Source: Arthrobacter cavernae (GTDB taxonomy: Bacteria; Actinomycetota; Actinomycetes; Actinomycetales; Micrococcaceae). Taken from it: a DNA stretch of 64,000 nt. The notes below the pieces were generated by a model. That model was not told the origin of the DNA. It was given only the letters and a program-made list of their open reading frames with translations, and did not search any database. The stretch lies in NCBI RefSeq assembly GCF_017368795.1, contig NZ_JAFNLL010000009.1:62001-126000 (forward strand), read 5' to 3'. The position numbers and the translations under genes are program-made. Shown piece by piece: positions 1-64,000 of the stretch. Each line of letters starts with the position of its first letter. Positions within the stretch are counted from its first letter, which is position 1.

Positions 1-1
1 G

Positions 2-541
2 GCCACGCTGACGCCCACAGAGTACGCGCAGTTCCGCGGCTTCCTCGGCAGCTCCTCCGGCTTCCAGTCCAGCCAGTACCGCGCCGTGGAGTTCATCCTC
101 GGCAACAAGAACAGCAAGATGCTGCCCGTGTTCGACTCCGATCCCGAGGCCAGGGCCATGCTCGAGGAGATCTTGCACGCCCCGAGCCTCTACGACGAGT
201 TCCTGGCGTACCTGCACCGCCGGGGGTTCGCGGTCCCGGCCGCGCTGTTGGAGCGCGACGTCACCCAGGCCCACCAGTTCGAGCCAGCACTGGTTCCGGT
301 GTTCAAGCACATCTACGAACACGCCAAGGAAAACTGGGGAGCCTACGAGGCCTGCGAGGAACTTGTCGACCTGGAGGACAACTTCCAGCTCTGGCGCTTC
401 CGGCACCTGCGCACCGTCCAGCGGACCATCGGCATGAAGCGCGGAACCGGCGGCTCCACCGGGGCGGCTTTCCTCAAGAAAGCCCTTGAACTGACCTTCT
501 TCCCGGAACTCTTCGCGGTGCGGACCGAGATCGGCACATGA
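2..541 (+). CDS. kynA: Tryptophan 2,3-dioxygenase, C-terminal part (cut by window edge)
   Basis: This is the 3' part of a heme enzyme that opens the indole ring of L-tryptophan to N-formylkynurenine, the first step of the kynurenine pathway. The reading frame is open from the window edge, so the N-terminus is missing; about 179 residues remain. Family features seen are the [11 protein letters not shown] segment near the start and, near the C-terminus, [19 protein letters not shown], which contains the conserved heme-site histidine and the GTGGS substrate loop. The first internal ATG (position 86) is not a real start because family homology runs upstream of it. Confidence 0.93.
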
Positions 542-549
542 GCGCCCGG

Positions 550-578
550 CAGCGTCCCGGGGCACCTTCCGGACGCTG
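550..578 (+). terminator. Weak hairpin behind kynA
   Basis: An 8-bp inverted repeat (CAGCGTCC / GGACGCTG) lies 9 bases after the kynA stop codon. It has no T-tract, so termination would be weak or Rho-assisted. Confidence 0.3.
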
Positions 579-602
579 AAGAGCAGGCTCACAGCACCGC
601 TT

Positions 603-632
603 TCGACAACTTTGCCGGCCTGCCGGTAAACT
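603..632 (+). promoter_or_regulatory. Candidate promoter for rpsO
   Basis: A -35-like TCGACA (603-608) and a -10-like TAAACT (627-632) are separated by 18 bases. This would give a leader of roughly 115 bases before rpsO. Assignment is by pattern only. Confidence 0.35.
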
Positions 633-755
633 GGTCTGTGGATCCGGCTGCAGTCCGTGGCGGCTGGACCTGTTTTTGTGTGCGGTTGCCGCAGCGAAGA
701 CAACCCGGCAGCGAGGCGCTGAATCGGGAAGCACGGCACAACTCTAGGAGTTCAC

Positions 756-1025
756 GTGGCACTTGACGCCGCTGTAAAGCAGTCCATCATCAAGGAATAC
801 GCAACGTCTGAAGGCGACACCGGTTCGCCCGAGGTCCAGGTTGCTGTCCTGACCCAGCGGATCAAGGATCTGACTGAGCACATGAAGGAGCACAAGCACG
901 ACTTCCACACCCAGCGCGGTCTGCTGGCCATGGTTGGTCGTCGCAAGCGCATGCTTGGCTACCTGAAGAACACTGACATCGCCCGCTACCGTTCGCTCAT
1001 CGAGCGCCTCGGCCTGCGCCGCTAG
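756..1025 (+). CDS. rpsO: 30S ribosomal protein S15 (uS15)
   Basis: Primary 16S rRNA-binding protein of the small subunit platform, 89 residues, the normal length. The protein carries the family segments [11 protein letters not shown] near residue 25 and [20 protein letters not shown] in the C-terminal half. The start is GTG at 756, preceded by AGGAG at 746-750, and no other in-frame start fits the family N-terminus ([15 protein letters not shown]). It sits immediately upstream of pnp, the classic rpsO-pnp arrangement. Confidence 0.98.
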
Positions 1026-1117
1026 TCAGCTTTAGGGGCGGCTCGTTCCACGCGGACCGGGCCGCCTTCTTGGAAAAACAACTACATCAGGAATCAACCG
1101 CATCGCGCATTCGCGGT

Positions 1118-1170
1118 CCTCGGTAGTGATCCCCGGGAGCAGCCTTCGGTGACGAAGGCACGGCCCGAGG
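1118..1170 (+). ncRNA. Structured leader element upstream of pnp
   Basis: In the rpsO-pnp gap a perfect 7-bp stem GCCTTCG/CGAAGGC with a GTGA (GNRA-type) loop lies at 1142-1159. It is nested in an outer pairing CCTCGG (1118-1123) with CCGAGG (1165-1170). In several bacteria, including Streptomyces, the pnp leader folds into a hairpin that is cut by RNase III and used for autoregulation. This element has the right position, but its role here is inferred. Confidence 0.4.
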
Positions 1171-1267
1171 GTCTCGATCGATGACCGGGTGTCGTACAGG
1201 CCAACAAAAGACGTGGCCTGGGTTGATGCGGCGGACTTCCGTCACACAGAAACGGAGGTGACTCTCA

Positions 1268-3508
1268 ATGGAGGGTCCCGAAATCCAGTTCTCCGAAGCG
1301 ATCATCGACAACGGCCGTTTCGGCAAGCGTGTCATCCGCTTCGAAACCGGCCGTCTTGCCAAGCAGGCAGCCGGTGCATCGATGGTCTACATCGACGAAG
1401 ACACCGCACTCCTCTCGGCAACCACCGCGGGCAAGCAGCCGCGCGAAGGCTTCGACTTCTTCCCGCTGACGGTTGACGTTGAAGAGCGCATGTACGCTGC
1501 CGGCCGCATCCCGGGCTCGTTCTTCCGCCGTGAAGGCCGCCCGTCCACCGAGGCCATCCTGGCTTGCCGCCTCATGGACCGCCCGCTGCGCCCGGCCTTC
1601 GTGAAGGGCCTGCGCAACGAGGTCCAGATCGTGGTCACCGTTCTGGCGATCAACCCGGACGAGCTCTACGACGTCGTCGCCATCAACGCGTCCTCGATGT
1701 CCACCCAGCTTTCCGGCCTCCCGTTCTCCGGCCCGATCGGCGGCGTCCGCGTTGCCCTCATCGCCGACGAGCAGGGTTCGCAGTGGGTTGCTTTCCCGAA
1801 GCACTCCCAGCTCGAGAACGCCGTGTTCAACATGGTTGTGGCCGGCCGCATCGCCGGTGACGACGTCGCCATCATGATGGTTGAAGCCGAAGCCACGGAC
1901 AACTCCTGGGCACTCATCAAGGAACAGGGCGCCACCGCCCCCACCGAAGAGGTTGTCTCCGAGGGCCTCGAGGCTGCCAAGCCGTTCATCAAGGCCCTGT
2001 GTGAAGCACAGGCTGACCTTGCTGCCCGCGCCGCCAAGCCGACCGTTGAGTTCCCGGTGTTCCTGGACTACCAGGACGATGTCTACGCAGCCGTTGAGGC
2101 CGCTGCCGCCGACAAGCTGGCAGCCGTCTTCCAGATCGCCGACAAGCAGGAGCGCGACAACGCTTCCGACGAGCTCAAGGACGAAGTCCTTGGCACCCTC
2201 GCCGGACAGTTCGAAGGCCGCGAGAAGGAGCTGTCCGCAGCATTCCGCTCGGTCACCAAGCACGTTGTGCGCCAGCGCATCCTCAAGGACCAGATCCGCA
2301 TCGACGGCCGTGGCCTGACGGACATCCGCCAGCTCACCGCCGAGGTCGAGGTTCTGCCCCGCGTCCACGGTTCGGCGATCTTCGAGCGCGGCGAAACCCA
2401 GATCATGGGTGTCACCACGCTGAACATGCTCAAGATGGAGCAGCAGATCGACTCGCTGTCGCCGGTAACGCGCAAGCGCTACATGCACAACTACAACTTC
2501 CCGCCGTACTCCACCGGCGAGACCGGCCGCGTCGGTTCCCCGAAGCGTCGCGAAATCGGCCATGGTGCCCTCGCTGAGCGCGCCATCATGCCGGTGCTGC
2601 CGTCCCGCGAGGAATTCCCGTACGCCATCCGCCAGGTGTCTGAGGCCCTCAGCTCCAACGGTTCGACGTCGATGGGTTCCGTCTGCGCCTCCACGCTGTC
2701 GCTGCTCAACGCCGGTGTGCCGCTGAAGGCCGCCGTTGCAGGCATCGCCATGGGCCTGGTCTCCGACCAGGTTGACGGCCAGACCCGCTACGCAGCACTG
2801 ACCGACATCCTCGGCGCCGAAGACGCCTTCGGCGACATGGACTTCAAGGTTGCCGGTACCTCCGAGTTCGTCACGGCCATCCAGCTGGACACCAAGCTCG
2901 ACGGCATCCCGGCTTCCGTGCTGGCAGCAGCACTGAAGCAGGCCCGCGAAGCACGCCTGCACATCCTCGAGGTCATCAACGCCGCGATCGACACCCCGGA
3001 CGAGCTCTCCGAGTTCGCACCGCGCGTCATCGCGGTCAAGATCCCCGTTGACAAGATCGGCGAGGTCATCGGCCCCAAGGGCAAGATGATCAACCAGATC
3101 CAGGAAGACACGGGCGCGGACATCTCCATCGAAGATGACGGCACGGTCTACATCGGCGCCACCAACGGTCCGTCTGCCGACGCAGCACGCTCCGCCATCA
3201 ACGCCATCGCCAACCCGCAGGTTCCGGAAATCGGCGAGCGCTACCTGGGCACGGTCGTCAAGACCACCACCTTCGGCGCCTTCATTTCCCTCACCCCGGG
3301 CAAGGACGGCCTGCTGCACATCTCCGAGCTGCGCAAGCTGGCCAACGGCAAGCGCGTGGACAACGTCGATGACGTCGTCTCGGTCGGCCAGAAGATCCAG
3401 GTCGAGATCACCAAGATCGACGACCGCGGCAAGCTCTCCCTTTCCCCGGTTGTGGCCGAGGAAGAGGGCGCCGAGTCCGAGGATGATGCAGAGGAATCTG
3501 CAGAGTAG
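1268..3508 (+). CDS. pnp: Polyribonucleotide nucleotidyltransferase (PNPase)
   Basis: Phosphorolytic 3'-5' exoribonuclease and RNA-tailing enzyme; in actinobacteria the family is also linked to (p)ppGpp synthesis (GPSI). At 746 residues it has the full architecture: two RNase PH domains (the second including [19 protein letters not shown]), a KH domain with GPKGK near residue 600 and an S1 domain ([11 protein letters not shown]) near residue 665, followed by an acidic tail. The ATG at 1268 has a strong GGAGG at 1254-1258. It is downstream of rpsO and followed by a strong terminator. Confidence 0.98.
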
Positions 3509-3525
3509 CCTGAACCCAGGCAGTA

Positions 3526-3580
3526 CCCGGCGGGGCCGGTGGGCTTTGAGAAGAAGCTCCACCGGCCCCGCCGGGCTTTA
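3526..3580 (+). terminator. Rho-independent terminator of pnp
   Basis: A perfect 17-bp GC-rich stem (3526-3542 with 3559-3575) is followed by CTTTAA, starting 18 bases after the pnp stop. Confidence 0.85.
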
Positions 3581-3680
3581 ACACCAAGCACCAAACCACC
3601 CGCCACGCAATCGCGCCACTGGTACGATTGCAGGCAGATTTGGCCCGCCGAGCGGGCTTCCGCAGAACCGAAAGGCCTTG

Positions 3681-5024
3681 ATGACTGTCGTACCCCTGCC
3701 GCTGGAGCAGACTGTTCCCGGTGGCGAATTGATCCATGGTGCCGAGGGCGGCTCCGTAGTCCGGCGCTCGGTCCTTCCGGGCGGCGTACGGGTGCTCACC
3801 GAAGCCATGCCGGGGCAGCGTTCTGCCACCATCGGATTCTGGGTGGCCGTCGGATCCCGCGACGAAGCCGAGGGCCAGCACGGCTCCACGCACTTCCTGG
3901 AGCACCTGCTGTTCAAGGGCACCAGGCGGCGCACCGCCCTGGAGATCGCCTCCGCCTTTGACGAGGTGGGCGGCGAATCCAACGCGGCCACGGCCAAGGA
4001 GAGCACCTGCTACTTCGCCCGCGTCCTGGACTCCGACCTCCCCATGGCCATCGACGTCATTGCCGACATGATCACCGGCGCCGTGCTGGACCCCGCTGAG
4101 CTGGAACAGGAACGTGACGTCATCCTCGAGGAAATCGCCATGGACAGCGACGACCCCACGGACGTCGCCCACGAAAACTTTGTCGCCGCGGTGCTCGGCA
4201 GCCACCCCCTGGCCCGGCCCATCGGCGGCACCCCGGCCGCCATCAAGGCCGTGCCCCGGGATTCCGTCTGGGAGCACTACCGGCGCTACTACCGCCCCGA
4301 AGAGCTTGTCATTACGGCGGCAGGCGGCCTGGACCACGACATCGTGTGCGGCTTGGTGCTCGACGCCCTGCGGTCCGCCGGCTGGGACCTTGCCGAGGAC
4401 GCAGCCCCGGTGGAGCGCCGTTCTACCCAGCGCGCGGAAATCACCGGCACGGCCGGACTCCATGTGGTCAAGCGCCCCGTGGAACAGGCCAACATCATCA
4501 TGGGCTGCCCCAGCATCGTGGCAACGGACAGCCAGCGCTTCGTCATGAGCGTCCTCAACGCCGTCCTGGGCGGCGGCATGTCCTCCAGGCTCTTCCAGGA
4601 AATCCGCGAAAAGCGCGGCCTGGTCTACTCCACGTACTCCTTCGCGTCCGCCTACGCCGACGCCGGCTACTTCGGCATGTACGCCGGCTGCACGCCGTCG
4701 AAGGTCAAGCAGGTCCTGGAGCTGCTCGGCGCGGAGTTGGACAAGCTCGCCGCGGACGGCATCACGGAGGAGGAGCTGCGCAAGGCCGTGGGCCAGCTGT
4801 GCGGCGGAATCGTGCTGGCACTGGAAGACACGGGCTCGCGGATGTCCCGCCTGGGCCGCGCGGAACTGGTGTCCGGCGAATTCCAGGACATCGACGAGAC
4901 CCTCGGCAGTATCAAGGCCGTCACGGCGGAGGAGGTCCAGGAGATGGCACGCGTGCTGGCCGCGGCGCCGCGCACCGTGACCGTCGTCGGGCCCTTCGAG
5001 GAAACCGAGACGTTCGGGTTCTGA
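3681..5024 (+). CDS. M16 family zinc metallopeptidase (pitrilysin/MPP-like)
   Basis: 447-residue insulinase-type peptidase. The inverted zinc motif HFLEH is at residues 71-75, inside STHFLEHLLFKGT, and the downstream glutamate-containing region of the M16 fold follows. The C-terminal half has the R/Y pair region (EIREKRGLVYSTYSF) typical of the inactive M16 domain. A position next to pnp is common for this gene in actinobacteria and firmicutes. The ATG at 3681 with GAAAGG upstream is preferred to the TTG one codon earlier. The physiological substrate is not known. Confidence 0.93.
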   Translation: MTVVPLPLEQTVPGGELIHGAEGGSVVRRSVLPGGVRVLTEAMPGQRSATIGFWVAVGSRDEAEGQHGSTHFLEHLLFKGTRRRTALEIASAFDEVGGESNAATAKESTCYFARVLDSDLPMAIDVIADMITGAVLDPAELEQERDVILEEIAMDSDDPTDVAHENFVAAVLGSHPLARPIGGTPAAIKAVPRDSVWEHYRRYYRPEELVITAAGGLDHDIVCGLVLDALRSAGWDLAEDAAPVERRSTQRAEITGTAGLHVVKRPVEQANIIMGCPSIVATDSQRFVMSVLNAVLGGGMSSRLFQEIREKRGLVYSTYSFASAYADAGYFGMYAGCTPSKVKQVLELLGAELDKLAADGITEEELRKAVGQLCGGIVLALEDTGSRMSRLGRAELVSGEFQDIDETLGSIKAVTAEEVQEMARVLAAAPRTVTVVGPFEETETFGF

Positions 5025-5099
5025 CGGCCTGGCACCGCAGGCTCTGGACTTGCCCTGCCGTGGGCACGATGATGGTGCCCAGCGGACATTGGAGGCGCC

Positions 5100-5561
5100 A
5101 TGGACTTCCCCTTGACGGGCCGCGCCGGGGATGCGTTGAAGGCTTTCATCGGCCACTGGCGGGGCATCACCGAACTTGCGGCGTCGCCGTGGGGCGCGGC
5201 CAGGACCGCCGACGCCGAGGCCACCTTCACGCGCGCCGCCGGCGGTTACGCCGTGGTGCAGAGCTACCGGCACACGGAGCCGGATGGTTCGCACTTTGAG
5301 GGCCATGGCATGTTCACCCTGGACCCCGGGCACGGGGAGACTCTCTGGTACTACGTGGACAGCATGGGCCGCCCTCCGGCGGCTCCGTCACGGGGCTCAT
5401 GGCATAACGGGGTGCTGACCGTGGAGCGGCGCACTGCTTACGGGGTGGCCCGGCATGCCTTCCGCGTGGAGGACGGCGTCCTGATCCACACGGCCGAGCT
5501 GCGGCTGGAGGGGGCCAGGGACTTCAGCCCGCTGCTGAGCTCCGTGTTCCGCCGGGCCTGA
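5100..5561 (+). CDS. DUF1579-like protein
   Basis: 153-residue soluble protein of unknown function. The sequence starts with a WRG-containing segment (FIGHWRGITEL) and alternates short beta-like stretches, as in DUF1579 proteins, which are predicted to form lipocalin-like barrels. The start is ATG at 5100 with GGAGG at 5091-5095. It stands alone between the M16 peptidase and a convergent small gene; nothing nearby defines its job. Confidence 0.7.
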   Translation: MDFPLTGRAGDALKAFIGHWRGITELAASPWGAARTADAEATFTRAAGGYAVVQSYRHTEPDGSHFEGHGMFTLDPGHGETLWYYVDSMGRPPAAPSRGSWHNGVLTVERRTAYGVARHAFRVEDGVLIHTAELRLEGARDFSPLLSSVFRRA

Positions 5562-5594
5562 CAGGAGCCATACGCGGATGCCCCAGGGCGCCAA

Positions 5595-5888
5595 TCAGAG
5601 GGTTTTCGCCTCCACGGCTTCAACAATCCGGGTGTCCGGTGTTCCGTCCAGCGCGGCCGGCCTTCCGGGTCCGCTCCACACGTTCTCCTGCAACTTGCCC
5701 AGCAGCGACTCCGCCTGCTCCCGCTCCGCGAAATCAAGCTCGATCAGGACGCGCTGCGAGTCGCCCACGGGCCTGCTGATGCGGTACGAGACGACGCCCG
5801 AACCGGCACGGTCCACGGGATCGGCGTCGAACGCCTGCTTCCACGCGGAGTAGTCGTTCACTGCATGCTCGATCTGGAGGGTGTACAT
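5595..5888 (-). CDS. Small conserved hypothetical protein (dimeric alpha/beta-barrel-like)
   Basis: 97-residue protein with an N-terminus (MYTLQIEHAVNDYSAWKQAFD) and a repeat of strand-helix units that resemble antibiotic-biosynthesis-monooxygenase-like ferredoxin folds. That resemblance is by pattern only. The start at 5888 is supported by AAAGGA upstream; a longer 112-residue frame exists but lacks such a site. It lies downstream of moaD on the same strand with an 84-base gap, so it may be separately transcribed. Confidence 0.6.
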   Translation of the reverse strand: MYTLQIEHAVNDYSAWKQAFDADPVDRAGSGVVSYRISRPVGDSQRVLIELDFAEREQAESLLGKLQENVWSGPGRPAALDGTPDTRIVEAVEAKTL

Positions 5889-5972
5889 GACTATTCCTTT
5901 GCTCGATGACGTACAGGCAAAGCGTAGGACCATCCGCCGCCCCGAACCATACCCTTCGGGCAGGGAACCCCG

Positions 5973-6239
5973 TCAGCCGCCGGCGAACGGCGGGAGGACA
6001 TCCACCACATCGTCCGCGCCGAGCCCTGCGGTGCGGTCCCGGACGGCTATTTCGTTGCGCAGGAAGCTGCTGCGGGCGATGATCCGGGCCAGTGGGGGAG
6101 TGCCTTCCGGTGGCAGGGGGCGTTCGACGGCGAGCGCGGCCTCGAGCAGCGCTTCCAGGCTGCTGCCTTCGGGCAGGGCGTGGTGCTCTTCCTCAACACC
6201 TGCGGCTGCGCGTGCGGCAGCGAAGTAACGTACGAGCAA
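5973..6239 (-). CDS. moaD: Molybdopterin synthase sulfur carrier subunit
   Basis: 88-residue ubiquitin-like protein whose C-terminal PPFAGG carries the Gly-Gly that is adenylated and thiocarboxylated to give sulfur to molybdopterin. The N-terminal LVRYFAAARAAAGV is typical of MoaD. The start is a TTG at 6239, 3 bases after the moaA stop, so the two genes are translationally coupled; no ATG or GTG fits. Its partner subunit MoaE is encoded at 13.3 kb in the plus-strand set. Confidence 0.9.
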   Translation of the reverse strand: MLVRYFAAARAAAGVEEEHHALPEGSSLEALLEAALAVERPLPPEGTPPLARIIARSSFLRNEIAVRDRTAGLGADDVVDVLPPFAGG

Positions 6240-6242
6240 GTA

Positions 6243-7367
6243 TTAGCCTCCGATGGCGCTCATGCTGCGGTCCGGCTGGACGAAGTCCGCGGCGCCGAGA
6301 CCTGTGTGGTCCATGCCGTGTGCCTTGGGCTTGACCCACATGGCATCCTGCCAGCGTTCTGCGAGTTCGGCATCGCTGGCGCCCTGGCGCAGGAGGCCCA
6401 GGAGGTCGAATTCCTCGCGGGAGAACAGGCAGCTCATGATCTTGCCCTCGGCGGTGATGCGGGTGCGGCGGCAGTCGGCGCAGAACGGCTCGGTGACGGA
6501 GGCGATGATGCCCACGGTGCCCAGCACCGGTCCCGCGGCGTCCTGCGACAAGGTGTCCCGGCGTCGGACTTCGAAGCGTTCGGCCGGGGCGCCGTCGCGT
6601 TCGCGGGGATCGGGACTCAGCACGAAGTCACGTGAGAGCAGTTCCCGGATTTCCGCTGCCGTGATCATGTTCCGGCGTGTCCAGCCATGGTCGGCGTCGA
6701 GCGGCATCTGTTCGATGAAGCGCAGTTCGTAGCCGCGGCCCAGGGCCCAGGCCAGCAGATCGGGGGACTCGGCGTCGTTGATGCCGCGCATCAGCACGGC
6801 GTTGAGCTTGACCGGTCCCAGCCCTGCCGCCCAGGCGGCGTCGACGCCGGCCAGCACCCTGTCCAGGAACGGCCGGCGCGTGAGCTTGGCAAACGTTTCC
6901 TCGTGGAGGGAATCGAGCGAGACGTTGATCCGGGTCAGCCCGGCCGCCTTGAGGGCGGCCGCCTTTTTGTCCAGGCCGACGCCGTTGGTGGTCATGGAGA
7001 TCGGCAGCTCCGGGTGCTCGCCGCGGATGGCTGAGATGATCTCGATGAGGTCGGCCCGAACCAGCGGCTCGCCGCCGGTCAGGCGGAGTTCCCGCACGCC
7101 GAGGGCGTCGACGCCAATGCGGACGATCCGGACGATTTCTTCGGCCGTCATGACGGCCTGCTTGCTGAGCCACTCGAGCCCCTCCGCGGGCATGCAGTAC
7201 GTGCAGCGGAGGTTGCACTTGTCCGTCAGGGACAGGCGCATGTCGGTGGCGCGGCGGCCGTAGCGGTCCCAGAGCCCGGCGGGGGTGCCTGCAGGGCGGG
7301 GCGGCGGCGCGCCGGCAGCCGAGGCGTCGCCCGCGGCGGGCACCGGCATGCCCAGCTGAACACTCAT
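6243..7367 (-). CDS. moaA: GTP 3',8-cyclase
   Basis: Radical SAM enzyme of the first step of molybdenum cofactor synthesis, acting on GTP together with MoaC. In 374 residues it shows the radical-SAM cluster CNLRCTYC (C51, C55, C58), a second cysteine cluster near the C-terminus (CADCRRTR ... MSC) and the C-terminal Gly-Gly needed by the family. The ATG at 7367 is only 6 bases after a TAGCCT hexamer, suggesting a leaderless mRNA. It forms an operon with moaD. Confidence 0.97.
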   Translation of the reverse strand: MSVQLGMPVPAAGDASAAGAPPPRPAGTPAGLWDRYGRRATDMRLSLTDKCNLRCTYCMPAEGLEWLSKQAVMTAEEIVRIVRIGVDALGVRELRLTGGEPLVRADLIEIISAIRGEHPELPISMTTNGVGLDKKAAALKAAGLTRINVSLDSLHEETFAKLTRRPFLDRVLAGVDAAWAAGLGPVKLNAVLMRGINDAESPDLLAWALGRGYELRFIEQMPLDADHGWTRRNMITAAEIRELLSRDFVLSPDPRERDGAPAERFEVRRRDTLSQDAAGPVLGTVGIIASVTEPFCADCRRTRITAEGKIMSCLFSREEFDLLGLLRQGASDAELAERWQDAMWVKPKAHGMDHTGLGAADFVQPDRSMSAIGG

Positions 7368-7373
7368 GAATTC

Positions 7374-7379
7374 AGGCTA
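7374..7379 (-). promoter_or_regulatory. -10 element (TAGCCT) of leaderless moaA
   Basis: On the minus strand TAGCCT is followed by 6 bases and the moaA ATG, the spacing at which transcription would begin on the start codon. Confidence 0.55.
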
Positions 7380-7534
7380 CGCCACCCCGTGCCCAAGAGT
7401 GATATCGGCCACTGGTCATTTCGGGATGCTTCGCCACATCCAGCAGGGCAGTCCCGCCGCCAGGCAGTTCTTACGGAATGCCTACGGTTGCCCCCGGGAG
7501 CCCCCTACCCGCTGCCACGGGCCGCCGGCGAACC

Positions 7535-7540
7535 TATGCT
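7535..7540 (+). promoter_or_regulatory. -10 element (TATGCT) of the response regulator gene
   Basis: TATGCT is followed by GAAAGC and then GTG at 7547. The 6-base gap and the lack of a ribosome binding site support a leaderless start. Confidence 0.5.
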
Positions 7541-7546
7541 GAAAGC

Positions 7547-8284
7547 GTGAACATCCAGCCTGCGCCCGCCGCGGCCGAACCCGGAAACCGCCGCATCCTG
7601 CTGGTCGAGGACGAACTGACCATCGCGGACGTGGTGCGCGACTACCTCCTGCAGGCCGGCTTCCAGGTTGACGTGGCGGGGGACGGCTTCACCGCCCTCA
7701 GCCTGGCCGCCTCCCGGCGGCCGGACCTGGTGATCCTGGACCGCATGCTGCCGGGGCTCGACGGCGTGGAAGTCTGCCGCCGGCTCCGTCAGACCATGAG
7801 TGTCCCCGTCATCATGGTGACCGCCCTGGGCACCGAGGACGACCGGATCCTGGGCCTGGAAACCGGCGCCGACGACTACGTCACCAAGCCGTTCTCGCCC
7901 CGCGAACTGGTCCTCCGGGTCAAGTCCGTGCTGCGGCGCAGCATCCGCGAATTCACTCCCGAACCGCCCGTGGAGATCGCCGGCTTCGAGCTGGATCCAG
8001 CTTCGAGGACCGTCACCCACCACGGGGCGCCGCTGGCCCTCACGGTCCGCGAATTCGATCTGTTGGCCTTCCTGCTGCGCCGGCCCAACCAGGTGTTCAG
8101 CCGCGAGGAACTGATCAAAGCCGTCTGGGGCTGGGACTTCGGCGACCTGTCCACGGTGACTGTGCACGTGCGCCGGCTGCGCGAGAAGATCGAGGACAAC
8201 CCCACCACGCCGGAACTGCTCAAGACGGTGTGGGGCGTGGGCTACCGTTTCGACGCGAAGGACGGTGGTCATGCAAGGCAGTGA
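7547..8284 (+). CDS. OmpR/PhoB-family response regulator
   Basis: 245-residue two-domain regulator. The receiver has the acidic pair E21-D22, phosphoacceptor D65 (VILDRMLPG) and K114 (TKPFSP); a winged-helix DNA-binding domain follows from about residue 145 and ends in GVGYRF. I chose the GTG at 7547 because a -10 hexamer sits 6 bases upstream. An upstream ATG at 7478 has no ribosome binding site and would add a low-complexity tail. It overlaps the kinase gene by 14 bases, and that gene overlaps a molybdoenzyme gene. Confidence 0.92.
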   Translation: MNIQPAPAAAEPGNRRILLVEDELTIADVVRDYLLQAGFQVDVAGDGFTALSLAASRRPDLVILDRMLPGLDGVEVCRRLRQTMSVPVIMVTALGTEDDRILGLETGADDYVTKPFSPRELVLRVKSVLRRSIREFTPEPPVEIAGFELDPASRTVTHHGAPLALTVREFDLLAFLLRRPNQVFSREELIKAVWGWDFGDLSTVTVHVRRLREKIEDNPTTPELLKTVWGVGYRFDAKDGGHARQ

Positions 8285-9494
8285 GCTGGTCACCATCCTC
8301 GCCTGGGTGCTGCTGTGGGCCGTGGCCATCGGCGTGCTCACCCTGCTGCTGCTGCGGGCCCTGCGCCGTGCCTCGATCCTGGTCCAGATCTGCCTGGTGG
8401 TGGTGGCCACGGTGGCGGTCCTCGTGGCCGGGATGGTGAGCGCGTTCAACGCCATGTTCATCTCCGCCCGGGACCTCGAGGTCATGTGGTACATCCTCGC
8501 GGTGGCCTCCGCGGTGGCCGTGGCACTGTCCCTCATGCTCGGCGCCGGGGTGTCCCGGAATGCCGCCAGGCTGGTCGCGGCGGCCCGCCGGCTGGGCCGC
8601 GGCGAGACCCTCGGCGGGGAGGCTACCGGCCCCGGGGCCCCGGGCAGGGACGCCCCCGCCATGACCTCCGAGCTTGCCAAGCTCGCCCAGGAACTCGAGG
8701 CGAGCAGCCGCAGCCTTGGGGAGTCCCGCCGCCGCGAGGCCGCCGTCGAGAAGGCCCGCCGCGAGCTCGTCTCCTGGATTTCCCATGACCTGAGGACCCC
8801 ACTGGCCAGCATGCGGGCCATGGCCGAAGCCCTCGAGGACGGCATGGCGGCGGATGTCCCCGCCTACTACCGCAAGATCATCGCCCAGACAGATCAGATG
8901 GCCCTCATGGTCAACGACCTCCTGGAGCTCTCCAAGATCCAGGCCGGGACCCTGCGGCTGAGCTCCGAGGCCCTGGACCTCTACGACCTCGTCAGCGACG
9001 CCATCTCCGACCTTGCCCCCGTGGCCGCCCAGCGCGGCATCAGGCTCGACGGTGGCGGGGACCGGGAGTGCATGGCCGTCGCCGACGGTCCCAGCCTGGG
9101 CCGGGCCGTCCGCAACGTCCTGCTCAACGCCATCATCTACAGCCCGGACGGCAGCGACGTCCACGTGGGCGTCGGACGCGACGGCGGGGACGCCGTCGTC
9201 GCCGTCCAGGACAGCTGCGGCGGCATCGCGGACGAGGACTTGCCGCACCTCTTCGAAACCGGCTGGCAGAAAGACCCTTCCCGCGGCGGCAGGGCCGGGC
9301 GCCCCGGCCCGAAAGCAGGCAGTGGGGTCCAGTACAGCGGTGCAGGCATCGGGCTCAGCATGGTGGCCGGGATCGTCCAGGCCCACGGCGGCAGCGTCAC
9401 CGTACAGAACGCCGACGGCGGATGCTGCTTCACGCTGCGGCTTCCGGCGGGCCCGGGCACAGGACATGACGCACTCCAGGGAGGCGCAGCATGA
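8271..9494 (+). CDS. Membrane sensor histidine kinase
   Basis: 407 residues: two predicted membrane helices (about 8-30 and 38-58, with a further hydrophobic stretch at 73-92), a linker, a HisKA domain with SHDLRTP (phosphoacceptor H172) and a HATPase domain with an N-box (NVLLNAIIYS) and glycine boxes (GAGIGLSM). Little extracytoplasmic sequence is present, so the signal is probably sensed in or at the membrane. The ATG at 8271 has AAGGA at 8259-8263; a GTG two codons earlier is less likely. It is the cognate kinase of the preceding regulator. Confidence 0.92.
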   Translation: MQGSELVTILAWVLLWAVAIGVLTLLLLRALRRASILVQICLVVVATVAVLVAGMVSAFNAMFISARDLEVMWYILAVASAVAVALSLMLGAGVSRNAARLVAAARRLGRGETLGGEATGPGAPGRDAPAMTSELAKLAQELEASSRSLGESRRREAAVEKARRELVSWISHDLRTPLASMRAMAEALEDGMAADVPAYYRKIIAQTDQMALMVNDLLELSKIQAGTLRLSSEALDLYDLVSDAISDLAPVAAQRGIRLDGGGDRECMAVADGPSLGRAVRNVLLNAIIYSPDGSDVHVGVGRDGGDAVVAVQDSCGGIADEDLPHLFETGWQKDPSRGGRAGRPGPKAGSGVQYSGAGIGLSMVAGIVQAHGGSVTVQNADGGCCFTLRLPAGPGTGHDALQGGAA

Positions 9495-11050
9495 AGAAGG
9501 CCCGGTGGTGGGCGGCCGCCGGCGGGGTTGCGGCGGGCGCGGCGGGAGTCGTGACCGGGGAACTCATAGCCGCCATCTGGAGTCCGCTCCTCTCTCCCGT
9601 GACGGCGCTCGGCGGAGCCGTCATCGACGCCACCCCGCCGCCCGTGAAGGACCTGGCCATCCTGCTCTTCGGCACGGCCGACAAGGCGGTGCTGATCATC
9701 TGCATCGCCCTGGTGGCTGGCCTCCTCGCGGCCGTCGCCGGGGTGCTGGAATACCGGCGGAAAGGAACGGGCCTGCTGCTGGCTGCCCTGGCCGGCGTGG
9801 CCGGCTTCGCCGCCGTGGTGACCCGGGCCCAGTCCACCCCCAACGCCGCCGTCGCACCCGTCGCCGCCGCCGCGTTGACCATGGTCCTGCTGCGGGTGCT
9901 GTGCCGGCACCTCGCCGCCTGGGCGCCTTCCACTGCGCCTTCCACTTCCACGACGCCGGAACCGGCACCGGAACTGACGTCACCGGCCCGGCGCGGCTTC
10001 CTGCAGGCCATCGCCGTGACCGGGCTCGCTGCCGCCGTCGCGGGCGGAGTGACCGCCGTGCTGCGCCGCGCCACGGCCGCCGCAGCGGACTTCCGCCGCG
10101 GGCTGGCCCTGCCCGCCCCATCAACGGCGCCCCAGCCCGTTCCCGCCGGTGCCGCGCTGGATGTGGACGGGCTCCTGCCCCTGATCACGCCCAACCCCGA
10201 TTTCTACCGCATCGACACTGCCCTGACCATCCCGGCCATCAACCCGCCGGAGTGGAAGCTCAAGGTCACCGGCATGGTGGACCGAGAGATTGAGATCGAC
10301 TTCGCCACGCTCCTGGCCAAGCCCATGACGGCCCGCCACGTCACCATCGCGTGCGTCTCCAACGAGGTGGGCGGGGGCCTGATCGGCAACGCGCTCTGGC
10401 TCGGCTGGCCCGTCCGGGAACTCCTCGCCATGGCCGGTCCCAAGGCGGGGGCGGACATGGTCCTGTCTCGCAGCAGCGACGGCTGGACCGCCAGCACCCC
10501 GCTCGAGGCGCTGACGGACGGTCGGGACGCCCTGCTGGCCGTCGGCATGAACGGCGAACCGCTGCCGCTCGAACACGGCTTTCCCGTGCGGATGGTGGTG
10601 CCCGGGCTCTATGGTTTCGTGTCCGCCACCAAGTGGCTGGTGGAGCTGAAGGTCACCCGCTTCGCCGACGACATCGCCTACTGGACACCCCGGGGCTGGA
10701 GCGACCACGGGCCCATCAAGACCCAGTCCAGGATCGATGTCCCACGGGCCGGGCGCACCGCAAAGGCAGGGACCGTACAGTTCGGCGGCGTCGCCTGGGC
10801 CCAGCACCGCGGCATCGAACGCGTCGAGCTCCGGGTGAACCGCGGCCCCTGGCAGCGGGCCGTGCTCGCGCCGGGGATCTCCCGGGACACCTGGTACCAG
10901 TGGCAACTGGGCATCGACCTCACCCCGGGGGAGTACGAGATCCAGGTCCGTGCCACCGACGCCACGGGGACTCCCCAGACCGAAACCCGGGCTCCCGTGG
11001 CCCCGGACGGCGCCACAGGATTCCACACCATCACGGTGAGGGTCGCCTGA
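9491..11050 (+). CDS. Membrane-anchored molybdopterin-dependent oxidoreductase (sulfite oxidase fold)
   Basis: 519 residues. The N-terminal 200 residues hold four hydrophobic helices and then an internal twin-arginine-like segment ARRGFLQAIAVTG (RR at about 167-168) leading into a fifth. The rest is a sulfite-oxidase-type molybdenum domain with the predicted Mo-ligand cysteine near residue 288 (ACVSNEVGG), followed by an Ig-like dimerisation domain. The start codon overlaps the kinase stop as ATGA. The substrate is unknown; sulfite or another small oxide is only a guess from the fold. Moco genes on both sides fit a molybdoenzyme. Confidence 0.9.
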   Translation: MKKARWWAAAGGVAAGAAGVVTGELIAAIWSPLLSPVTALGGAVIDATPPPVKDLAILLFGTADKAVLIICIALVAGLLAAVAGVLEYRRKGTGLLLAALAGVAGFAAVVTRAQSTPNAAVAPVAAAALTMVLLRVLCRHLAAWAPSTAPSTSTTPEPAPELTSPARRGFLQAIAVTGLAAAVAGGVTAVLRRATAAAADFRRGLALPAPSTAPQPVPAGAALDVDGLLPLITPNPDFYRIDTALTIPAINPPEWKLKVTGMVDREIEIDFATLLAKPMTARHVTIACVSNEVGGGLIGNALWLGWPVRELLAMAGPKAGADMVLSRSSDGWTASTPLEALTDGRDALLAVGMNGEPLPLEHGFPVRMVVPGLYGFVSATKWLVELKVTRFADDIAYWTPRGWSDHGPIKTQSRIDVPRAGRTAKAGTVQFGGVAWAQHRGIERVELRVNRGPWQRAVLAPGISRDTWYQWQLGIDLTPGEYEIQVRATDATGTPQTETRAPVAPDGATGFHTITVRVA

Positions 11051-11113
11051 GGCCCTACGCTGGGTACGCAACCCCGAAACGACACCACTGAGCGACACCA
11101 CTGGAGGAACGCC

Positions 11114-12319
11114 GTGCCCCGATCCGTGCTTGCCCACCGCGAGGCCGTGGTGGAGCTCCTGTCCGGCCTGCCTGGCGCCCGCGGCAGCGAACGCGTCCCG
11201 CTGCCCGAGGCACTGGGCAGGGCGCTCGCCGTCGACGTCCACGCCCCGCTGGACCTGCCGCCCTTCCCGAACTCCCAGATGGACGGCTATGCCGTCCGTT
11301 CCGCGGACATTCCCGACGGCGGTGCGGAGCTGCGTGTTGCGGCCCCCGTTCCGGCCGGTGCCGCTCCGGAGCCCCTGCAGCCCGGCGACGCCGCCCCCAT
11401 CATGACGGGCGCCATGATCCCGGACGGTGCCGACGCCGTCGTGCCCATCGAAAAGGCCCAGCCGGACACCTTCCCCGCCCCAGGGGCCGAAACCCGCGTC
11501 ACGCTTCCTGCTACCGAGCCTGGGTCTTTTGTCCGCGACGCCGGCAGCGACATCGCCCGCGGCGCCCTGGCCCTGGCCGCCGGAACCGTCCTCGGCCCGG
11601 CACAGCTGGGGCTCCTGGCCGCACTGGGCCTGACCGCGGCCGAGGTCCGCAGGCCCCTCCGCGTGCTCCTGGTGACCACCGGCGACGAAGTCGTGGAGCC
11701 CGGCCAGGAGCTCAGGCCCGGAAAGATCTATGACTCGAACGGCATCCTGCTGGAAACCGCAATGACGCAGGCAGGCCTGGCGGTCCTGCGGACAGGGATC
11801 TCCGACGACGCCCCCGCCGCGCTGCTCCGGCTGCTGCGCGGCCACGCGGACTCGGTGGACCTCATCGTCACCACCGGCGGCGTGAGCAAGGGCGCCTACG
11901 AGGTGGTCCGCCAGGCCATGGATGGCCAGCCCGTGGAGTTCCTGTCCGTGGCGATGCAGCCGGGCGGGCCGCAGGGAATCGGAACCTTCGACGGCGTGCC
12001 GTTCCTCGGATTCCCCGGGAACCCCGTCAGCTGCCTGGTGTCCTTCGAGATGTTCCTGCGCCCGGCGCTCGCCGCCGTCCTCGGTGCGCCGGCCCTTCGC
12101 CCGGCCCCGCTCGCCCGGCTGGCAGAGCCCCTGGCGTCCCCGGCCGGCAAGCACCAGGTCCGGCGCGGCGCTCTGCAGGCCGGCGGCACTGTCCGGCTCG
12201 TGGGCGGCGCAGGATCGCACCTGATGCACGCCCTGGCGCTATCCGATGTGCTGGTCCAGGTGCCCGCCGACGTCACGGAACTCCCGGCCGGTGCCGAAGT
12301 GGAAGTATGGATGCTGTGA
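11114..12319 (+). CDS. moeA: Molybdopterin molybdenumtransferase
   Basis: 401-residue enzyme that inserts molybdate into adenylated molybdopterin. Recognised by QMDGYAVR near residue 57, the [10 protein letters not shown] segment, GGVSKGAYE and the FPGNPVSC motif. The GTG at 11114 has GGAGG 6 bases upstream. It begins a tight run moeA-moaC-mog-moaE with overlapping ends, so these four are one transcript. Confidence 0.96.
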
Positions 12320-12834
12320 ACGACACCGAAAACGACAGCCGGGGCTCCACCGGCGGATTAACCCACCTGCGCCAGGACGGCACCGCCCAGATGGTGGATG
12401 TCTCCGAAAAAGCCGTGACCACCCGGGAAGCCACGGCCACCGCCACCGTCCGCAGCACCGCCGAGGTCCTGGCCCTGCTGGGAGCAGGCGAACTGCCCAA
12501 GGGCGACGCCCTGGCCGTGGCCCGCGTTGCCGGCATCATGGCGGCCAAGAAGACACCCGAGCTGATCCCCCTCTGCCACCCGCTGCCCATCTCCAAAGTC
12601 ACCGTGGACTTCGAGCTCGGTGCGGATTCCGTGGAGGTGCTGGCCACCGTCAAGACCCGGGGCGTCACCGGCGTCGAGATGGAAGCGCTGACCGCAGCCT
12701 CCGTGGCCGCCCTGAGCGTCTACGACATGATCAAGGCCGTGGACAAGCACGCCGTCCTGACGGACATCCACGTCCTCGCCAAGAGCGGCGGCAAGAGCGG
12801 CGACTGGAGCCTCGGCGACGGAGGCAAGGTATGA
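12307..12834 (+). CDS. moaC: Cyclic pyranopterin monophosphate synthase
   Basis: 175 residues. MoaC converts the MoaA product to cyclic pyranopterin monophosphate. The diagnostic [20 protein letters not shown] segment, the LCHPLP active-site motif and the [18 protein letters not shown] stretch are all present. The ATG at 12307 overlaps the end of moeA by 13 bases; a GTG at 12316 is an alternative start. Confidence 0.97.
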
Positions 12835-13334
12835 GCGCCTGCGAACCCCACAACCACGGCCCGCGGAAGGCCGGCGTCGTGATCGCCTCCAACCGGGCCG
12901 CCGCGGGAATCTACGAGGACCGGAGCGGACCCGTCATCCTGGACTGGCTGGCCGAGCACGGCTACGATACCTTCCCGGCCATGGTGGTGCCGGATGGCGC
13001 ACCGGTGGGCGCCGCCCTGCGCGCCCTGCTGAGCCAGGAACCGTCCGTCATCATCACCAGCGGAGGCACGGGTCTGAGCCCGGACGACCTCACGCCGGAA
13101 ATGACGCTGCCCCTGCTGGACCGGGAAATCCCGGGCATCATGGAGGGCATCCGCCGGGCAGGCGCCGCCAAGACACCCCTGGCCATGCTGAGCCGCGGCC
13201 ACGCGGGCGCCGCCGGAAAAACTTTCATCATCAACCTGCCGGGTTCCCCGAAAGGCGTCATGGACGGCCTGGCAGTCCTGGACCCGGTGATCGGGCACCT
13301 GTGCGAGCAACTGGAAGGAAGCCATGAGCACTGA
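12831..13334 (+). CDS. mog: Molybdopterin adenylyltransferase (MogA/MoaB family)
   Basis: 167-residue protein that adenylates molybdopterin before metal insertion. It has the [11 protein letters not shown] loop, the GIMEGIR segment and LPGSPKGV near the end, typical of the MogA/MoaB fold. The ATG at 12831 overlaps the moaC stop (ATGA). Whether it is strictly MogA or MoaB cannot be told from sequence; only one such gene is visible here. Confidence 0.93.
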
Positions 13335-13779
13335 AACGGACTTCGAAGTAGTCAGCGCCGTCCTCAGCCCGGAACCCATCTCCGTGGACCAGGCGATCGC
13401 GGCCGTGGAATCGGACACCGCCGGTGCCGTGGTGAGCTTCAGCGGCGTGGTCCGCAACCACGACGACGGCAAGGCCGTGGACCGCCTGAGCTACAGCGCC
13501 CACCCCACGGCACACCGCATCATGGCCGAGGTCGTGGCGCAGCTCGTGGCCGAGCATTCCGGGGAAGCCGAGCAGCCTGTGCGTATCTGGGCCGCCCACC
13601 GCATCGGCATGCTGGAGATCGGCGACCCCGCGCTCGTGTGCGCCGTGGCCGCCGCCCACCGCGGCCAGGCCTTCGCCGTGTGCTCGGAACTCGTGGACCG
13701 GATCAAGGAGCAGGTGCCCATCTGGAAGGAACAGTTCTTCAGCGACGGCACCGTGGAATGGGTCGGGGCGGGGGAGTAG
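13324..13779 (+). CDS. moaE: Molybdopterin synthase catalytic subunit
   Basis: 151-residue large subunit of molybdopterin synthase, partner of MoaD. Family features are GAVVSFSGVVRNHDDG near the N-terminus, the HRIGMLEIGD segment and the catalytic lysine motif KEQVPIWKEQFF near residue 130. It overlaps mog by 11 bases and ends the Moco operon. Confidence 0.95.
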   Translation: MSTETDFEVVSAVLSPEPISVDQAIAAVESDTAGAVVSFSGVVRNHDDGKAVDRLSYSAHPTAHRIMAEVVAQLVAEHSGEAEQPVRIWAAHRIGMLEIGDPALVCAVAAAHRGQAFAVCSELVDRIKEQVPIWKEQFFSDGTVEWVGAGE

Positions 13780-13844
13780 CTCGCCGGCGGCGCGTGGGCC
13801 TGTAACGTCCGCCACGCAGTTCAAGCCGGGACCCTGCCCGGCGG

Positions 13845-13850
13845 TAGGGT
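13845..13850 (+). promoter_or_regulatory. -10 element (TAGGGT) of leaderless dapB
   Basis: TAGGGT is followed by 7 bases and the dapB ATG at 13858. A poor -35-like TTCAAG lies at 13820-13825. Confidence 0.55.
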
Positions 13851-13857
13851 TAACGGC

Positions 13858-14616
13858 ATGACCGAACAACTTGCTGTCGCCGTACTGGGCGCCCACGGGC
13901 GCATGGGAATAGAAGCCGTCAAGGCCGTTGAAGCCGCCGCCGACATGAAGCTCGTGGCAGCCCTGGGCCGCGGCGATTCCCTGGACGCCCTCGTCGACGC
14001 CGGTGCCAGGTACGTTGTGGACCTGACCGTCCCGGACAGCACCGAGGCCAACATCCGATTCGCCGTCGAACACGGCATGCACGCCGTCGTCGGCACCACC
14101 GGCTGGGACGCCGGGCGCCTGGCCGCACTGCGCGCCCTCCTCGCCGAAAACCCGGGCACGGGCGTGCTGATCGCCCCCAACTTCGCCCTCGGCTCGGTCC
14201 TGGCCTCGGCCTTCGCTGCCAAGGCGTCCCAGTACTTCGAATCGGTGGAAATCATCGAGCTGCACCACCCCAACAAGGTGGACGCGCCGTCGGGCACCGC
14301 CGTCCGCACCGCACAGCTCATCGCCGCGGCGCGCCACGAAGCCGGCGTCCCGGCCAGCCCCGATGCCACCGAAACCGCCCTCGACGGCGCCCGCGGCTGC
14401 GACGTTGACGGCGTCCGCATCCACAGCGTCCGCCTGCGCGGGCTGGTCGCCCATCAGGAGGTCCTCCTCGGCGGTCCCGGCGAGCAGCTGACGTTCCGCC
14501 ACGATTCCTACGACCGCGCCTCCTTCATGCCCGGCGTCCTGCTGGGCCTGCGCAAGGTTGCGGAACACCCCGGCCTCACGGTCGGCCTTGACGGCTACCT
14601 GGATCTGGGGCTCTGA
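13858..14616 (+). CDS. dapB: 4-hydroxy-tetrahydrodipicolinate reductase
   Basis: 252-residue NAD(P)H-dependent enzyme of lysine/meso-diaminopimelate synthesis. The N-terminal nucleotide-binding loop (VLGAHGRMG), the active-site region EIIELHHPNKVDAPSGTA and the C-terminal GLDGYLDLGL are present. No ribosome binding site is seen, which fits the leaderless start. Together with dapA (17.5 kb) and dapF (32 kb) the window holds three dap-pathway genes, all with leaderless-type starts. Confidence 0.97.
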   Translation: MTEQLAVAVLGAHGRMGIEAVKAVEAAADMKLVAALGRGDSLDALVDAGARYVVDLTVPDSTEANIRFAVEHGMHAVVGTTGWDAGRLAALRALLAENPGTGVLIAPNFALGSVLASAFAAKASQYFESVEIIELHHPNKVDAPSGTAVRTAQLIAAARHEAGVPASPDATETALDGARGCDVDGVRIHSVRLRGLVAHQEVLLGGPGEQLTFRHDSYDRASFMPGVLLGLRKVAEHPGLTVGLDGYLDLGL

Positions 14617-14617
14617 G

Positions 14618-15106
14618 ATGGGCACTTTGTGGACCACGTTCAAGAAGAACCGCACCAAGATCTGGGTCGGCGCCGTCACGCTGCTGCTGGTGCTGTACCT
14701 GGTGGTGTCCTTCCAGCGCTCCATTCTGCTGCTGGGCGACGCCAACCTGGTGGCCAAGGGCATCGGCGCGGCCTACCTGGTGCTGCCCCTCGTGGGGGCC
14801 TGGGCGCTCATCCGCGAACTGCTTTTCGGCGCACGCACCGAGCAGATGGCCAAGGTGCTTGAGGCCGAAGGCGGCCTGCCGGAGGACACGCTTCCCCGGA
14901 CACCCGCGGGACGCATCGTCCGGGCCGCCGCCGACGCCGAATTCGACAAGTACCGGGCCGAGGCCGAGGCCGCGCCGGAGGACTGGCGGTCCTGGTTCCG
15001 CCTCAGCTGCGCCTACGACGCCTCCGGTGACCGCAAGCGGGCCCGTGCGTCCATGCGCGACGCCGCCAAGCTGTTCCGCACTCAGCCCACCACTGCCGGG
15101 CGGTAA
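14618..15106 (+). CDS. Two-helix membrane protein with TPR-like tail
   Basis: 162-residue protein of unknown function. Two membrane helices (about residues 16-35 and 48-68) are followed by a charged cytoplasmic part that contains a single TPR-like unit (DWRSWFRLSCAYDASGDRKRA). The ATG at 14618 follows the dapB stop by one base, with GGGGCT upstream, so it is co-transcribed with dapB. Its 3' end overlaps the convergent gene by 25 bases. Confidence 0.75.
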   Translation: MGTLWTTFKKNRTKIWVGAVTLLLVLYLVVSFQRSILLLGDANLVAKGIGAAYLVLPLVGAWALIRELLFGARTEQMAKVLEAEGGLPEDTLPRTPAGRIVRAAADAEFDKYRAEAEAAPEDWRSWFRLSCAYDASGDRKRARASMRDAAKLFRTQPTTAGR

Positions 15107-16314
15107 CGCCCCAGTCGGAAGGCCTGGTGCCCCAGCCATTCGAGCGGACCGCGCCGGCGCAGCAGCGCAAACAGCACGCCGATGCCCACTACGGCGATGG
15201 CCTGCGTCCAGTACATGCCCTCGTCGGTCCACCCCGCCGGCAGGCCCTGCTCGTGGAAACCGGAGACCACCCACACGTGGGCCGAGTACAGCGTTAGCGT
15301 CATGGCCCCCGGCCCGCTGAGCGGGAGCAGGACGTTGACCTTCCGCCGCCCGCCGATCCTGCCGAGCAGCAGGCACAGACCGACGACGGCGGCTGCCGTT
15401 CCCGCGGTGTGCAGCAGGTCCAGCGTGGTTCCGGAGTGCGGCGCGGCCGTGGCGAGCCACCACCAAGAATCCGCCTGTTCCACGCCCGTCAGATTCACCT
15501 GGAGGAGGCTGTCGAGGCGCGAGTCCTGGCCGGGAAGCGACTGCAGGGCAGTCTTGCCGCCCCAGTTGTCCATGGCCGCCGTCCCCAGCAGCTTGGCTGC
15601 TGCCGCCACCACGGTGCCGCAGCCCAGCAGCAGCAGTTGCACGGCCGCCGTCGGGAGCGCCAGCCGCCCGATGGCCAGTCCGATCAGCAGGTACGTCATC
15701 CACTGGAACACCGGGTAGTAGCCCGTGAAGAAGAGATCGGCCAGCAGCGCGCCCGGGATTTCCAGGTCATCCGTGCCCGGGTTGTGGCCCAGTTGGAGCG
15801 GCGGTGTGGCGGCCAGCAGCCAGGGCCGGACGAGGTAGGCCAGCACCGGGGAGAGCAGCAGCCAGCCGCCTGCCCAGGCACACAGGGCCCTCGCCGGTAG
15901 CCCGAGGAAGGGCAGTATGCACAGGAACAGCACGGCGTAGTGGACCAGGATCACCGCGATGTTGACCTCAAGCCCGCCGAGCATCAGGCCGACGACGGCG
16001 ATGGGCAGCGCCCTCAGCGCTATGCCGCGCCGGGACGCCTTCAGCCCCGGCCCCTGCTGCGGGCGCTCCTTGCCGGTGGCCAGGGCCAGGCCGATTCCGG
16101 CCAGGACGGCGAACAGCGCCGCCGAGCGGCCGGAAAACACCAGACCAACCCACGTGGGCGTCAATTGTGGGTCGGCCTCGAAGGTCGGCATCAGGTGCGT
16201 TGCCATCATGCCGAGCAGGGCGGCGCCCCGGGCTGCATCGATTCCGGACAGCCGCGGAGAGGCCGCGCCCTTCCCGGGCGCTCCCTGCGGCGGCGCCGTG
16301 TCACGGGACGTCAT
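15082..16314 (-). CDS. Polytopic membrane protein, DUF418/heparan-acetyltransferase-like
   Basis: 410 residues with about ten hydrophobic helices. The N-terminal RLSGIDAARGAALLGMMATH resembles the start of the acyltransferase_3/HGSNAT-like catalytic domain, and the C-terminal GPLEWLGHQAF resembles DUF418. Such proteins are proposed to transfer acyl groups across the membrane; no substrate can be named. It is divergent from the GDSL-like hydrolase gene, with about 50 bases between the starts. Confidence 0.75.
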   Translation of the reverse strand: MTSRDTAPPQGAPGKGAASPRLSGIDAARGAALLGMMATHLMPTFEADPQLTPTWVGLVFSGRSAALFAVLAGIGLALATGKERPQQGPGLKASRRGIALRALPIAVVGLMLGGLEVNIAVILVHYAVLFLCILPFLGLPARALCAWAGGWLLLSPVLAYLVRPWLLAATPPLQLGHNPGTDDLEIPGALLADLFFTGYYPVFQWMTYLLIGLAIGRLALPTAAVQLLLLGCGTVVAAAAKLLGTAAMDNWGGKTALQSLPGQDSRLDSLLQVNLTGVEQADSWWWLATAAPHSGTTLDLLHTAGTAAAVVGLCLLLGRIGGRRKVNVLLPLSGPGAMTLTLYSAHVWVVSGFHEQGLPAGWTDEGMYWTQAIAVVGIGVLFALLRRRGPLEWLGHQAFRLGRYRPAVVG

Positions 16315-16351
16315 GGGCTGATCGTCTCACGGCCGGGCCGCCCGACGGCGG

Positions 16352-16357
16352 TAACTT
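16352..16357 (+). promoter_or_regulatory. -10 element (TAACTT) of the GDSL-type gene
   Basis: TAACTT is followed by 6 bases and the ATG at 16364; no ribosome binding site is present. Confidence 0.45.
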
Positions 16358-16363
16358 TGTCCC

Positions 16364-17353
16364 ATGGATTCCGTTGAGGCCCGCTGGGCCGGAGCTTTCA
16401 AGATCGTCACCGACGCCGAGGGGTGGCAGCACTTCCGCCGCCTGGACCCGGCACTGTTCATTTTCCCCGCCACCGACGGGCTGGAAGACCGGGCGCGCAT
16501 GGCTGCCGGTATCCGGGCCACTTGGACGGCGTCGTCCGGCAAGCTCGTGGTGGAGGCCGAAGGCACCGAGGACAGCTCGCCCTTCGACGTGCTTGTCAAC
16601 GGCAGGCTTGCCCAGCGGGTTCCGGCCGCGGGCCGTGTCAGCCACGAACTGGACCTGGGCGTGCTCCCCGTGGGCTCCACTGTCCAGCTCTGGCTGCCCC
16701 AGTTCGGCAGGCTGAAGGTCCTCGAAGCCTCCCTCAAGGGCGAGGACGTCGCCGCGGTCTCCGAGTCCGGCAAACGCTGGCTCACGTACGGCAGCTCCAT
16801 CACGCACTGCCAGCAGGCCGATGGTCCCTCCGAAGCCTGGCCCTCGATCGTGACCCGCCAATACGGCTGGCAGCTGTACTCGCTCGGATTCGCCGGGGAA
16901 TGCCAACTGGACCCTGCCGCGGAAAGCACCATCGAACAGCTCCCGGCGGACTTCATCTCGCTGTGCCTGGGCATCAACTCGTACAACGCCGCCGTGTTCT
17001 CCGAGCGCAGCTACGCCAGCCAGGTCCTGGGCTTCATCGCCAACATCCGGAAGGCGCATCCCAAGGTCCCCCTCGCCGTGATCACGCCGATGCTGTCGCT
17101 GCCGCGCGAGGAAACGCCGAATGCCGTGGGGTGGACCCTTCGCCAGTACAGGGCGGCGACGGCGGACGTGGTCCGGGTGCTGCGCGAACGCGGCGATACC
17201 CGCATCCACTGCCTGGACGGCGAATCCGTGTTCAGTCCGGCTGAGTCGGCAACGCTCATGCCAGACACCCTGCATCCGGACAACGCAGGCTACCGGCTCA
17301 TGGCCACGAGGCTGGGGCCGCAGCTGGCGGCCGTGGCGAACGCACGGTACTGA
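16364..17353 (+). CDS. SGNH/GDSL-type hydrolase with N-terminal beta domain
   Basis: 329 residues. The first ~140 residues look like a beta-sandwich. The catalytic part shows block I as TYGSSITH (nucleophile Ser), a GIN block III-like element in SLCLGINSYN, and block V as DTLHPDNAGY with the Asp and His. No signal peptide is seen, so the enzyme is probably cytoplasmic. It may be an esterase acting on an acylated sugar or similar, but this is inference from the fold. Confidence 0.8.
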   Translation: MDSVEARWAGAFKIVTDAEGWQHFRRLDPALFIFPATDGLEDRARMAAGIRATWTASSGKLVVEAEGTEDSSPFDVLVNGRLAQRVPAAGRVSHELDLGVLPVGSTVQLWLPQFGRLKVLEASLKGEDVAAVSESGKRWLTYGSSITHCQQADGPSEAWPSIVTRQYGWQLYSLGFAGECQLDPAAESTIEQLPADFISLCLGINSYNAAVFSERSYASQVLGFIANIRKAHPKVPLAVITPMLSLPREETPNAVGWTLRQYRAATADVVRVLRERGDTRIHCLDGESVFSPAESATLMPDTLHPDNAGYRLMATRLGPQLAAVANARY

Positions 17354-17455
17354 GGTTGTCCGGAGGCCCGGCCGATGGGCCCGGCCGGGCGCCGATTCGG
17401 CGGAAACTGACGGCCATCACGCCGCCGTCATTCTCCTAACAAGCCTGTGACAGGG

Positions 17456-17461
17456 TAACGT
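17456..17461 (+). promoter_or_regulatory. -10 element (TAACGT) of leaderless dapA
   Basis: TAACGT is followed by 7 bases and the dapA ATG at 17469. A GC hairpin with the short T-rich tail ATTCTCC lies just upstream (17409-17435) and may end the previous transcript. Confidence 0.45.
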
Positions 17462-17468
17462 TTTTGCT

Positions 17469-18380
17469 ATGTCTGACTCTCGCGCGAGCGTTCCTGCGCT
17501 CGGTACCCTCCTGACCGCCATGGTCACGCCCTTCACCAAGGATGGCGACGTGGACTACCGGCAGGCGGCAGAACTGGCGGTCAAGCTCGTGGACGACGGC
17601 TGCGACGGCCTCGTGGTGACGGGTACCACGGGAGAAACCTCCACCCTCACCGACGAGGAAAACCTCGGCATGTTCCGTGCCGTGAAGGAAGCCGTGGGGG
17701 ACCGGGCCGCCATCATCGCAGGGACCGGCACCAACGACACCGCCCACTCGATCCGGCTCTCCCGGGAGGCGGCCAAGCTCGGCGTCGACGGACTCCTGAT
17801 CGTCACGCCCTACTACAACAAGCCGAGCCAGGCGGGCGTTCGGGCCCACTTCGAGGCCATCGCCTCCGCCACTGAGCTGCCGGTGATGCTCTACGACATT
17901 CCGGGCCGTTCCGGCATCCAGATCGCACCGGAAACCATGATCAGCCTGGCCGCCCACCCCAACATCGTTGCGGTCAAGGACGCCAAGGCTGACTTCGCTG
18001 CCGCAACCCGCGTCATGGCCGAAACCGATCTCCTGTTCTACTCGGGCGACGACGGCCTGACCCTGCAGTGGATGGCCATCGGCGCCGTCGGACTGATCGG
18101 CGTCACCACGCACGTGGCCACGCGGCGGTTCCGCGAACTGGTCGATGCCGTCAACGCCAACAACCTCGGCACGGCCCGCAAGATCAATTTCGAACTGGAA
18201 CCCGTGGTCCGTGCAACCATGACCCGGGTCCAGGGCGCAGTAGCCGCCAAACAGATTCTTAAATGGCAGGGAGTCCTGCCCAACTCGATTGTCCGCTTGC
18301 CCCTCGTGGAGCCGGACGATGTCGAGATCGCAATCATCCGCGAGGATTTGGCAGAAGCCGGAATGGACTTCACCGTCTAG
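17469..18380 (+). CDS. dapA: 4-hydroxy-tetrahydrodipicolinate synthase
   Basis: 303-residue TIM-barrel aldolase that condenses pyruvate with aspartate semialdehyde. It has the GTTGET motif near residue 55, the YYNKPSQAG segment with the catalytic tyrosine near 116, and the Schiff-base lysine in IVAVKDAK near 168. It is followed 28 bases later by the RNase J gene, an arrangement common in actinobacteria. Confidence 0.97.
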   Translation: MSDSRASVPALGTLLTAMVTPFTKDGDVDYRQAAELAVKLVDDGCDGLVVTGTTGETSTLTDEENLGMFRAVKEAVGDRAAIIAGTGTNDTAHSIRLSREAAKLGVDGLLIVTPYYNKPSQAGVRAHFEAIASATELPVMLYDIPGRSGIQIAPETMISLAAHPNIVAVKDAKADFAAATRVMAETDLLFYSGDDGLTLQWMAIGAVGLIGVTTHVATRRFRELVDAVNANNLGTARKINFELEPVVRATMTRVQGAVAAKQILKWQGVLPNSIVRLPLVEPDDVEIAIIREDLAEAGMDFTV

Positions 18381-18408
18381 ATCGATTCCGCCGGAAAGTA
18401 GCCACACC

Positions 18409-20100
<1,692 letters not shown>

Positions 20101-20129
20101 GCCGTGGGGCTCCAGCCCCAACAGATGCC

Positions 20130-20170
20130 ACGGATGGCCCGGTTCCCAGGAACCGGGCCATCCGTGTTTC
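20130..20170 (+). terminator. Terminator of the RNase J gene
   Basis: A perfect 17-bp inverted repeat (20130-20146 with 20149-20165) is followed by GTTTC, 30 bases after the stop codon. Confidence 0.75.
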
Positions 20171-20238
20171 TGCGGCCGGCCGGGCAACATGGATCCCCGC
20201 GGAAGGCGGAAATCCGCGGAACTGCCGGTGTCCTGGGG

Positions 20239-20244
20239 TAGCGT
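20239..20244 (+). promoter_or_regulatory. -10 element (TAGCGT) of leaderless ftsK
   Basis: TAGCGT is followed by 7 bases and the ATG at 20252; no ribosome binding site is seen. Confidence 0.5.
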
Positions 20245-20251
20245 GGCCGGT

Positions 20252-23110
20252 ATGGCGACCCGTACTTCCTCCGCGCCTAGAGGCAGCTCCAGCAGTAAGT
20301 CCGGCGGCACAGGCCGGGGCACAGCCACAGCCAAAACGGGCACGACCCGCACCAAGCAGCTGCCCGCCGTCGAGCCCCAGCAGCCTTTCCCCGTGCGCGC
20401 CCTCAGCTGGGCATGGCAGGGAACCGGCCACATGATAGGTGCCGGGATCCGCCGGATCGGCTACGACGTCAGCGACCTGGACCCGGCGGACCGCCGCGAC
20501 GGCGCCGCCCTGTTCAACCTGGTGCTGGGTGTCTTCATCGCCACCTTCGCCTGGTGGGGCTTCACCGGCTGGCTCCCGGACGCCGTGTACAGCATCGTCA
20601 ACGGAACCTTCGGCTGGATGTCGCTGCTGCTTCCGCTCATGCTCTTCGTCTGCGCCTTCCGGCTCTTCCGGCAGCCGCAGGACGGCCGCGGGAACAACCG
20701 GGTGGGCATCGGCTTCCTGATCATGACAGTTGCCGGCAGCGGCCTGGCGCACATCATCGGCGGACAGCCTACGGTCGCCGAAGGCTTCGACGGCCTCCGG
20801 CGTGCCGGCGGCATGCTCGGTTTCCTGGCGGCCTCGCCCCTGGCCGCCATCCATGCGGCCGTTCCGGCCATCGCCTACGGGATCCTGGCCGTTGTCTCCC
20901 TGCTGATCGTCACCGCAACGCCGTTCACAGCCATCCCCGGCCGGATCCGCAGCGCCTACGAGCACCTCATGGGCGTGGACCTCGCGGAACGCGCGCCCGA
21001 GGACGACGGACACGACCGCAGCTACCTCTACGAAGGCGATGCCGCCAAGCCGAAGAGGAAGAAGCGCATGCGCTTCTTCGGCAGGGACCACGACGACGAC
21101 GCCGGCCTCGAGGGCTATGTGGGGGACGAGCCGTTCGAACATGCCATCGTCGATGACGAGGGGCAGGTCCCGCGGGCATCCGCGCCCCGCGTGCCGCCCG
21201 GTGTCCGGCGCCCCACTCCGGCCGAGATTGCCGTCGAGAAGATCAAGGCGGCCCAGGGCCTGGGCGCCGGCTCGATGGACCACAGCATGGATCACGGCAC
21301 CATGGAGCACCCCACCGAAGCCATTCCCCTGCTCATTCCCGGGCAGGCGTCGGCCGCCGTCGCTCCCGTACCCGCCAGGCCGGCGGCCCCGCCGATGCCG
21401 CCCACCCCGATCCCGCAGCGCACCGAGCAACTCTCGCTCGCCGGTGACATCACCTACACGCTGCCTGCGTCCGAATTCCTGACGCCCGGGTCCATCCCCA
21501 AGGAACGCACGGAAGCGAACGACGCCATCGTGGCGGCCCTGACGGACACCCTGGTCCAGTTCAATGTGGACGCCGCAGTGACCGGCTTCAGCCGCGGGCC
21601 CACCGTCACGCGCTACGAGATCGAACTGTCTCCGGGCACCAAGGTGGAGCGCGTCACTGCGCTGTCTAAGAACATCTCCTACGCGGTCGCCTCCAGCGAT
21701 GTCCGCATCCTCAGCCCCATCCCCGGCAAATCGGCCATCGGCATCGAGATCCCCAACACGGACCGCGAAACGGTCTCGCTGGGCGACGTCCTGCGTAGCC
21801 AGAACGCCCGGCGGACCGACCACCCTATGGTCATGGGCGTCGGCAAGGACGTCGAGGGCGGCTACGTGGTGGCCAACCTTGCCAAGATGCCGCACCTGCT
21901 CGTGGCCGGTGCCACGGGCGCCGGCAAGTCGAGCTTCGTGAACTCGATGATCACGTCCATCCTGATGCGCGCCACCCCGGACGAGGTCCGCATGGTCATG
22001 GTGGACCCCAAGCGCGTGGAACTCACCGCCTACGAGGGCGTCCCGCACCTCATCACGCCCATCATTACCAACCCCAAGAAAGCCGCCGAAGCCCTTCAGT
22101 GGGTGGTCCGCGAAATGGACGCCCGCTACGACGACCTCGCCAACTACGGCTACAAGCACATCGACGACTTCAACAAGGCGGTCCGGGCAGGCAAGGTCAC
22201 GCCCCCCGTTGACTCCAAGCGCGTCATCAAGCCGTACCCGTACCTGCTGGTGATCGTGGACGAGCTCGCGGACCTCATGATGGTGGCCCCGCGCGACGTC
22301 GAAGATTCCATTGTGCGCATCACCCAGCTGGCCCGTGCCGCCGGCATCCACCTGGTGCTCGCCACCCAGCGCCCGTCCGTGGACGTTGTCACCGGCCTCA
22401 TCAAGGCCAATGTGCCCTCCCGGATGGCGTTCGCGACGTCCTCCGTGACGGACTCGCGCGTGGTCCTGGACCAGCCCGGCGCCGAGAAGCTCATCGGCCA
22501 GGGCGACGCCCTGTTCCTGCCCATGGGCGCCTCCAAGGCCATGCGCGTGCAGGGTGCCTGGGTCACCGAGAGCGAAATCCACCGCGTGGTGGAGCACGTC
22601 AAGGGCCAGCTGCAGGCCGTCTACCGCGAGGACGTCGCCCCCGAGGCGCAGAAGAAGCAGATCGACGACGACATCGGGGACGACCTCGAGGTCCTGCTGC
22701 AGGCCACCGAACTGGTGGTCACCACGCAGTTCGGCTCCACCTCGATGCTGCAGCGCAAGCTGCGCGTCGGCTTCGCGAAGGCAGGCCGGCTCATGGACCT
22801 GCTCGAATCCCGCGGCGTGGTGGGCCCCTCCGAGGGCTCCAAGGCCCGCGACGTCCTGGTGAAGCCGGACGACCTCGCCCCCGTTCTTGCCGCCATGAAG
22901 GGCCAGGACGCCCCGGCAACGCCGGACGCCCACACGGCGGCGCTGAGCGACAACGCCAACGCGAACATCGCCGTCGGGGGCTATGCGGAAGACCTCGTCG
23001 CCAACGACCTCGAGGCCCGGAAGCAGGCCGTGGAGTACTACGACGGCGCAGACGGCACGGAAGAGGACGACGACGGCAGCGAGGACGCCTGGTCGCTCAC
23101 CGGGAGGTAG
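20252..23110 (+). CDS. ftsK: DNA translocase FtsK
   Basis: 952-residue septal DNA pump that moves and aligns chromosome termini during division. A Ser/Thr-rich N-terminus is followed by four membrane helices (about residues 85-225), a Pro-rich linker, the RecA-like motor with Walker A GATGAGKSS and Walker B VIVDELADLMM, and a C-terminal gamma winged-helix domain (LQRKLRVGFAKAGRLMDLLE). The linker is shorter than in E. coli, as usual in actinobacteria. Confidence 0.97.
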   Translation: MATRTSSAPRGSSSSKSGGTGRGTATAKTGTTRTKQLPAVEPQQPFPVRALSWAWQGTGHMIGAGIRRIGYDVSDLDPADRRDGAALFNLVLGVFIATFAWWGFTGWLPDAVYSIVNGTFGWMSLLLPLMLFVCAFRLFRQPQDGRGNNRVGIGFLIMTVAGSGLAHIIGGQPTVAEGFDGLRRAGGMLGFLAASPLAAIHAAVPAIAYGILAVVSLLIVTATPFTAIPGRIRSAYEHLMGVDLAERAPEDDGHDRSYLYEGDAAKPKRKKRMRFFGRDHDDDAGLEGYVGDEPFEHAIVDDEGQVPRASAPRVPPGVRRPTPAEIAVEKIKAAQGLGAGSMDHSMDHGTMEHPTEAIPLLIPGQASAAVAPVPARPAAPPMPPTPIPQRTEQLSLAGDITYTLPASEFLTPGSIPKERTEANDAIVAALTDTLVQFNVDAAVTGFSRGPTVTRYEIELSPGTKVERVTALSKNISYAVASSDVRILSPIPGKSAIGIEIPNTDRETVSLGDVLRSQNARRTDHPMVMGVGKDVEGGYVVANLAKMPHLLVAGATGAGKSSFVNSMITSILMRATPDEVRMVMVDPKRVELTAYEGVPHLITPIITNPKKAAEALQWVVREMDARYDDLANYGYKHIDDFNKAVRAGKVTPPVDSKRVIKPYPYLLVIVDELADLMMVAPRDVEDSIVRITQLARAAGIHLVLATQRPSVDVVTGLIKANVPSRMAFATSSVTDSRVVLDQPGAEKLIGQGDALFLPMGASKAMRVQGAWVTESEIHRVVEHVKGQLQAVYREDVAPEAQKKQIDDDIGDDLEVLLQATELVVTTQFGSTSMLQRKLRVGFAKAGRLMDLLESRGVVGPSEGSKARDVLVKPDDLAPVLAAMKGQDAPATPDAHTAALSDNANANIAVGGYAEDLVANDLEARKQAVEYYDGADGTEEDDDGSEDAWSLTGR

Positions 23111-23138
23111 TACAGGGGGACCGCAGTCCAAGGGGCGG

Positions 23139-23144
23139 TAGCCT
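23139..23144 (+). promoter_or_regulatory. -10 element (TAGCCT) of leaderless pgsA
   Basis: TAGCCT is followed by 6 bases and the GTG at 23151. Confidence 0.5.
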
Positions 23145-23150
23145 AGAGGG

Positions 23151-23753
23151 GTGACTACAGCCGAGGGTGACAACGCCCGTTCCAGCAGCTCCGACGTCTG
23201 GAACCTGCCCAATATCCTCACGATGCTCCGCATCGCCCTGGTCCCCTTCTTCGTCTGGTTCCTGCTTGCCGACGACGGCCGGCACGGGCTGTGGCGCTGG
23301 GCCGCGGTGCTCGCCTTCGCGGTGGCGATCTACACCGACAAGCTCGACGGCGACATCGCCCGCAGCCGCGGACTGGTCACCAACTTCGGCAAGATCGCCG
23401 ACCCCATCGCAGACAAGCTGCTCATCGGTTCGGCCCTGGTTCTCTTGTCCGTGCTGGGAGAGCTGCCATGGTGGATTACCATCGTCATCCTGGTCCGCGA
23501 ATGGGGCATCACGGCGCTGCGCTTCGTGGTCATCCGCTACGGGGTCATGCCGGCCTCGCGGGGCGGCAAGCTCAAGACCGTCGTGCAGACCATCGCCATC
23601 TTCCTCTTCATCCTGCCCCTGAAATCCTTCGCCCCCTGGCTGGGTGACGTCGCGTTCTGGGTCATGATCGTGGCTCTGGCCATCACCGTTTGGACCGGCG
23701 TCGAATACGTCGTCCAGGCACTCCGCCTCCGGGCCGCGGGCAGGCGCGCGTGA
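23151..23753 (+). CDS. pgsA: CDP-diacylglycerol-glycerol-3-phosphate 3-phosphatidyltransferase
   Basis: 200-residue membrane enzyme of phosphatidylglycerol synthesis. It carries the CDP-alcohol transferase signature as DKLDGDIAR followed by GKIADPIAD and five to six membrane helices. The GTG start lies 6 bases after a -10 hexamer. It overlaps cinA by GTGA. The order ftsK-pgsA-cinA-clgR is conserved among actinobacteria. Confidence 0.94.
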   Translation: MTTAEGDNARSSSSDVWNLPNILTMLRIALVPFFVWFLLADDGRHGLWRWAAVLAFAVAIYTDKLDGDIARSRGLVTNFGKIADPIADKLLIGSALVLLSVLGELPWWITIVILVREWGITALRFVVIRYGVMPASRGGKLKTVVQTIAIFLFILPLKSFAPWLGDVAFWVMIVALAITVWTGVEYVVQALRLRAAGRRA

Positions 23754-24247
23754 GCCGCACCGCCGCCGAAACGGCGGCCTCCGCCGTCGGGCTGGCCATC
23801 GCCCGGGGCCTCACCGTCGCCACCGCCGAGTCGCTGACCGCGGGCCTCGTCGCCGCCACCCTGGCCGACACCCCCGGTGCGTCCGGCATGCTGCAGGGCG
23901 GAGTGGTGGCCTACCAGAACTCCGTCAAGGCCCGGGTCCTCGGGGTTTCGGTGGAGCTGCTCGACGCCGCGGGCTCGGTGGACGGTGACGTCGCCGCCGC
24001 GATGGCCGACGGCGCCCGGCGTGCCTGCGGGGCCGACGTCGGGGTGTCCACCACCGGGGTCGCCGGGCCCGAGCCGCATGGCGGAAAGGCGGTGGGCACC
24101 GTCTTCATCGGGGTGGCGACGGAACAGGGCTCGACGTCGTTCGGCTACAGTCTCGCGGGGGAGCGGGCCGCCATCCGGGAACAGGCCTGCGCGGCCGCTC
24201 TTGAACGGCTGCTCGAGGCGCTGGAGAGCCGCACTTACCACGCGTAA
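23750..24247 (+). CDS. cinA: CinA-family nicotinamide-nucleotide amidohydrolase (PncC domain)
   Basis: 165 residues that match only the C-terminal PncC domain of CinA, which deamidates NMN in pyridine nucleotide recycling; the N-terminal MoCF-like domain is absent, as is common. Motifs: TVATAESLTAGLVAA near residue 24, GGVVAYQNSVK and TTGVAGPEPHGGK. Translationally coupled to pgsA. Confidence 0.92.
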   Translation: MSRTAAETAASAVGLAIARGLTVATAESLTAGLVAATLADTPGASGMLQGGVVAYQNSVKARVLGVSVELLDAAGSVDGDVAAAMADGARRACGADVGVSTTGVAGPEPHGGKAVGTVFIGVATEQGSTSFGYSLAGERAAIREQACAAALERLLEALESRTYHA

Positions 24248-24471
24248 AGTTGCCGGGAACAAAAACTGATCCCCAATAGTTGTGTCAATGTGTCGCTTCG
24301 GAATGTCCCGGGCGCCTAGGATGTAGAAAACCAAGCGGTCTTCCAAGGGCCGGATGAATGAGGAGCAAGGCGATACAGATGGTTAAGCAGCCCGTATCCG
24401 TGAACGGCGTTGTCCGCTGGAAGGATGTGGGCTTGGCCGAGAAGGCACAGAGCGAACAGAAGGAGCGCAAA

Positions 24472-24813
24472 ATGGTTGTACTACGCCACGAAATCGGTGA
24501 TGTACTGCGCGATGTCCGCCAGCGTCAAGGCCGTACACTCCGCGAAGTCTCGCACAGTGCGCGCGTCTCCCTCGGCTACCTGAGCGAAGTCGAACGCGGC
24601 CAGAAGGAAGCCTCCTCGGAGCTCCTGTCCTCGATCTGCTCCGCATTGGACGTCCCGTTGTCCACCATGCTCCGCGAAGTCAGCGACCGCGTTGCGGTGG
24701 CTGAAGGCGTCGCGGTTCCGGACACTGTCCCGCAGGAATTCGCGCAGCGCTACGGCCGCGACATCGACCTGAGCGAGGACTTCACCCAGGGCCTGCTCTC
24801 CGGCGCGCGGTAA
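24472..24813 (+). CDS. clgR: ClgR-like XRE-family transcriptional regulator
   Basis: 113-residue regulator with one N-terminal helix-turn-helix ([20 protein letters not shown]). In corynebacteria and mycobacteria ClgR activates clp protease and stress genes and has about 107-112 residues. I chose the ATG at 24472 because AGGAG lies 6 bases upstream and the length fits the family. In-frame ATGs at 24379 and 24358 would add 31-38 residues. The position after pgsA-cinA is the usual ClgR locus. A TAGGAT at 24317 could be its promoter, with a long leader. Confidence 0.85.
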
Positions 24814-24838
24814 GCAGACTCCACCAAACTTCACACAA

Positions 24839-24869
24839 GGAAAGCCCCGGCCATTGGCCGGGGCTTTCC
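24839..24869 (+). terminator. Terminator of clgR and likely target of the group II intron
   Basis: A perfect 14-bp stem (24839-24852 with 24856-24869) with loop ATT carries its T-run inside the stem end (CTTTCC). The intron starts 3 bases beyond it. Group IIC introns are known to insert just behind such terminators. Confidence 0.85.
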
Positions 24870-24872
24870 TGC

Positions 24873-26782
24873 GTGTACGCCCAGCATGGGCATTTGCTTG
24901 GAGGTGTGAGTCCTCTGGAGGAGAAGGTGGTTTAACTTCTAGCTGAAGGCAACTGCGTCATCGTGAGGTGGGGTGGGAAGGAAGCCGGAGGCAAATCCCT
25001 GCACCGAGGGACACGAACCGCATAGAAGGCATGCTGGTTGGGGTGAGCCAGCACGCGATGGTGAAGCCCGTTCCACCGAAACGGCCAGTGTGTAAATGCG
25101 GCGGCGGCAGGGGGAAAGCAAATGTTCTTATCTGGGGAGGTCTGTCCCAGTGCGTCATCCGGGTTGCCGGGTGGAGCGGTGCGGCTCTAAGGGCCGTAGC
25201 TGATGGGGCAGAAGTCAGCCGAGGCCGTAGTACCGGCGGGAATCAGGATGGTTCGCCGGGAAGGGCTGAACGCTGGGAATTGATGGTTTGAAGCGGTGCT
25301 TCTCGTGTGTTCCACAAGAATCGCAGCCAACCCACGGGAGTGGTGGGACAGAAAGTGTAAGGAGCGAACGGTGAATCCGGGATGGCCCCTTTCTGTGCGT
25401 AGTGAGGACCCGGCGGGTATCGGGGAGAACATCAGGGATGGTCAGGAACTCTGGGAGGAAGTCTTTTCCAAGCGGAATCTGATGATCGCGTTGAACCGTG
25501 TTGAGCGTAACCGGGGTGCTGCCGGTGCTGACGGGCTGCGCACGGAGGAACTCCGTGCGTGGTGCTTAGGACATTGGACAGAAACCCGGGAAACGTTGGA
25601 CGCGGGTACGTATGTGCCGTTGCCGGTTCGTCAGGTGATGATTCCCAAACCTGACGGCGGGGAACGGAAGCTGGGAGTACCGTCCGTGCTGGACCGGTTG
25701 ATCCAGCAGGCAGTCGCGCAAGTCCTGTCCCCGGTCTTTGATCCGGGGTTCGTGCCGGTCTCGTATGGGTTCCGGCCGGGCAAGAGCGCCCACGATGCGG
25801 TGAAAGTCGCCCGAACGGTGATTTCACAGGGGTATCGGTGGGTGGTCGAGGTTGACCTGGATGCGTTCTTTGACCGGGTGAACCACGACGTGCTCATGGC
25901 CAGGGTGGCGCGGAAAGTGAAAGACAAGCGGCTCCTGAAGCTGATTCGACGCTATCTTGAAGCGGGAATCATGGCTGATGGGATGCGGCAGCCGACGGAG
26001 GAGGGAACCCCGCAGGGGTCGCCTTTGTCGCCGTTGCTGAGCAACATCATGCTGGACGATTTTGATCAGGAATTCTGGGCTCGCGGACACCGTTTCGTGC
26101 GGTATGCCGATGACATCAGGGTCTTTGTGAAGTCCAAGAGGGCCGCGCAGCGGGTGTTGGATCAGGCCACGAAAGTGCTTGAGAAGGACCTGAAATTGAG
26201 GGTAAACCGGGAGAAATCCGCGATCAATCCGGGAACTGTAGCTACGTTGCTGGGTTTCGGGTTCTACTTCACCAAAGCCGGGGTCAAGATCAAGATCGCT
26301 CCGAAGGCGTTCAAGCGCATGAAGGACCGCATCAGAGACCTGACCTCGCGGAGGTGGAGCGTCTCCATGGAGTACCGCATCCAACAACTGAACCGCTATG
26401 TCCGGGGATGGATGGGCTACTTCCGGCTGTCACAGACACCGAAGAAGTTCGCCGCCCTTGATGAATGGTTCAGGCGCAGGATGCGCCAAATCCGGTGGAA
26501 GGAATGGAAGAACCCTCGGACGCGGGTGGCAAAACTGCGCAAGCTCGGGATCAGGCCGGATCTGGCCTACCAATGGGGCAATAGCAGCCGAGCCTACTGG
26601 CGCACCGCAGGATCACCAATCCTTCAACGCGCACTGCCCAATCAACACTGGGCAGAGCAAGGCCTCATTCTCTTTCGCGCTGCATGGGATCGTCTTCAAC
26701 GACCCAGCGAACCGCCGTATGCGAGGCCCGCACGTACGGTGGTGTGAGAGGAGGGCCGGGAAACCCGGCCCTCCTACTCGAT
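24873..26782 (+). mobile_element. Group IIC intron (bacterial class C), about 1.9 kb
   Basis: A self-splicing retroelement with an intact reverse transcriptase ORF. The 5' end is placed at GTGTACGCCC, which opens a domain I-like fold with a GCCCAGCATGGGC hairpin. Domain V is visible at 26711-26743 (CGCCGTATGCG and CGCACGTACGG halves). Domain VI at 26750-26774 is a perfect 11-bp stem with an AAA loop, followed by TACTCGAT, placing the 3' end at 26782. Exact boundaries were inferred from class C patterns. Insertion behind a terminator and the absence of an endonuclease domain agree with class C. Confidence 0.85.
25371..26747 (+). CDS. ltrA: Group II intron reverse transcriptase/maturase
   Basis: 458-residue intron-encoded protein. 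Reverse transcriptase motifs are seen in order: PKPDGGERKLGVPSVLDR, the VEVDLDAFFDRVNHD block, GTPQGSPLSPLLSN and the catalytic YADD (near residue 243), followed by the X/maturase domain (RWKEWKNPRTRVAKLRKLG). No endonuclease domain follows, as expected for class C. GTG at 25371 with AAGGAG upstream is chosen over a longer frame from 25296. The last residues are encoded inside domain V. No frameshift is seen, so it may be active. Confidence 0.93.
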   Translation: MNPGWPLSVRSEDPAGIGENIRDGQELWEEVFSKRNLMIALNRVERNRGAAGADGLRTEELRAWCLGHWTETRETLDAGTYVPLPVRQVMIPKPDGGERKLGVPSVLDRLIQQAVAQVLSPVFDPGFVPVSYGFRPGKSAHDAVKVARTVISQGYRWVVEVDLDAFFDRVNHDVLMARVARKVKDKRLLKLIRRYLEAGIMADGMRQPTEEGTPQGSPLSPLLSNIMLDDFDQEFWARGHRFVRYADDIRVFVKSKRAAQRVLDQATKVLEKDLKLRVNREKSAINPGTVATLLGFGFYFTKAGVKIKIAPKAFKRMKDRIRDLTSRRWSVSMEYRIQQLNRYVRGWMGYFRLSQTPKKFAALDEWFRRRMRQIRWKEWKNPRTRVAKLRKLGIRPDLAYQWGNSSRAYWRTAGSPILQRALPNQHWAEQGLILFRAAWDRLQRPSEPPYARPARTVV

Positions 26783-26797
26783 CCCGCACGTGCGGGG
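26783..26797. repeat. Palindrome at the 3' intron junction
   Basis: CCCGCACGTGCGGG, a 14-bp perfect palindrome, abuts the inferred intron 3' end. It could be a remnant of the target region, part of the terminator for the convergent marR-type gene, or a sign that the 3' boundary lies slightly elsewhere. Confidence 0.4.
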
Positions 26798-26830
26798 CAC
26801 ACTTCGTCTTGCGCGGTGCGCTGTCCTGGG

Positions 26831-27328
26831 TCAGTCCTTGGCGGTCGGTTCGCCATACGTGGCGTTGAGCCGGCGCATGTACTCAGCCAGCGTCTGGATG
26901 TCATCCACAGGCCATTCGCCAAGGCGCTCCCGGAAGACCTGCCGCCGGGCGTCCTGGACCTGGTGCATCTTTTCCTCGCCCTTGGCCGTCAGCCGGATGG
27001 ACTGGGCACGGCCGTCCTGCGGATCGGCCTCCTTGGAGACCAGCCCGATGCTTTCGAGGAAGGCGATCTGGCGGCTCACCGAGGGCTTGCCGACGCCGAT
27101 GCACGTGGCGAGGTCCGTCAGCCTGATGGTGCCTTCGCGGCGGATGATGGTGAGCAGGCCGTACGCGGCCGGTTCCATGTCCGGGTGCACCTGGCGCGAG
27201 AGCTGGTGCGACAACGAACGAGCGCGGCGCCAGAGCAGGCTCAGCTGGTGTTCCACCTGCTGCAGGGCGTCATCCACTGAGTCGCCTTCTGCAGCCGGTT
27301 CAGGCGTGCTCTGGAGAGGATTGCTCAT
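26831..27328 (-). CDS. MarR-family transcriptional regulator
   Basis: 165-residue winged-helix regulator with the segments YGLLTIIRREGTIRLTDLA, IGVGKPSVSRQIAFLESIGL (recognition helix) and a beta-wing DPQDGRAQSIRLTAKG. The ATG at 27328 lies 7 bases from a TAGAAT hexamer and is preferred to an upstream ATG at 27355. Targets and ligand are unknown. In the pre-intron arrangement it would have been the convergent neighbour of clgR. Confidence 0.9.
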   Translation of the reverse strand: MSNPLQSTPEPAAEGDSVDDALQQVEHQLSLLWRRARSLSHQLSRQVHPDMEPAAYGLLTIIRREGTIRLTDLATCIGVGKPSVSRQIAFLESIGLVSKEADPQDGRAQSIRLTAKGEEKMHQVQDARRQVFRERLGEWPVDDIQTLAEYMRRLNATYGEPTAKD

Positions 27329-27335
27329 GGCAACC

Positions 27336-27341
27336 ATTCTA
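27336..27341 (-). promoter_or_regulatory. -10 element (TAGAAT) of the marR-type gene
   Basis: TAGAAT on the minus strand is followed by 7 bases and the ATG at 27328, suggesting a leaderless transcript. Confidence 0.5.
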
Positions 27342-27369
27342 GAGTCCGGGGCCATGAGAGACTCTATTG

Positions 27370-27594
27370 GTGCGGATTAGTGACTTCTGGCGGCTGATGG
27401 ACGACGAGTTCGGGGCGGGGTATTCCCGCGTCCTGGGCAGTTCCCTCGTCCTGGCCGGCGTGGGCGGCAAGACCGCCGTGGAGGCCCTGGCCTCGGGCCG
27501 CGGCCCCCGCGAAGTCTGGCTGGCCATCTGTGATGTCCAGGATGTGCCGCCGGAGCGCAGGCTTGGCCGCGATATCAAGCCGGCCGCCGGCTGA
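27370..27594 (+). CDS. DUF3046 protein
   Basis: 74-residue actinobacterial protein of unknown function, recognised by MRISDFWRLMDDEFGAGYSRVLGSS and the C-terminal PREVWLAICDVQDVP. It is regularly found just upstream of recA in actinobacteria. The GTG at 27370 gives the family N-terminus; a TTG one codon earlier is possible. Confidence 0.85.
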   Translation: MRISDFWRLMDDEFGAGYSRVLGSSLVLAGVGGKTAVEALASGRGPREVWLAICDVQDVPPERRLGRDIKPAAG

Positions 27595-27641
27595 TTCGGG
27601 ACGGAAACCTTCCGGACCGCCGTGACACGCCGTCCACTTGT

Positions 27642-27657
27642 TCGAATATGTGTTCGG
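27642..27657 (+). promoter_or_regulatory. LexA (SOS) box upstream of recA
   Basis: TCGAATATGTGTTCGG matches the actinobacterial LexA box TCGAAC-N4-GTTCGA at 10 of 12 defined positions. It lies 185 bases before the recA start, in a 247-base gap that otherwise shows only a TATGCT-like hexamer shortly downstream (27664-27669) as a possible -10. Confidence 0.85.
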
Positions 27658-27841
27658 ATGGGTTATGCTCCTTTCAGAGGAAAATTGATCTTGATGGACG
27701 TTTCCCGGCCACTCAGCAGCCACGGTTATCCACATAGCCGAAGCCGTCGCCAAAAATGTCAGAGGGCGGGGCTAGCGTTTGAGATGACAGAAGCGGCAGA
27801 TCAGGCCACTCCACAGCGAGAAAGCATCAGAGGTGTGAACC

Positions 27842-28888
27842 ATGGCGGCAGCCCCGGATCGTGAAAAGGCGCTCGAAGCAGCGCTTGCCCAGATTGACAA
27901 GCAGTTCGGCAAAGGCTCCGTCATGCGGCTGGGCGATGAAGTCCGCGCGCCCATCGAGGTCATCCCGACTGGCTCGATTGCCCTGGACGTAGCCCTGGGA
28001 ATTGGCGGCCTGCCCCGCGGCCGCGTCGTGGAGATCTACGGTCCCGAATCCTCCGGTAAGACCACCGTGGCACTGCACGCGGTCGCAAATGCGCAGAAGC
28101 TGGGCGGCATCGCCGCCTTCATCGACGCCGAGCACGCCCTGGACCCGGACTACGCCGCCAAGCTTGGCGTGGACACGGACGCCCTGCTGGTCTCGCAGCC
28201 GGACACCGGCGAGCAGGCCCTGGAAATCATGGACATGCTCATCGGTTCCGGATCCCTGGACATCATCGTCATTGACTCCGTGGCCGCACTGGTTCCCCGC
28301 GCCGAAATCGAAGGCGAAATGGGCGACTCCCACGTCGGCCTCCAGGCCCGCCTCATGAGCCAGGCACTCCGGAAGATCACCGGCCGCCTGAGCCAGACCA
28401 AGACCACGGCCATCTTCATCAACCAGCTGCGCGAGAAGATCGGCGTGTTCTTCGGATCCCCCGAAACCACCACCGGTGGCAAGGCCTTGAAGTTCTACGC
28501 CTCCGTGCGCATCGACGTCCGCCGTATCCAGACCCTCAAGGAGGGCGCGGACTCGGTCGGCAACCGGACCAAGGCCAAGATCGTCAAGAACAAGATGGCA
28601 CCGCCCTTCAAGATCGCCGAATTCGACATCATCTACGGCCAGGGCATTTCCCGCGAGGGTGGCATCATCGACATGGGCGTGGAACACGGCATCATCAAGA
28701 AGTCGGGTTCCTGGTTTACCTATGACGGCGACCAGCTGGGCCAGGGCATGGAGAACTCCCGGCGCTTCCTGCGCGACAACCCCGAACTCGCCCAGGAACT
28801 GGAACGCCTGATCAAGGAAAAGCTCGGCGTCGGCGTCAAGCCGGCAGAGACCGAGGACTCCCCGAAGCTGAAGGCCGTTGACGGCTAG
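27842..28888 (+). CDS. recA: Recombinase RecA
   Basis: 348-residue strand-exchange ATPase and LexA coprotease. Walker [10 protein letters not shown] is near residue 67, Walker B region [10 protein letters not shown], the DNA-binding loop segment [11 protein letters not shown] and the NQLREKIGV motif follow, and an acidic C-terminal tail ends the protein. The start is ATG at 27842 with AGAGGTG upstream. No intein is present. It overlaps recX and is under a LexA box. Confidence 0.99.
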
Positions 28889-29486
28889 AGACGGCGCATA
28901 CCGGCGCGGCGGGCGCGGGGGCGACTGGCGTAAGCCAGCGGATGAGTCGCCTGCCGTGGATTCGCCGGTGGCGGCCGATCCGGAGCCCGATCCGGCCTCC
29001 GTCGCCCGGGCGATCGTGCTGCGCCAGCTGACCAGCTCGCCCAAGAGCAGGCTTCAGCTGGCCCGGAAACTTGCCGAGCGCAATGTTCCCGAGGATGTCG
29101 CCGAGGCCGTGCTGGACCGCTTCGAGGAGGTCCGGCTGATCGATGATGCCGAGTTCGCCCAGATGTGGGTCCGCAGCCGCTCCCAGAGCCGGAAGCTGGC
29201 CAAGGGCGCAATCCGTCGCGAGCTTGCCGATAAGGGCATCGACCAGGACACCGCAGAGGACGCCCTGGGGCAGTTGAGCGAGCAGGCTGAAGAGCAGGCC
29301 GCCCGGGATCTCGTGGCCCGCAAGCTGCGGGCCGGCGTCGACCTCTCCGATCGTGCCGAACGCGACAAGCACACGCGACGGCTTGCCTCCATGCTGGCGC
29401 GCAAGGGCTACCAGCCGTCCATGGCATTCCGGATCGTCGCCGAGGTCCTGGCCGAGGCCGGTACCGAAGCCGGTACCCTTGACTAG
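28878..29486 (+). CDS. recX: Regulatory protein RecX
   Basis: 202-residue modulator of RecA filament activity. The three-helix repeats of the family are seen from residue 35 ([23 protein letters not shown], then [19 protein letters not shown] and [17 protein letters not shown]). The TTG at 28878 overlaps the recA stop region and is the most upstream start; a GTG at 28956 is possible and would remove a non-conserved N-terminus. Confidence 0.92.
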
Positions 29487-31021
29487 TGAGTTTGACCATT
29501 CCTTCCCCAGCAGCAGACACCACACCCTCTGACGCGCCGCAGCAGCGGACGTACCAGGTCAGGACCTTCGGGTGCCAGATGAACGTCCACGACTCCGAGC
29601 GCATGGCCGGCCTGCTTGAAGCCGCCGGATACGTGCCCGCCGAGGGCGCCCTGGCCGACGTCGTGGTGTTCAACACCTGCGCTGTCCGGGAGAACGCGGA
29701 CAACAAGCTCTACGGGAACCTGGGCGAACTCAAGCAGGTCAAGGCCGCCAACCCGGGGATGCAGATCGCCGTCGGCGGCTGCCTGGCGCAAAAGGACCGC
29801 GACACCATCGTGCGCAAGGCCCCCTGGGTGGACGCCGTCTTCGGCACCCACAATGTCGGCGCGCTGCCGGCACTGCTGGACCGGGCCCGCCACAACAACG
29901 AGGCCCAGTTGGAGATCCTGGAATCCCTGGACGTCTTCCCGTCCACGCTCCCCACCAAGCGCGACTCGGTCTACTCGGGCTGGGTGTCCATCTCCGTGGG
30001 CTGCAACAACACCTGCACGTTCTGCATCGTGCCGTCGCTGCGAGGCAAGGAAAAGGACCGCCGCCCCGGCGAGATCCTGGCCGAAATCCAGGCACTCGTG
30101 GACGACGGCGCAGTCGAGGTCACCCTCCTGGGGCAGAACGTGAACTCCTACGGCGTGGAATTCGGGGACCGCGAGGCCTTCTCCAAGCTGCTGCGCGCCT
30201 GCGGCCAGATCGAAGGCCTGGAGCGCGTCCGTTTCACGAGCCCGCACCCGGCCGCCTTCACCGACGACGTCATCGATGCCATGGCCGAGACGCCCAACGT
30301 CATGCCCCAGCTGCACATGCCGCTGCAGTCCGGCTCGGACAAGGTCCTCAAGGACATGCGCCGCTCCTACCGCTCCACCAGGTTCCTGGGCATCCTGGAC
30401 AAGGTCCGCGAGAAGATCCCCAACGCGGCCATCTCCACCGACATCATCGTGGGTTTCCCCGGCGAGACCGAGGAAGACTTCCAGGGAACGCTCGACGTCG
30501 TCGAGAAGTCCCGCTTCGCCTCGGCCTTCACCTTCCAGTACTCCAAACGTCCCGGGACCCCGGCCGCCGAGCTGGCGGAGCAGCTGCCCAAAGCTGTTGT
30601 GCAGGAACGCTACGAGCGCCTCACCGCCCTGCAGGACCAGATCGCGGCCGAGGAAAACGCCAAGCAGCTTGGCCGCCGGGTCGAGGTCCTCGTGACCGCC
30701 CAGTCCGGGCGCAAGGCCGGGGAAACGCACCGCCTGTCCGGCCGCGCGCAGGACCAGAGGCTGGTGCACTTCTCCGTCCCGGAGGGTGCCGAGACCCCGC
30801 GCCCCGGCGATTTTGTCACCGTGACCATCACCGAGGCCGCAGCCTTCCACCTCGTGGCCGACCCCGCTACGATGGCCGGCTACTCCCTGCGCCGCTCCCG
30901 CGCCGGTGACGCGTGGGACCGCTCGCAGGCCGATTCCTGCGGCGCCCCGGTGCCATCTTCCGCCACGGGCAAGGCCGGCGTGTCCCTGGGCATGCCCTCG
31001 CTGCCCCTCCGCCGCGGCTAG
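29486..31021 (+). CDS. miaB: tRNA-2-methylthio-N6-dimethylallyladenosine synthase
   Basis: 511-residue radical SAM methylthiotransferase that modifies A37 of tRNAs already prenylated by MiaA. The N-terminal UPF0004 domain has cluster cysteines ([28 protein letters not shown]), the radical SAM domain has [20 protein letters not shown], and a TRAM domain ends near residue 450. The GTG start overlaps the recX stop by one base. About 50 extra low-complexity residues follow TRAM. Confidence 0.97.
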
Positions 31022-31025
31022 GACC

Positions 31026-31946
31026 GTGGCCACTGCACCCGCGCAGCCCGGGGCCGCCCAGCCCCCGGTGATCGCCGTCGTCGGGCCCACAGGCTCGGGG
31101 AAGTCCGATCTCGGCGTCGAGCTGGCCCTTGCCCTCGACGGCGAGGTCATTAACGCCGATGCCATGCAGTTCTACCGGGGCATGGACATCGGCACGGCCA
31201 AGATCAGCCTCGCCGAACGCAAGGGCGTGCCGCACCACCTGCTGGACACCCTCGATGTCGCCCAGGAAGCCAGTGTTTCGGACTTCCAGGCCGAGTGCCG
31301 CGCCGCGATCGCCGGCATCCACGCCCGCGGCAGGCGGGCCATCCTGGTCGGCGGTTCCGGCCTGTACGTCCGGGCTGCCCTCGACATCCTTGAATTTCCC
31401 GGGACCGATGCCGCCGTCAGGAAACGCCTCGAAGGCGAAGTCGAAGCGGCCGGCCTGGCCGTGCTGCAGGAGCGCCTGCGGGACGTTGATCCAGTCTCGG
31501 CAGGACGTGTCAGCGATGCCCGCCGCGTCATCAGGGCCCTGGAGGTCTTCGAAATCACCGGGCGCCCCTTCAGCTCCTACATGCCAACGCGCGAATACTT
31601 CCAGCCCGCCGTGCAGATCGGTCTCGACGTGGATCGGGAGCTCCTGCGAGAACGGCTCGCCGCGCGCGTCCACCGGATGGTCGATGCCGGGCTCCTCGCC
31701 GAGGTTGAGCGGCTCGACGCCGCGGGCCTGCGCCAAGGCAGGACGGCCTCCCGCGCCCTGGGCTACTCCCAGTTCCTGCGCGTGCTCGACGGCGACTCGG
31801 ATGCCGCGGCGGCGGCCGAGGAAACCATCGTGGCCACCCGGCAATTCGCCCGGAGGCAGCTGACGTGGTTCCGGGCGGATCCGCGCATCCACTGGATCGA
31901 CTGGCAGGACCCCGGACTGCTGGCCAAAGCCGTGTCCCTCGTCTGA
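31026..31946 (+). CDS. miaA: tRNA dimethylallyltransferase
   Basis: 306-residue enzyme that prenylates A37 of tRNAs reading UNN codons, supplying the substrate for MiaB just upstream. P-loop [11 protein letters not shown] near residue 17, [15 protein letters not shown] and the LVGGSGLYV segment are present. The GTG at 31026 fits the family N-terminus; a longer frame upstream overlaps miaB without support. Confidence 0.96.
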
Positions 31947-32031
31947 CACCCGGCTGCTGACAGTCGCGTTCCCAGCACCTGTTGCCGGGGCAGCGGCCAC
32001 AGGCAATTTCGGGCGGATCCCGCGCTGCGGG

Positions 32032-32037
32032 TAGCCT
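32032..32037 (+). promoter_or_regulatory. -10 element (TAGCCT) of leaderless dapF
   Basis: TAGCCT is followed by 6 bases and the dapF ATG at 32044. Confidence 0.5.
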
Positions 32038-32043
32038 AGTTCC

Positions 32044-33012
32044 ATGGATGAAACTCTTGCAGTTCCCGCCCCGCAGCCCCCGGCTGACGGTTCCGCCACG
32101 TCCGCTTCAACGCTCAGCGGGCTGGCGTTCTCCAAGGGCCATGGAACGGGCAATGATTTTGTCCTGATCGCCGATCCCGAGGATTCCCACCTGATTTCCC
32201 CGGAGCAGGTAGCGCAGCTGTGCGACCGGCACCTGGGCATCGGCGGCGACGGCCTCATCCGTGCCGTACCGTCCCGCTTCCTGCCTGAGGGCCGCGATCT
32301 CCTTGCCGCCGACCCCGCCGCCGAATGGTTCATGGACTACCGCAACGGCGACGGCTCGCTCTCGGAAATGTGCGGCAACGGCGTGCGCGTCTTCGTCCAC
32401 TTCCTGATAGCCCAAGGACTCGTCCAGCTGGGCGCCGGCGAAAGCCTCACCATCGGCACGCGCGGCGGCATCAAGAAGATCGTCCGCACGGACGGCGGCT
32501 ACGCCGTGGACATGGGCCCTTGGGAATTCATCTTCCCGGAGGAGGCCACCAGCAAGGCCATGGACGCGCTCGTTAGTGCCGAAGGCCTCGAAGTCGCCCG
32601 TCCCGGGCTCTCCGTCAGCATGGGCAACCCGCACACCGTGGTGGCCCTGGCCGAGCTCAGCGAACTCGCAGCAACCCAGCTGTTCAAGGCTCCCGTCGTG
32701 GATCCGAAACCCGTGAACGGCACCAACGTCGAGTTCGTGGTTCCGGCCGAACCCCTGGTGCACGACGGCGTCGGCACCATCACCATGCGCGTCCACGAAC
32801 GCGGGGTGGGCGAGACCCAGTCCTGCGGCACTGGCGCCTGCGCCGCCGCCGTCGCGATCCGGCACTGGGCCGGGGCCGGCGCTCCGGACGCCTGGCAGGT
32901 AAACGTTCCGGGCGGCGTCGTCGGCGTGACGTTCTTCCCAGGCGACAGCGGCCGCGAGCATGTGGAGCTCAGCGGTCCCGCCGTCATCGTCGCTAGTGGG
33001 ACGCTTTCCTGA
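32044..33012 (+). CDS. dapF: Diaminopimelate epimerase
   Basis: 322-residue cofactor-independent epimerase that makes meso-diaminopimelate. Both catalytic cysteines are visible: MCGNGVRV near residue 112 and TQSCGTGACAAAV near residue 262. The N-terminus carries about 30 extra residues before the FSKGHGTGNDFV motif. It overlaps the convergent methyltransferase gene by 20 bases. Confidence 0.97.
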   Translation: MDETLAVPAPQPPADGSATSASTLSGLAFSKGHGTGNDFVLIADPEDSHLISPEQVAQLCDRHLGIGGDGLIRAVPSRFLPEGRDLLAADPAAEWFMDYRNGDGSLSEMCGNGVRVFVHFLIAQGLVQLGAGESLTIGTRGGIKKIVRTDGGYAVDMGPWEFIFPEEATSKAMDALVSAEGLEVARPGLSVSMGNPHTVVALAELSELAATQLFKAPVVDPKPVNGTNVEFVVPAEPLVHDGVGTITMRVHERGVGETQSCGTGACAAAVAIRHWAGAGAPDAWQVNVPGGVVGVTFFPGDSGREHVELSGPAVIVASGTLS

Positions 33013-33607
33013 CCCGCAGAATCCTGAAGGATTTGGACGTGCTTTCACGGGACACCGTGAAAGTGCTGTCCAGCTGCTCGCCAAGCCAGCGCTGCAGCGA
33101 GTCCGAGCCGAGGTTCTTCTGGACCACCAGCCAGGCGTTGCCGCCCGGCGCCAGGCGCGGAAGCCATTTGAGCAGCACCGAGTGCAGTTCGTCCTTGCCG
33201 ATGCGGATGGGCGGGTTGGACCATATGGTGTCGAACATCAGTGAAGGGTCGACGTCGTCGGGCAGGCTCGCGGTGACATTCCTCAGTTTCAGTGCGGCAG
33301 CGTTCTCGTTCGTCAGCGTGATGCAGCGCTCATTGACGTCGACGGCGTAGACGCTTGCGTGCGGGGCCATGAGGCCCATGGTCAACGCGATCGGTCCCCA
33401 CCCGCAGCCGATGTCCAGCAGATTTCCCTGCGGGGAGGGCGCCGGAACCTCGGCCAGAAGCACCGTGGTGCCCTTGTCCACGCCGTCCGGGCTGAAGATG
33501 CCGGAGGAGGTCTGCAGCCGCCGCTGGGCGCCGGCGAGTTCCACCGTGAGGGGCTTGCGGGTGAACGGTCCGGCCGGCTGGGCGCTGAAATAGTGTGCAG
33601 ACTCCAT
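32993..33607 (-). CDS. RsmC-like class I SAM methyltransferase
   Basis: 204 residues, with FSPDGVDKGTTVLL, the SAM loop LLDIGCGWGPIAL, and the target-base motif NPPIRIGK, the signature of N2-guanine methyltransferases such as RsmC. It corresponds to the single-domain form of the family. The ATG at 33607 is preferred because the family starts at HYFSAQPAGPFTRK and a -10-like TAATCT lies 8 bases upstream. It is divergent from the hflX leader. Confidence 0.9.
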   Translation of the reverse strand: MESAHYFSAQPAGPFTRKPLTVELAGAQRRLQTSSGIFSPDGVDKGTTVLLAEVPAPSPQGNLLDIGCGWGPIALTMGLMAPHASVYAVDVNERCITLTNENAAALKLRNVTASLPDDVDPSLMFDTIWSNPPIRIGKDELHSVLLKWLPRLAPGGNAWLVVQKNLGSDSLQRWLGEQLDSTFTVSRESTSKSFRILRVRKASH

Positions 33608-33615
33608 AATTTGCC

Positions 33616-33621
33616 AGATTA
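33616..33621 (-). promoter_or_regulatory. -10 element (TAATCT) of the methyltransferase gene
   Basis: TAATCT on the minus strand ends 8 bases before the ATG at 33607, giving a leaderless or near-leaderless message. Confidence 0.45.
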
Positions 33622-33647
33622 GTTGCCCGCGGGCGGCTTGGGAAACT

Positions 33648-33663
33648 GCCCGCCCCGGCGGGC
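33648..33663. repeat. GC palindrome between divergent promoters
   Basis: GCCCGCCCCGGCGGGC is a perfect 16-bp palindrome between the -10 of the methyltransferase gene and the TAGGGT of the hflX side. It may be an operator or an RNA hairpin; no family is recognised. Confidence 0.45.
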
Positions 33664-33679
33664 GGTTGACACACGCTGC

Positions 33680-33685
33680 TAGGGT
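33680..33685 (+). promoter_or_regulatory. -10 element (TAGGGT) of the hflX leader
   Basis: TAGGGT is followed by 7 bases and an ATG at 33693. The TTGACA at 33666-33671 is only 8 bases away, so it is not a normal -35 partner for this -10. Confidence 0.5.
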
Positions 33686-33692
33686 TGAAGAC

Positions 33693-33713
33693 ATGTTCTT
33701 GATCTTCGAGTAG
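33693..33713 (+). CDS. Possible leaderless hexapeptide ORF (MFLIFE) in the hflX leader
   Basis: An ATG placed 7 bases after TAGGGT opens a six-codon frame (MFLIFE, then TAG). It would be translated as soon as the transcript starts, 230 bases before hflX. Short ORFs in the leaders of ribosome-rescue and antibiotic-response genes often control read-through by stalled ribosomes. That role is inferred from position only; nothing in the hexapeptide itself is diagnostic. Confidence 0.4.
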   Translation: MFLIFE

Positions 33714-33943
33714 CCGGCACCGCCCGCGACGCACGCCAGCGCACCAGCGCTGCGCCATTCCGCGCGGCAGGTCCCACCGGTGCAGACTGTCCGCCATCCA
33801 TACGATGGCGCCTGCAGTTGACCGGGCACTCAGAACATCAATCCTCCCGCCACCAGGCCGCAGCCTCGGACCGGCGGTTTTCCCTGCAGCAAAGTCCACG
33901 GCCCAGACGCCGCAGCTGCCACGAGCCCACCTTGGAGGCCCGG
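33714..33943 (+). ncRNA. Structured 5' leader of hflX
   Basis: About 230 bases without a gene. A stem CGCCATC/GATGGCG (33792-33798 with 33804-33810) is flanked by complementary TGCAG and CTGCA, which would extend it. Further on, CCGCC and GGCGG enclose an inner GGC-CGCA-GCC hairpin and are followed by TTTT (about 33848-33881), a weak terminator-like element. Together with the upstream short ORF this has the layout of an attenuator. Confidence 0.4.
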
Positions 33944-35596
33944 ATGACCCAAGACCGTCAGCCCAGCGCGAATACCGCACCGCTGGACGCCAAAGAGCAC
34001 TATTCTGGATATGCCGAACACCATAAGGAGACCATGACCACCCAGCAGCACTCCGGATCCGAATCCGACGCCCAGAACATGGGGCCTGAAGAAATCCAGG
34101 CTGTCATCGACCGGATTTTGTCCAAGGAAGCCCCCTCCGCGGCTCCAGCAGACCAGGACGCCAGGGGAGTGTTCGGCAAGGCCCAGGCGATCTCCACCCT
34201 CGACCACGAGCACAGCGTCTACGACGGCGAGCAGGAAGATCTTGCCGAGCGCCGCGCCCTGCGCCGCACGGCCGGTCTGTCCACGGAACTCGAGGACGTC
34301 ACCGAGGTCGAATACCGGCAGCTGCGCCTCGAGCGCGTGGTGCTGGCCGGGCTCTGGACCGAGGGCACCCTGGCGGACGCCGAGAACTCCCTGCGGGAAC
34401 TGGCCGCACTGGCCGAAACCGCAGGTTCGGAAGTGCTGGACGGGATCGTCCAGCGCCGCATGAAGCCGGACCCCGGCACATTCCTGGGGTCGGGCAAGGC
34501 GCAGGAACTCAAGGACATCGTGTCGTCCACCGGCGCGGATACCGTGGTGGTGGACACCGAGCTTTCCCCGTCCCAGCGCCGTGGCCTTGAAGACATCGTC
34601 AAGGTCAAGGTGGTGGACCGTACCACACTGATCCTGGACATTTTCGCGCAGCACGCCAAGAGCCGCGAGGGCAAGGCCCAGGTGGAACTGGCCCAGCTGG
34701 AATACCTGCTTCCACGGCTCCGCGGCTGGGGCGAGTCGATGTCCCGCCAGGCCGGTGGCCAGGTGGGCGGGGCGGGCGCCGGCATGGGTTCGCGTGGCCC
34801 GGGTGAAACCAAGATCGAACTGGACCGCCGCCGCATCCGCACCCGGATGGCCAAGCTGCGCCGCGAGATCGCCGCGATGAAGCCGGCCCGCGAGACCAAG
34901 CGGGCCAACCGGCGTCGTAATTTCGTCCCCTCGGTGGCGATTGCCGGCTACACCAACGCCGGCAAGTCCTCATTGCTCAACCGCTTGACTGACGCGGGTG
35001 TGTTGGTGGAGAACGCGCTGTTCGCCACACTGGACCCCACGGTGCGCAAGGCCCAGACGCCCGACGGGATCGGCTACACGCTCGCCGATACGGTCGGCTT
35101 CGTCCGCTCGCTGCCCACCCAGCTCGTGGAGGCTTTCCGCTCCACCCTGGAGGAAGTGGCGGACGCCGATCTGATCTTGCACGTGGTGGATGCCTCGCAC
35201 CCGGATCCGGAAGGCCAGATCGCCGCCGTACGGCACGTATTCAGCGAGGTGGATGCCCGCAAGATCCCGGAGATCATCGTCCTCAACAAGGTGGACGTGG
35301 CGGATCCGTTCGTCGTGGAGAGACTGAGGCAGAGGGAACCCCGGCACGCAGTGGTGTCCACCCGCACGGGCCAGGGTATTGCCGAGCTCCTGCAGCTCAT
35401 CAGTCAGGCCATTCCGCGGCCCGGTGTCCGTATGGAAGTCCTCATTCCGTACCACCGCGGGGACCTGATCAACAAGCTCCACAACTCCGACGCCGAGATC
35501 CTCAGCTTGGAGCACGAGGAACACGGCACGCGTGTGCTGGCAATGGTCCGCGAGGGCCTCGCCGCCGAACTGGAGTCGTTCGTCAGCAATGGTTGA
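33944..35596 (+). CDS. hflX: GTPase HflX
   Basis: 550-residue ribosome-associated GTPase that splits stalled or hibernating 70S ribosomes. The N-terminal HflX domain (LASGKAQEL-like MKPDPGTFLGSGKAQELKD, VELAQLEYLLPRL, GAGMGSRGPGETKIE) is followed by a G domain with GYTNAGKSSLLN, DTVGF and NKVD. ATG 33944 has GGAGG 5 bases upstream; ATG 34034 also has AAGGAG (3-base gap) and would give 520 residues. It overlaps the helicase gene by 8 bases. Confidence 0.95.
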   Translation: MTQDRQPSANTAPLDAKEHYSGYAEHHKETMTTQQHSGSESDAQNMGPEEIQAVIDRILSKEAPSAAPADQDARGVFGKAQAISTLDHEHSVYDGEQEDLAERRALRRTAGLSTELEDVTEVEYRQLRLERVVLAGLWTEGTLADAENSLRELAALAETAGSEVLDGIVQRRMKPDPGTFLGSGKAQELKDIVSSTGADTVVVDTELSPSQRRGLEDIVKVKVVDRTTLILDIFAQHAKSREGKAQVELAQLEYLLPRLRGWGESMSRQAGGQVGGAGAGMGSRGPGETKIELDRRRIRTRMAKLRREIAAMKPARETKRANRRRNFVPSVAIAGYTNAGKSSLLNRLTDAGVLVENALFATLDPTVRKAQTPDGIGYTLADTVGFVRSLPTQLVEAFRSTLEEVADADLILHVVDASHPDPEGQIAAVRHVFSEVDARKIPEIIVLNKVDVADPFVVERLRQREPRHAVVSTRTGQGIAELLQLISQAIPRPGVRMEVLIPYHRGDLINKLHNSDAEILSLEHEEHGTRVLAMVREGLAAELESFVSNG

Positions 35597-37646
35597 GAAG
35601 GTGGCGGGGGACGCCGGCGAAACGGCCGGGGAGAAGTTCACCCTGGAGCTCCTGGACAAGGCCGTGGCCGGCATGGGCGGCCAAAGCCGTGCAGGCCAGC
35701 ACGAGATGGCCCGGCAAGTGGCCCGGGCCATCGGCGCGGGGGAGCACCTGCTCGTCCAGGCAGGGACAGGCACAGGGAAGTCCCTGGCGTACCTGATTCC
35801 GTTGATCGCCCACGCGATGGACAGCAACAAGCCGACCCTCGTGTCCACCGCCACCCTCGCACTGCAGACCCAGATCGTGGGCCGCGACCTGCCGCGGCTC
35901 CTCAATACGATCGATCCCGTCTTGGAACGCCCCGTCAACGTGGCGCTCGTGAAGGGCCGGGCCAACTACGTGTGCCTGCAGAAGCTTGAGGGCGGCTTCC
36001 CCAGCGAGGAGCCGGCCGAAGGGCAATTGTTCTCCCTGGGCGAGGACACCAGCGTGCCGCACTTTGCCGCTGCAGTGGGGGGTCCGTCGTCGCAGTTGGG
36101 CAAGGAAGTGGTGCGGCTGCGCGAATGGGCCGCCAAAACCGCCACCGGCGACCGGGACGAGCTCATGCCTGGCGTCACCGACCGCGCCTGGCGCCAGGTC
36201 TCCGTCACGTCGATGGAGTGCTTGGGCGCGCAGAAATGCCCCATGGCCGAGGACTGCTTCAGTGAACTGGCCCGCGCCCGGGCTGCCGAGGCCGACGTCG
36301 TGGTCACCAACCACGCCATGCTCGCCGTCAGCGCCTTCGAGGGCCTGGCCGTGCTGCCCGAATACGACGTGGTGGTGGTGGACGAAGCCCACGAACTGCA
36401 GGACCGGGTCACCGGGGCAGTGTCCGGGCAGTTGTCTGTGGCCATGGTCCATGCCGCCGCGTCCAGCGCGCGCAAGCACACCGCCATCACCGTGGACGCA
36501 CTGTACGCCGCCGCGGAACGCCTGGAACATGCGGTGGCCGGCGCGCCGAGCGGCCTGCTGCCCCATGGCCTGAACAGTGAGCAGCTCGACTGCGTGGATC
36601 AGTTGCGTGACGCCTCGCGTGCCGCCCTGTCCGACTCGAAGTCGGACTCTGCGAACGCCGTCGACGGCGGCCGGCAGCTTGCGCGCTCACGGCTCATGCT
36701 GATCCTGGAGCTGTGCGAGCGACTGCTGGCAGCACAGGAAAACCGCGAGGTGGTCTGGTTCTCGCGGAACAGCACCTTCGACCCCCAGCAGGGCTACGCG
36801 CAGCCCGACGAGACGTCGCCCGTGCTGATCAACGTTGCCCCGCTGAGCGTGGCCGGCCGCCTGCGGGAAGGCCTGTTCGCCGGGCACACGGTGGTGCTCA
36901 CCTCGGCCACCCTGGCGATTGGTTCCGCGTTCGAACCGGCTGCCGGCGGACTGGGCCTGACCGGCGACGGCGCCCCCAGGTGGACCGGGATTGACGTCGG
37001 TTCCCCGTTCGACTACCCCAGGCAGGGCGTGCTCTACCTGGCCAAGCACCTGCCCAAACCGGGCCGCGGCACCTCGCCCGAGGCGCTGGACGAGCTGGAG
37101 GACCTCATCCGGGCCTCCGGCGGAGGTGCGCTCTGCCTGTTCTCCTCACGGCGGGCTGCGGAGGAGGCTGCGGAGGCGATGCGGGCCAGGCTAGATGTCG
37201 ACATTCTCTGCCAGGGTGAATCGACCATGGCGGCCTTGGTGCGCCAATTCGCCGAGGAACCGGACACCTGCCTCTTCGGCACCATGTCCCTGTGGCAGGG
37301 TGTCGACGTGCCGGGCGGATCGTGCCGGCTGGTGGTCATCGACCGCATTCCGTTCCCCCGCCCCGATGACCCGCTCATGACGGCGCGCTCCCGGGCCGTG
37401 GCACAGGCCGGCGGCAACGGTTTCATGGCGGTCTCCGCAACGCATGCGGCCATCCGCCTGGCCCAGGGGGCCGGCCGCCTGATCCGCTCCACCGGCGACA
37501 GGGGTGTGGTGGCCGTGCTGGACTCACGGTTGTCGACGGAGCGCTACGGCGGCTTCCTGCGCGCCGCCCTGCCGCCGTTCTGGGCCACAACGGACCGGGC
37601 CGTGGTGCGGGGCGTGCTGGAACGGCTGCACGCAGCAGACTCCTAG
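35589..37646 (+). CDS. dinG: DinG/XPD-family ATP-dependent DNA helicase
   Basis: 685-residue superfamily 2 helicase. Walker A is AGTGTGKSLAYL near residue 60, the DEAH box reads VVVDEAHEL, and four cysteines between them (NYVC, ECLGAQKC, DC) match the iron-sulfur cluster domain of DinG/XPD/YoaA enzymes. C-terminal motifs include LWQGVDVPG and QGAGRLIRS. It is translationally coupled to hflX; no LexA box is seen directly upstream. Confidence 0.93.
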   Translation: MVEKVAGDAGETAGEKFTLELLDKAVAGMGGQSRAGQHEMARQVARAIGAGEHLLVQAGTGTGKSLAYLIPLIAHAMDSNKPTLVSTATLALQTQIVGRDLPRLLNTIDPVLERPVNVALVKGRANYVCLQKLEGGFPSEEPAEGQLFSLGEDTSVPHFAAAVGGPSSQLGKEVVRLREWAAKTATGDRDELMPGVTDRAWRQVSVTSMECLGAQKCPMAEDCFSELARARAAEADVVVTNHAMLAVSAFEGLAVLPEYDVVVVDEAHELQDRVTGAVSGQLSVAMVHAAASSARKHTAITVDALYAAAERLEHAVAGAPSGLLPHGLNSEQLDCVDQLRDASRAALSDSKSDSANAVDGGRQLARSRLMLILELCERLLAAQENREVVWFSRNSTFDPQQGYAQPDETSPVLINVAPLSVAGRLREGLFAGHTVVLTSATLAIGSAFEPAAGGLGLTGDGAPRWTGIDVGSPFDYPRQGVLYLAKHLPKPGRGTSPEALDELEDLIRASGGGALCLFSSRRAAEEAAEAMRARLDVDILCQGESTMAALVRQFAEEPDTCLFGTMSLWQGVDVPGGSCRLVVIDRIPFPRPDDPLMTARSRAVAQAGGNGFMAVSATHAAIRLAQGAGRLIRSTGDRGVVAVLDSRLSTERYGGFLRAALPPFWATTDRAVVRGVLERLHAADS

Positions 37647-37654
37647 TCCTCCTG

Positions 37655-38266
37655 CTAGTCCGCTGACATATCGCCGACGCCAGGTGTGCCATCGGCGAGC
37701 GCGTAACGCTGCAACACCGCACCCTTCGGTGAGGCGACCACCGGCTCGATGAGTCTGAGGTTCGTCGGAACCACCCCGTCGGCGAAGACTCTCTTTCCGC
37801 TGCCGAGGAGGATCGGATACACCCAGAGCGTGAGCCGGTCGAAGAGCCGCTCGGCGAACAGGGTCTGCACGAAGTCGAGACTGCCTATGACGTGGATGTT
37901 CGCGTGCCGTTCGCGCAGTTCGCGCACGGCTGCGACGACATCAGGACCGAGCAATGTGGAGTCGGCCCACTCGAGGGCCGGCGTCTGGCGCGAGGCCACG
38001 TATTTCGGGAGCCGGTTGAACAGCCGCGCGATGCCCCCGTCCGCGTGCGGCCAGTACGCGGCGAAAATGTCGTAGGTCCGGCGCCCCAGCAGCAGCGCGT
38101 CCATCCCCGCCATCCCAGAGTCGACCTGCTCGCCGACGACCTCGTCGAAGAGAGGCGCCTGCCAGCCGCCAAACGCGAAACCGCCGTCAGCGTCCTCGTC
38201 CGGCCCGCCAGGTGCCTGCGCGACGCCGTCGAGCGTGGTGAACAGATCGATATGGATGAGTCCCAT
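37655..38266 (-). CDS. RibD C-terminal/dihydrofolate reductase-family protein
   Basis: 203-residue NAD(P)H-type reductase fold: N-terminal GLIHIDLFTTLDGVAQAPGG, the LLGRRTYDIFAAYWP segment, HVIGSLDFVQTL and the C-terminal LWVYPILLGSGKRVF are typical of the RibD_C family. These orphan reductases are widespread and their substrates are mostly unknown. The ATG at 38266 with AAAGAG upstream is preferred. Convergent with dinG, gap 8 bases. The sequence is slightly less tightly packed here and may be an accessory insertion. Confidence 0.85.
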   Translation of the reverse strand: MGLIHIDLFTTLDGVAQAPGGPDEDADGGFAFGGWQAPLFDEVVGEQVDSGMAGMDALLLGRRTYDIFAAYWPHADGGIARLFNRLPKYVASRQTPALEWADSTLLGPDVVAAVRELRERHANIHVIGSLDFVQTLFAERLFDRLTLWVYPILLGSGKRVFADGVVPTNLRLIEPVVASPKGAVLQRYALADGTPGVGDMSAD

Positions 38267-38392
38267 GCCGTGCTCTTTCTCTGCGCCCGTCGTCGCCCCG
38301 GCGACGGGATCACCTCGAGGCTGCCACACGATCCCCCTGCGAAGCAACGGGTAGCAACGGCTGGAGCACCAGGCGAAGGTTTGGAGACACGC

Positions 38393-39136
38393 CTAGAGGG
38401 AGCGCAGCACGGACACGACCTTGCCCATGATGGTTGCCTGGTCGCCCAGGATCGGCTCATACTGCGTGTTCTGCGGCAGCAGCCAGGTGTGGCCGTCGCG
38501 CTGGCGGAACGTCTTCACCGTGGCTTCGTCATCCAGCAGGGCGGCAACGATATCCCCATTGATGGCATCATTCTGGCGCCGGACCACTACCCAGTCGCCG
38601 TCGCAAATGGCGGCGTCGATCATGGAGTCGCCGGCCACCCTCAACATGAAGAGCTCGCCGTGGCCTACCAGCTGGCGGGGAAGTGAGAGGACGTCTTCCA
38701 CCGTCTGGTCGGCCAGGATGGGCCCGCCGGCGGCAATGCGTCCCACGAGGGGCACCATGGCCATGTCGCTGGCACTGGCCAGCTCAGTCACGGCCAGGCC
38801 GGCGGTGCTGCGCAGCTTCGCCGGGGTCTCGACGCCCGGGATTTTCGCGCCGGCATCAAGAATCAGTGGCATGAGGACTTCCATCGCCCGGGGGCGCTTG
38901 GGGTCCCGCCGCAGATAGCCGAGCTTCTCCAGCTGGGACAGCTGGTGTGTGACGCTGGACAGGCTGGCGAGCCCCACGGTGTCGCCGATCTCACGCATGG
39001 ACGGCGGGTAGCCGTTGTCATTGACCGAACGCTGGATGGTTTCCAGGATCTTCTTCTGCCGGACGGTCAGGCTCTTGGGACTCTTCTGCGGCTGGCTGCG
39101 CAGGCTTGCCCTGCCGTCCGTGGCTTTCGCTGCCAT
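38393..39136 (-). CDS. lexA: LexA repressor
   Basis: 247-residue SOS repressor/protease. The N-terminal winged helix carries [28 protein letters not shown]; the self-cleavage Ala-Gly bond is in GRIAAGGPI; the catalytic Ser is in GDSMIDAAI and the Lys in DEATVKTF. The ATG at 39136 fits the family; a TTG three codons upstream is possible. LexA-type boxes in the divergent region imply autoregulation. Confidence 0.97.
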
Positions 39137-39275
39137 GTTCGCCAACGCCCTTCCGTTCCGCCCGGCCGCGTGTCCTGCGGTTTCCGGGACTGTTCGGTCT
39201 GAATGTCAGACCCTGTTGATCCACTGAAACAGTGCCTGTTTCTTCACTCAAACGTAGGCCAGGCGCAGGCGTTTA

Positions 39276-39291
39276 TCAAACATTTGTTCTA
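39276..39291 (-). promoter_or_regulatory. LexA box at lexA
   Basis: TAGAACAAATGTTTGA on the minus strand matches TCGAAC-N4-GTTCGA at 10 of 12 positions, 140 bases upstream of the lexA start. It is nearer to lexA than the second box and probably serves autoregulation. Confidence 0.7.
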
Positions 39292-39342
39292 GCGAGTCTC
39301 GACACCGTTCGTTGATAAGTGCTAAAAATGTCACAGCAAGGT

Positions 39343-39358
39343 TCGAATATGTGTTCTA
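39343..39358 (+). promoter_or_regulatory. LexA box at the LysM gene
   Basis: TCGAATATGTGTTCTA shares its first 14 bases with the recA box. It overlaps a TATAAA (39357-39362) that could be the -10 of the LysM-protein promoter, so LexA bound here would block that promoter directly. Confidence 0.8.
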
Positions 39359-39380
39359 TAAAACCTTCGGCCGGGCTCCA

Positions 39381-39405
39381 GTGTTCGAATGATTCATTCG
39401 AACAC
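39381..39405. repeat. 25-bp perfect palindrome between lexA and the LysM gene
   Basis: The half-site GTGTTCGAATGA is repeated in inverted form around one central T. It contains TCGAAT and ATTCGA half-sites, but their spacing is 5 rather than 4, so it is not a canonical LexA box. It may be a LexA-variant site, an operator for another regulator, or a hairpin in the LysM mRNA leader. Confidence 0.8.
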
Positions 39406-39494
39406 CGGGCCGCGAAGGGCCAACGGATACAGAAAACGGCAGCCGCCCACCGGGATACACCGGGCGGAGGCGATCGCTCAGGAGGGCTCAGCTC

Positions 39495-39854
39495 ATGTCT
39501 ACACACACCACGGTCCAGGGTTCCCACTACACGCCGGCACCCGGCAAGCTTCGGCTGACCCGCCGCGGCCGGATCGTCTTCTTCGGCTTCCCGTTGTTCG
39601 TGCTCGTGGCTGTGCTGCTGAGCCTGGCCGGATTCTTCAACTCCCCGGCCAAGGCCTCCGACGCCGTGTCCGAGCTCCACCCGCCGGTGGCCGTCACGGT
39701 CACGGTCCAGCCGGGCCAGTCCCTATGGGGCATTGCCGGAACTGCTGCGCCGGAGCGTGACCCGCGCGATGTCATCGCCGAAATCATCCAGCTGAACAAC
39801 CTCCGGGGCGGAAAGATCGTGCCCGGGCAGACCCTGTTTGTTCCTGCCGGCTAG
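39495..39854 (+). CDS. LysM-domain single-pass membrane protein, likely SOS cell-division suppressor
   Basis: 119 residues: a short cytoplasmic N-terminus, one membrane helix (about 28-48, FFGFPLFVLVAVLLSLAGFF) and an extracytoplasmic LysM domain (TVTVQPGQSLWGIAGTAAP to IVPGQTLFVPAG). The architecture and its place divergent from lexA match Rv2719c/ChiZ of mycobacteria, DivS of corynebacteria and YneA of Bacillus, which stop division during DNA damage. The upstream LexA box supports this. No hydrolase domain is present. RBS AGGAGGG precedes ATG 39495. Confidence 0.8.
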   Translation: MSTHTTVQGSHYTPAPGKLRLTRRGRIVFFGFPLFVLVAVLLSLAGFFNSPAKASDAVSELHPPVAVTVTVQPGQSLWGIAGTAAPERDPRDVIAEIIQLNNLRGGKIVPGQTLFVPAG

Positions 39855-39910
39855 GCCGGGCCTGTCGCGGTCGCTGCCGTCACAGTTACAGGGCAGGCGT
39901 CCTTGCACCT

Positions 39911-39916
39911 TAAACT
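39911..39916 (+). promoter_or_regulatory. -10 element (TAAACT) of leaderless hisC
   Basis: TAAACT is followed by 6 bases (which include an ATG) and a GTG at 39923. The spacing favours GTG as the first codon of the transcript. Confidence 0.45.
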
Positions 39917-39922
39917 GTCATG

Positions 39923-41041
39923 GTGAGTGACCAGCTTGAGCGACTTGACCGACTTCCCCTCCGGACCAATCTGCGTGGACTGAGCCCCTACGGTGCACCG
40001 CAGCTCGATGTCCCCATCCTGCTCAACGTCAACGAAAACACCCATGGCGTGCCGGCCGACGTGCAGACCGCCATCACGGAGGCCGTCGCGGCAGCCGCCA
40101 CGGGCCTGAACCGCTACCCGGATCGCGAATTCACAGAGCTCCGTGAAGCACTCGCCGAATACCTAGGCCACGGTCTCTCCGCCGACAACATCTGGGCCGC
40201 TAACGGCTCCAACGAGGTACTCCAGCAGATCCTCCAGGCCTTCGGCGGCCCCGGCCGCAAGGCCCTCGGCTTCCCTCCCACGTACTCCATGTACCCGCTG
40301 CTGGCCAGCGGCACCGACACCGAGTACGTCCGCGGCGTCCGTGCGGAAGACTACGGCCTGGACGCCGCCTCTGCCGCGGCGCAGGTCCGCGCAACCGGTG
40401 CGAACATCGTCTTCCTCTGTTCGCCCAACAACCCCACCGGAACAGGGCTGGGCCTGGACGTCGTCGAGGCCGTCTATGAAGCCGGTGAGGCCAGCCAGGC
40501 GATCGTGATTGTCGATGAGGCGTACCACGAGTTCGCGCACGACAACACGCCCAGTGCCCTCACCCTGCTGCCGGGCCGTGAGCGGCTCATCGTCTCGCGC
40601 ACCATGAGCAAGGCCTTCGCGCTGGCCGGTGCGCGGCTGGGCTACATGGCCGCCGCCCCGGAGGTCGCTGACGCCATCCGACTGGTCCGCCTGCCCTACC
40701 ACCTCTCGGCCGTCACCCAGGCCACGGCTCTCGCTGCCCTCCGGCACCGCGAGGCACTCATGGCCGACGTCGAGGACATCAAGGTCCAGCGCGACCGCAT
40801 CGTCAGCGAACTGCGCCGCCTGGGCCTCAAGCCCGCCGCCTCCGACTCGAACTACGTCTTCTTCGGCGGCCTCGGGAACCCGCACGCCATCTGGCAGGGC
40901 CTGCTCGACGCCGGCGTCCTGATCCGCGACGTCGGAATCCCCGGCCATCTGAGGGTCACCGCCGGAACTGAGACGGAAACCACAGCCTTCCTCGAGGCGC
41001 TGGAATCCCTTCTGGGCGGCCAGGCGCCTTTGCCCGCCTAA
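39923..41041 (+). CDS. hisC: Histidinol-phosphate aminotransferase
   Basis: 372-residue PLP enzyme of histidine synthesis. It has NENTHGVP near the start, [11 protein letters not shown], the IVDEAYHEF motif and the PLP lysine in [16 protein letters not shown]. The ATG at 39920 would add one residue. It heads the run hisC-hisB-hisH-small ORF-priA; hisD, hisF, hisG and hisI are not in the window. Confidence 0.95.
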
Positions 41042-41087
41042 ACTGGTAGCTAGACCCAGCCAATCCTTCGTACATAAGGACATATCA

Positions 41088-41714
41088 ATGAGCGAATCCG
41101 GTGCCACGCCGTCCGCCGCCCGCACCGCACGCATGGAGCGTGCCACGAGCGAATCCTCCGTCCTGGTTGAAATCAACCTCGACGGCACGGGCCTCTCGGA
41201 CATCAGCACCACGGTCCCGTTCTATGACCACATGCTGACGGCGCTGTGCAAGCATTCCCTCATCGACATGACCGTCAAGGCGACGGGCGACACCCACATC
41301 GACGCCCACCACACCGTGGAAGACGTGGCCATCACCTTCGGCGAGGTCCTGCGCACCGCCCTGGGGAACAAGGCCGGCATCCGCCGCTTCGGCGAGGCCA
41401 CCGTTCCGCTGGACGAGGCACTGGCCCACGCCGTCGTCGACGTCTCGGGACGCCCCTACCTGGTGCACGGCGGTGAGCCCGCCGGACAGGAATACCACCT
41501 CATCGGCGGCCACTTCACGGGCTCCCTGACCCGTCACGTCTTCGAAGCCATCACGCTGCACGCCGGCATCTGCCTGCACATGAACGTCATCGCCGGCCGG
41601 GATCCGCACCACATCGTCGAGGCCCAGTTCAAGGCCTTCGCCCGTGCACTGCGCGCGGCCGTCGAGCCGGACCCGCGCGTCGACGGCATCCCGTCCACCA
41701 AGGGTGCCCTGTGA
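41088..41714 (+). CDS. hisB: Imidazoleglycerol-phosphate dehydratase
   Basis: 208-residue Mn-dependent dehydratase, monofunctional as in other actinobacteria. The metal-binding repeats [31 protein letters not shown] and [15 protein letters not shown] are all present. ATG 41088 with AAGGA 6 bases upstream. Confidence 0.98.
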
Positions 41715-42478
41715 GCGCCCAGATCCTGAAGGACGGCGCCGTCACCGACTCCATCGCCGCCGCCAAGCCCGTGTCCGCCGAAGGCAAACCCACGGTCACG
41801 GTGCTCGACTACGGCTCGGGCAACGTCCGTTCCGCTGTCCGCGCCCTAGAACGGGCCGGCGCCGAGGTCATCCTCAGCGCCAAGCCCGAGGACGTGCTCA
41901 ACGCCGATGGTCTCCTGGTCCCCGGCGTCGGGGCCTTCGAAACCGTCATGAAGGAACTCAAGGCCGTTGACGCCATCCGCATGATCGGCCGCCGCGTAGC
42001 CGGCGGACGTCCCGTGCTGGGCATCTGCGTGGGCCTGCAGGTCCTCTTCGAAGCCGGCGTGGAACACGGCACCGAGGCCGAGGGCATGGGCGAATGGCCG
42101 GGCAAGGTCGAACTCCTGCCCGCCAAGGTGGTCCCGCACATGGGCTGGAACACTGTCCAGGTCCCGGAAGGCTCCAAGCTGTTCGCCGGCGTCGAGCAGG
42201 AGCGCTTCTACTTTGTGCACTCCTATGGCGTGCAGGAATGGAACTTCGACGTGGTGCAGCCGCGCATGGCCCCGCCGCTGGTGACCTGGTCCGAGCACGG
42301 TGCCCCGTTCATCGCGGCCGTGGAGAACGGGCCGCTCTGCGCCACGCAGTTCCACCCGGAAAAGTCCGGCGACGCCGGTGCCCGTCTCCTGCGCAACTGG
42401 GTGGACGGGCTCCGCAAGCCTGCCGCTACCCAGGCCGGTACTGCCCGGGCCGGAACAGCCGGAACGGACGCCGCCTAG
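41711..42478 (+). CDS. hisH: Imidazole glycerol phosphate synthase, glutamine amidotransferase subunit
   Basis: 255-residue class I amidotransferase supplying ammonia to HisF. The Cys nucleophile is in [11 protein letters not shown] and the His/Glu pair in [10 protein letters not shown]. There is an unusual 25-residue N-terminal extension before [11 protein letters not shown] and an Ala-rich C-terminal tail. The GTG at 41711 overlaps the hisB stop (GTGA). Confidence 0.95.
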
Positions 42479-42637
42479 ATGTGGTCCGTGGTCCTCATGG
42501 GACTCGCCGGCGTGCTGGTGGGCGGGGGAATCTCCTTCCACCAGCAGAAGAAACCCCGCTGGGTCTCCATCTCGTTCTATGTGCTGGCAGGCATGTCCCT
42601 GCTGGCCGCCTACCTCCTGACGCTTCCGGGCAACTGA
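42479..42637 (+). CDS. 52-residue membrane protein inside the his operon
   Basis: A very short gene directly after hisH (its ATG begins at the base after the TAG stop) that codes for two membrane helices separated by a basic loop ([10 protein letters not shown]). Third-position GC is high and in phase. It ends 34 bases before priA. The placement between hisH and priA suggests co-expression, but no function can be given. Confidence 0.7.
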
Positions 42638-42671
42638 CGCCCGCCGTCCCCAACAACCTCCGAGGACCCTC

Positions 42672-43415
42672 ATGACCAGCTCCGAAACGTCCATCCTGGA
42701 ACTCCTGCCCGCCGTCGACGTCGTGGATGGCCAGGCCGTCCGCCTCGTCCAGGGCGAGGCCGGCAGCGAAACCAGCTACGGCACCCCGCTCGAAGCAGCA
42801 CTGAACTGGCAGAACAACGGCGCCGAATGGGTGCACCTGGTGGACCTTGACGCCGCCTTCGGCCGCGGCTCCAACGCCGAACTGCTCCGCGAGGTAGTGG
42901 GCAAGCTGGACATCAAGGTGGAGCTTTCCGGCGGCCTGCGCGACGACGAATCCCTTGAGCGTGCCCTGGATCTGGGCGTCGCCCGGGTGAACCTCGGCAC
43001 GGCAGCCCTGGAAAACCCGGAATGGACCCGCCGCGCCATCGACCGCTTCGGTGACAAGATCGCCGTCGGGCTCGACGTCCGCGGCACCACCCTGGCCGGC
43101 CGCGGCTGGACCAAGGAAGGCGGCGACCTCTGGGAGGTGCTCGCCCGCCTTGAGGACGCCGGCTGCGCCCGCTACGTGGTCACCGACGTCACCAAGGACG
43201 GCACCCTGCAGGGCCCCAACGTCGAACTGCTGCGCCAGATGGTCGAGAAGACCGGCAAGCCCGTGGTGGCCTCCGGCGGCATCTCCAGCCTCGAGGACCT
43301 GCGCGTGCTGCGCGAACTCGTTCCACTCGGCGTCGAGGGCGCAATTGTCGGCAAGGCCCTGTACGCCGGTGCCTTCACCCTGCCCGAGGCCCTGGACGTG
43401 GCCGGCCGCCGCTGA
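42672..43415 (+). CDS. priA: Bifunctional HisA/TrpF isomerase PriA
   Basis: 247-residue (beta/alpha)8 isomerase. In actinobacteria one enzyme does the HisA step and the phosphoribosylanthranilate isomerase step of tryptophan synthesis. [21 protein letters not shown], the catalytic Asp region [28 protein letters not shown] and VVASGGISS fit PriA. Dual function is inferred from the taxon, since no trpF is visible here. RBS CGAGGA before ATG 42672. Confidence 0.93.
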
Positions 43416-44338
43416 TGCGGGAGCCGCAAGCACAGCCAAACCCTGCAGAGCTGCCCAAGCGGGACCAGCCCCGACGCGAGCTGCCGGGCCATATCGCCGC
43501 AGCATTGGCCGGTGCCGGGGGAGCGGGCGATTCCGCAGGCCAGCCCTGGGCCGGGCGCAGCCTTCTCGGCGATGACGCCAATATCCACAACTTCGAGGAC
43601 GACGACGGCTCCGCAGACGCCGGATACCTCGCCGCCCTCGCCGGGCTGCTGGCCGGGACCGGCGGGGAAGCCGCCGTGGTGAAGGCCCTGGCGACGGCGC
43701 GGGTCTTCGTGCCGGTGGTGGCCCAGCTGGCCGAGGAATCCGAAGGCGTGGACGGCCTGCACGCCGACAAGCAGGCCGACATGGCCTTGGTCACCCTGAA
43801 GGCCCCGGACGGCCGCACGGCCATGCCGGTCTTCACCTCCGCCGCGGCGCTGGAAGCCTGGCATCCCGAGGCCAGGCCCGTGGCTGTCTACGCTGCACGG
43901 GCGGCACTCTCTGCCGTGTCCGAAGGCGCACAGCTCCTGGTGCTGGACCCGGGCTCCGACTTCGCGTTCGTGGTCCGCCGACCCGCGATGTGGGCCCTGG
44001 CACAGCAGCAGGACTGGACGCCGTCCTACCTTGATGATCAACTGGAGTCTGCTCTCGGTTCCGCCGCGGCGGCCTTTCCTGCCGTCCGCCGCCTGGAGAC
44101 ACATCCCGGCGGGGGCGTCGGATCGCTCACGGCCGGCGGCCTGCCGGTCGCCGGCGGCGGCGCGGGACCGGAACTGCGCGTGGTGCTCTTCCTCGAAGAC
44201 GGTCTCGACGCCGCGGCCGTCCAGGCCCTGGTTGCGGGGCTCAACGAATCGTGGGCACGGCTTGATGCATTTGCGGAAGGCGTCGACTCCATCGAGGTCA
44301 AGCTGCAGCGTGCGGCGCAGGAGCCCGCACCGCAATAA
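43415..44338 (+). CDS. SseB-family protein
   Basis: 307 residues. The central part (ARVFVPVVAQ ... DMALVTLKAPDGRTAMPVFTSAAALEAW) is the SseB N-terminal domain pattern; it is preceded by a Pro/Ala-rich tail and followed by a region rich in hydrophobic beta strands (ELRVVLFLEDGLDAAAVQAL). Function in actinobacteria is unknown. ATG overlaps the priA stop (TGATG), so it belongs to the his operon transcript. Confidence 0.85.
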   Translation: MREPQAQPNPAELPKRDQPRRELPGHIAAALAGAGGAGDSAGQPWAGRSLLGDDANIHNFEDDDGSADAGYLAALAGLLAGTGGEAAVVKALATARVFVPVVAQLAEESEGVDGLHADKQADMALVTLKAPDGRTAMPVFTSAAALEAWHPEARPVAVYAARAALSAVSEGAQLLVLDPGSDFAFVVRRPAMWALAQQQDWTPSYLDDQLESALGSAAAAFPAVRRLETHPGGGVGSLTAGGLPVAGGGAGPELRVVLFLEDGLDAAAVQALVAGLNESWARLDAFAEGVDSIEVKLQRAAQEPAPQ

Positions 44339-44351
44339 CGGCGGCACCGGT

Positions 44352-44376
44352 TTCCCCCGGGGCTGCCCCGGGGGAA
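44352..44376 (+). repeat. Strong GC hairpin just before the MFS gene RBS
   Basis: A perfect 11-bp stem (TTCCCCCGGGG and its complement) with loop CTG ends 1 base before the AAAGGA of the next gene. There is no T-tract, so it is not a standard terminator; it may protect mRNA or limit translation of the next gene. Confidence 0.6.
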
Positions 44377-44391
44377 CAAAGGATGTAGCTC

Positions 44392-45696
44392 GTGAATTTC
44401 GCTCTCTACAAAGAGATGCTGTCCATCGTGCCGGTCAGGCGGCTCCTGCTCGTGGGCATGATCGCCCGCATTCCGCACTCAGCAGCCGGCGTGCTGCTGA
44501 CGCTGCACATCGTCCTGACACTCAAGCAGGGTTACGCCGCCGCCGGCGCCGCAGCCGCGGTCATGACCATCGGCATCGCCGTCGGCGCTCCCTGGCGCGG
44601 GCGCCGAGTGGACACCGCCGGGCTGCGGAAAGCCCTGATCCCCTCGGTGATCTCCGAAACCGTGATCTGGTCCATCGTCCCGCACGTCAACTACGAATGG
44701 ATTCTTCCCCTCGTGTTTGTCGGCGGACTCTTCACGCTGCCGATCTTCAGCGTGGTCCGGCAGTCCCTGGGCGTCATGGTGGACGGCGAACAACGCCGCT
44801 CGGCGTTCGCCCTTGACTCGATTGCCACGGAACTCGTTTTCATGATCGGGCCGGCCGTGGGCGCCATCGTCGCTACCAATGGCTTCACCGTCGCGGGCCT
44901 CACTGCGGTGGGCGTCTCCGTGTCCGTGGCCGGGCTGTTCCTCATCTGGTTCAACCCGCCCACACGCAGCGAGGATCTCTGCACGCCGGAAGAAGCCGCG
45001 GACCGTGCCGCGGATGATCTTGCCGCCGCCGAAGCGGCCGTGGTTGCCTCCGCCCCGGCCCATGTCCAGGAAGCGGCCTCCGAAATGGCGCCGGGCACCG
45101 GATCCCGCGGCGGGTCCTTCAGGGGCAGGCTGGCGCGCAACTTCACCTGGTTCACCGCCTCCGTCGCAGCCCTGTTCGCCGTGGCGGGCGGCGCCGGCAT
45201 GGTGCTCAGCGGAACCGACGTGGGCATCGTGGCACTGCTGGAACGAGGCGGGCACGAAAGCGAAATCGGCATCGTGTTCTTCTTCTGGTGCGCCGCCTCG
45301 GTGGTGGGCGGCCTCATCTACGGGGCCATGCACCGGCCCGTCTCGCCGATGCTTCTTCTGCTCGGCATGGCGGCACTGACCATTCCGATGGGCTTCGCCC
45401 AGGACACCTGGACCCTGGCCCTGTTCTCCCTGCTGCCCGGCCTGCTGTGCGCGCCCGTGCTCTCCGCGGCGTCCGAGAAGGTCGCGGACCTCGTGGACGA
45501 GGACCGCCGGGGCGAGGCCATGGGCTGGTACGGCTCGGCCCTCACCGCCGGTGTGGCGCTCGGGTCGCCGCTGGCCGGCGTGTTCATCGACGGGATCGGC
45601 CCCTCGGGCGGCTTTGTGGCCGTGGGGACGGCAGGCGTGGTGTTGTGCCTGGCAGGCCTGGTGCTGATGAAGGGCAGGCGTGTGGCCAGGGTCTGA
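44392..45696 (+). CDS. MFS transporter
   Basis: 434 residues with about 12 membrane helices in two halves separated by a long acidic/Ala-rich loop (residues ~200-245). The motif A-like MTIGIAVGAPWRGRRVDTAGL follows helix 2. Substrate unknown; a drug or metabolite exporter is likely from family trends. GTG at 44392 with AAAGGA about 8 bases upstream. Confidence 0.85.
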   Translation: MNFALYKEMLSIVPVRRLLLVGMIARIPHSAAGVLLTLHIVLTLKQGYAAAGAAAAVMTIGIAVGAPWRGRRVDTAGLRKALIPSVISETVIWSIVPHVNYEWILPLVFVGGLFTLPIFSVVRQSLGVMVDGEQRRSAFALDSIATELVFMIGPAVGAIVATNGFTVAGLTAVGVSVSVAGLFLIWFNPPTRSEDLCTPEEAADRAADDLAAAEAAVVASAPAHVQEAASEMAPGTGSRGGSFRGRLARNFTWFTASVAALFAVAGGAGMVLSGTDVGIVALLERGGHESEIGIVFFFWCAASVVGGLIYGAMHRPVSPMLLLLGMAALTIPMGFAQDTWTLALFSLLPGLLCAPVLSAASEKVADLVDEDRRGEAMGWYGSALTAGVALGSPLAGVFIDGIGPSGGFVAVGTAGVVLCLAGLVLMKGRRVARV

Positions 45697-45761
45697 GCCC
45701 GTTCCCCGGGTGTGTAGTCAGCTGCGGTGAGCCGGCAGCGCCCCTCAGCAGCGGCACCCTT

Positions 45762-45825
45762 AAGCAGACGACGACGGCGGGCCGACCTTGAAAGGTCGGC
45801 CCGCCGTCGTCGTCTGCTTGTTTTT
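45762..45825. terminator. Perfect 28-bp terminator stem between MFS and DUF1844 genes
   Basis: Arms 45762-45789 and 45792-45819 are exact complements around a 2-base centre and are followed on the plus strand by GTTTTT. It ends the MFS gene and, being symmetrical, may also act on the convergent DUF1844 gene. Confidence 0.9.
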
Positions 45826-45834
45826 GCCCGAACG

Positions 45835-46227
45835 CTAGTTAACCGGGCCGGTGAATTTCTCGCCCGGACCCTTGCCGGGCTCGTCGGGGATGAGGGAGGC
45901 TTCGCGGAAGGCGAGCTGGAGGGAGCGGAGGCCGTCGCGCAAGGGGCCGGCGTGCTGGGAGCCGATCTCGGGAGCGGCTGCGGTCACGAGGCCGGCCAAT
46001 GCCGTGATGAGCTTGCGGGCTTCATCGAGGTCCTTGAGTTCTTCAGCGTTGGCGTCGTCTGCCAGGCCGACCTTGACGGCCGCGGCGCTCATGAGGTGGA
46101 CGGCGCCGGTGGTGATGACCTCCACGGCCGGAACTTCCGAGATGTCACGGATCTGCTGGGCCACACCGGCGTCGGCGGCGGGTGCCTCGCTGTAGGAATT
46201 GTGCAAATTGCTGTCTGAAGTGCTCAT
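45835..46227 (-). CDS. DUF1844 protein
   Basis: 130 residues. The conserved helical part AVEVITTGAVHLMSAAAVKVGL ... DLDEARKLITALAGLVTAAAPEI defines DUF1844; the C-terminus PGKGPGEKFTGPVN is flexible. It is regularly found next to infC in actinobacteria, here divergent from it, but has no established function. Confidence 0.85.
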   Translation of the reverse strand: MSTSDSNLHNSYSEAPAADAGVAQQIRDISEVPAVEVITTGAVHLMSAAAVKVGLADDANAEELKDLDEARKLITALAGLVTAAAPEIGSQHAGPLRDGLRSLQLAFREASLIPDEPGKGPGEKFTGPVN

Positions 46228-46318
46228 GCTGCTAAGCTTGTCACAGACCGACTGGAAGTCGTTATTTTGCTGTGTTGAATCCCGCCGCGCTTAATGTGCG
46301 CTTGGCGGGGTATTTCTG

Positions 46319-46324
46319 TAGAAT
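46319..46324 (+). promoter_or_regulatory. -10 element (TAGAAT) of infC
   Basis: TAGAAT follows TG directly; no convincing -35 is seen. Transcription from here would give a leader of about 225 bases. Confidence 0.45.
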
Positions 46325-46330
46325 TGGTTT

Positions 46331-46554
46331 TCAGTTTGCAAGCGGAGATCTCTCCCACCCGCGTCAGCCGTTTCCCTCAGGGGATAGAAGTTGCCGGGTA
46401 CTTGGTCGGACATTGCCCGTGGGCCCAGCCCACAAGCAATGCGCACTGCCCCATGGGCAGCCTGCTCCGATCTTCGAGGCCTTCGATTGCGCCAGCAATT
46501 GGGGGCCTTCTCTATTTTGCCGGTGACACTCACCACAACCACAGGAGCTTTAAC
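46331..46554 (+). ncRNA. Long structured leader of infC-rpmI-rplT
   Basis: Gene-free leader with several compact hairpins: GTGGGC-CCA-GCCCAC, CTGCCC-CAT-GGGCAG, and a larger one at 46476-46509 (GAGGCC with GGCCTT enclosing ATTGC-GCCA-GCAAT) followed by CTCTATTTT, which looks like a terminator. In firmicutes and proteobacteria this operon is controlled by L20- or IF3-dependent leaders; an actinobacterial equivalent here is inferred. Confidence 0.5.
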
Positions 46555-47610
46555 ATTAGCGAGCCAAGAATCAATGAGCGTATCCGCGTCCCCGAGGTGC
46601 GGTTGGTCGGCCCTGCCGGCGAACAGGTAGGAATCGTCCGCATTGAGGATGCACTGCGCCTTGCTGCCGAGTCCGATCTCGATCTCGTTGAAGTTGCCCC
46701 GCAGGCCAAGCCTCCTGTTTGCAAGCTGATGGACTTCGGCAAGTACAAGTACGAAGCAGCCGTCAAGGCCCGCGAAGCCCGCAAGAACCAGACCAACACG
46801 GTTCTGAAGGAAATCCGCTTCCGCCTGAAGATCGACAAGCACGACTACGAAACCAAGCGTGGCCACGCCCTCCGCTTCCTCGGTGCCGGTGACAAGGTCA
46901 AGGCCATGATCCAGTTCCGTGGCCGTGAGCAGCAGCGTCCGGAGATGGGCATCCGCCTGCTCCAGAAGTTTGCCGAAGACGTCGCCGAGGTTGGCATCGT
47001 CGAATCCAGCCCGCGCATCGACGGCCGCAACATGGTCATGGTGATCGGCCCGCTGAAGAACAAGGCAGAGGCCAAGGCTGAAGCCCGCCGCGCCGCCCAG
47101 CGTGCAGAGGCCAAGGCCCAGAACGAAGCCAAGGCAGCCGGCCGCGTGGACCTCACCGGCGAAGATGTGCCGATGACCCAGTCCTTGGCAGACCTGATGC
47201 CCGCAGGACTGCTCGCAGCCGCCGAAGAGCCCGCTGAGGAAACCGCAGCAGAGGCCGTGGAGGTTCCCGCAGCGGAATCTCCCGTGGTCGAAGAAGCCCC
47301 GGTTGTTGAAGAGGTTCCGGCAGTTGAGGAAGCTCCGGTTGTTGAGGAAGCTCCCGTAGTCGAAGAGGCTCCGGTGGCCGAGGAAGCACCCGTGGCCGTA
47401 GAAGCCCCGGTGGCCGAGGAAGCACCCGCAGCTGTCGAAGCTCCGGTTGTTGAAGCGGCACCGGCCGAGGCAGCCCCGAAGCCCGTGGTTCCGAAGCCCG
47501 CCGTTCCGGCAGCTCCGAAGCCCGTCGCCAAGCCGGCAGCCCCGAAGCCTGCAGCCCGGCCTGCGGCCCCCAAGGCCGCGCCGAAGCCTGCGGCACGCAA
47601 GACAAACTAG
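46555..47610 (+). CDS. infC: Translation initiation factor IF-3, with ATT start and long C-terminal extension
   Basis: IF-3 binds the 30S subunit and checks start codons. The core ([21 protein letters not shown] to [11 protein letters not shown]) fills about residues 2-180. No ATG, GTG or TTG fits; an ATT at 46555 lies 7 bases after AGGAG and directly precedes the family N-terminus, as in E. coli where the rare start mediates autoregulation. Beyond residue ~205 there is a ~145-residue tail with VVEEAP repeats and then a basic Pro/Ala/Lys end, absent from standard 180-200-residue IF-3. Confidence 0.93.
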
Positions 47611-47728
47611 TTCAATGCCGCAGGAGGCCAGCCTCCACACGGCAAGCAACCAGCACGCCGCCCCATGGGGTCGGCTGCACGAAAGAACTGCGGACCACGT
47701 CCGCGGACACGTAAGGAGATCGGTTCCC

Positions 47729-47923
47729 ATGCCGAAGATGAAGACCCACAGCGGTGCTAAGAAGCGCTTCAAGCTGACCGGTACGGGCAAGCTGCGCCGC
47801 CAGCAGGCCAACCGCCGTCACTACCTGGAGCACAAGTCCTCCAGGCTGACCCGCCGCCTCGCCGGCGACAAGATCGTCTTCAAGGGCGACGCAAAGGTCA
47901 TCCGGAAGATGCTCGGCATCTAA
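47729..47923 (+). CDS. rpmI: 50S ribosomal protein L35 (bL35)
   Basis: 64 residues starting [20 protein letters not shown], full length for the family. ATG 47729 is preceded by AAGGAG. A 118-base gap after infC holds small hairpins (for example GGAGGC-CA-GCCTCC), possible processing or regulatory sites. Confidence 0.98.
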
Positions 47924-48042
47924 GTTCCAAGTTCTCTGGTTTCTGCCAACCGGCAGTAACCGACTACACCAAAAGCCTTCTCAGGCCGGCCGGGTTTCCG
48001 GCAGTAGCAGCTTGGGATAAAGATTTCTGAAGGAGTACGCAC

Positions 48043-48699
48043 GTGGCACGTGTGAAGCGGGCGGTAAACGCCCACAAGAAGCGCCGGGTTGTCCTTGAAC
48101 GCGCAAAGGGTTACCGCGGTCAGCGGTCTCGCCTGTACCGCAAGGCCAAAGAGCAGCTGCTGCACTCGTTTGTGTACAGCTACGGCGACCGCCGCAAGAA
48201 GAAGGGTGACTTCCGTCGCCTCTGGATCCAGCGCATCAACGCTGCATCCCGCGCCAACGGCCTCACCTACAACCGTCTGATCCAGGGCCTGAAGGCCGCT
48301 GAGGTCGAGGTTGACCGTCGCATGCTGGCCGAACTGGCCGTCTCCGACGCCAACGCTTTCACTGCTCTGGTGAACGTTGCCAAGGCTGCACTGCCGGCCG
48401 ACACCTCCGCTCCGGCCGCCAAGGTTGAAGCCGCTGCTCCGAAGGCTGCCGCCAAGGCTGCTCCGGTCGCCGCTGCCGCCACGTCGGACATCGAGGGCGC
48501 CGTTGCTGCCGTTGAAGGCGAAGACGCTCCGGAAGGCTACGCCATCAAGGGCAACGCCGAGTCCAAGAAGTACCACGTTCCGGGTTCCACCTGGTACGAC
48601 GCCACCGCCGCTGAATACTGGTTCGCCACGGTTGAAGCTGCAAAGGCTGCCGGCTTCGAGCCGGCCGGCGGCGAAGGCCGCCAGCAGATCAAGAACTAG
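48043..48699 (+). CDS. rplT: 50S ribosomal protein L20 (bL20) with C-terminal extra domain
   Basis: The first ~120 residues are a normal L20 ([51 protein letters not shown]). The protein continues to 218 residues with an Ala/Pro/Lys linker (about 125-165) and a compact end domain carrying [19 protein letters not shown], then [19 protein letters not shown]. This resembles Ada metal-binding-like or 'sunset' modules but without cysteines. GTG 48043 with AAGGAG upstream. Confidence 0.96.
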
Positions 48700-48712
48700 T
48701 CGCAACTGCCAC

Positions 48713-48718
48713 TAAAGT
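48713..48718 (+). promoter_or_regulatory. -10 element (TAAAGT) of the SpoU gene
   Basis: TAAAGT is followed by 6 bases and ATG 48725, so the methylase gene may have its own leaderless promoter within the infC operon downstream region. Confidence 0.45.
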
Positions 48719-48724
48719 TCTTAT

Positions 48725-49621
48725 ATGAACGAAACCGGGCGCCCGCAAGAATTTCCGATGTCCAACCCCCGAGCTGATCGGGTGAGGGATGTCGCAAAGC
48801 TTGCCGGGCGCCCGGCGCGTTTAAAACGCGGACGGTTCCTGGCCGAGGGGCCACAGGCCGTCCGCGAGGCCCTGGCCCTGCACCGTGGGCGGATCGCGGC
48901 AGGGGGGCCCGGCGTCGTGCATGAAGTGTACGCGAGCGAGGCCTGCCTCGACCGCCTCCCCGAGCTCGCCGATCTGGCTTCGGGCACCGTCCTGAGGCTT
49001 GCCACCGACGAGGTGCTGTCCGCCATGGCGGACACCGTCAATCCGCAGGGGATCGTGGCTGTTTGCAGTTTCGTGGATGTGAGCCTGGACTCAGTGCTCG
49101 ACGCCGGTCCCCGCCTGATCGCCGTCATGTGCCAGGTGCGCGACCCCGGCAATGCAGGCACCGTCCTGCGTGCTGCCGACGCTGCCGGGGCCGACGCTGT
49201 GGTGCTGACTTCCTCCAGCGTGGACATCTACAACCCCAAGGCTGTCCGTTCCACTGCGGGTTCCCTGTTCCACCTGCCCGTGGTGCTGGGCGCAGAGGTG
49301 GATGAACTCGTGGCCCGGTGCAAGGAACTCGGCATCGGTGTCCTGGCTGCCGACGGCTACGGCACGCTCAACCTGGACAAACTCCAGGACGAAAACGCTG
49401 CCCGGCGGCTCGGTTCGGCAGACGTCGCCTCTGACTACGCACTGGAAGCCCCCACGGCCTGGCTGTTCGGCAACGAGGCCCAGGGCCTCTCCGACGCCGA
49501 ACTCGCGCTGGCGGACCACCGCGTGGCCGTGCCGGTCTACGGCTTCGCTGAGAGCCTCAACCTGGGCACCGCCGCCACAGTATGCCTCTACGCCAGCGCG
49601 CGGTCCCAGCAGGGCTCCTGA
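48725..49621 (+). CDS. TrmH/SpoU-family RNA 2'-O-methyltransferase
   Basis: 298-residue SPOUT methylase. An N-terminal substrate-binding domain (RPARLKRGRFLAEGPQAVREAL) is followed by the knotted SAM domain with motif 1 QVRDPGNAGTVLRAADAAG, motif 2 WLFGNEAQGLSD and motif 3 VPVYGFAESLNLGTAATVCLY. The target is likely 23S rRNA or tRNA but is not decided by sequence. A position behind rplT is common in actinobacteria. Confidence 0.92.
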   Translation: MNETGRPQEFPMSNPRADRVRDVAKLAGRPARLKRGRFLAEGPQAVREALALHRGRIAAGGPGVVHEVYASEACLDRLPELADLASGTVLRLATDEVLSAMADTVNPQGIVAVCSFVDVSLDSVLDAGPRLIAVMCQVRDPGNAGTVLRAADAAGADAVVLTSSSVDIYNPKAVRSTAGSLFHLPVVLGAEVDELVARCKELGIGVLAADGYGTLNLDKLQDENAARRLGSADVASDYALEAPTAWLFGNEAQGLSDAELALADHRVAVPVYGFAESLNLGTAATVCLYASARSQQGS

Positions 49622-49701
49622 GCCTGCCCAGGGCCTGCCCATGCACGTCGGCACCCCGGCGCTGCACGCCACCACGGAACGCCACCACGGGACGCAAAGC
49701 A

Positions 49702-49731
49702 AACGCCCGTCCACGGATGTGGGCGGGCGTT
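49702..49731. terminator. Bidirectional terminator
   Basis: A 13-bp stem with one G-T wobble and a GGAT loop lies between convergent genes. Read on the minus strand it is followed by TTGCTTTGC, so it mainly serves the GlsB-type gene; on the plus strand the tail is GCGTTTGC. Confidence 0.65.
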
Positions 49732-49753
49732 GCGTTTGCTGCAGATGGTGCCG

Positions 49754-50020
49754 TCAGGTGGTGGACTTACGTCCGGTGATCGCGCCGTAGACGCCGGCCA
49801 CGGCCAGGCCGCCGACGATGGCCAGGACCCAGGAACCAAGGTTCCAGAACTCCATCTTGCCGGAACCCAAGACCAGGTCACCGATCCAGCCGCCGACGAT
49901 CGCGCCGACCACACCCAGCACCAGGCCGGTCAGCCAGCCACCTCCGACCCTGCCGGGCATGATTGCCTTGACGATCGCTCCGACAATGAGTCCAAGAATG
50001 ATCCATCCGAGAAAACCCAT
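49754..50020 (-). CDS. GlsB/YeaQ/YmgE-family stress-response membrane protein
   Basis: 88-residue, three-helix glycine-rich membrane protein (GWIILGLIVGAIVKAIMPG, VLGVVGAIVGGWIGDLV, VLAIVGGLAVAGVYGAITG). The family is induced by envelope or general stress in several bacteria, but its biochemical role is unknown. ATG 50020 with GGAGG upstream. Confidence 0.9.
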   Translation of the reverse strand: MGFLGWIILGLIVGAIVKAIMPGRVGGGWLTGLVLGVVGAIVGGWIGDLVLGSGKMEFWNLGSWVLAIVGGLAVAGVYGAITGRKSTT

Positions 50021-50228
50021 GGCGCCTCCTTCGGCTCAGGGCCGTTGTGCGGCCCGGTTCACGGCCCAAAACTAACACGCGGCTCTCGGATAGTCAGTAG
50101 CCTTGGCGATTTGATTGTGCACCTGGCGGGGCCGTAACGGTACGGTATTGCTTGCAGGGGAGCGCCACCGACGTCCCTCTTCCTGCCGGTTCTCCCAATT
50201 CCCTGAATCCTGAAGAGGTGAAGCTTTC

Positions 50229-51146
50229 GTGGCTGCAAGTGGCGGTACCAAAGCGATCGTGGCGGCCCTTGCCGCCAACCTGACGATCGCCGTACTGAAG
50301 TTCATTGCGTTCGTCCTGACGTTATCGTCGTCCATGCTGGCAGAGGCCATCCACTCGGTGGCCGACTCCGGCAACCAGATCCTCCTGCTGGTGGGCGGCA
50401 AGCGCGCCAAGCGGGCGGCGAGCCCGGAGCACCCGTTCGGCTACGGACGCGAACGCTACATCTACGCCTTCATCGTCTCGATCGTGCTGTTCAGTGTGGG
50501 TGGCCTGTTCGCCCTCTACGAGGCCTGGGACAAGTTCCAGCACCCGCACGCCATCGAGGGCGATTTCTGGTGGGTGCCGCTGGCCGTGCTGATCGGAGCC
50601 ATCGTGGCCGAGTCGTTCTCCTTCCGCACAGCCATCATCGAATCCAACCATGTCCGCGGGAACCAGAGCTGGATCAATTTCGTCCGCAATGCCAAGCAGC
50701 CTGAACTGCCCGTGATCCTGCTCGAAGACCTCGGCGCACTGCTTGGCCTGGTGTTCGCCCTCTTCGGCGTGAGCATGACCCTGATCACCGGGGACGGCGT
50801 GTGGGACGCTTTGGGCACAGCGATGATCGGCCTGCTGCTGGTTGCCATCGCCGTGATCCTCGCACTGGAAACCAAGTCCCTGCTGTTGGGTGAGTCCGCA
50901 ACCAAGGACGACGCGGCCGGGATCGCGCGGGCCATCGAGGCCGACGGCACGCGGATCATCCACCTCAAGACCCTGCATCTGGGGCCGGAGGAGCTCCTGG
51001 TCGCGGCCAAGATCAGCGTCGAGGCCGCCGACACCGGGCAGGAGATCGCGAAGGTGATCGACGACGCCGAGGAACGGATCCGCGCGGCGGTCCCCATCGC
51101 CCGGGTCATTTACCTTGAGCCGGACGTGGAGCGCGTCCAGGCATAG
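50229..51146 (+). CDS. Cation diffusion facilitator transporter
   Basis: 305 residues with six predicted membrane helices. SMLAEAIHSVADSGNQ after helix 1 carries the HxxxD metal-site pattern on helix 2, and HPFGYGRERYIYAF is a family signature. The C-terminal ~90 residues form the ferredoxin-like cytoplasmic domain. Likely exports Zn, Mn or Fe; ion not predictable. GTG 50229. The 208-base upstream gap shows no recognised metal riboswitch. Confidence 0.88.
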   Translation: MAASGGTKAIVAALAANLTIAVLKFIAFVLTLSSSMLAEAIHSVADSGNQILLLVGGKRAKRAASPEHPFGYGRERYIYAFIVSIVLFSVGGLFALYEAWDKFQHPHAIEGDFWWVPLAVLIGAIVAESFSFRTAIIESNHVRGNQSWINFVRNAKQPELPVILLEDLGALLGLVFALFGVSMTLITGDGVWDALGTAMIGLLLVAIAVILALETKSLLLGESATKDDAAGIARAIEADGTRIIHLKTLHLGPEELLVAAKISVEAADTGQEIAKVIDDAEERIRAAVPIARVIYLEPDVERVQA

Positions 51147-51160
51147 CGCACGTCAGTCAC

Positions 51161-51206
51161 AACGCAGAAGGGCTCCCGCGAAAACCCGCGGGAGCCCTTC
51201 TGCGTT
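51161..51206. terminator. Strong bidirectional terminator
   Basis: A perfect 20-bp inverted repeat (51161-51180 with 51187-51206) lies between the convergent CDF and MFS genes. Confidence 0.85.
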
Positions 51207-51230
51207 TGAACTTCGTGTGACGGATGCCGT

Positions 51231-52439
51231 CTAGGCCGCGAGTGGCCGCCTGCGTTCCAGCAGTCCGCTCAGGAGTGCGATGCCAAGGCCCAGCATCGCA
51301 AGGCCCGCGCCAACGTAGGCCGGGGCCACATAGCCCCAGCCCCACGCGATGACGGTGCCGCCCAGGAACGCCCCCAGGGCATTGGCGACGTTCAGGGCGG
51401 AATGGTTGAGCGAGGAGGCCAGCGACGGCGCATCCGGGGAAGCGTCCAGCAGTCGCGTCTGCAGCGGCGGGACCAGCATGGAGCCGATGGCCCCCACAAC
51501 GAAGGCCATGATGAAGGCCGACCACGCCCAGTGGGCCGCAATGCCGTAGACAACGAGGGCCACGGCGATGCCCGGCATGACCAGGTAGATGGTGCCCATG
51601 ACGGACTTGTCGGCAATCCGCCCGCCGATGATGTTGCCGACCACCATGCCGAGTCCGTACAGGGCCACCACCGCGGGAATGAGGAACTCGGGAATGCCGG
51701 CCACGGAGGTCATGGTGTGGGCAATGTAGGTATAGACGGCAAAAAAGCCGCCGAAGCCGATGACGCCGATCAGCAGGGCAAGCCAGACCTGGATGCGCTT
51801 GAGCGCGCCCAGCTCACGGCGGATGCTGGCCTCTGGGTGGGCCGGCTCGAACGGGACGAATTTCAACAACATCACCACCGTGGCCAGGCCGATGGCGCCT
51901 ACCACCACAAAGAGCAGCCGCCAGCCAAAAGTCTGTCCAAGCCAGGTGGCCAGCGGGACGCCGATCACGTTCGCCACTGTCAGCCCGCCCATGACCATCG
52001 AGATGGCCCACCCCCGCTTGCTCGGGGCCACCAGGCCGGCTGCGATGACGGCGGCCACGCCAAAGAACGCGCCATGCGGCAGCCCCGAGGCGAAGCGGGT
52101 GACCAGCATGGTGGCGTAGTCGGGGGCAATGAATGACGTCAGATTGGCAAGGCTGAGGAACAGCATGAGACCCAGCGCCAGTTGCTTGCGGGGGAGCCGG
52201 GCGCCTACAGCGGCGAACACCGGGGCGCCGACCACGACACCGAGGGCATACGCGGAGATCAGGTTCCCGGCTTGGGGGGTGCTGATGTCCAGTCCGGACT
52301 CGATTTCCTTGAGCAGGCCCATCATGGCGAACTCGGTGGTGCCGATGGCGAAGCCGCCCATGGCCAGTGCCAGGATGGCCAGTGCAAGGTGGCGGTTTCT
52401 GGCTTTGGCGGCGACGGCGGTGGTGGCAGTTGTAGTCAT
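51231..52439 (-). CDS. MFS transporter, AraJ/sugar-efflux-like
   Basis: 402 residues with 12 helices. The N-terminal LALAILALAMGGFAIGTTEFAMMGLL and the SAYALGVVVGAPVFAAVGARLPRK motif-A region are typical of the DHA1/AraJ-type exporters. Substrate unknown. The ATG at 52439 fits the family; a longer frame upstream is not supported. A TAGAAT about 55 bases upstream is a possible -10, divergent from the Nudix gene. Confidence 0.88.
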   Translation of the reverse strand: MTTTATTAVAAKARNRHLALAILALAMGGFAIGTTEFAMMGLLKEIESGLDISTPQAGNLISAYALGVVVGAPVFAAVGARLPRKQLALGLMLFLSLANLTSFIAPDYATMLVTRFASGLPHGAFFGVAAVIAAGLVAPSKRGWAISMVMGGLTVANVIGVPLATWLGQTFGWRLLFVVVGAIGLATVVMLLKFVPFEPAHPEASIRRELGALKRIQVWLALLIGVIGFGGFFAVYTYIAHTMTSVAGIPEFLIPAVVALYGLGMVVGNIIGGRIADKSVMGTIYLVMPGIAVALVVYGIAAHWAWSAFIMAFVVGAIGSMLVPPLQTRLLDASPDAPSLASSLNHSALNVANALGAFLGGTVIAWGWGYVAPAYVGAGLAMLGLGIALLSGLLERRRPLAA

Positions 52440-52555
52440 GGGCCTGTTCTTGTGGTTGCCTCGAGGCGAAGGGAAAGAAAATCTGATTTCAATTCTACGG
52501 GCCGGCCGGGGGCCTTGGCCCTGGAATGTGACGGCTTCCACGCCGGCGCCGCCCA

Positions 52556-52561
52556 TAGACT
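52556..52561 (+). promoter_or_regulatory. -10 element (TAGACT) of the Nudix gene
   Basis: TAGACT is followed by 6 bases and GTG 52568; no ribosome binding site is present. Confidence 0.5.
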
Positions 52562-52567
52562 GTTCCG

Positions 52568-53002
52568 GTGACTGGACTGATACATGTGGTCGGCGCCGCC
52601 GTCGTCGACTCGCTGGAAAACCCAAGCCGCCTCCTTGCCGCCCGGCGGACCGCTCCGCCGCAGTTCGCGGGCATGTGGGAGTTCCCCGGTGGAAAAGTAG
52701 AGCAGGGCGAGGCTCCGGAGGCTGCGCTGCACCGGGAACTCGCCGAGGAGCTGGGCGTCACCGTGCGCCTTGGCGATGAACTGGAGTCGGGCGCCGCCTC
52801 GGGATGGCCGCTGAATGAGCGGGCCGCCATGCGCGTGTGGTTCGCCGAGGTGAGCGATGGTGAGCCGCGCCCGCTCGAAGACCACGATCAGCTGCGCTGG
52901 ATCTCACTGGGTGAATGTGATGAAGCTCTCAGCTTGCCGTGGATCCCTGCCGATCTCCCCATTGTCCGGGCATTGCTGGCCCGGGTGACCACGGCCGCGT
53001 GA
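52568..53002 (+). CDS. Nudix hydrolase, MutT-like
   Basis: 144 residues. The Nudix box reads GGKVEQGEAPEAALHRELAEELGV (consensus GX5EX7REUXEEXGU satisfied). N-terminal HVVGAAVVD and WEFPGGK fit MutT/CTP-pyrophosphohydrolase members that clean oxidised or non-standard nucleotides. Substrate is inferred, not shown. Confidence 0.9.
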   Translation: MTGLIHVVGAAVVDSLENPSRLLAARRTAPPQFAGMWEFPGGKVEQGEAPEAALHRELAEELGVTVRLGDELESGAASGWPLNERAAMRVWFAEVSDGEPRPLEDHDQLRWISLGECDEALSLPWIPADLPIVRALLARVTTAA

Positions 53003-53230
53003 CCGCCGAGACAGCCTCTTCTGCAACGTGCTCGCGGTGAAGGCTGCAATGACCCCCGCGTGCAGAAGCTCTTCAAACTGCTCACCCCGCAGGACATGAA
53101 GGACTTCATCGAGGCCGAATTCAGGGGGCTCGTTATCCCTGTTCGCCAGATCTCGCATGCCGGACCTTCTGGCACTCAAAGGAGGCACTGCCCGACGGCG
53201 CTACCGATTCTTGCGTGTCAGGCGCTGCTA
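53003..53230. other. 228-base region without an assigned gene
   Basis: Both strands have short open frames here. A plus-strand frame encodes VQKLFKLLTPQDMKDFIEAEF and the opposite frame encodes a similarly protein-like GLDEVLHVLRGEQFEELLHA. I recognise neither; the stretch may be a gene remnant or the 3' untranslated ends of the convergent neighbours. Confidence 0.4.
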
Positions 53231-54328
53231 TCAGAAGAGCGTGGGCTGGCCGGGAGCCGTTTGGACCGGGCCGCCCTGTGCCCGATTAATCCGGGGCCCC
53301 GGGCCCCTGGCGTTGTGGTGGCTGAAACCCTGCGTCCCGGCAAAACCGTGCACGGACTTGAAGTGGTTGACCCTGCCGCTGAGCCAGTTGCTGTACTCCT
53401 TGGAAACATAGGAGCCTTGGCCGTAGAGGCGCCGGTAGCGTCCGACAAGTTCCGGGTGGTTGGCCGCGAGCCACTTCATGAACCATTCCCGTGTGCCGGG
53501 CTTCAGGTACAGGGCGCCGGCGGTCACGCCCGTGGCGCCCGCCGCCGCGAGGGATCCGCACAGGGCATCCAGTGCTTCGTCCGTATCCGTCAGCCACGGC
53601 AGGACGGGCATTGCCATGACGCCGCAGGCCAGGCCGGCGTCCCGGAGGCGGCCGATGAGCTTCAGCCGTACCCGCGGTGACGGCGTACCGGGCTCGATGA
53701 GGCTTGCGAGGTGTTCGTCCGTCATGGCCAGGGAGATGCCGAGGTCCACGCGGACCTGCGTGGCGGCGTGCTTCAGCAGGGGAATGTCTCGGGCCAGCAG
53801 GGTCCCCTTGGTGAGGATGGAGAAGGGCGTGCCGGAATCTGCGAGGGCCCGGATGATGCCGGGCATCAGTTCGTACCGGCCCTCGGCGCGTTGATAGGGG
53901 TCGGTGTTGGTGCCGAGGGCTACCTGGTGGTGTGCCCACGACGGCTTGGCAAGTTCCCTGGCCAGGACCTCGGCTGCGTTGATCTTCACGACCACCTGGG
54001 AGTCGAAGTCCTGGCCGGCGTCGAACTCCAGGTAGGTGTGGCTCTGGCGGGCGAAACAGTAGACGCAGGCGTGGCTGCAGCCGCGGTAGGGATTGACGGT
54101 CCATTCGAAGGGCATCCGGGAACCGGCAGCCACCTTGTTGAGCACTGACTTTGCGGTGACCTCATGAAAGGTGACTCCGGAGAATTCGGGGGTCGAGACG
54201 GACCGGACCAACCCGGCGAGCGGCAGCAGGGCATCGGGGAATGGGGCGGCCCCGGAAGGACCGCCAACGGAGCCGTATTCCGATGCTGGAACAGCGGGGT
54301 CGGAGAGTGCTTGTGCGTCCCATCTCAT
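53231..54328 (-). CDS. Rv2578c-family radical SAM protein
   Basis: 365 residues. The radical SAM cluster is CSHACVYCFAR after WTVNPYRG, as in SplB-like and Rv2578c-type proteins; LTKGTLLARDIPLL and GVMAMPVLPWLTD follow. The reaction is unknown; relation to the spore photoproduct lyase group and the DNA-damage box upstream suggest a role in nucleic-acid repair, which is inference. ATG 54328 (RWDAQAL) gives the family N-terminus; two further in-frame ATGs lie upstream, the first inside or beside the LexA box. Confidence 0.88.
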   Translation of the reverse strand: MRWDAQALSDPAVPASEYGSVGGPSGAAPFPDALLPLAGLVRSVSTPEFSGVTFHEVTAKSVLNKVAAGSRMPFEWTVNPYRGCSHACVYCFARQSHTYLEFDAGQDFDSQVVVKINAAEVLARELAKPSWAHHQVALGTNTDPYQRAEGRYELMPGIIRALADSGTPFSILTKGTLLARDIPLLKHAATQVRVDLGISLAMTDEHLASLIEPGTPSPRVRLKLIGRLRDAGLACGVMAMPVLPWLTDTDEALDALCGSLAAAGATGVTAGALYLKPGTREWFMKWLAANHPELVGRYRRLYGQGSYVSKEYSNWLSGRVNHFKSVHGFAGTQGFSHHNARGPGPRINRAQGGPVQTAPGQPTLF

Positions 54329-54337
54329 GACGACCAT

Positions 54338-54353
54338 TCGAATGTATGTTCGA
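54338..54353 (-). promoter_or_regulatory. LexA (SOS) box upstream of the radical SAM gene
   Basis: TCGAATGTATGTTCGA matches TCGAAC-N4-GTTCGA at 11 of 12 positions and ends 9 bases before the gene start, so LexA would cover the promoter. In mycobacteria Rv2578c belongs to the LexA regulon. Confidence 0.85.
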
Positions 54354-54392
54354 GTTATTGTCAAGGCCTTCGAAAGCGGGCGCAGGCGTTGC

Positions 54393-54398
54393 TAGGGT
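54393..54398 (+). promoter_or_regulatory. -10 element (TAGGGT) of leaderless pcp
   Basis: TAGGGT is followed by 7 bases and ATG 54406. Confidence 0.5.
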
Positions 54399-54405
54399 GG
54401 GGTCC

Positions 54406-55047
54406 ATGATTCTGCTGTCCGGGTTCGAGCCCTTCGGCGGCGACGCCGCCAACCCGTCCTGGGTGGCCGCTACACTGGCCCGCGACATCCTGCGTGCCGA
54501 GGGGCATGACGTGGAGGCACTCGAACTTCCCTGCGTCTTCGGCGAAGCGGCCACCGCGCTCCTCGAGGCCGTTGACCGCCTGAATCCGGCCCTCGTCGTC
54601 AGCCTCGGCCTGGCGGGCGGCCGGGACCGCATCTCGCTGGAACGCGTCGCCATCAACTGCGACGACGCGAGGATCCCGGACAACGCCGGCCGGCGCCCCG
54701 TTGACGAGGAAGTTGTTCCCGGCGGGCCCGCTGCCTACTTCAGCACGCTGCCCATAAAGGCCGCCCTGCGGGGCCTGCAAATAGCCGGGATCAGGGCCGA
54801 AGTGTCACAGACGGCCGGGACCTACGTTTGCAACCACGTCTTCTACGCACTCATGCACGCACTGGCCTTGCGGCCGCAGACTCGCGGCGGCTTTGTCCAT
54901 GTTCCCTACGATGGTTCGGGATTGCCCCTCGGCCGTGCCGTTCCGGCCATGCCAGCCGGGACCATGGCCGAGGGCATCGCCGTCGTCGTCCGCACGGCTT
55001 TGGTGACGGACACGGATCTCACGCTGTCAGCCGGAGCCATCCACTAG
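54406..55047 (+). CDS. pcp: Pyroglutamyl-peptidase I
   Basis: 213-residue C15 cysteine peptidase that removes N-terminal pyroglutamate. ILLSGFEPFGGDAANPSW starts the protein, the Glu region GLAGGRDRISLERVAIN follows, the Cys nucleophile lies in AGTYVCNHVFYALMH (near residue 143) and the His in GFVHVPY. It overlaps the convergent SIMPL gene by 4 bases. Confidence 0.95.
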   Translation: MILLSGFEPFGGDAANPSWVAATLARDILRAEGHDVEALELPCVFGEAATALLEAVDRLNPALVVSLGLAGGRDRISLERVAINCDDARIPDNAGRRPVDEEVVPGGPAAYFSTLPIKAALRGLQIAGIRAEVSQTAGTYVCNHVFYALMHALALRPQTRGGFVHVPYDGSGLPLGRAVPAMPAGTMAEGIAVVVRTALVTDTDLTLSAGAIH

Positions 55048-55697
55048 CCAGGCTGCTGGGTGGGCAAAGGCTCAAGCAGCTCCCACTCCACCGTCACGCT
55101 GGCCGAGACCGAGGATTCGCCGCCCTCGATGGCCACGCTTTCGGCAGCGGAGGCGCGCACCATGCCACCGAGGGGGACCGGGCCGTGGCCGGCCGGGGGC
55201 TGGCTGATGGACAGAACGCTTCCCAGACGCGCGGAGGCCCTGGACGCATACTGCCCGGCACGCTCCGCAGCGTCCTGCCATGCGGCGTCCTGCGCCAGTG
55301 CGGTCACTGCGGCGGCATCGGTGAACCCCTGCTCGATGCCGCTGATGCGGATGCCATCCCCTCCTGCCGCGACGGCGGCGGCTATGGCGGCCGGCGCAGA
55401 CTCGGGTACCCGGAGACGGACAACCAGGGTGGTTGAGGCGACGTAGCCGGTCACCTTCTGGCCCTGGCCCTCGACCCAGACGAGGTCCGCGCGAAGATTG
55501 AGGCCGCTCGTCCGCAGATCGCGGTCCGCCACACCGTTCCGGCGAAGTGCATCAACAGCGGCGGCGGCCGTGCTTCCGGCGTCCTGGTACGCCTGGGCGG
55601 CCGTGTCGCGGCGCGTCTCCACACCGAGGGACAGGGTGACAAGGTCAGGGGCTGCTTCGGCAGTGCCGGTGCCGGTCACTGTGATGGTACGTGTCAT
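55044..55697 (-). CDS. SIMPL (DUF541) domain protein
   Basis: 217 residues of the SIMPL fold: ITVTGTGTAEAAPDLVTLSLGVE opens it, GYVASTTLVVRLR is central and SVSASVTVEWELL closes it. No signal peptide or membrane helix is visible, unlike many periplasmic members. It follows the HEERH-protein gene by 2 bases and is co-transcribed with it. Function unknown. Confidence 0.85.
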   Translation of the reverse strand: MTRTITVTGTGTAEAAPDLVTLSLGVETRRDTAAQAYQDAGSTAAAAVDALRRNGVADRDLRTSGLNLRADLVWVEGQGQKVTGYVASTTLVVRLRVPESAPAAIAAAVAAGGDGIRISGIEQGFTDAAAVTALAQDAAWQDAAERAGQYASRASARLGSVLSISQPPAGHGPVPLGGMVRASAAESVAIEGGESSVSASVTVEWELLEPLPTQQPG

Positions 55698-55699
55698 GC

Positions 55700-56146
55700 C
55701 TATGCCTCGTTTCGCTTTTCGGAGGGGAGGTCCGGGAGCCGGCCTCCAGGGCCAATGTAGCCGCCCGCAGCCAGTCCTGCCTGGCGTTCGAAGAAATTGC
55801 GTGATGCCGGGTTGCCGCTGCGCAGCAGCGACCAGCCGGCACAGAGCGCGTACAACAGCAGGAACGGCAACCCCAGGCAGTATGCATATTGCGTGCAGTG
55901 CCGTTCCTCGTGGCCCAGCAGGACGGGGTCGTTGCCCGCGGCTCCGGGCGGGGCCCTGAACAGCACCACGTTGCCCATGGTGAACGCCCCTGCGTGGGGC
56001 AGGCCCCAGCCATAGCCGGCCGCGATGATGAGGCCCCTCGGCCCGCGGCACAGCGTGGAGCCCGAGGTCCAGGCAATGAGCAGGCCCAAGGGAGTGGTCA
56101 AGTCCAGCATGTTGACGATCTGCCGGAGACGCTGCCCCCTTTTCAT
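55700..56146 (-). CDS. Small membrane protein with HEERH motif
   Basis: 148 residues with hydrophobic stretches near 18-30 and 40-70 and a third helix (LGLPFLLLYALCAGWSLL) just after GHEERHCTQYAYC. HEERHCTQ fits the HExxHxxQ pattern of small metalloprotease-like proteins (for example DUF4157), but no other family feature is certain. ATG 56146 lies 6 bases from TACCAT. It is the first gene of an operon with SIMPL. Confidence 0.7.
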   Translation of the reverse strand: MKRGQRLRQIVNMLDLTTPLGLLIAWTSGSTLCRGPRGLIIAAGYGWGLPHAGAFTMGNVVLFRAPPGAAGNDPVLLGHEERHCTQYAYCLGLPFLLLYALCAGWSLLRSGNPASRNFFERQAGLAAGGYIGPGGRLPDLPSEKRNEA

Positions 56147-56152
56147 GAGGCC

Positions 56153-56158
56153 ATGGTA
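56153..56158 (-). promoter_or_regulatory. -10 element (TACCAT) of the HEERH gene
   Basis: TACCAT on the minus strand is followed by 6 bases and ATG 56146. Confidence 0.4.
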
Positions 56159-56252
56159 GCCCCGGGGCCTCCCTGGCACGGTGCCGGTGCCGGGGATAGT
56201 CTGATCCGAGGACCACTGGGGCGGGCCTGGTGCCTGATCGTTCGGGGGGAAG

Positions 56253-57074
56253 ATGAACGCGAAACGGGCCATCGGCATGGTTTGCGTGATGATCGCAGCA
56301 GTGCTTGCTTTGAGCGGCTGTTTCAAGATCAACATGGACATCAAGGTCAACAGCGAAAAGAGCGTCGACTACGACGTCGTCTACGCCATCCAGAAGGCCG
56401 TCCTGGGAGACAAGTCCTTCGACGAATTCATGCAGTCCAACGGAAGCTCCAGCGAAGAAATGGGCGTTCCCGAGGGCGCCACGGTTGTGGACTACGAAGA
56501 CGACGAGTACAAAGGCAAAAGGATCACCGCGAAAGGCCTGGAACCAGCCAAGATTTCAGCCGCTTCGGACGCCGATTCCCCGTTCGAGCTCAGGAGGGAC
56601 GGTGATTTCTACATCCTGACCATGGGCGGCGTCACCGGAGCGGACAGCAGCGACCCCGCGACGGCAGGGATGGCGAAGTCGATTTTCGACGAGGCCACGG
56701 TCAAGATCAGCTTCCCGGGCACGGTCGTGGAAGCCCAGGGCGCCAAGATTGACGGAAACACGGCCACGTTCGACATGCTTGCCATGACCGAAGGCACCGT
56801 CCAGGTGAAGGCCGAGTCCAATGCAGGCTTTGCCTTCCCGATGTGGCTGCTGTGGGTGCTCATCGTCGTCCTGGAGGTTGCCGCCGCACTTATCCTGCTC
56901 TTCGTCCTGCTGCGCAGAAAGCAGGCAGCCCAGCCCGCCGCCGCGCTCGCAGGCGCCGGAATGCAGCCCGGGTACCCGCAGTCCGGCCATGATGTCCAGC
57001 CGCCAGCGCCCGACGCCGGTCACGGCGGCCAAGTACCGCCGGTTCCGCCCATGCCGGACCGCCCGCCCGCTTAG
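56253..57074 (+). CDS. LppM-like lipoprotein with C-terminal membrane helix
   Basis: 273 residues. A lipoprotein signal ends in LSGC (Cys 23 modified). The extracytoplasmic part resembles the LppM/DUF3153 beta domain (KINMDIKVNSEKSVDYDVVY). A C-terminal helix (FPMWLLWVLIVVLEVAAALI) and a short Pro/Gly-rich tail follow, so the protein is anchored at both ends. In M. tuberculosis LppM affects phagosome maturation; that role cannot be transferred. ATG 56253 after GGGGGAAG. Confidence 0.85.
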   Translation: MNAKRAIGMVCVMIAAVLALSGCFKINMDIKVNSEKSVDYDVVYAIQKAVLGDKSFDEFMQSNGSSSEEMGVPEGATVVDYEDDEYKGKRITAKGLEPAKISAASDADSPFELRRDGDFYILTMGGVTGADSSDPATAGMAKSIFDEATVKISFPGTVVEAQGAKIDGNTATFDMLAMTEGTVQVKAESNAGFAFPMWLLWVLIVVLEVAAALILLFVLLRRKQAAQPAAALAGAGMQPGYPQSGHDVQPPAPDAGHGGQVPPVPPMPDRPPA

Positions 57075-57147
57075 GCGGGATCCGCCGTCGTGCGCTTGCG
57101 GTGCCAATGGTGCCGTCACAGGTTAAATCGCAGCGGAACCGTTCAAC

Positions 57148-57153
57148 TAGACT
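57148..57153 (+). promoter_or_regulatory. -10 element (TAGACT) of the pheST leader
   Basis: TAGACT is followed by 8 bases (including GAGGGG) and the ATG of a short ORF at 57162. Confidence 0.5.
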
Positions 57154-57161
57154 GAGGGGTA

Positions 57162-57239
57162 ATGCCCGCCGGAATCCCCGGCGAGCATTGCCCTTTCGTT
57201 TTGAAGGCCTTTATTGGGCCATTCCCGACTCGTAGCTAA
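57162..57239 (+). CDS. Possible 25-residue leader peptide of pheST
   Basis: The frame starts 8 bases after a -10 hexamer, reads three Phe codons within ten residues (FVLKAFIGPF) and stops 9 bases before pheS. A GAAGGCC/GGCCATTC stem (one bulge) encloses the TTT codon, and a GCCGG/CCGGC stem lies ahead. E. coli pheST has a Phe-rich leader peptide that works by attenuation; here Phe enrichment is modest and no T-run follows, so this is a hypothesis. Confidence 0.4.
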   Translation: MPAGIPGEHCPFVLKAFIGPFPTRS

Positions 57240-57248
57240 GAACAGTAG

Positions 57249-58310
57249 ATGACTGACACTTTGCCAGGCGCTGCCATCCCGAATCCGCTGGATGAGGCCG
57301 CCATCACCGCAGCCGTTGAGGATGCCGTTGCCGCGATTGCCGCGGCTTCCTCCCTCGAAGAACTCAAGGCCGTCCGCCTCGCCCACACGGGCGAGAAGTC
57401 GCCGCTGAGCCTTGCCAACCGCGAAATCGGCGGGCTGGCCAAGGAACACAAGGCTGCGGCCGGCAAGATCATGGGGTCCTCCCGCGGCCGCGTGAACCAG
57501 GCGCTGGCCGCCCGGACCAGCGTGCTCGAGGCCGAAAACGATGCACGGATCCTGGTCGAGGAAACGGTTGACGTCACGGCCGCACCGCGGCGTCGCCGTG
57601 CCGGTGCCCGCCACCCGCTGTCCACGCTGCAGGACCGTGTTGCGGACATCTTCGTCGGCATGGGTTGGGAAATCGCCGAGGGGCCCGAGGTCGAATCCGA
57701 GTGGTTCAACTTCGATGCCCTGAACTTCAAGCCGGACCACCCGGCCCGCGAAATGCAGGACACCTTCTTCGTGGAGCCCCCCGAGGCACACCTGCTCATG
57801 CGCACGCACACCTCCCCGGTGCAGGTCCGTTCCATGCTGGAACGCGAAGTGCCCATCTACGTGCTGTGCCCCGGCAAGGTGTTCCGCACCGATGAACTCG
57901 ATGCCACCCATACGCCGGTGTTCCACCAGTTCGAGGGCCTGGCCATCGACAAGAACCTGAGCATGGCAGACCTGCGCGGCACGCTGGAGCACTTCGCCCG
58001 GCTGATGTTCGGCGACGAGGCCTCGATCCGGCTGCGCCCGAACTACTTCCCCTTTACCGAGCCTTCCGCGGAACTGGACATCTGGCACCCCGGCGCCAAG
58101 GGCGGTCCGCGCTGGATCGAGTGGGGCGGCTGCGGCATGGTCAACCCCAATGTCCTGCGGGCAGCCGGCATCGACCCGGATATCTACTCAGGTTTTGCCT
58201 TCGGGATGGGCATTGAGCGCACGCTCATGTTCCGCAACGAGGTCGGCGACATGCGCGACATGATCGAAGGCGATGTACGTTTCAGCGAGCACTTCGGGAT
58301 GGAGATCTAA
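57249..58310 (+). CDS. pheS: Phenylalanine-tRNA ligase alpha subunit
   Basis: 353-residue catalytic subunit of the alpha2-beta2 enzyme. An N-terminal coiled-coil (residues ~15-95) is followed by class II motifs: motif 2 region FRTDELDATHTPVFHQFEG and motif 3 GFAFGMGIERTLMF. It is followed 2 bases later by pheT. Confidence 0.97.
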   Translation: MTDTLPGAAIPNPLDEAAITAAVEDAVAAIAAASSLEELKAVRLAHTGEKSPLSLANREIGGLAKEHKAAAGKIMGSSRGRVNQALAARTSVLEAENDARILVEETVDVTAAPRRRRAGARHPLSTLQDRVADIFVGMGWEIAEGPEVESEWFNFDALNFKPDHPAREMQDTFFVEPPEAHLLMRTHTSPVQVRSMLEREVPIYVLCPGKVFRTDELDATHTPVFHQFEGLAIDKNLSMADLRGTLEHFARLMFGDEASIRLRPNYFPFTEPSAELDIWHPGAKGGPRWIEWGGCGMVNPNVLRAAGIDPDIYSGFAFGMGIERTLMFRNEVGDMRDMIEGDVRFSEHFGMEI

Positions 58311-58312
58311 CA

Positions 58313-60856
58313 GTGCGTATCCCACTTTCCTGGCTGCGTGAATTCGCGCAGGTTCCGGCCGATGCAACGGCCGAAGACGTCATGGCGGAGCTCGTCAAGG
58401 TCGGTTTTGAAGAAGAAGCAGTTCACCGCCCCACGGACGCCCTCAAGGGTCCGATCGTGGTGGGCCAGGTCCTGAGCCTGGTCAAGGAACCGCAGTCCAA
58501 CGGCAAGACCATCAACTGGTGCCAGGTCCGCGTTGTCCCCGAAGGGCAGGAACAGACCCTCACAGGGAAGGGCATCGACCCCTCCGGCGTGCAGGGCATC
58601 ATCTGCGGTGCCCACAACTTCGTGGAAGGCGACAAGGTGGTTGTCACGCTGCCCGGTGCCGTGCTGCCCGGCGACTTCCACATCTCGGCCCGGAAGACCT
58701 ACGGGCACCTGTCCGCCGGCATGATCGCCTCCGTACGTGAACTCGGCATCGGCGAAGACCACGACGGCATCCTGGTGCTCTCGCGGATCGGACTGGATCC
58801 GGAGATCGGCTCCGACGCCATGGAACTGCTTGGCCTCTACGACGAGGCTGCCGAAATCAACGTCACCCCGGACCGCGGCTACGCCTTCTCGATCCGTGGC
58901 GCGGCCCGCGAGTACGCCCACGCCACCGGCACGGCCTTCACGGATCCGGCCTCCAAGGTGCAGGCGCCCGCGGAACTGTCCGGCGGGTACGGCGTCAAGC
59001 TCAACGACGATGCCCCGATCTACGGCAAGCCCGGTTGTGACCGCTTCGTGGCCCGCACGGTCCGCGGTGTGGACGCCACCCGCCCCACCCCGCCGTGGAT
59101 GTCCTCGCGGCTGCGCCTTGCCGGCGTCCGCTCGATCTCGCTGCCGGTGGACATCTCCAACTACGTCATGCTTGAGCTCGGCCAGCCGAACCACTGCTAT
59201 GACCTGGACAAGCTCTCGGGCGACATCGTGGTCCGCCGTGCCGTGGCGGGGGAGAAGATCACCACCCTCGACGAGAAGGTGCGGACCCTCGACGTCGAGG
59301 ACCTCCTGATCACCGACAGCTCCGGTGCGATCGGCATCGCCGGCGTCATGGGCGGTTCCACTTCTGAGGTGTCCGATTCGACCACGAACATCCTGGTGGA
59401 GGCTGCGCACTTCGACGAGGTCTCGATCGCGCGCGCGCGTCTCCGCCACAAGCTGCCCTCCGAGGCGTCCAAGCGCTTCGAGCGCGGTGTGGACTGGCAG
59501 CTCGCCGGCATTGCCGCGCAGCGGGTCGTGGACCTGCTCGTCGAGCTCGCCGGCGGCACCGCCGACGAGGCAGGCACCGACGTCGGGACCGCTCCCGACG
59601 CCGTTACGATCGAGCTGCCCGCCGGTTACGCCGCTTCCCGGATCGGCATCGACTTCACCGAGGAGCAGATCACCGGCTGCCTCGAGGACCTGGGTGGCGC
59701 CGTCGAGAAGACCGCATCCGGCTACCTCGTCACGGCTCCGAGCTGGCGCCGTGACCTGGAAACAAAGGATGACCTCTCCGAGGAAATCGCGCGCCTGGTG
59801 GGCTACGAGAACATCCCGGCTACTCTGCCCGTGGCGCCTCCGGGCCGCGGCTTGAGCCGTGCGCAGCAGCAGAAGCGCCGCCTGGTGCAGGCTTTGGCCG
59901 ACGCCGGGCTGACCGAGGTCCTGGCCTACCCGTTCGTTTCCAGGGCGGCCAACGACACCTTCGGCGTGGCCGAGGAGGGGGCTGCACGGCCTGCCCTGAA
60001 GCTGGCCAACCCGATCAGTGAGGAACACGGCTACCTGCGCACGTCCCTGCTGCCCGGCCTGATCGAAGTGGCCCGGCGCAACCACTCCCGCGGTTTCCGC
60101 GACCTGGCCATCTACGAAGCCGGCCTGGTCTTCCTCCCGGGCGAGAAGCTGGGCACGGAGTCGATCCCGCCGCTGGGCGTCAAGCCTGCCGATGAGGTTC
60201 TTGACGGACTGTACGACGGCGTCCCGGCCCAGCCATTGCACCTCGCCGCCGTGCTGACCGGCCATGATTCACCGGCCGCCGCCAGCCACAAGCCGCGGCT
60301 TTGGGACTGGGCCGACGCCCTGGATCTTGCCCGGCTCATGGGCGATGTCCTTGGCGTGGAGCTCGTGGCCAGCCAAGGCAGCCACCAGGCCTTCCACCCC
60401 GGCCGCGCCGCCCAGCTGGCGCTGCGCTCCGGCGAAGTGGTCGGCTACGCCGGCGAACTGCACCCGAAGCTGCTGGCCGCCCACGACATGCCGGCCCGCT
60501 CGGTGGCCCTCGAGATCAACGCGGACGCGCTCTTCGAAGCCGCCGCGGACGTCATCGTGGCCAAGCACATCTCGGGCTTCCCCGTGGCAACCCAGGACGT
60601 CGCCCTCGTGGTGCCCCAGGATGTCCCGGCGGACGCCGTGCTTGAGGCCCTGCGCGAAGGTGCCGGCGAACTCCTCGAAGACGTCGCCTTGTTCGATGTC
60701 TACGTGGGAACCGGCATCGAGGACGGCAAGAAGTCTCTCGCCTTCGGCCTGCGCTTCCGTGCCGCGGACCGCACCCTGACGGCCGACGAAGCATCGGAGG
60801 CCCGCGAGGCCGCCGTCGCCGTCGCCGCAGAGCGCTTCGGGGCAGTCCAGCGCTGA
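58313..60856 (+). CDS. pheT: Phenylalanine-tRNA ligase beta subunit
   Basis: 847 residues, with all domains: OB-fold/EMAP-like tRNA-binding part (~40-155), B3/B4 editing domain, B5 (~ 400-475), catalytic-like core and the C-terminal anticodon-binding FDX-ACB domain (FPVATQDVALVVPQDVPAD to LTADEASEAREAAV). GTG 58313 starts 2 bases after pheS. Confidence 0.97.
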   Translation: MRIPLSWLREFAQVPADATAEDVMAELVKVGFEEEAVHRPTDALKGPIVVGQVLSLVKEPQSNGKTINWCQVRVVPEGQEQTLTGKGIDPSGVQGIICGAHNFVEGDKVVVTLPGAVLPGDFHISARKTYGHLSAGMIASVRELGIGEDHDGILVLSRIGLDPEIGSDAMELLGLYDEAAEINVTPDRGYAFSIRGAAREYAHATGTAFTDPASKVQAPAELSGGYGVKLNDDAPIYGKPGCDRFVARTVRGVDATRPTPPWMSSRLRLAGVRSISLPVDISNYVMLELGQPNHCYDLDKLSGDIVVRRAVAGEKITTLDEKVRTLDVEDLLITDSSGAIGIAGVMGGSTSEVSDSTTNILVEAAHFDEVSIARARLRHKLPSEASKRFERGVDWQLAGIAAQRVVDLLVELAGGTADEAGTDVGTAPDAVTIELPAGYAASRIGIDFTEEQITGCLEDLGGAVEKTASGYLVTAPSWRRDLETKDDLSEEIARLVGYENIPATLPVAPPGRGLSRAQQQKRRLVQALADAGLTEVLAYPFVSRAANDTFGVAEEGAARPALKLANPISEEHGYLRTSLLPGLIEVARRNHSRGFRDLAIYEAGLVFLPGEKLGTESIPPLGVKPADEVLDGLYDGVPAQPLHLAAVLTGHDSPAAASHKPRLWDWADALDLARLMGDVLGVELVASQGSHQAFHPGRAAQLALRSGEVVGYAGELHPKLLAAHDMPARSVALEINADALFEAAADVIVAKHISGFPVATQDVALVVPQDVPADAVLEALREGAGELLEDVALFDVYVGTGIEDGKKSLAFGLRFRAADRTLTADEASEAREAAVAVAAERFGAVQR

Positions 60857-60873
60857 CGAACCACAACGGTCCC

Positions 60874-61605
60874 GTGCAGGGGCTGGCGCTTCGGCTCCAG
60901 CCCCTGCCCGTCCAGCACACCGCTGCGACCGCAGCAGGATCAGCCGCCATGCGCCGCATGGCGGCTGATTTGCTGTCTCCGGCGGAACTCTCGCGCGCTC
61001 GGGTCATGAACGCGGGCGCCGCTGCGGCATTCCTGGCCGGGCGGCTTGCCCAGCTGGACTTCGCGGGCAGCCTCCTGGGCGTCCCGCCGTCGTCGCTGGT
61101 TGCCTCTTACTCCTGCCCGCAGTGCGGCGAGGGGCCGGGGATCGCCCACGGGCGGCCAGGCTACCTGCTCGACGGCGGCCCCGCACCGCTGCTGCTCAGC
61201 GCCTCCCGAGCGGCCGGCTGGGTGCTGCTCGCCGCCGTCGTGCATCCTGACCCGGGCATGCGGCTGGGCGTCGACCTTGAGGACACCGCAAAGACCGGGT
61301 TCGAAGGCTTCGACGGCGTCGCGCTGACAGCGGGGGAGAAGGACTTCCTGGGTAACTCCCGGGAACCGGAGCGCGCGTTCCAGCGCACCAGGCTTTGGGC
61401 ACGCAAGGAAGCCTGGCTCAAGATGACAGGAGACGGGCTCCGGACAGACCCGTCCGGCCTGGATGTCTTGGACCGGCCCGGACTCACGGACCTTGATCTG
61501 GCAGGCCTTGACCTTGCAGCCGTGGACGTTGCAAGCCCCGGGCCGTCCCTGCACATCGCGGGTAGGCCGCCGTCCGGACTCGTGGCCGCGCTGGCGCTGG
61601 GTTGA
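60874..61605 (+). CDS. 4'-phosphopantetheinyl transferase superfamily protein
   Basis: 243 residues. The Mg/CoA motif appears as LGVDLEDTAK and the second as LWARKEAWLKMTGDGL, i.e. a Sfp-type enzyme that arms carrier domains. The start is uncertain: GTG 60874 has no good ribosome site; ATG 60949 has AGGA 9 bases upstream and would begin MRRMAADLLSPAEL. The nearby Pls/PosA-like synthetase is a plausible client, though another gene (M1 peptidase) lies between and is on the opposite strand. Confidence 0.85.
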   Translation: MQGLALRLQPLPVQHTAATAAGSAAMRRMAADLLSPAELSRARVMNAGAAAAFLAGRLAQLDFAGSLLGVPPSSLVASYSCPQCGEGPGIAHGRPGYLLDGGPAPLLLSASRAAGWVLLAAVVHPDPGMRLGVDLEDTAKTGFEGFDGVALTAGEKDFLGNSREPERAFQRTRLWARKEAWLKMTGDGLRTDPSGLDVLDRPGLTDLDLAGLDLAAVDVASPGPSLHIAGRPPSGLVAALALG

Positions 61606-61627
61606 TCCGGCGCCGGGCTGACCGGGT

Positions 61628-63016
61628 TTAGGCGGGCAGAGCCGGCAGGGCCGGCAAGGCGAACTCGTACAGCCACGGAGCCAGGACCGCGGCGGCGTCG
61701 AGTCCCGGCACAGCGGCGTCAGCCGCGGCGATGAACTCCTCGGTGGACACCGAACCGTGCCGGTTCTCCGTGGTCCACTGCTGCAGGAAGGCAAAAAACG
61801 CGGCGTCACCGGCGGCAGAACGGACGGCATGCACGGCCAGGGCGCCGCGCTTGTAGACCCGATCATCGAACATCAGATCCGGTCCCGGGTCCCCGACCTT
61901 CAGATCCTGCGGCGAGGCATTGAGTTTCTTCCAGGCCGCCCGGGCACGGTCGGCCACGGGCATGGTGCCCGATTCTTCCGACCACAGCCACTCGGCGTAG
62001 CAGGCGAAGCCTTCGTGCAGCCAGATGTCCTTCCAGCTGCTCACCGTGAGCGAATTTCCGAACCATTGGTGCGACAGTTCGTGCGCGATCAGCCGCTGGG
62101 CCTCCCATTCGTCGCGCATGTGGTTCCGGCCGAAAATGGACAGCGTCTGTGCCTCGAGCGGGATCTCCAGCTCGTCTTCGGTCACTACGACCGTGTACTC
62201 GGTGAAGGGGTAGGGCCCGAAGCATTCTTCGAAGGTGCGCATCATGTCCGGCTGGCGGCGCAGACCCTTGCGCGCCGCCCCTTCAAGCCCCCTGGACACC
62301 GCCGCGAACTGGCGGACCCTGTGGTGCGGGTTCTCGGGGTTCAGCGCCACCAGCTCGTAGCGGCCGATCTGCACGGTGGCCAAGTACGTGGACATGGGCT
62401 CGGCGTGTTCGTAGGTCCAGGTCTCGCGGCTGGACTTGCGTGTCCGGGAGACGAGGCTGCCATTGCACACCGCCCGGTAGTTGTCGTCGGTGGTCACCGC
62501 GATCCGGAAGCTCGACTTGTGCCGAGGGTGGTCGTTGCACGGGAACCAGGACGCGGCGCCGTTCGGCTGCCCGGCCACCAGCACGCCGTCGTTGAGTTCT
62601 TCCCAGCCGACATCGCCCCACAGGCCCCTCCGAGGCTGCGGGTTGCCCTCGTAGCGCACCTCCAGGGTGAATGCGTGGCCGGGCTCCATCATCGAGGGAA
62701 GTGCCACCACCAGGTGCCCGACGCGCTGGCTGAACTTCTGGATCTTCGTGCCATCCAGCTGGACCTTGGACGCCTTCAGTCCCACGAGGTCGAGAATCAG
62801 CTGCGAGGTGGACTTCAAGGCGACGCAGCGCAGCACGGCCCGGCCGATCAGCTTGTTGCTGCCCAGCCGGCAGTCCAGCTCCAGTTCGTAGCGGTCCACG
62901 CGGTAGGCGGTGCTGCCGTGGTCGAGCGTATAGGGGTCTGCAGCATGGGCAGCGGTCGGGTAGGAAACCGTGGGTGTGGCGGCGGTCCCGGTGCTGGATT
63001 CGTCCCTCGGTGTCAT
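61628..63016 (-). CDS. M1-family aminopeptidase (atypical, without GAMEN)
   Basis: 462 residues. Zinc motif HELSHQWFG with H312, E313, H316 and the third ligand E335 (HEGFACYAEWLW). The usual GAMEN exopeptidase motif is replaced by IPLEAQTLSIFG, seen in an actinobacterial M1 subgroup. No signal peptide is present. ATG 63016 lies 7 bases from TAGATT; a TTG three codons upstream is less likely. It is shorter than PepN (~850 residues), lacking the large C-terminal ERAP-like domain. Confidence 0.93.
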   Translation of the reverse strand: MTPRDESSTGTAATPTVSYPTAAHAADPYTLDHGSTAYRVDRYELELDCRLGSNKLIGRAVLRCVALKSTSQLILDLVGLKASKVQLDGTKIQKFSQRVGHLVVALPSMMEPGHAFTLEVRYEGNPQPRRGLWGDVGWEELNDGVLVAGQPNGAASWFPCNDHPRHKSSFRIAVTTDDNYRAVCNGSLVSRTRKSSRETWTYEHAEPMSTYLATVQIGRYELVALNPENPHHRVRQFAAVSRGLEGAARKGLRRQPDMMRTFEECFGPYPFTEYTVVVTEDELEIPLEAQTLSIFGRNHMRDEWEAQRLIAHELSHQWFGNSLTVSSWKDIWLHEGFACYAEWLWSEESGTMPVADRARAAWKKLNASPQDLKVGDPGPDLMFDDRVYKRGALAVHAVRSAAGDAAFFAFLQQWTTENRHGSVSTEEFIAAADAAVPGLDAAAVLAPWLYEFALPALPALPA

Positions 63017-63023
63017 GAAGTTC

Positions 63024-63029
63024 AATCTA
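63024..63029 (-). promoter_or_regulatory. -10 element (TAGATT) of the M1 peptidase gene
   Basis: TAGATT on the minus strand is followed by 7 bases and ATG 63016. It lies inside the 3' end of the upstream gene. Confidence 0.45.
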
Positions 63030-64000
63030 CTTGGCTCCGGCCGCTGCTGTGGCCGGACCCTCCCATGGGCTCACGGGATTTCCCATCCAGTACGTCCCTG
63101 CCGGTACGGTTTCGCCGCGCATGACCAGCGACGCCGGACCAACGGTGCCGCCCGCACCGATGCTGGCGGCGGGGAGGATGACCCCCTGCGGCCCCATCGT
63201 GGCGCCGTTGCCCAGCGTCACGGTGTCGATGCTCATGATGCGGTCGTGGAAGAGGTGGGTCTGGACGACGCAGCCCCGGTTGACGGTGGAGTTTTCCCCG
63301 AGCGTGACGAGGTCGGCCTCGGGCAGCCAGTAGCTTTCGCACCAGGTGCCGCGCCCGATTTTGGCTCCGAGGCCCCGCAGCCACCAGACCATCGCGGGGG
63401 TTCCTGCCGCCGAACGGGCAAACCAGGGGGCGCTGACCATTTCAATGAAGGTGTCCACTACCTCGTTGCGCCAGATGAATGAGCTCCACAGCGGATGTTC
63501 CCCGGCCCGGATGGTCCCCACCAGGAGCCACTTCGCCGCAACGGAACTGAGCGCCGCTACCGTTCCGGCGGCCAGCATCACAGCGCCGCACAGCAGCGCC
63601 GCCACCCAGTACGCGGAAGCGCCGGCGATCCAGTCGAGGGCCAGCATGACGCCCACCGCGATGCCTGCCGTCAGGACGACGGGCAGCAGACGGCACAGTT
63701 CCCAGAGGGCGCGGGCCACTTTAAGCCGCAGGGACGGCTGAAAGGTGAGGCTCTGGTCGGCGTCGACGGCGGTGCGGCGCAGCCTGACGGGCGGGCTGCC
63801 CAGCCAGGACGTGCCGGACTTGGCCTTGGCCGGCGTGGCCGACAGCACGGCCACGAGGGAGTTCTTGGGCACGTTGCGCCCGGCGGCCGTCATGCCGGAG
63901 TTGCCCAGGAAGGAGCGTTTGCCGATCTTGGCGGGGGCGATCTTCATCCAGCCGCCACCGAGTTCATAGGAGGCCACCATGGTGTCATCAGCCAGGAACG
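63027..64000 (-). CDS. Pls/PosA-family synthetase, C-terminal part (cut by window edge)
   Basis: The frame is open to the right edge; 323 residues are visible. Segments such as LADDTMVASYELGGGWMKIAP, GKRSFLGNSGMTAAGRNVPKNS and the C-terminal hexapeptide repeats (LGENSTVNRGCVVQTHLFHDR, TLGNGATMGPQGVILP) with three membrane helices between match the tandem membrane/left-handed beta-helix end of epsilon-poly-lysine-type synthetases. The adenylation and carrier domains would be outside the window. Product unknown. Confidence 0.8.
   Translation of the reverse strand, partial: FLADDTMVASYELGGGWMKIAPAKIGKRSFLGNSGMTAAGRNVPKNSLVAVLSATPAKAKSGTSWLGSPPVRLRRTAVDADQSLTFQPSLRLKVARALWELCRLLPVVLTAGIAVGVMLALDWIAGASAYWVAALLCGAVMLAAGTVAALSSVAAKWLLVGTIRAGEHPLWSSFIWRNEVVDTFIEMVSAPWFARSAAGTPAMVWWLRGLGAKIGRGTWCESYWLPEADLVTLGENSTVNRGCVVQTHLFHDRIMSIDTVTLGNGATMGPQGVILPAASIGAGGTVGPASLVMRGETVPAGTYWMGNPVSPWEGPATAAAGAK

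Follow-up and report, generated by a model that had tools for sequence, protein, structure and literature searches.

In mycobacteria, leaderless polycysteine short open reading frames (sORFs) reportedly act as cysteine-responsive attenuators. In Listeria, the hflXr gene has a drug-responsive leader with an upstream ORF (uORF), the rli80 attenuator (PMC6310831), and a uORF motif with an RLR sequence, uORFC-6-1, has been proposed for Bacillales hflX (PMC8632094). Both resemble the locus described here in placing a uORF together with RNA structure ahead of an hflX gene, and differ from it in their RLR peptide (14 residues in Listeria), in the Listeria terminator hairpin and in belonging to Firmicutes (PMC6310831, PMC8632094). 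For the streptococcal msrD leader peptide, MsrDL (MYLIFM), termination by release factors is prevented at the stop codon; the L3A and I4A substitutions abolish the erythromycin response, Y2 is not essential, M6 matters, and a UAG stop lowers induction (PMC10314930). In actinobacteria, the whiB7/wblC antibiotic-response leaders also carry a uORF but control a regulator gene rather than hflX (PMC12121999), and macrolides and lincosamides raise hflX itself in mycobacteria, where it confers resistance (PMC12493154). The mycobacterial polycysteine attenuators (Canestrari 2020) share with our locus a leaderless short ORF used as an attenuator in Actinobacteria; in contrast to their poly-Cys peptides, 0 of the 111 genus peptides described below contain Cys. 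A literature search over titles, abstract openings and text passages found no report of the hflX leader described here.

The window, a stretch of 64,000 nucleotides from Arthrobacter cavernae (GTDB genus g1), encodes hflX at positions 33944 to 35596 of the forward strand, with its start ATG at 33944. The gene is single-copy in the 4.07-Mb genome, where two further matches were weak and partial. It is preceded by a GGAGG Shine-Dalgarno sequence (33934 to 33938, +), the strong ribosome-binding site mentioned in a preliminary description of this DNA. A divergent gene (32993 to 33608, -), named by eye as a class I SAM methyltransferase with its start codon placed at 33606 to 33608, bounds the intergenic region of about 335 bases. 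Named relatives (L121 to L136; Arthrobacter, Paenarthrobacter and Pseudarthrobacter) encode HflX proteins 83 to 91% identical to that of the window. A contig titled Vibrio cholerae 35D (L141, WNZI01000016.1) also carries an hflX gene, whose product is 78% identical to that of the window, and that record is probably mislabelled or contaminated.

In the intergenic region, TAGGGT (33680 to 33685) is followed by seven bases and the ATG at 33693 of the frame ATG TTC TTG ATC TTC GAG TAG (MFLIFE; 33693 to 33713, +; stop TAG at 33711 to 33713), exactly as first described. TAGGGT belongs to an extended -10 element, TGC-TAGGGT (33677 to 33685, +). Across both strands of the 64 kb, no ATG mini-ORF of 4 to 8 residues other than MFLIFE follows TANNNT-N6/7, and the pattern TANNNT-N7-ATG, with T second in codons 3 to 5 and a stop after codon 6, matches the 4.07-Mb genome once on both strands, at this site. 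The MFLIFE mini-ORF is far beyond chance. Because the -10 element lies only 6 to 7 bases before the ATG throughout the genus, a leaderless-type geometry, a ribosome-binding site would not fit; where some relatives have GGAGG-like bases, these lie 2 bases before the mini-ORF ATG, too close for usual ribosome binding. Transcription would start at the ATG of MFLIFE or one base earlier, and the mini-ORF would be translated leaderless. A scan for a sigma-70 -35 box of this promoter found none; TTGACA lies just 8 bases from TAGGGT, which puts its TTGAC too near the -10 to be the -35. In many Paenarthrobacter-type relatives GGGAAAC stands about 20 bases before GTTTGACA/GTTGACA (33640 to 33675 in the window). 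Thiol-stress sigma factor promoters consist of GGAA, about 19 bases and GTT, and the GGGAAAC...GTTGACA arrangement at 33640 to 33675 recalls such a promoter. The divergent methyltransferase gene looks nearly leaderless too (33606 to 33630, -; TAATCT, 8 bases, ATG), and GCCAGATTAGT or a near-copy recurs in many relatives.

We compared 111 genus members, comprising the window, 100 genus relatives and 10 further members among the matches listed, which together sample a larger genus. TGN-TANNNT followed by an ATG mini-ORF was present upstream of hflX in all 111, the element occupying the same place as TGC-TAGGGT. The spacing from TANNNT to ATG was 7 in 110 loci and 6 in one, the preceding base was C in every case, and the mini-ORF had six codons in 110 genomes and four in one. 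Fourteen kinds of peptide were found: MFLIFE (81 loci), MFLNFK and MILNFK (6 each), MILISK (4), MFLNSK (3), MFLVFE and MILIFK (2 each), and MILNFQ, MFLI, MFMIFE, MFIILV, MFLNFR, MILIFQ and MFLTFK (1 each). Leucine occupied position 3 in 109 of 111, encoded by TTG or CTG. L3-I4-F5 was found in 84 peptides, the window's included; 17 of the 27 without it differed through N4. Mini-ORF stops were TAG in 86 loci, TAA in 24 and TGA in one; of 47 long frames counted roughly across the window, 23 ended in TGA. The distance from mini-ORF to hflX ranged from about 170 to 420 bases, with the mini-ORF kept throughout. A sample of 297 genomes across the order yielded the MFLIFE pattern in six of them: 6 of the 8 genus members included, and no genome from outside the genus. 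The comparison supports both the mini-ORF and its promoter geometry as features of the genus, and to that extent the earlier proposal of a possible leaderless hexapeptide ORF.

Folding places the mini-ORF in a long-range helix, P1, a pairing of 33699-33717 with 33822-33841 that the preliminary description had not named. Its 5' arm (UUGAU, UUC, GAGU, CCGG; 33699 to 33717, +) consists of the mini-ORF interior and bases just past the stop, and its 3' arm (CCGG, ACUC, GAA, AUCAA) spans 33822 to 33841 (+); both arms emerged from folds, duplex prediction and covariance analysis with a genus model. In the window, UUC, GAGU and CCGG were paired in P1 in every fold of two fold predictions, while UUGAU was so paired in one minimum-energy fold and mostly in both centroids and was paired elsewhere in the other minimum-energy fold; a second register pairs AUGUUCU with AGAACAU. 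In the genus, the mini-ORF arm pairs with a segment roughly 100 to 170 bases downstream. The consensus fold of 24 Pseudarthrobacter-type leaders was identical to the centroid, with UUCGAGU of the mini-ORF pairing with distal ACUCGAA, and CCGGC after the stop pairing with GCCGG; this fold encloses the hairpins P2, P3 and P4. The P3 hairpin, GCGAYGCAGG...CCUUCCGC, hardly varies across alignments A1 and A2; it has an unpaired internal loop and is a possible binding site. Its window version was assigned by eye from the alignments to 33724 to 33768 (+). The variable P4 region contains the local 7-bp hairpin reported earlier (33792 to 33810, +), in which 33792-33798 pairs with 33804-33810 around a 5-nt loop about 79 bases past the stop codon.

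The case for P1 rests on comparison. The P1 duplex of the window alone was no better than shuffles (14 of 60 were as good), the folding z of its leader was -1.93, and the P1 arm paired with the mini-ORF at a probability >0.5 in 71 of 122 leaders, a set that includes 16 named loci which partly duplicate other genomes in it. A covariance model, R1, built from 33 leaders with the window excluded, matched the window at 33693 to 33846 (+; 34.5 bits, E 4.9e-5), a structured leader domain that was the only match in the genome among the 150 candidates scored out of 4691 at first look. For alignment A3 (96 rows), 100 chosen sources were searched and 95 gave a leader at E up to 0.1, L004, L007, L035, L048 and L101 being those without; one false row, L116, from the other strand, is counted in the pair-change and codon 6 statistics and was dropped from the tree test. 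Over the 96 rows, 28 of 40 R1 pairs changed on both sides (18.8 shuffled), 267 cells were changed on both sides (71 shuffled), and 88.0% of cells were paired (79.8% shuffled and at most 51.3% slid), figures to be read as those of an alignment fitted to the structure. In the P1 subset, 7 of 16 pairs changed on both sides. The first base of codon 6 and its distal partner varied together (G-C/U in 75 of 75 rows, A-U in 19 of 20 and C-G in 1 of 1, over 96 rows of which one is false), and a shift from E to K in the peptide therefore comes with an altered distal arm; when mapped onto a tree of neighbouring sequence, codon 6 changed about 4 times and the partner 7 times, too few for a test of independent change. 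The preliminary description had named the absence of a conserved mini-ORF or of stem pairs among close relatives as grounds for abandoning its proposal. The comparison was run and did not refute the proposal, mini-ORF and covarying stems both being conserved in the genus. No cis-regulatory family reached the Rfam gathering score in 33560 to 33960, and a known Rfam element was set aside after a permissive search gave one snoRNA-family match (E 0.74), far below the gathering score; the leader is a covarying RNA with no Rfam match at that score.

We propose ribosome-mediated attenuation of hflX by this leader, the likeliest trigger being a macrolide-type drug that blocks release at the MFLIFE stop codon, and we put the probability of this reading at about 0.5. 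When no ribosome is present, codons 3 to the stop and the adjoining CCGG would pair with the segment about 130 bases on, the branched domain would be closed and hflX would be low. A ribosome held on the mini-ORF, with an assumed cover of about 36 bases, would prevent P1 and leave the distal arm free or re-paired. Because the mini-ORF itself is an arm of P1, a ribosome on it must open the helix; the stalling idea of the preliminary description is supported to this extent, in that a ribosome there alters the predicted leader fold. With P1 open, hflX would be expressed. A macrolide-type drug in the exit tunnel may stop release at the MFLIFE stop codon, as on MsrDL, and HflX would then split the drug-stalled ribosomes.

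The comparison with MsrDL gives likenesses and differences. Both peptides have six residues and have M1, L3, I4, F5 and the stop position in common, and in both cases the target gene product frees drug-hit ribosomes (PMC10314930). Judged by its sequence, the window's MFLIFE has all the MsrDL-type marks (L3, I4, F5 and a stop after codon 6) and does not share M6. In the msrD system the controlled gene encodes an ABC-F protein, the leader ORF has a ribosome-binding site and ends in UAA, and there is an intrinsic terminator (PMC10314930), whereas here the mini-ORF is of leaderless type, UAG is the commonest stop (86/111), terminators are not above chance, the gene is hflX, and E6 and N4/K6 variants occur. 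The lack of M6, the prevalence of UAG and the 27 of 111 genus peptides without L3-I4-F5 count against the drug reading. Since the MsrDL resemblance was noticed after the fact, we treat the drug reading as the leading inference and not as a result. It fits what is described of hflX biology in mycobacteria, Listeria and Bacillales. The likeness to Listeria raised in the preliminary description holds for the mechanism but not for the leader peptide, as the RLR motif occurs in 0 of 111 genus peptides. Three WhiB matches were found in the genome; because two are unlike WhiB7 by eye and the third is weak, a direct cis sensor would make sense. If the drug-responsive reading is true, antibiotic-responsive leader peptides would extend, in leaderless form, to the core gene for ribosome splitting in a large family of soil Actinobacteria. 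MFLIFE would be an arrest-peptide candidate close to MsrDL, with >30 natural peptide variants for probing how the exit tunnel reads a peptide.

Beyond the genus, we searched 68 family loci of other genera, selected from the matches listed, with 12 loci (L049 to L060) taken separately. A mini-ORF of 4 to 8 residues behind TANNNT-N6/7 was found in 32 of the 68, with 19 different peptides, where 200 dinucleotide shuffles averaged 0.46 and never exceeded 3; 17 of the 68 had mini-ORFs at least 75% hydrophobic (shuffle mean, 0.01). The peptides included MTFL/MTYL/MTLIFL in g22 (6/6 loci), MTLFFV/MTLIFV/MTFVFV in g23 (5/5), MLIFL/MFLFI in g26 (4/5), MLSFL in g19 (3/3), MRLFK in g7 (5/6), MKNK, MNFV, MFTL and MYIL in g28, and MKNL in g24 (1/7). 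Genus g8 had M(A/T/W)NK, and among L049 to L060 a 4-residue mini-ORF was found in 7 of 12 (MANK, MTNK, MWNK or MFTS). Since g8 has M(A/T/W)NK and others have MKNK or MKNL, the family mini-ORFs are not all hydrophobic, and hydrophobic peptides are a tendency in the sequences compared, not a rule. No mini-ORF was found in g31 (0/6), in g32 (0/5), or in g3, g5, g13, g17, g25, g27 and g30 (1 to 3 loci each). Among named loci, it was present in 16 of 16 of L121 to L136, in 8 of 31 of L137 to L167 under a wider 12-residue rule, and in 0 of 33 more distant ones (L168 to L200). By these counts the hflX mini-ORF is a family-level but patchy feature. Erythromycin-resistance pentapeptides, of which MRLFV is one example, are selected laboratory peptides and not leaders. 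MRLFK of g7 recalls MRLFV, for which a literature search gave no match; in these pentapeptides, L or I at position 3 is critical (PMC10314930).

The variety of peptides bears on what the leader senses. Classical amino-acid attenuation, with the mini-ORF responding to a shortage of charged Phe, Leu or Ile tRNA, would explain why F, L and I make up most MFLIFE codons; we regard it as very improbable, given codons that differ among genera (Arg, Lys, Thr, Ser, Tyr) and the fact that hflX is no biosynthetic gene. Undissociated 70S ribosomes, the particles HflX splits, can initiate leaderless messages. Because of this, the mini-ORF of the same attenuator could gauge the general state of ribosomes instead of a drug: abundant idle or stalled 70S particles would occupy it, open P1 and raise hflX, which would make the leader part of a feedback loop. 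The near-invariant leaderless geometry of the genus (spacing 7 in 110/111) agrees with such a sensor, and so do the varied peptides (14 in the genus and 19 at the 32 outside loci, some of them non-hydrophobic), as a drug sensor should be stricter. However, a sensor of occupancy alone would work with any peptide, and given L3 in 109 of the 111 peptides and their resemblance to MsrDL we find this account unlikely, if worth keeping in view. Equally tentative, and in our judgement doubtful, is the idea that leaderless initiation itself is the sensor of free or drug-jammed 70S particles and doses the splitting factor HflX. Were it true, much of a bacterial family would have a leader that ties HflX dose back to ribosome state in a closed loop.

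P1 was weak or undetected outside the genus. When each leader's own duplex was compared with duplexes formed by leaders swapped between genera, the genus mean z was -1.65 and 43 of 111 leaders beat all swaps; the mean z was -1.41 in g23, -0.95 in g24 (one locus), -0.61 in g22, -0.47 in g26, -0.30 in g28, -0.09 in g19 and in g20, and +0.33 in g7. The longest perfect complementary runs, own against swapped, were 8.2/5.0 in g22, 7.3/5.0 in g19, 6.3/4.7 in g26, 6.6/5.3 in g1, 6.6/5.4 in g23, 6.3/5.3 in g20, 6.0/5.4 in g7 and 4.5/4.6 in g28. P1 went undetected in g7 and g28 by the leader-swap test, and we did not extend it beyond the genus, since these z-scores and runs leave it weak or undetected in the other genera. 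The pattern is relevant to a reading in which the nucleotides are kept for RNA structure alone and the mini-ORF is untranslated. P1 does span codons 3 to 7 and covary, and locus L022 retains the P1 duplex despite a frame cut to MFLI. Yet 110 of 111 loci preserve ATG, frame, length and in-frame stop, and other genera, whose nucleotides are unrelated, nonetheless have short ORFs equally far from TANNNT, g7 and g28 with no detected P1 among them, which makes a structure-only reading decidedly unlikely.

In the translated attenuator that we favor, how an open P1 would raise hflX is the part most loosely drawn. The preliminary description had pointed to a terminator-like CCGCC/GGCGG pairing followed by TTTT (33847 to 33881, +). 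The sequence is there (33847-33851, 33873-33877 and TTTT at 33878-33881), but its role as a terminator found no support: a hairpin plus TTTT of this kind occurs in 11 of 122 leaders, the window among them, against 10.8 expected from shuffles, on which count we rejected it. A consensus terminator scan of the window's leader found none, the CCGCC/GGCGG hairpin was not seen in aligned close relatives, and the element looks accidental. Blocking the mini-ORF changed mean access to the Shine-Dalgarno sequence of hflX from 0.279 to 0.322 over 119 leaders (Wilcoxon p 0.0016), with shifts of >0.2 upward in 17 and downward in 5 of the 119; in the window, access fell from 0.31 to 0.09. Sequestration of the Shine-Dalgarno sequence is on this evidence a possible alternative output that we did not adopt. 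Past P1, the leader contains 41.5% C and 25.9% G (118 of 122 leaders), a composition that stands without a matched leader control; the leaders left out of these sets of 119 and 118 had an unclear Shine-Dalgarno sequence or <50 bases remaining. Such a C-rich, G-poor stretch is suggestive, and only that, of Rho-dependent termination, and our guess is that the output step would be Rho-dependent termination there.

In clade A (23 sequences, L047 omitted), the consensus re-paired as GCCGGA:UCCGGC once its first 36 bases were blocked. Over the 122 leaders, the distal arm of P1 in the blocked state paired downstream at 0.38, upstream at 0.14 and with the last 30 bases at 0.04, and was free at 0.44. 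Because U-rich stretches follow the clade-A hairpin, the opposite direction of response is conceivable, in which a stalled ribosome lowers hflX as the freed distal arm and the UCCGGC-U-rich segment form a terminator. We consider this quite improbable: the hairpin has only six pairs around a loop of >40 bases, hairpins with TTTT are at chance level (11/122 against 10.8), and the one Firmicute hflX leader of described response considered here is drug-induced (PMC6310831). The consensus of the Paenarthrobacter clade, to which the window belongs, had no such clear switch when blocked.

Elsewhere in the window, Rfam matches to group II intron pieces (24957 to 26782, +) surround an ORF at 25296 to 26747 that by eye resembles a reverse transcriptase/maturase. 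This region is flanked by a small helix-turn-helix-like ORF on one side and a MarR-like ORF on the other. An Actino-pnp RNA at 1112 to 1189 (+) reached the Rfam gathering score.
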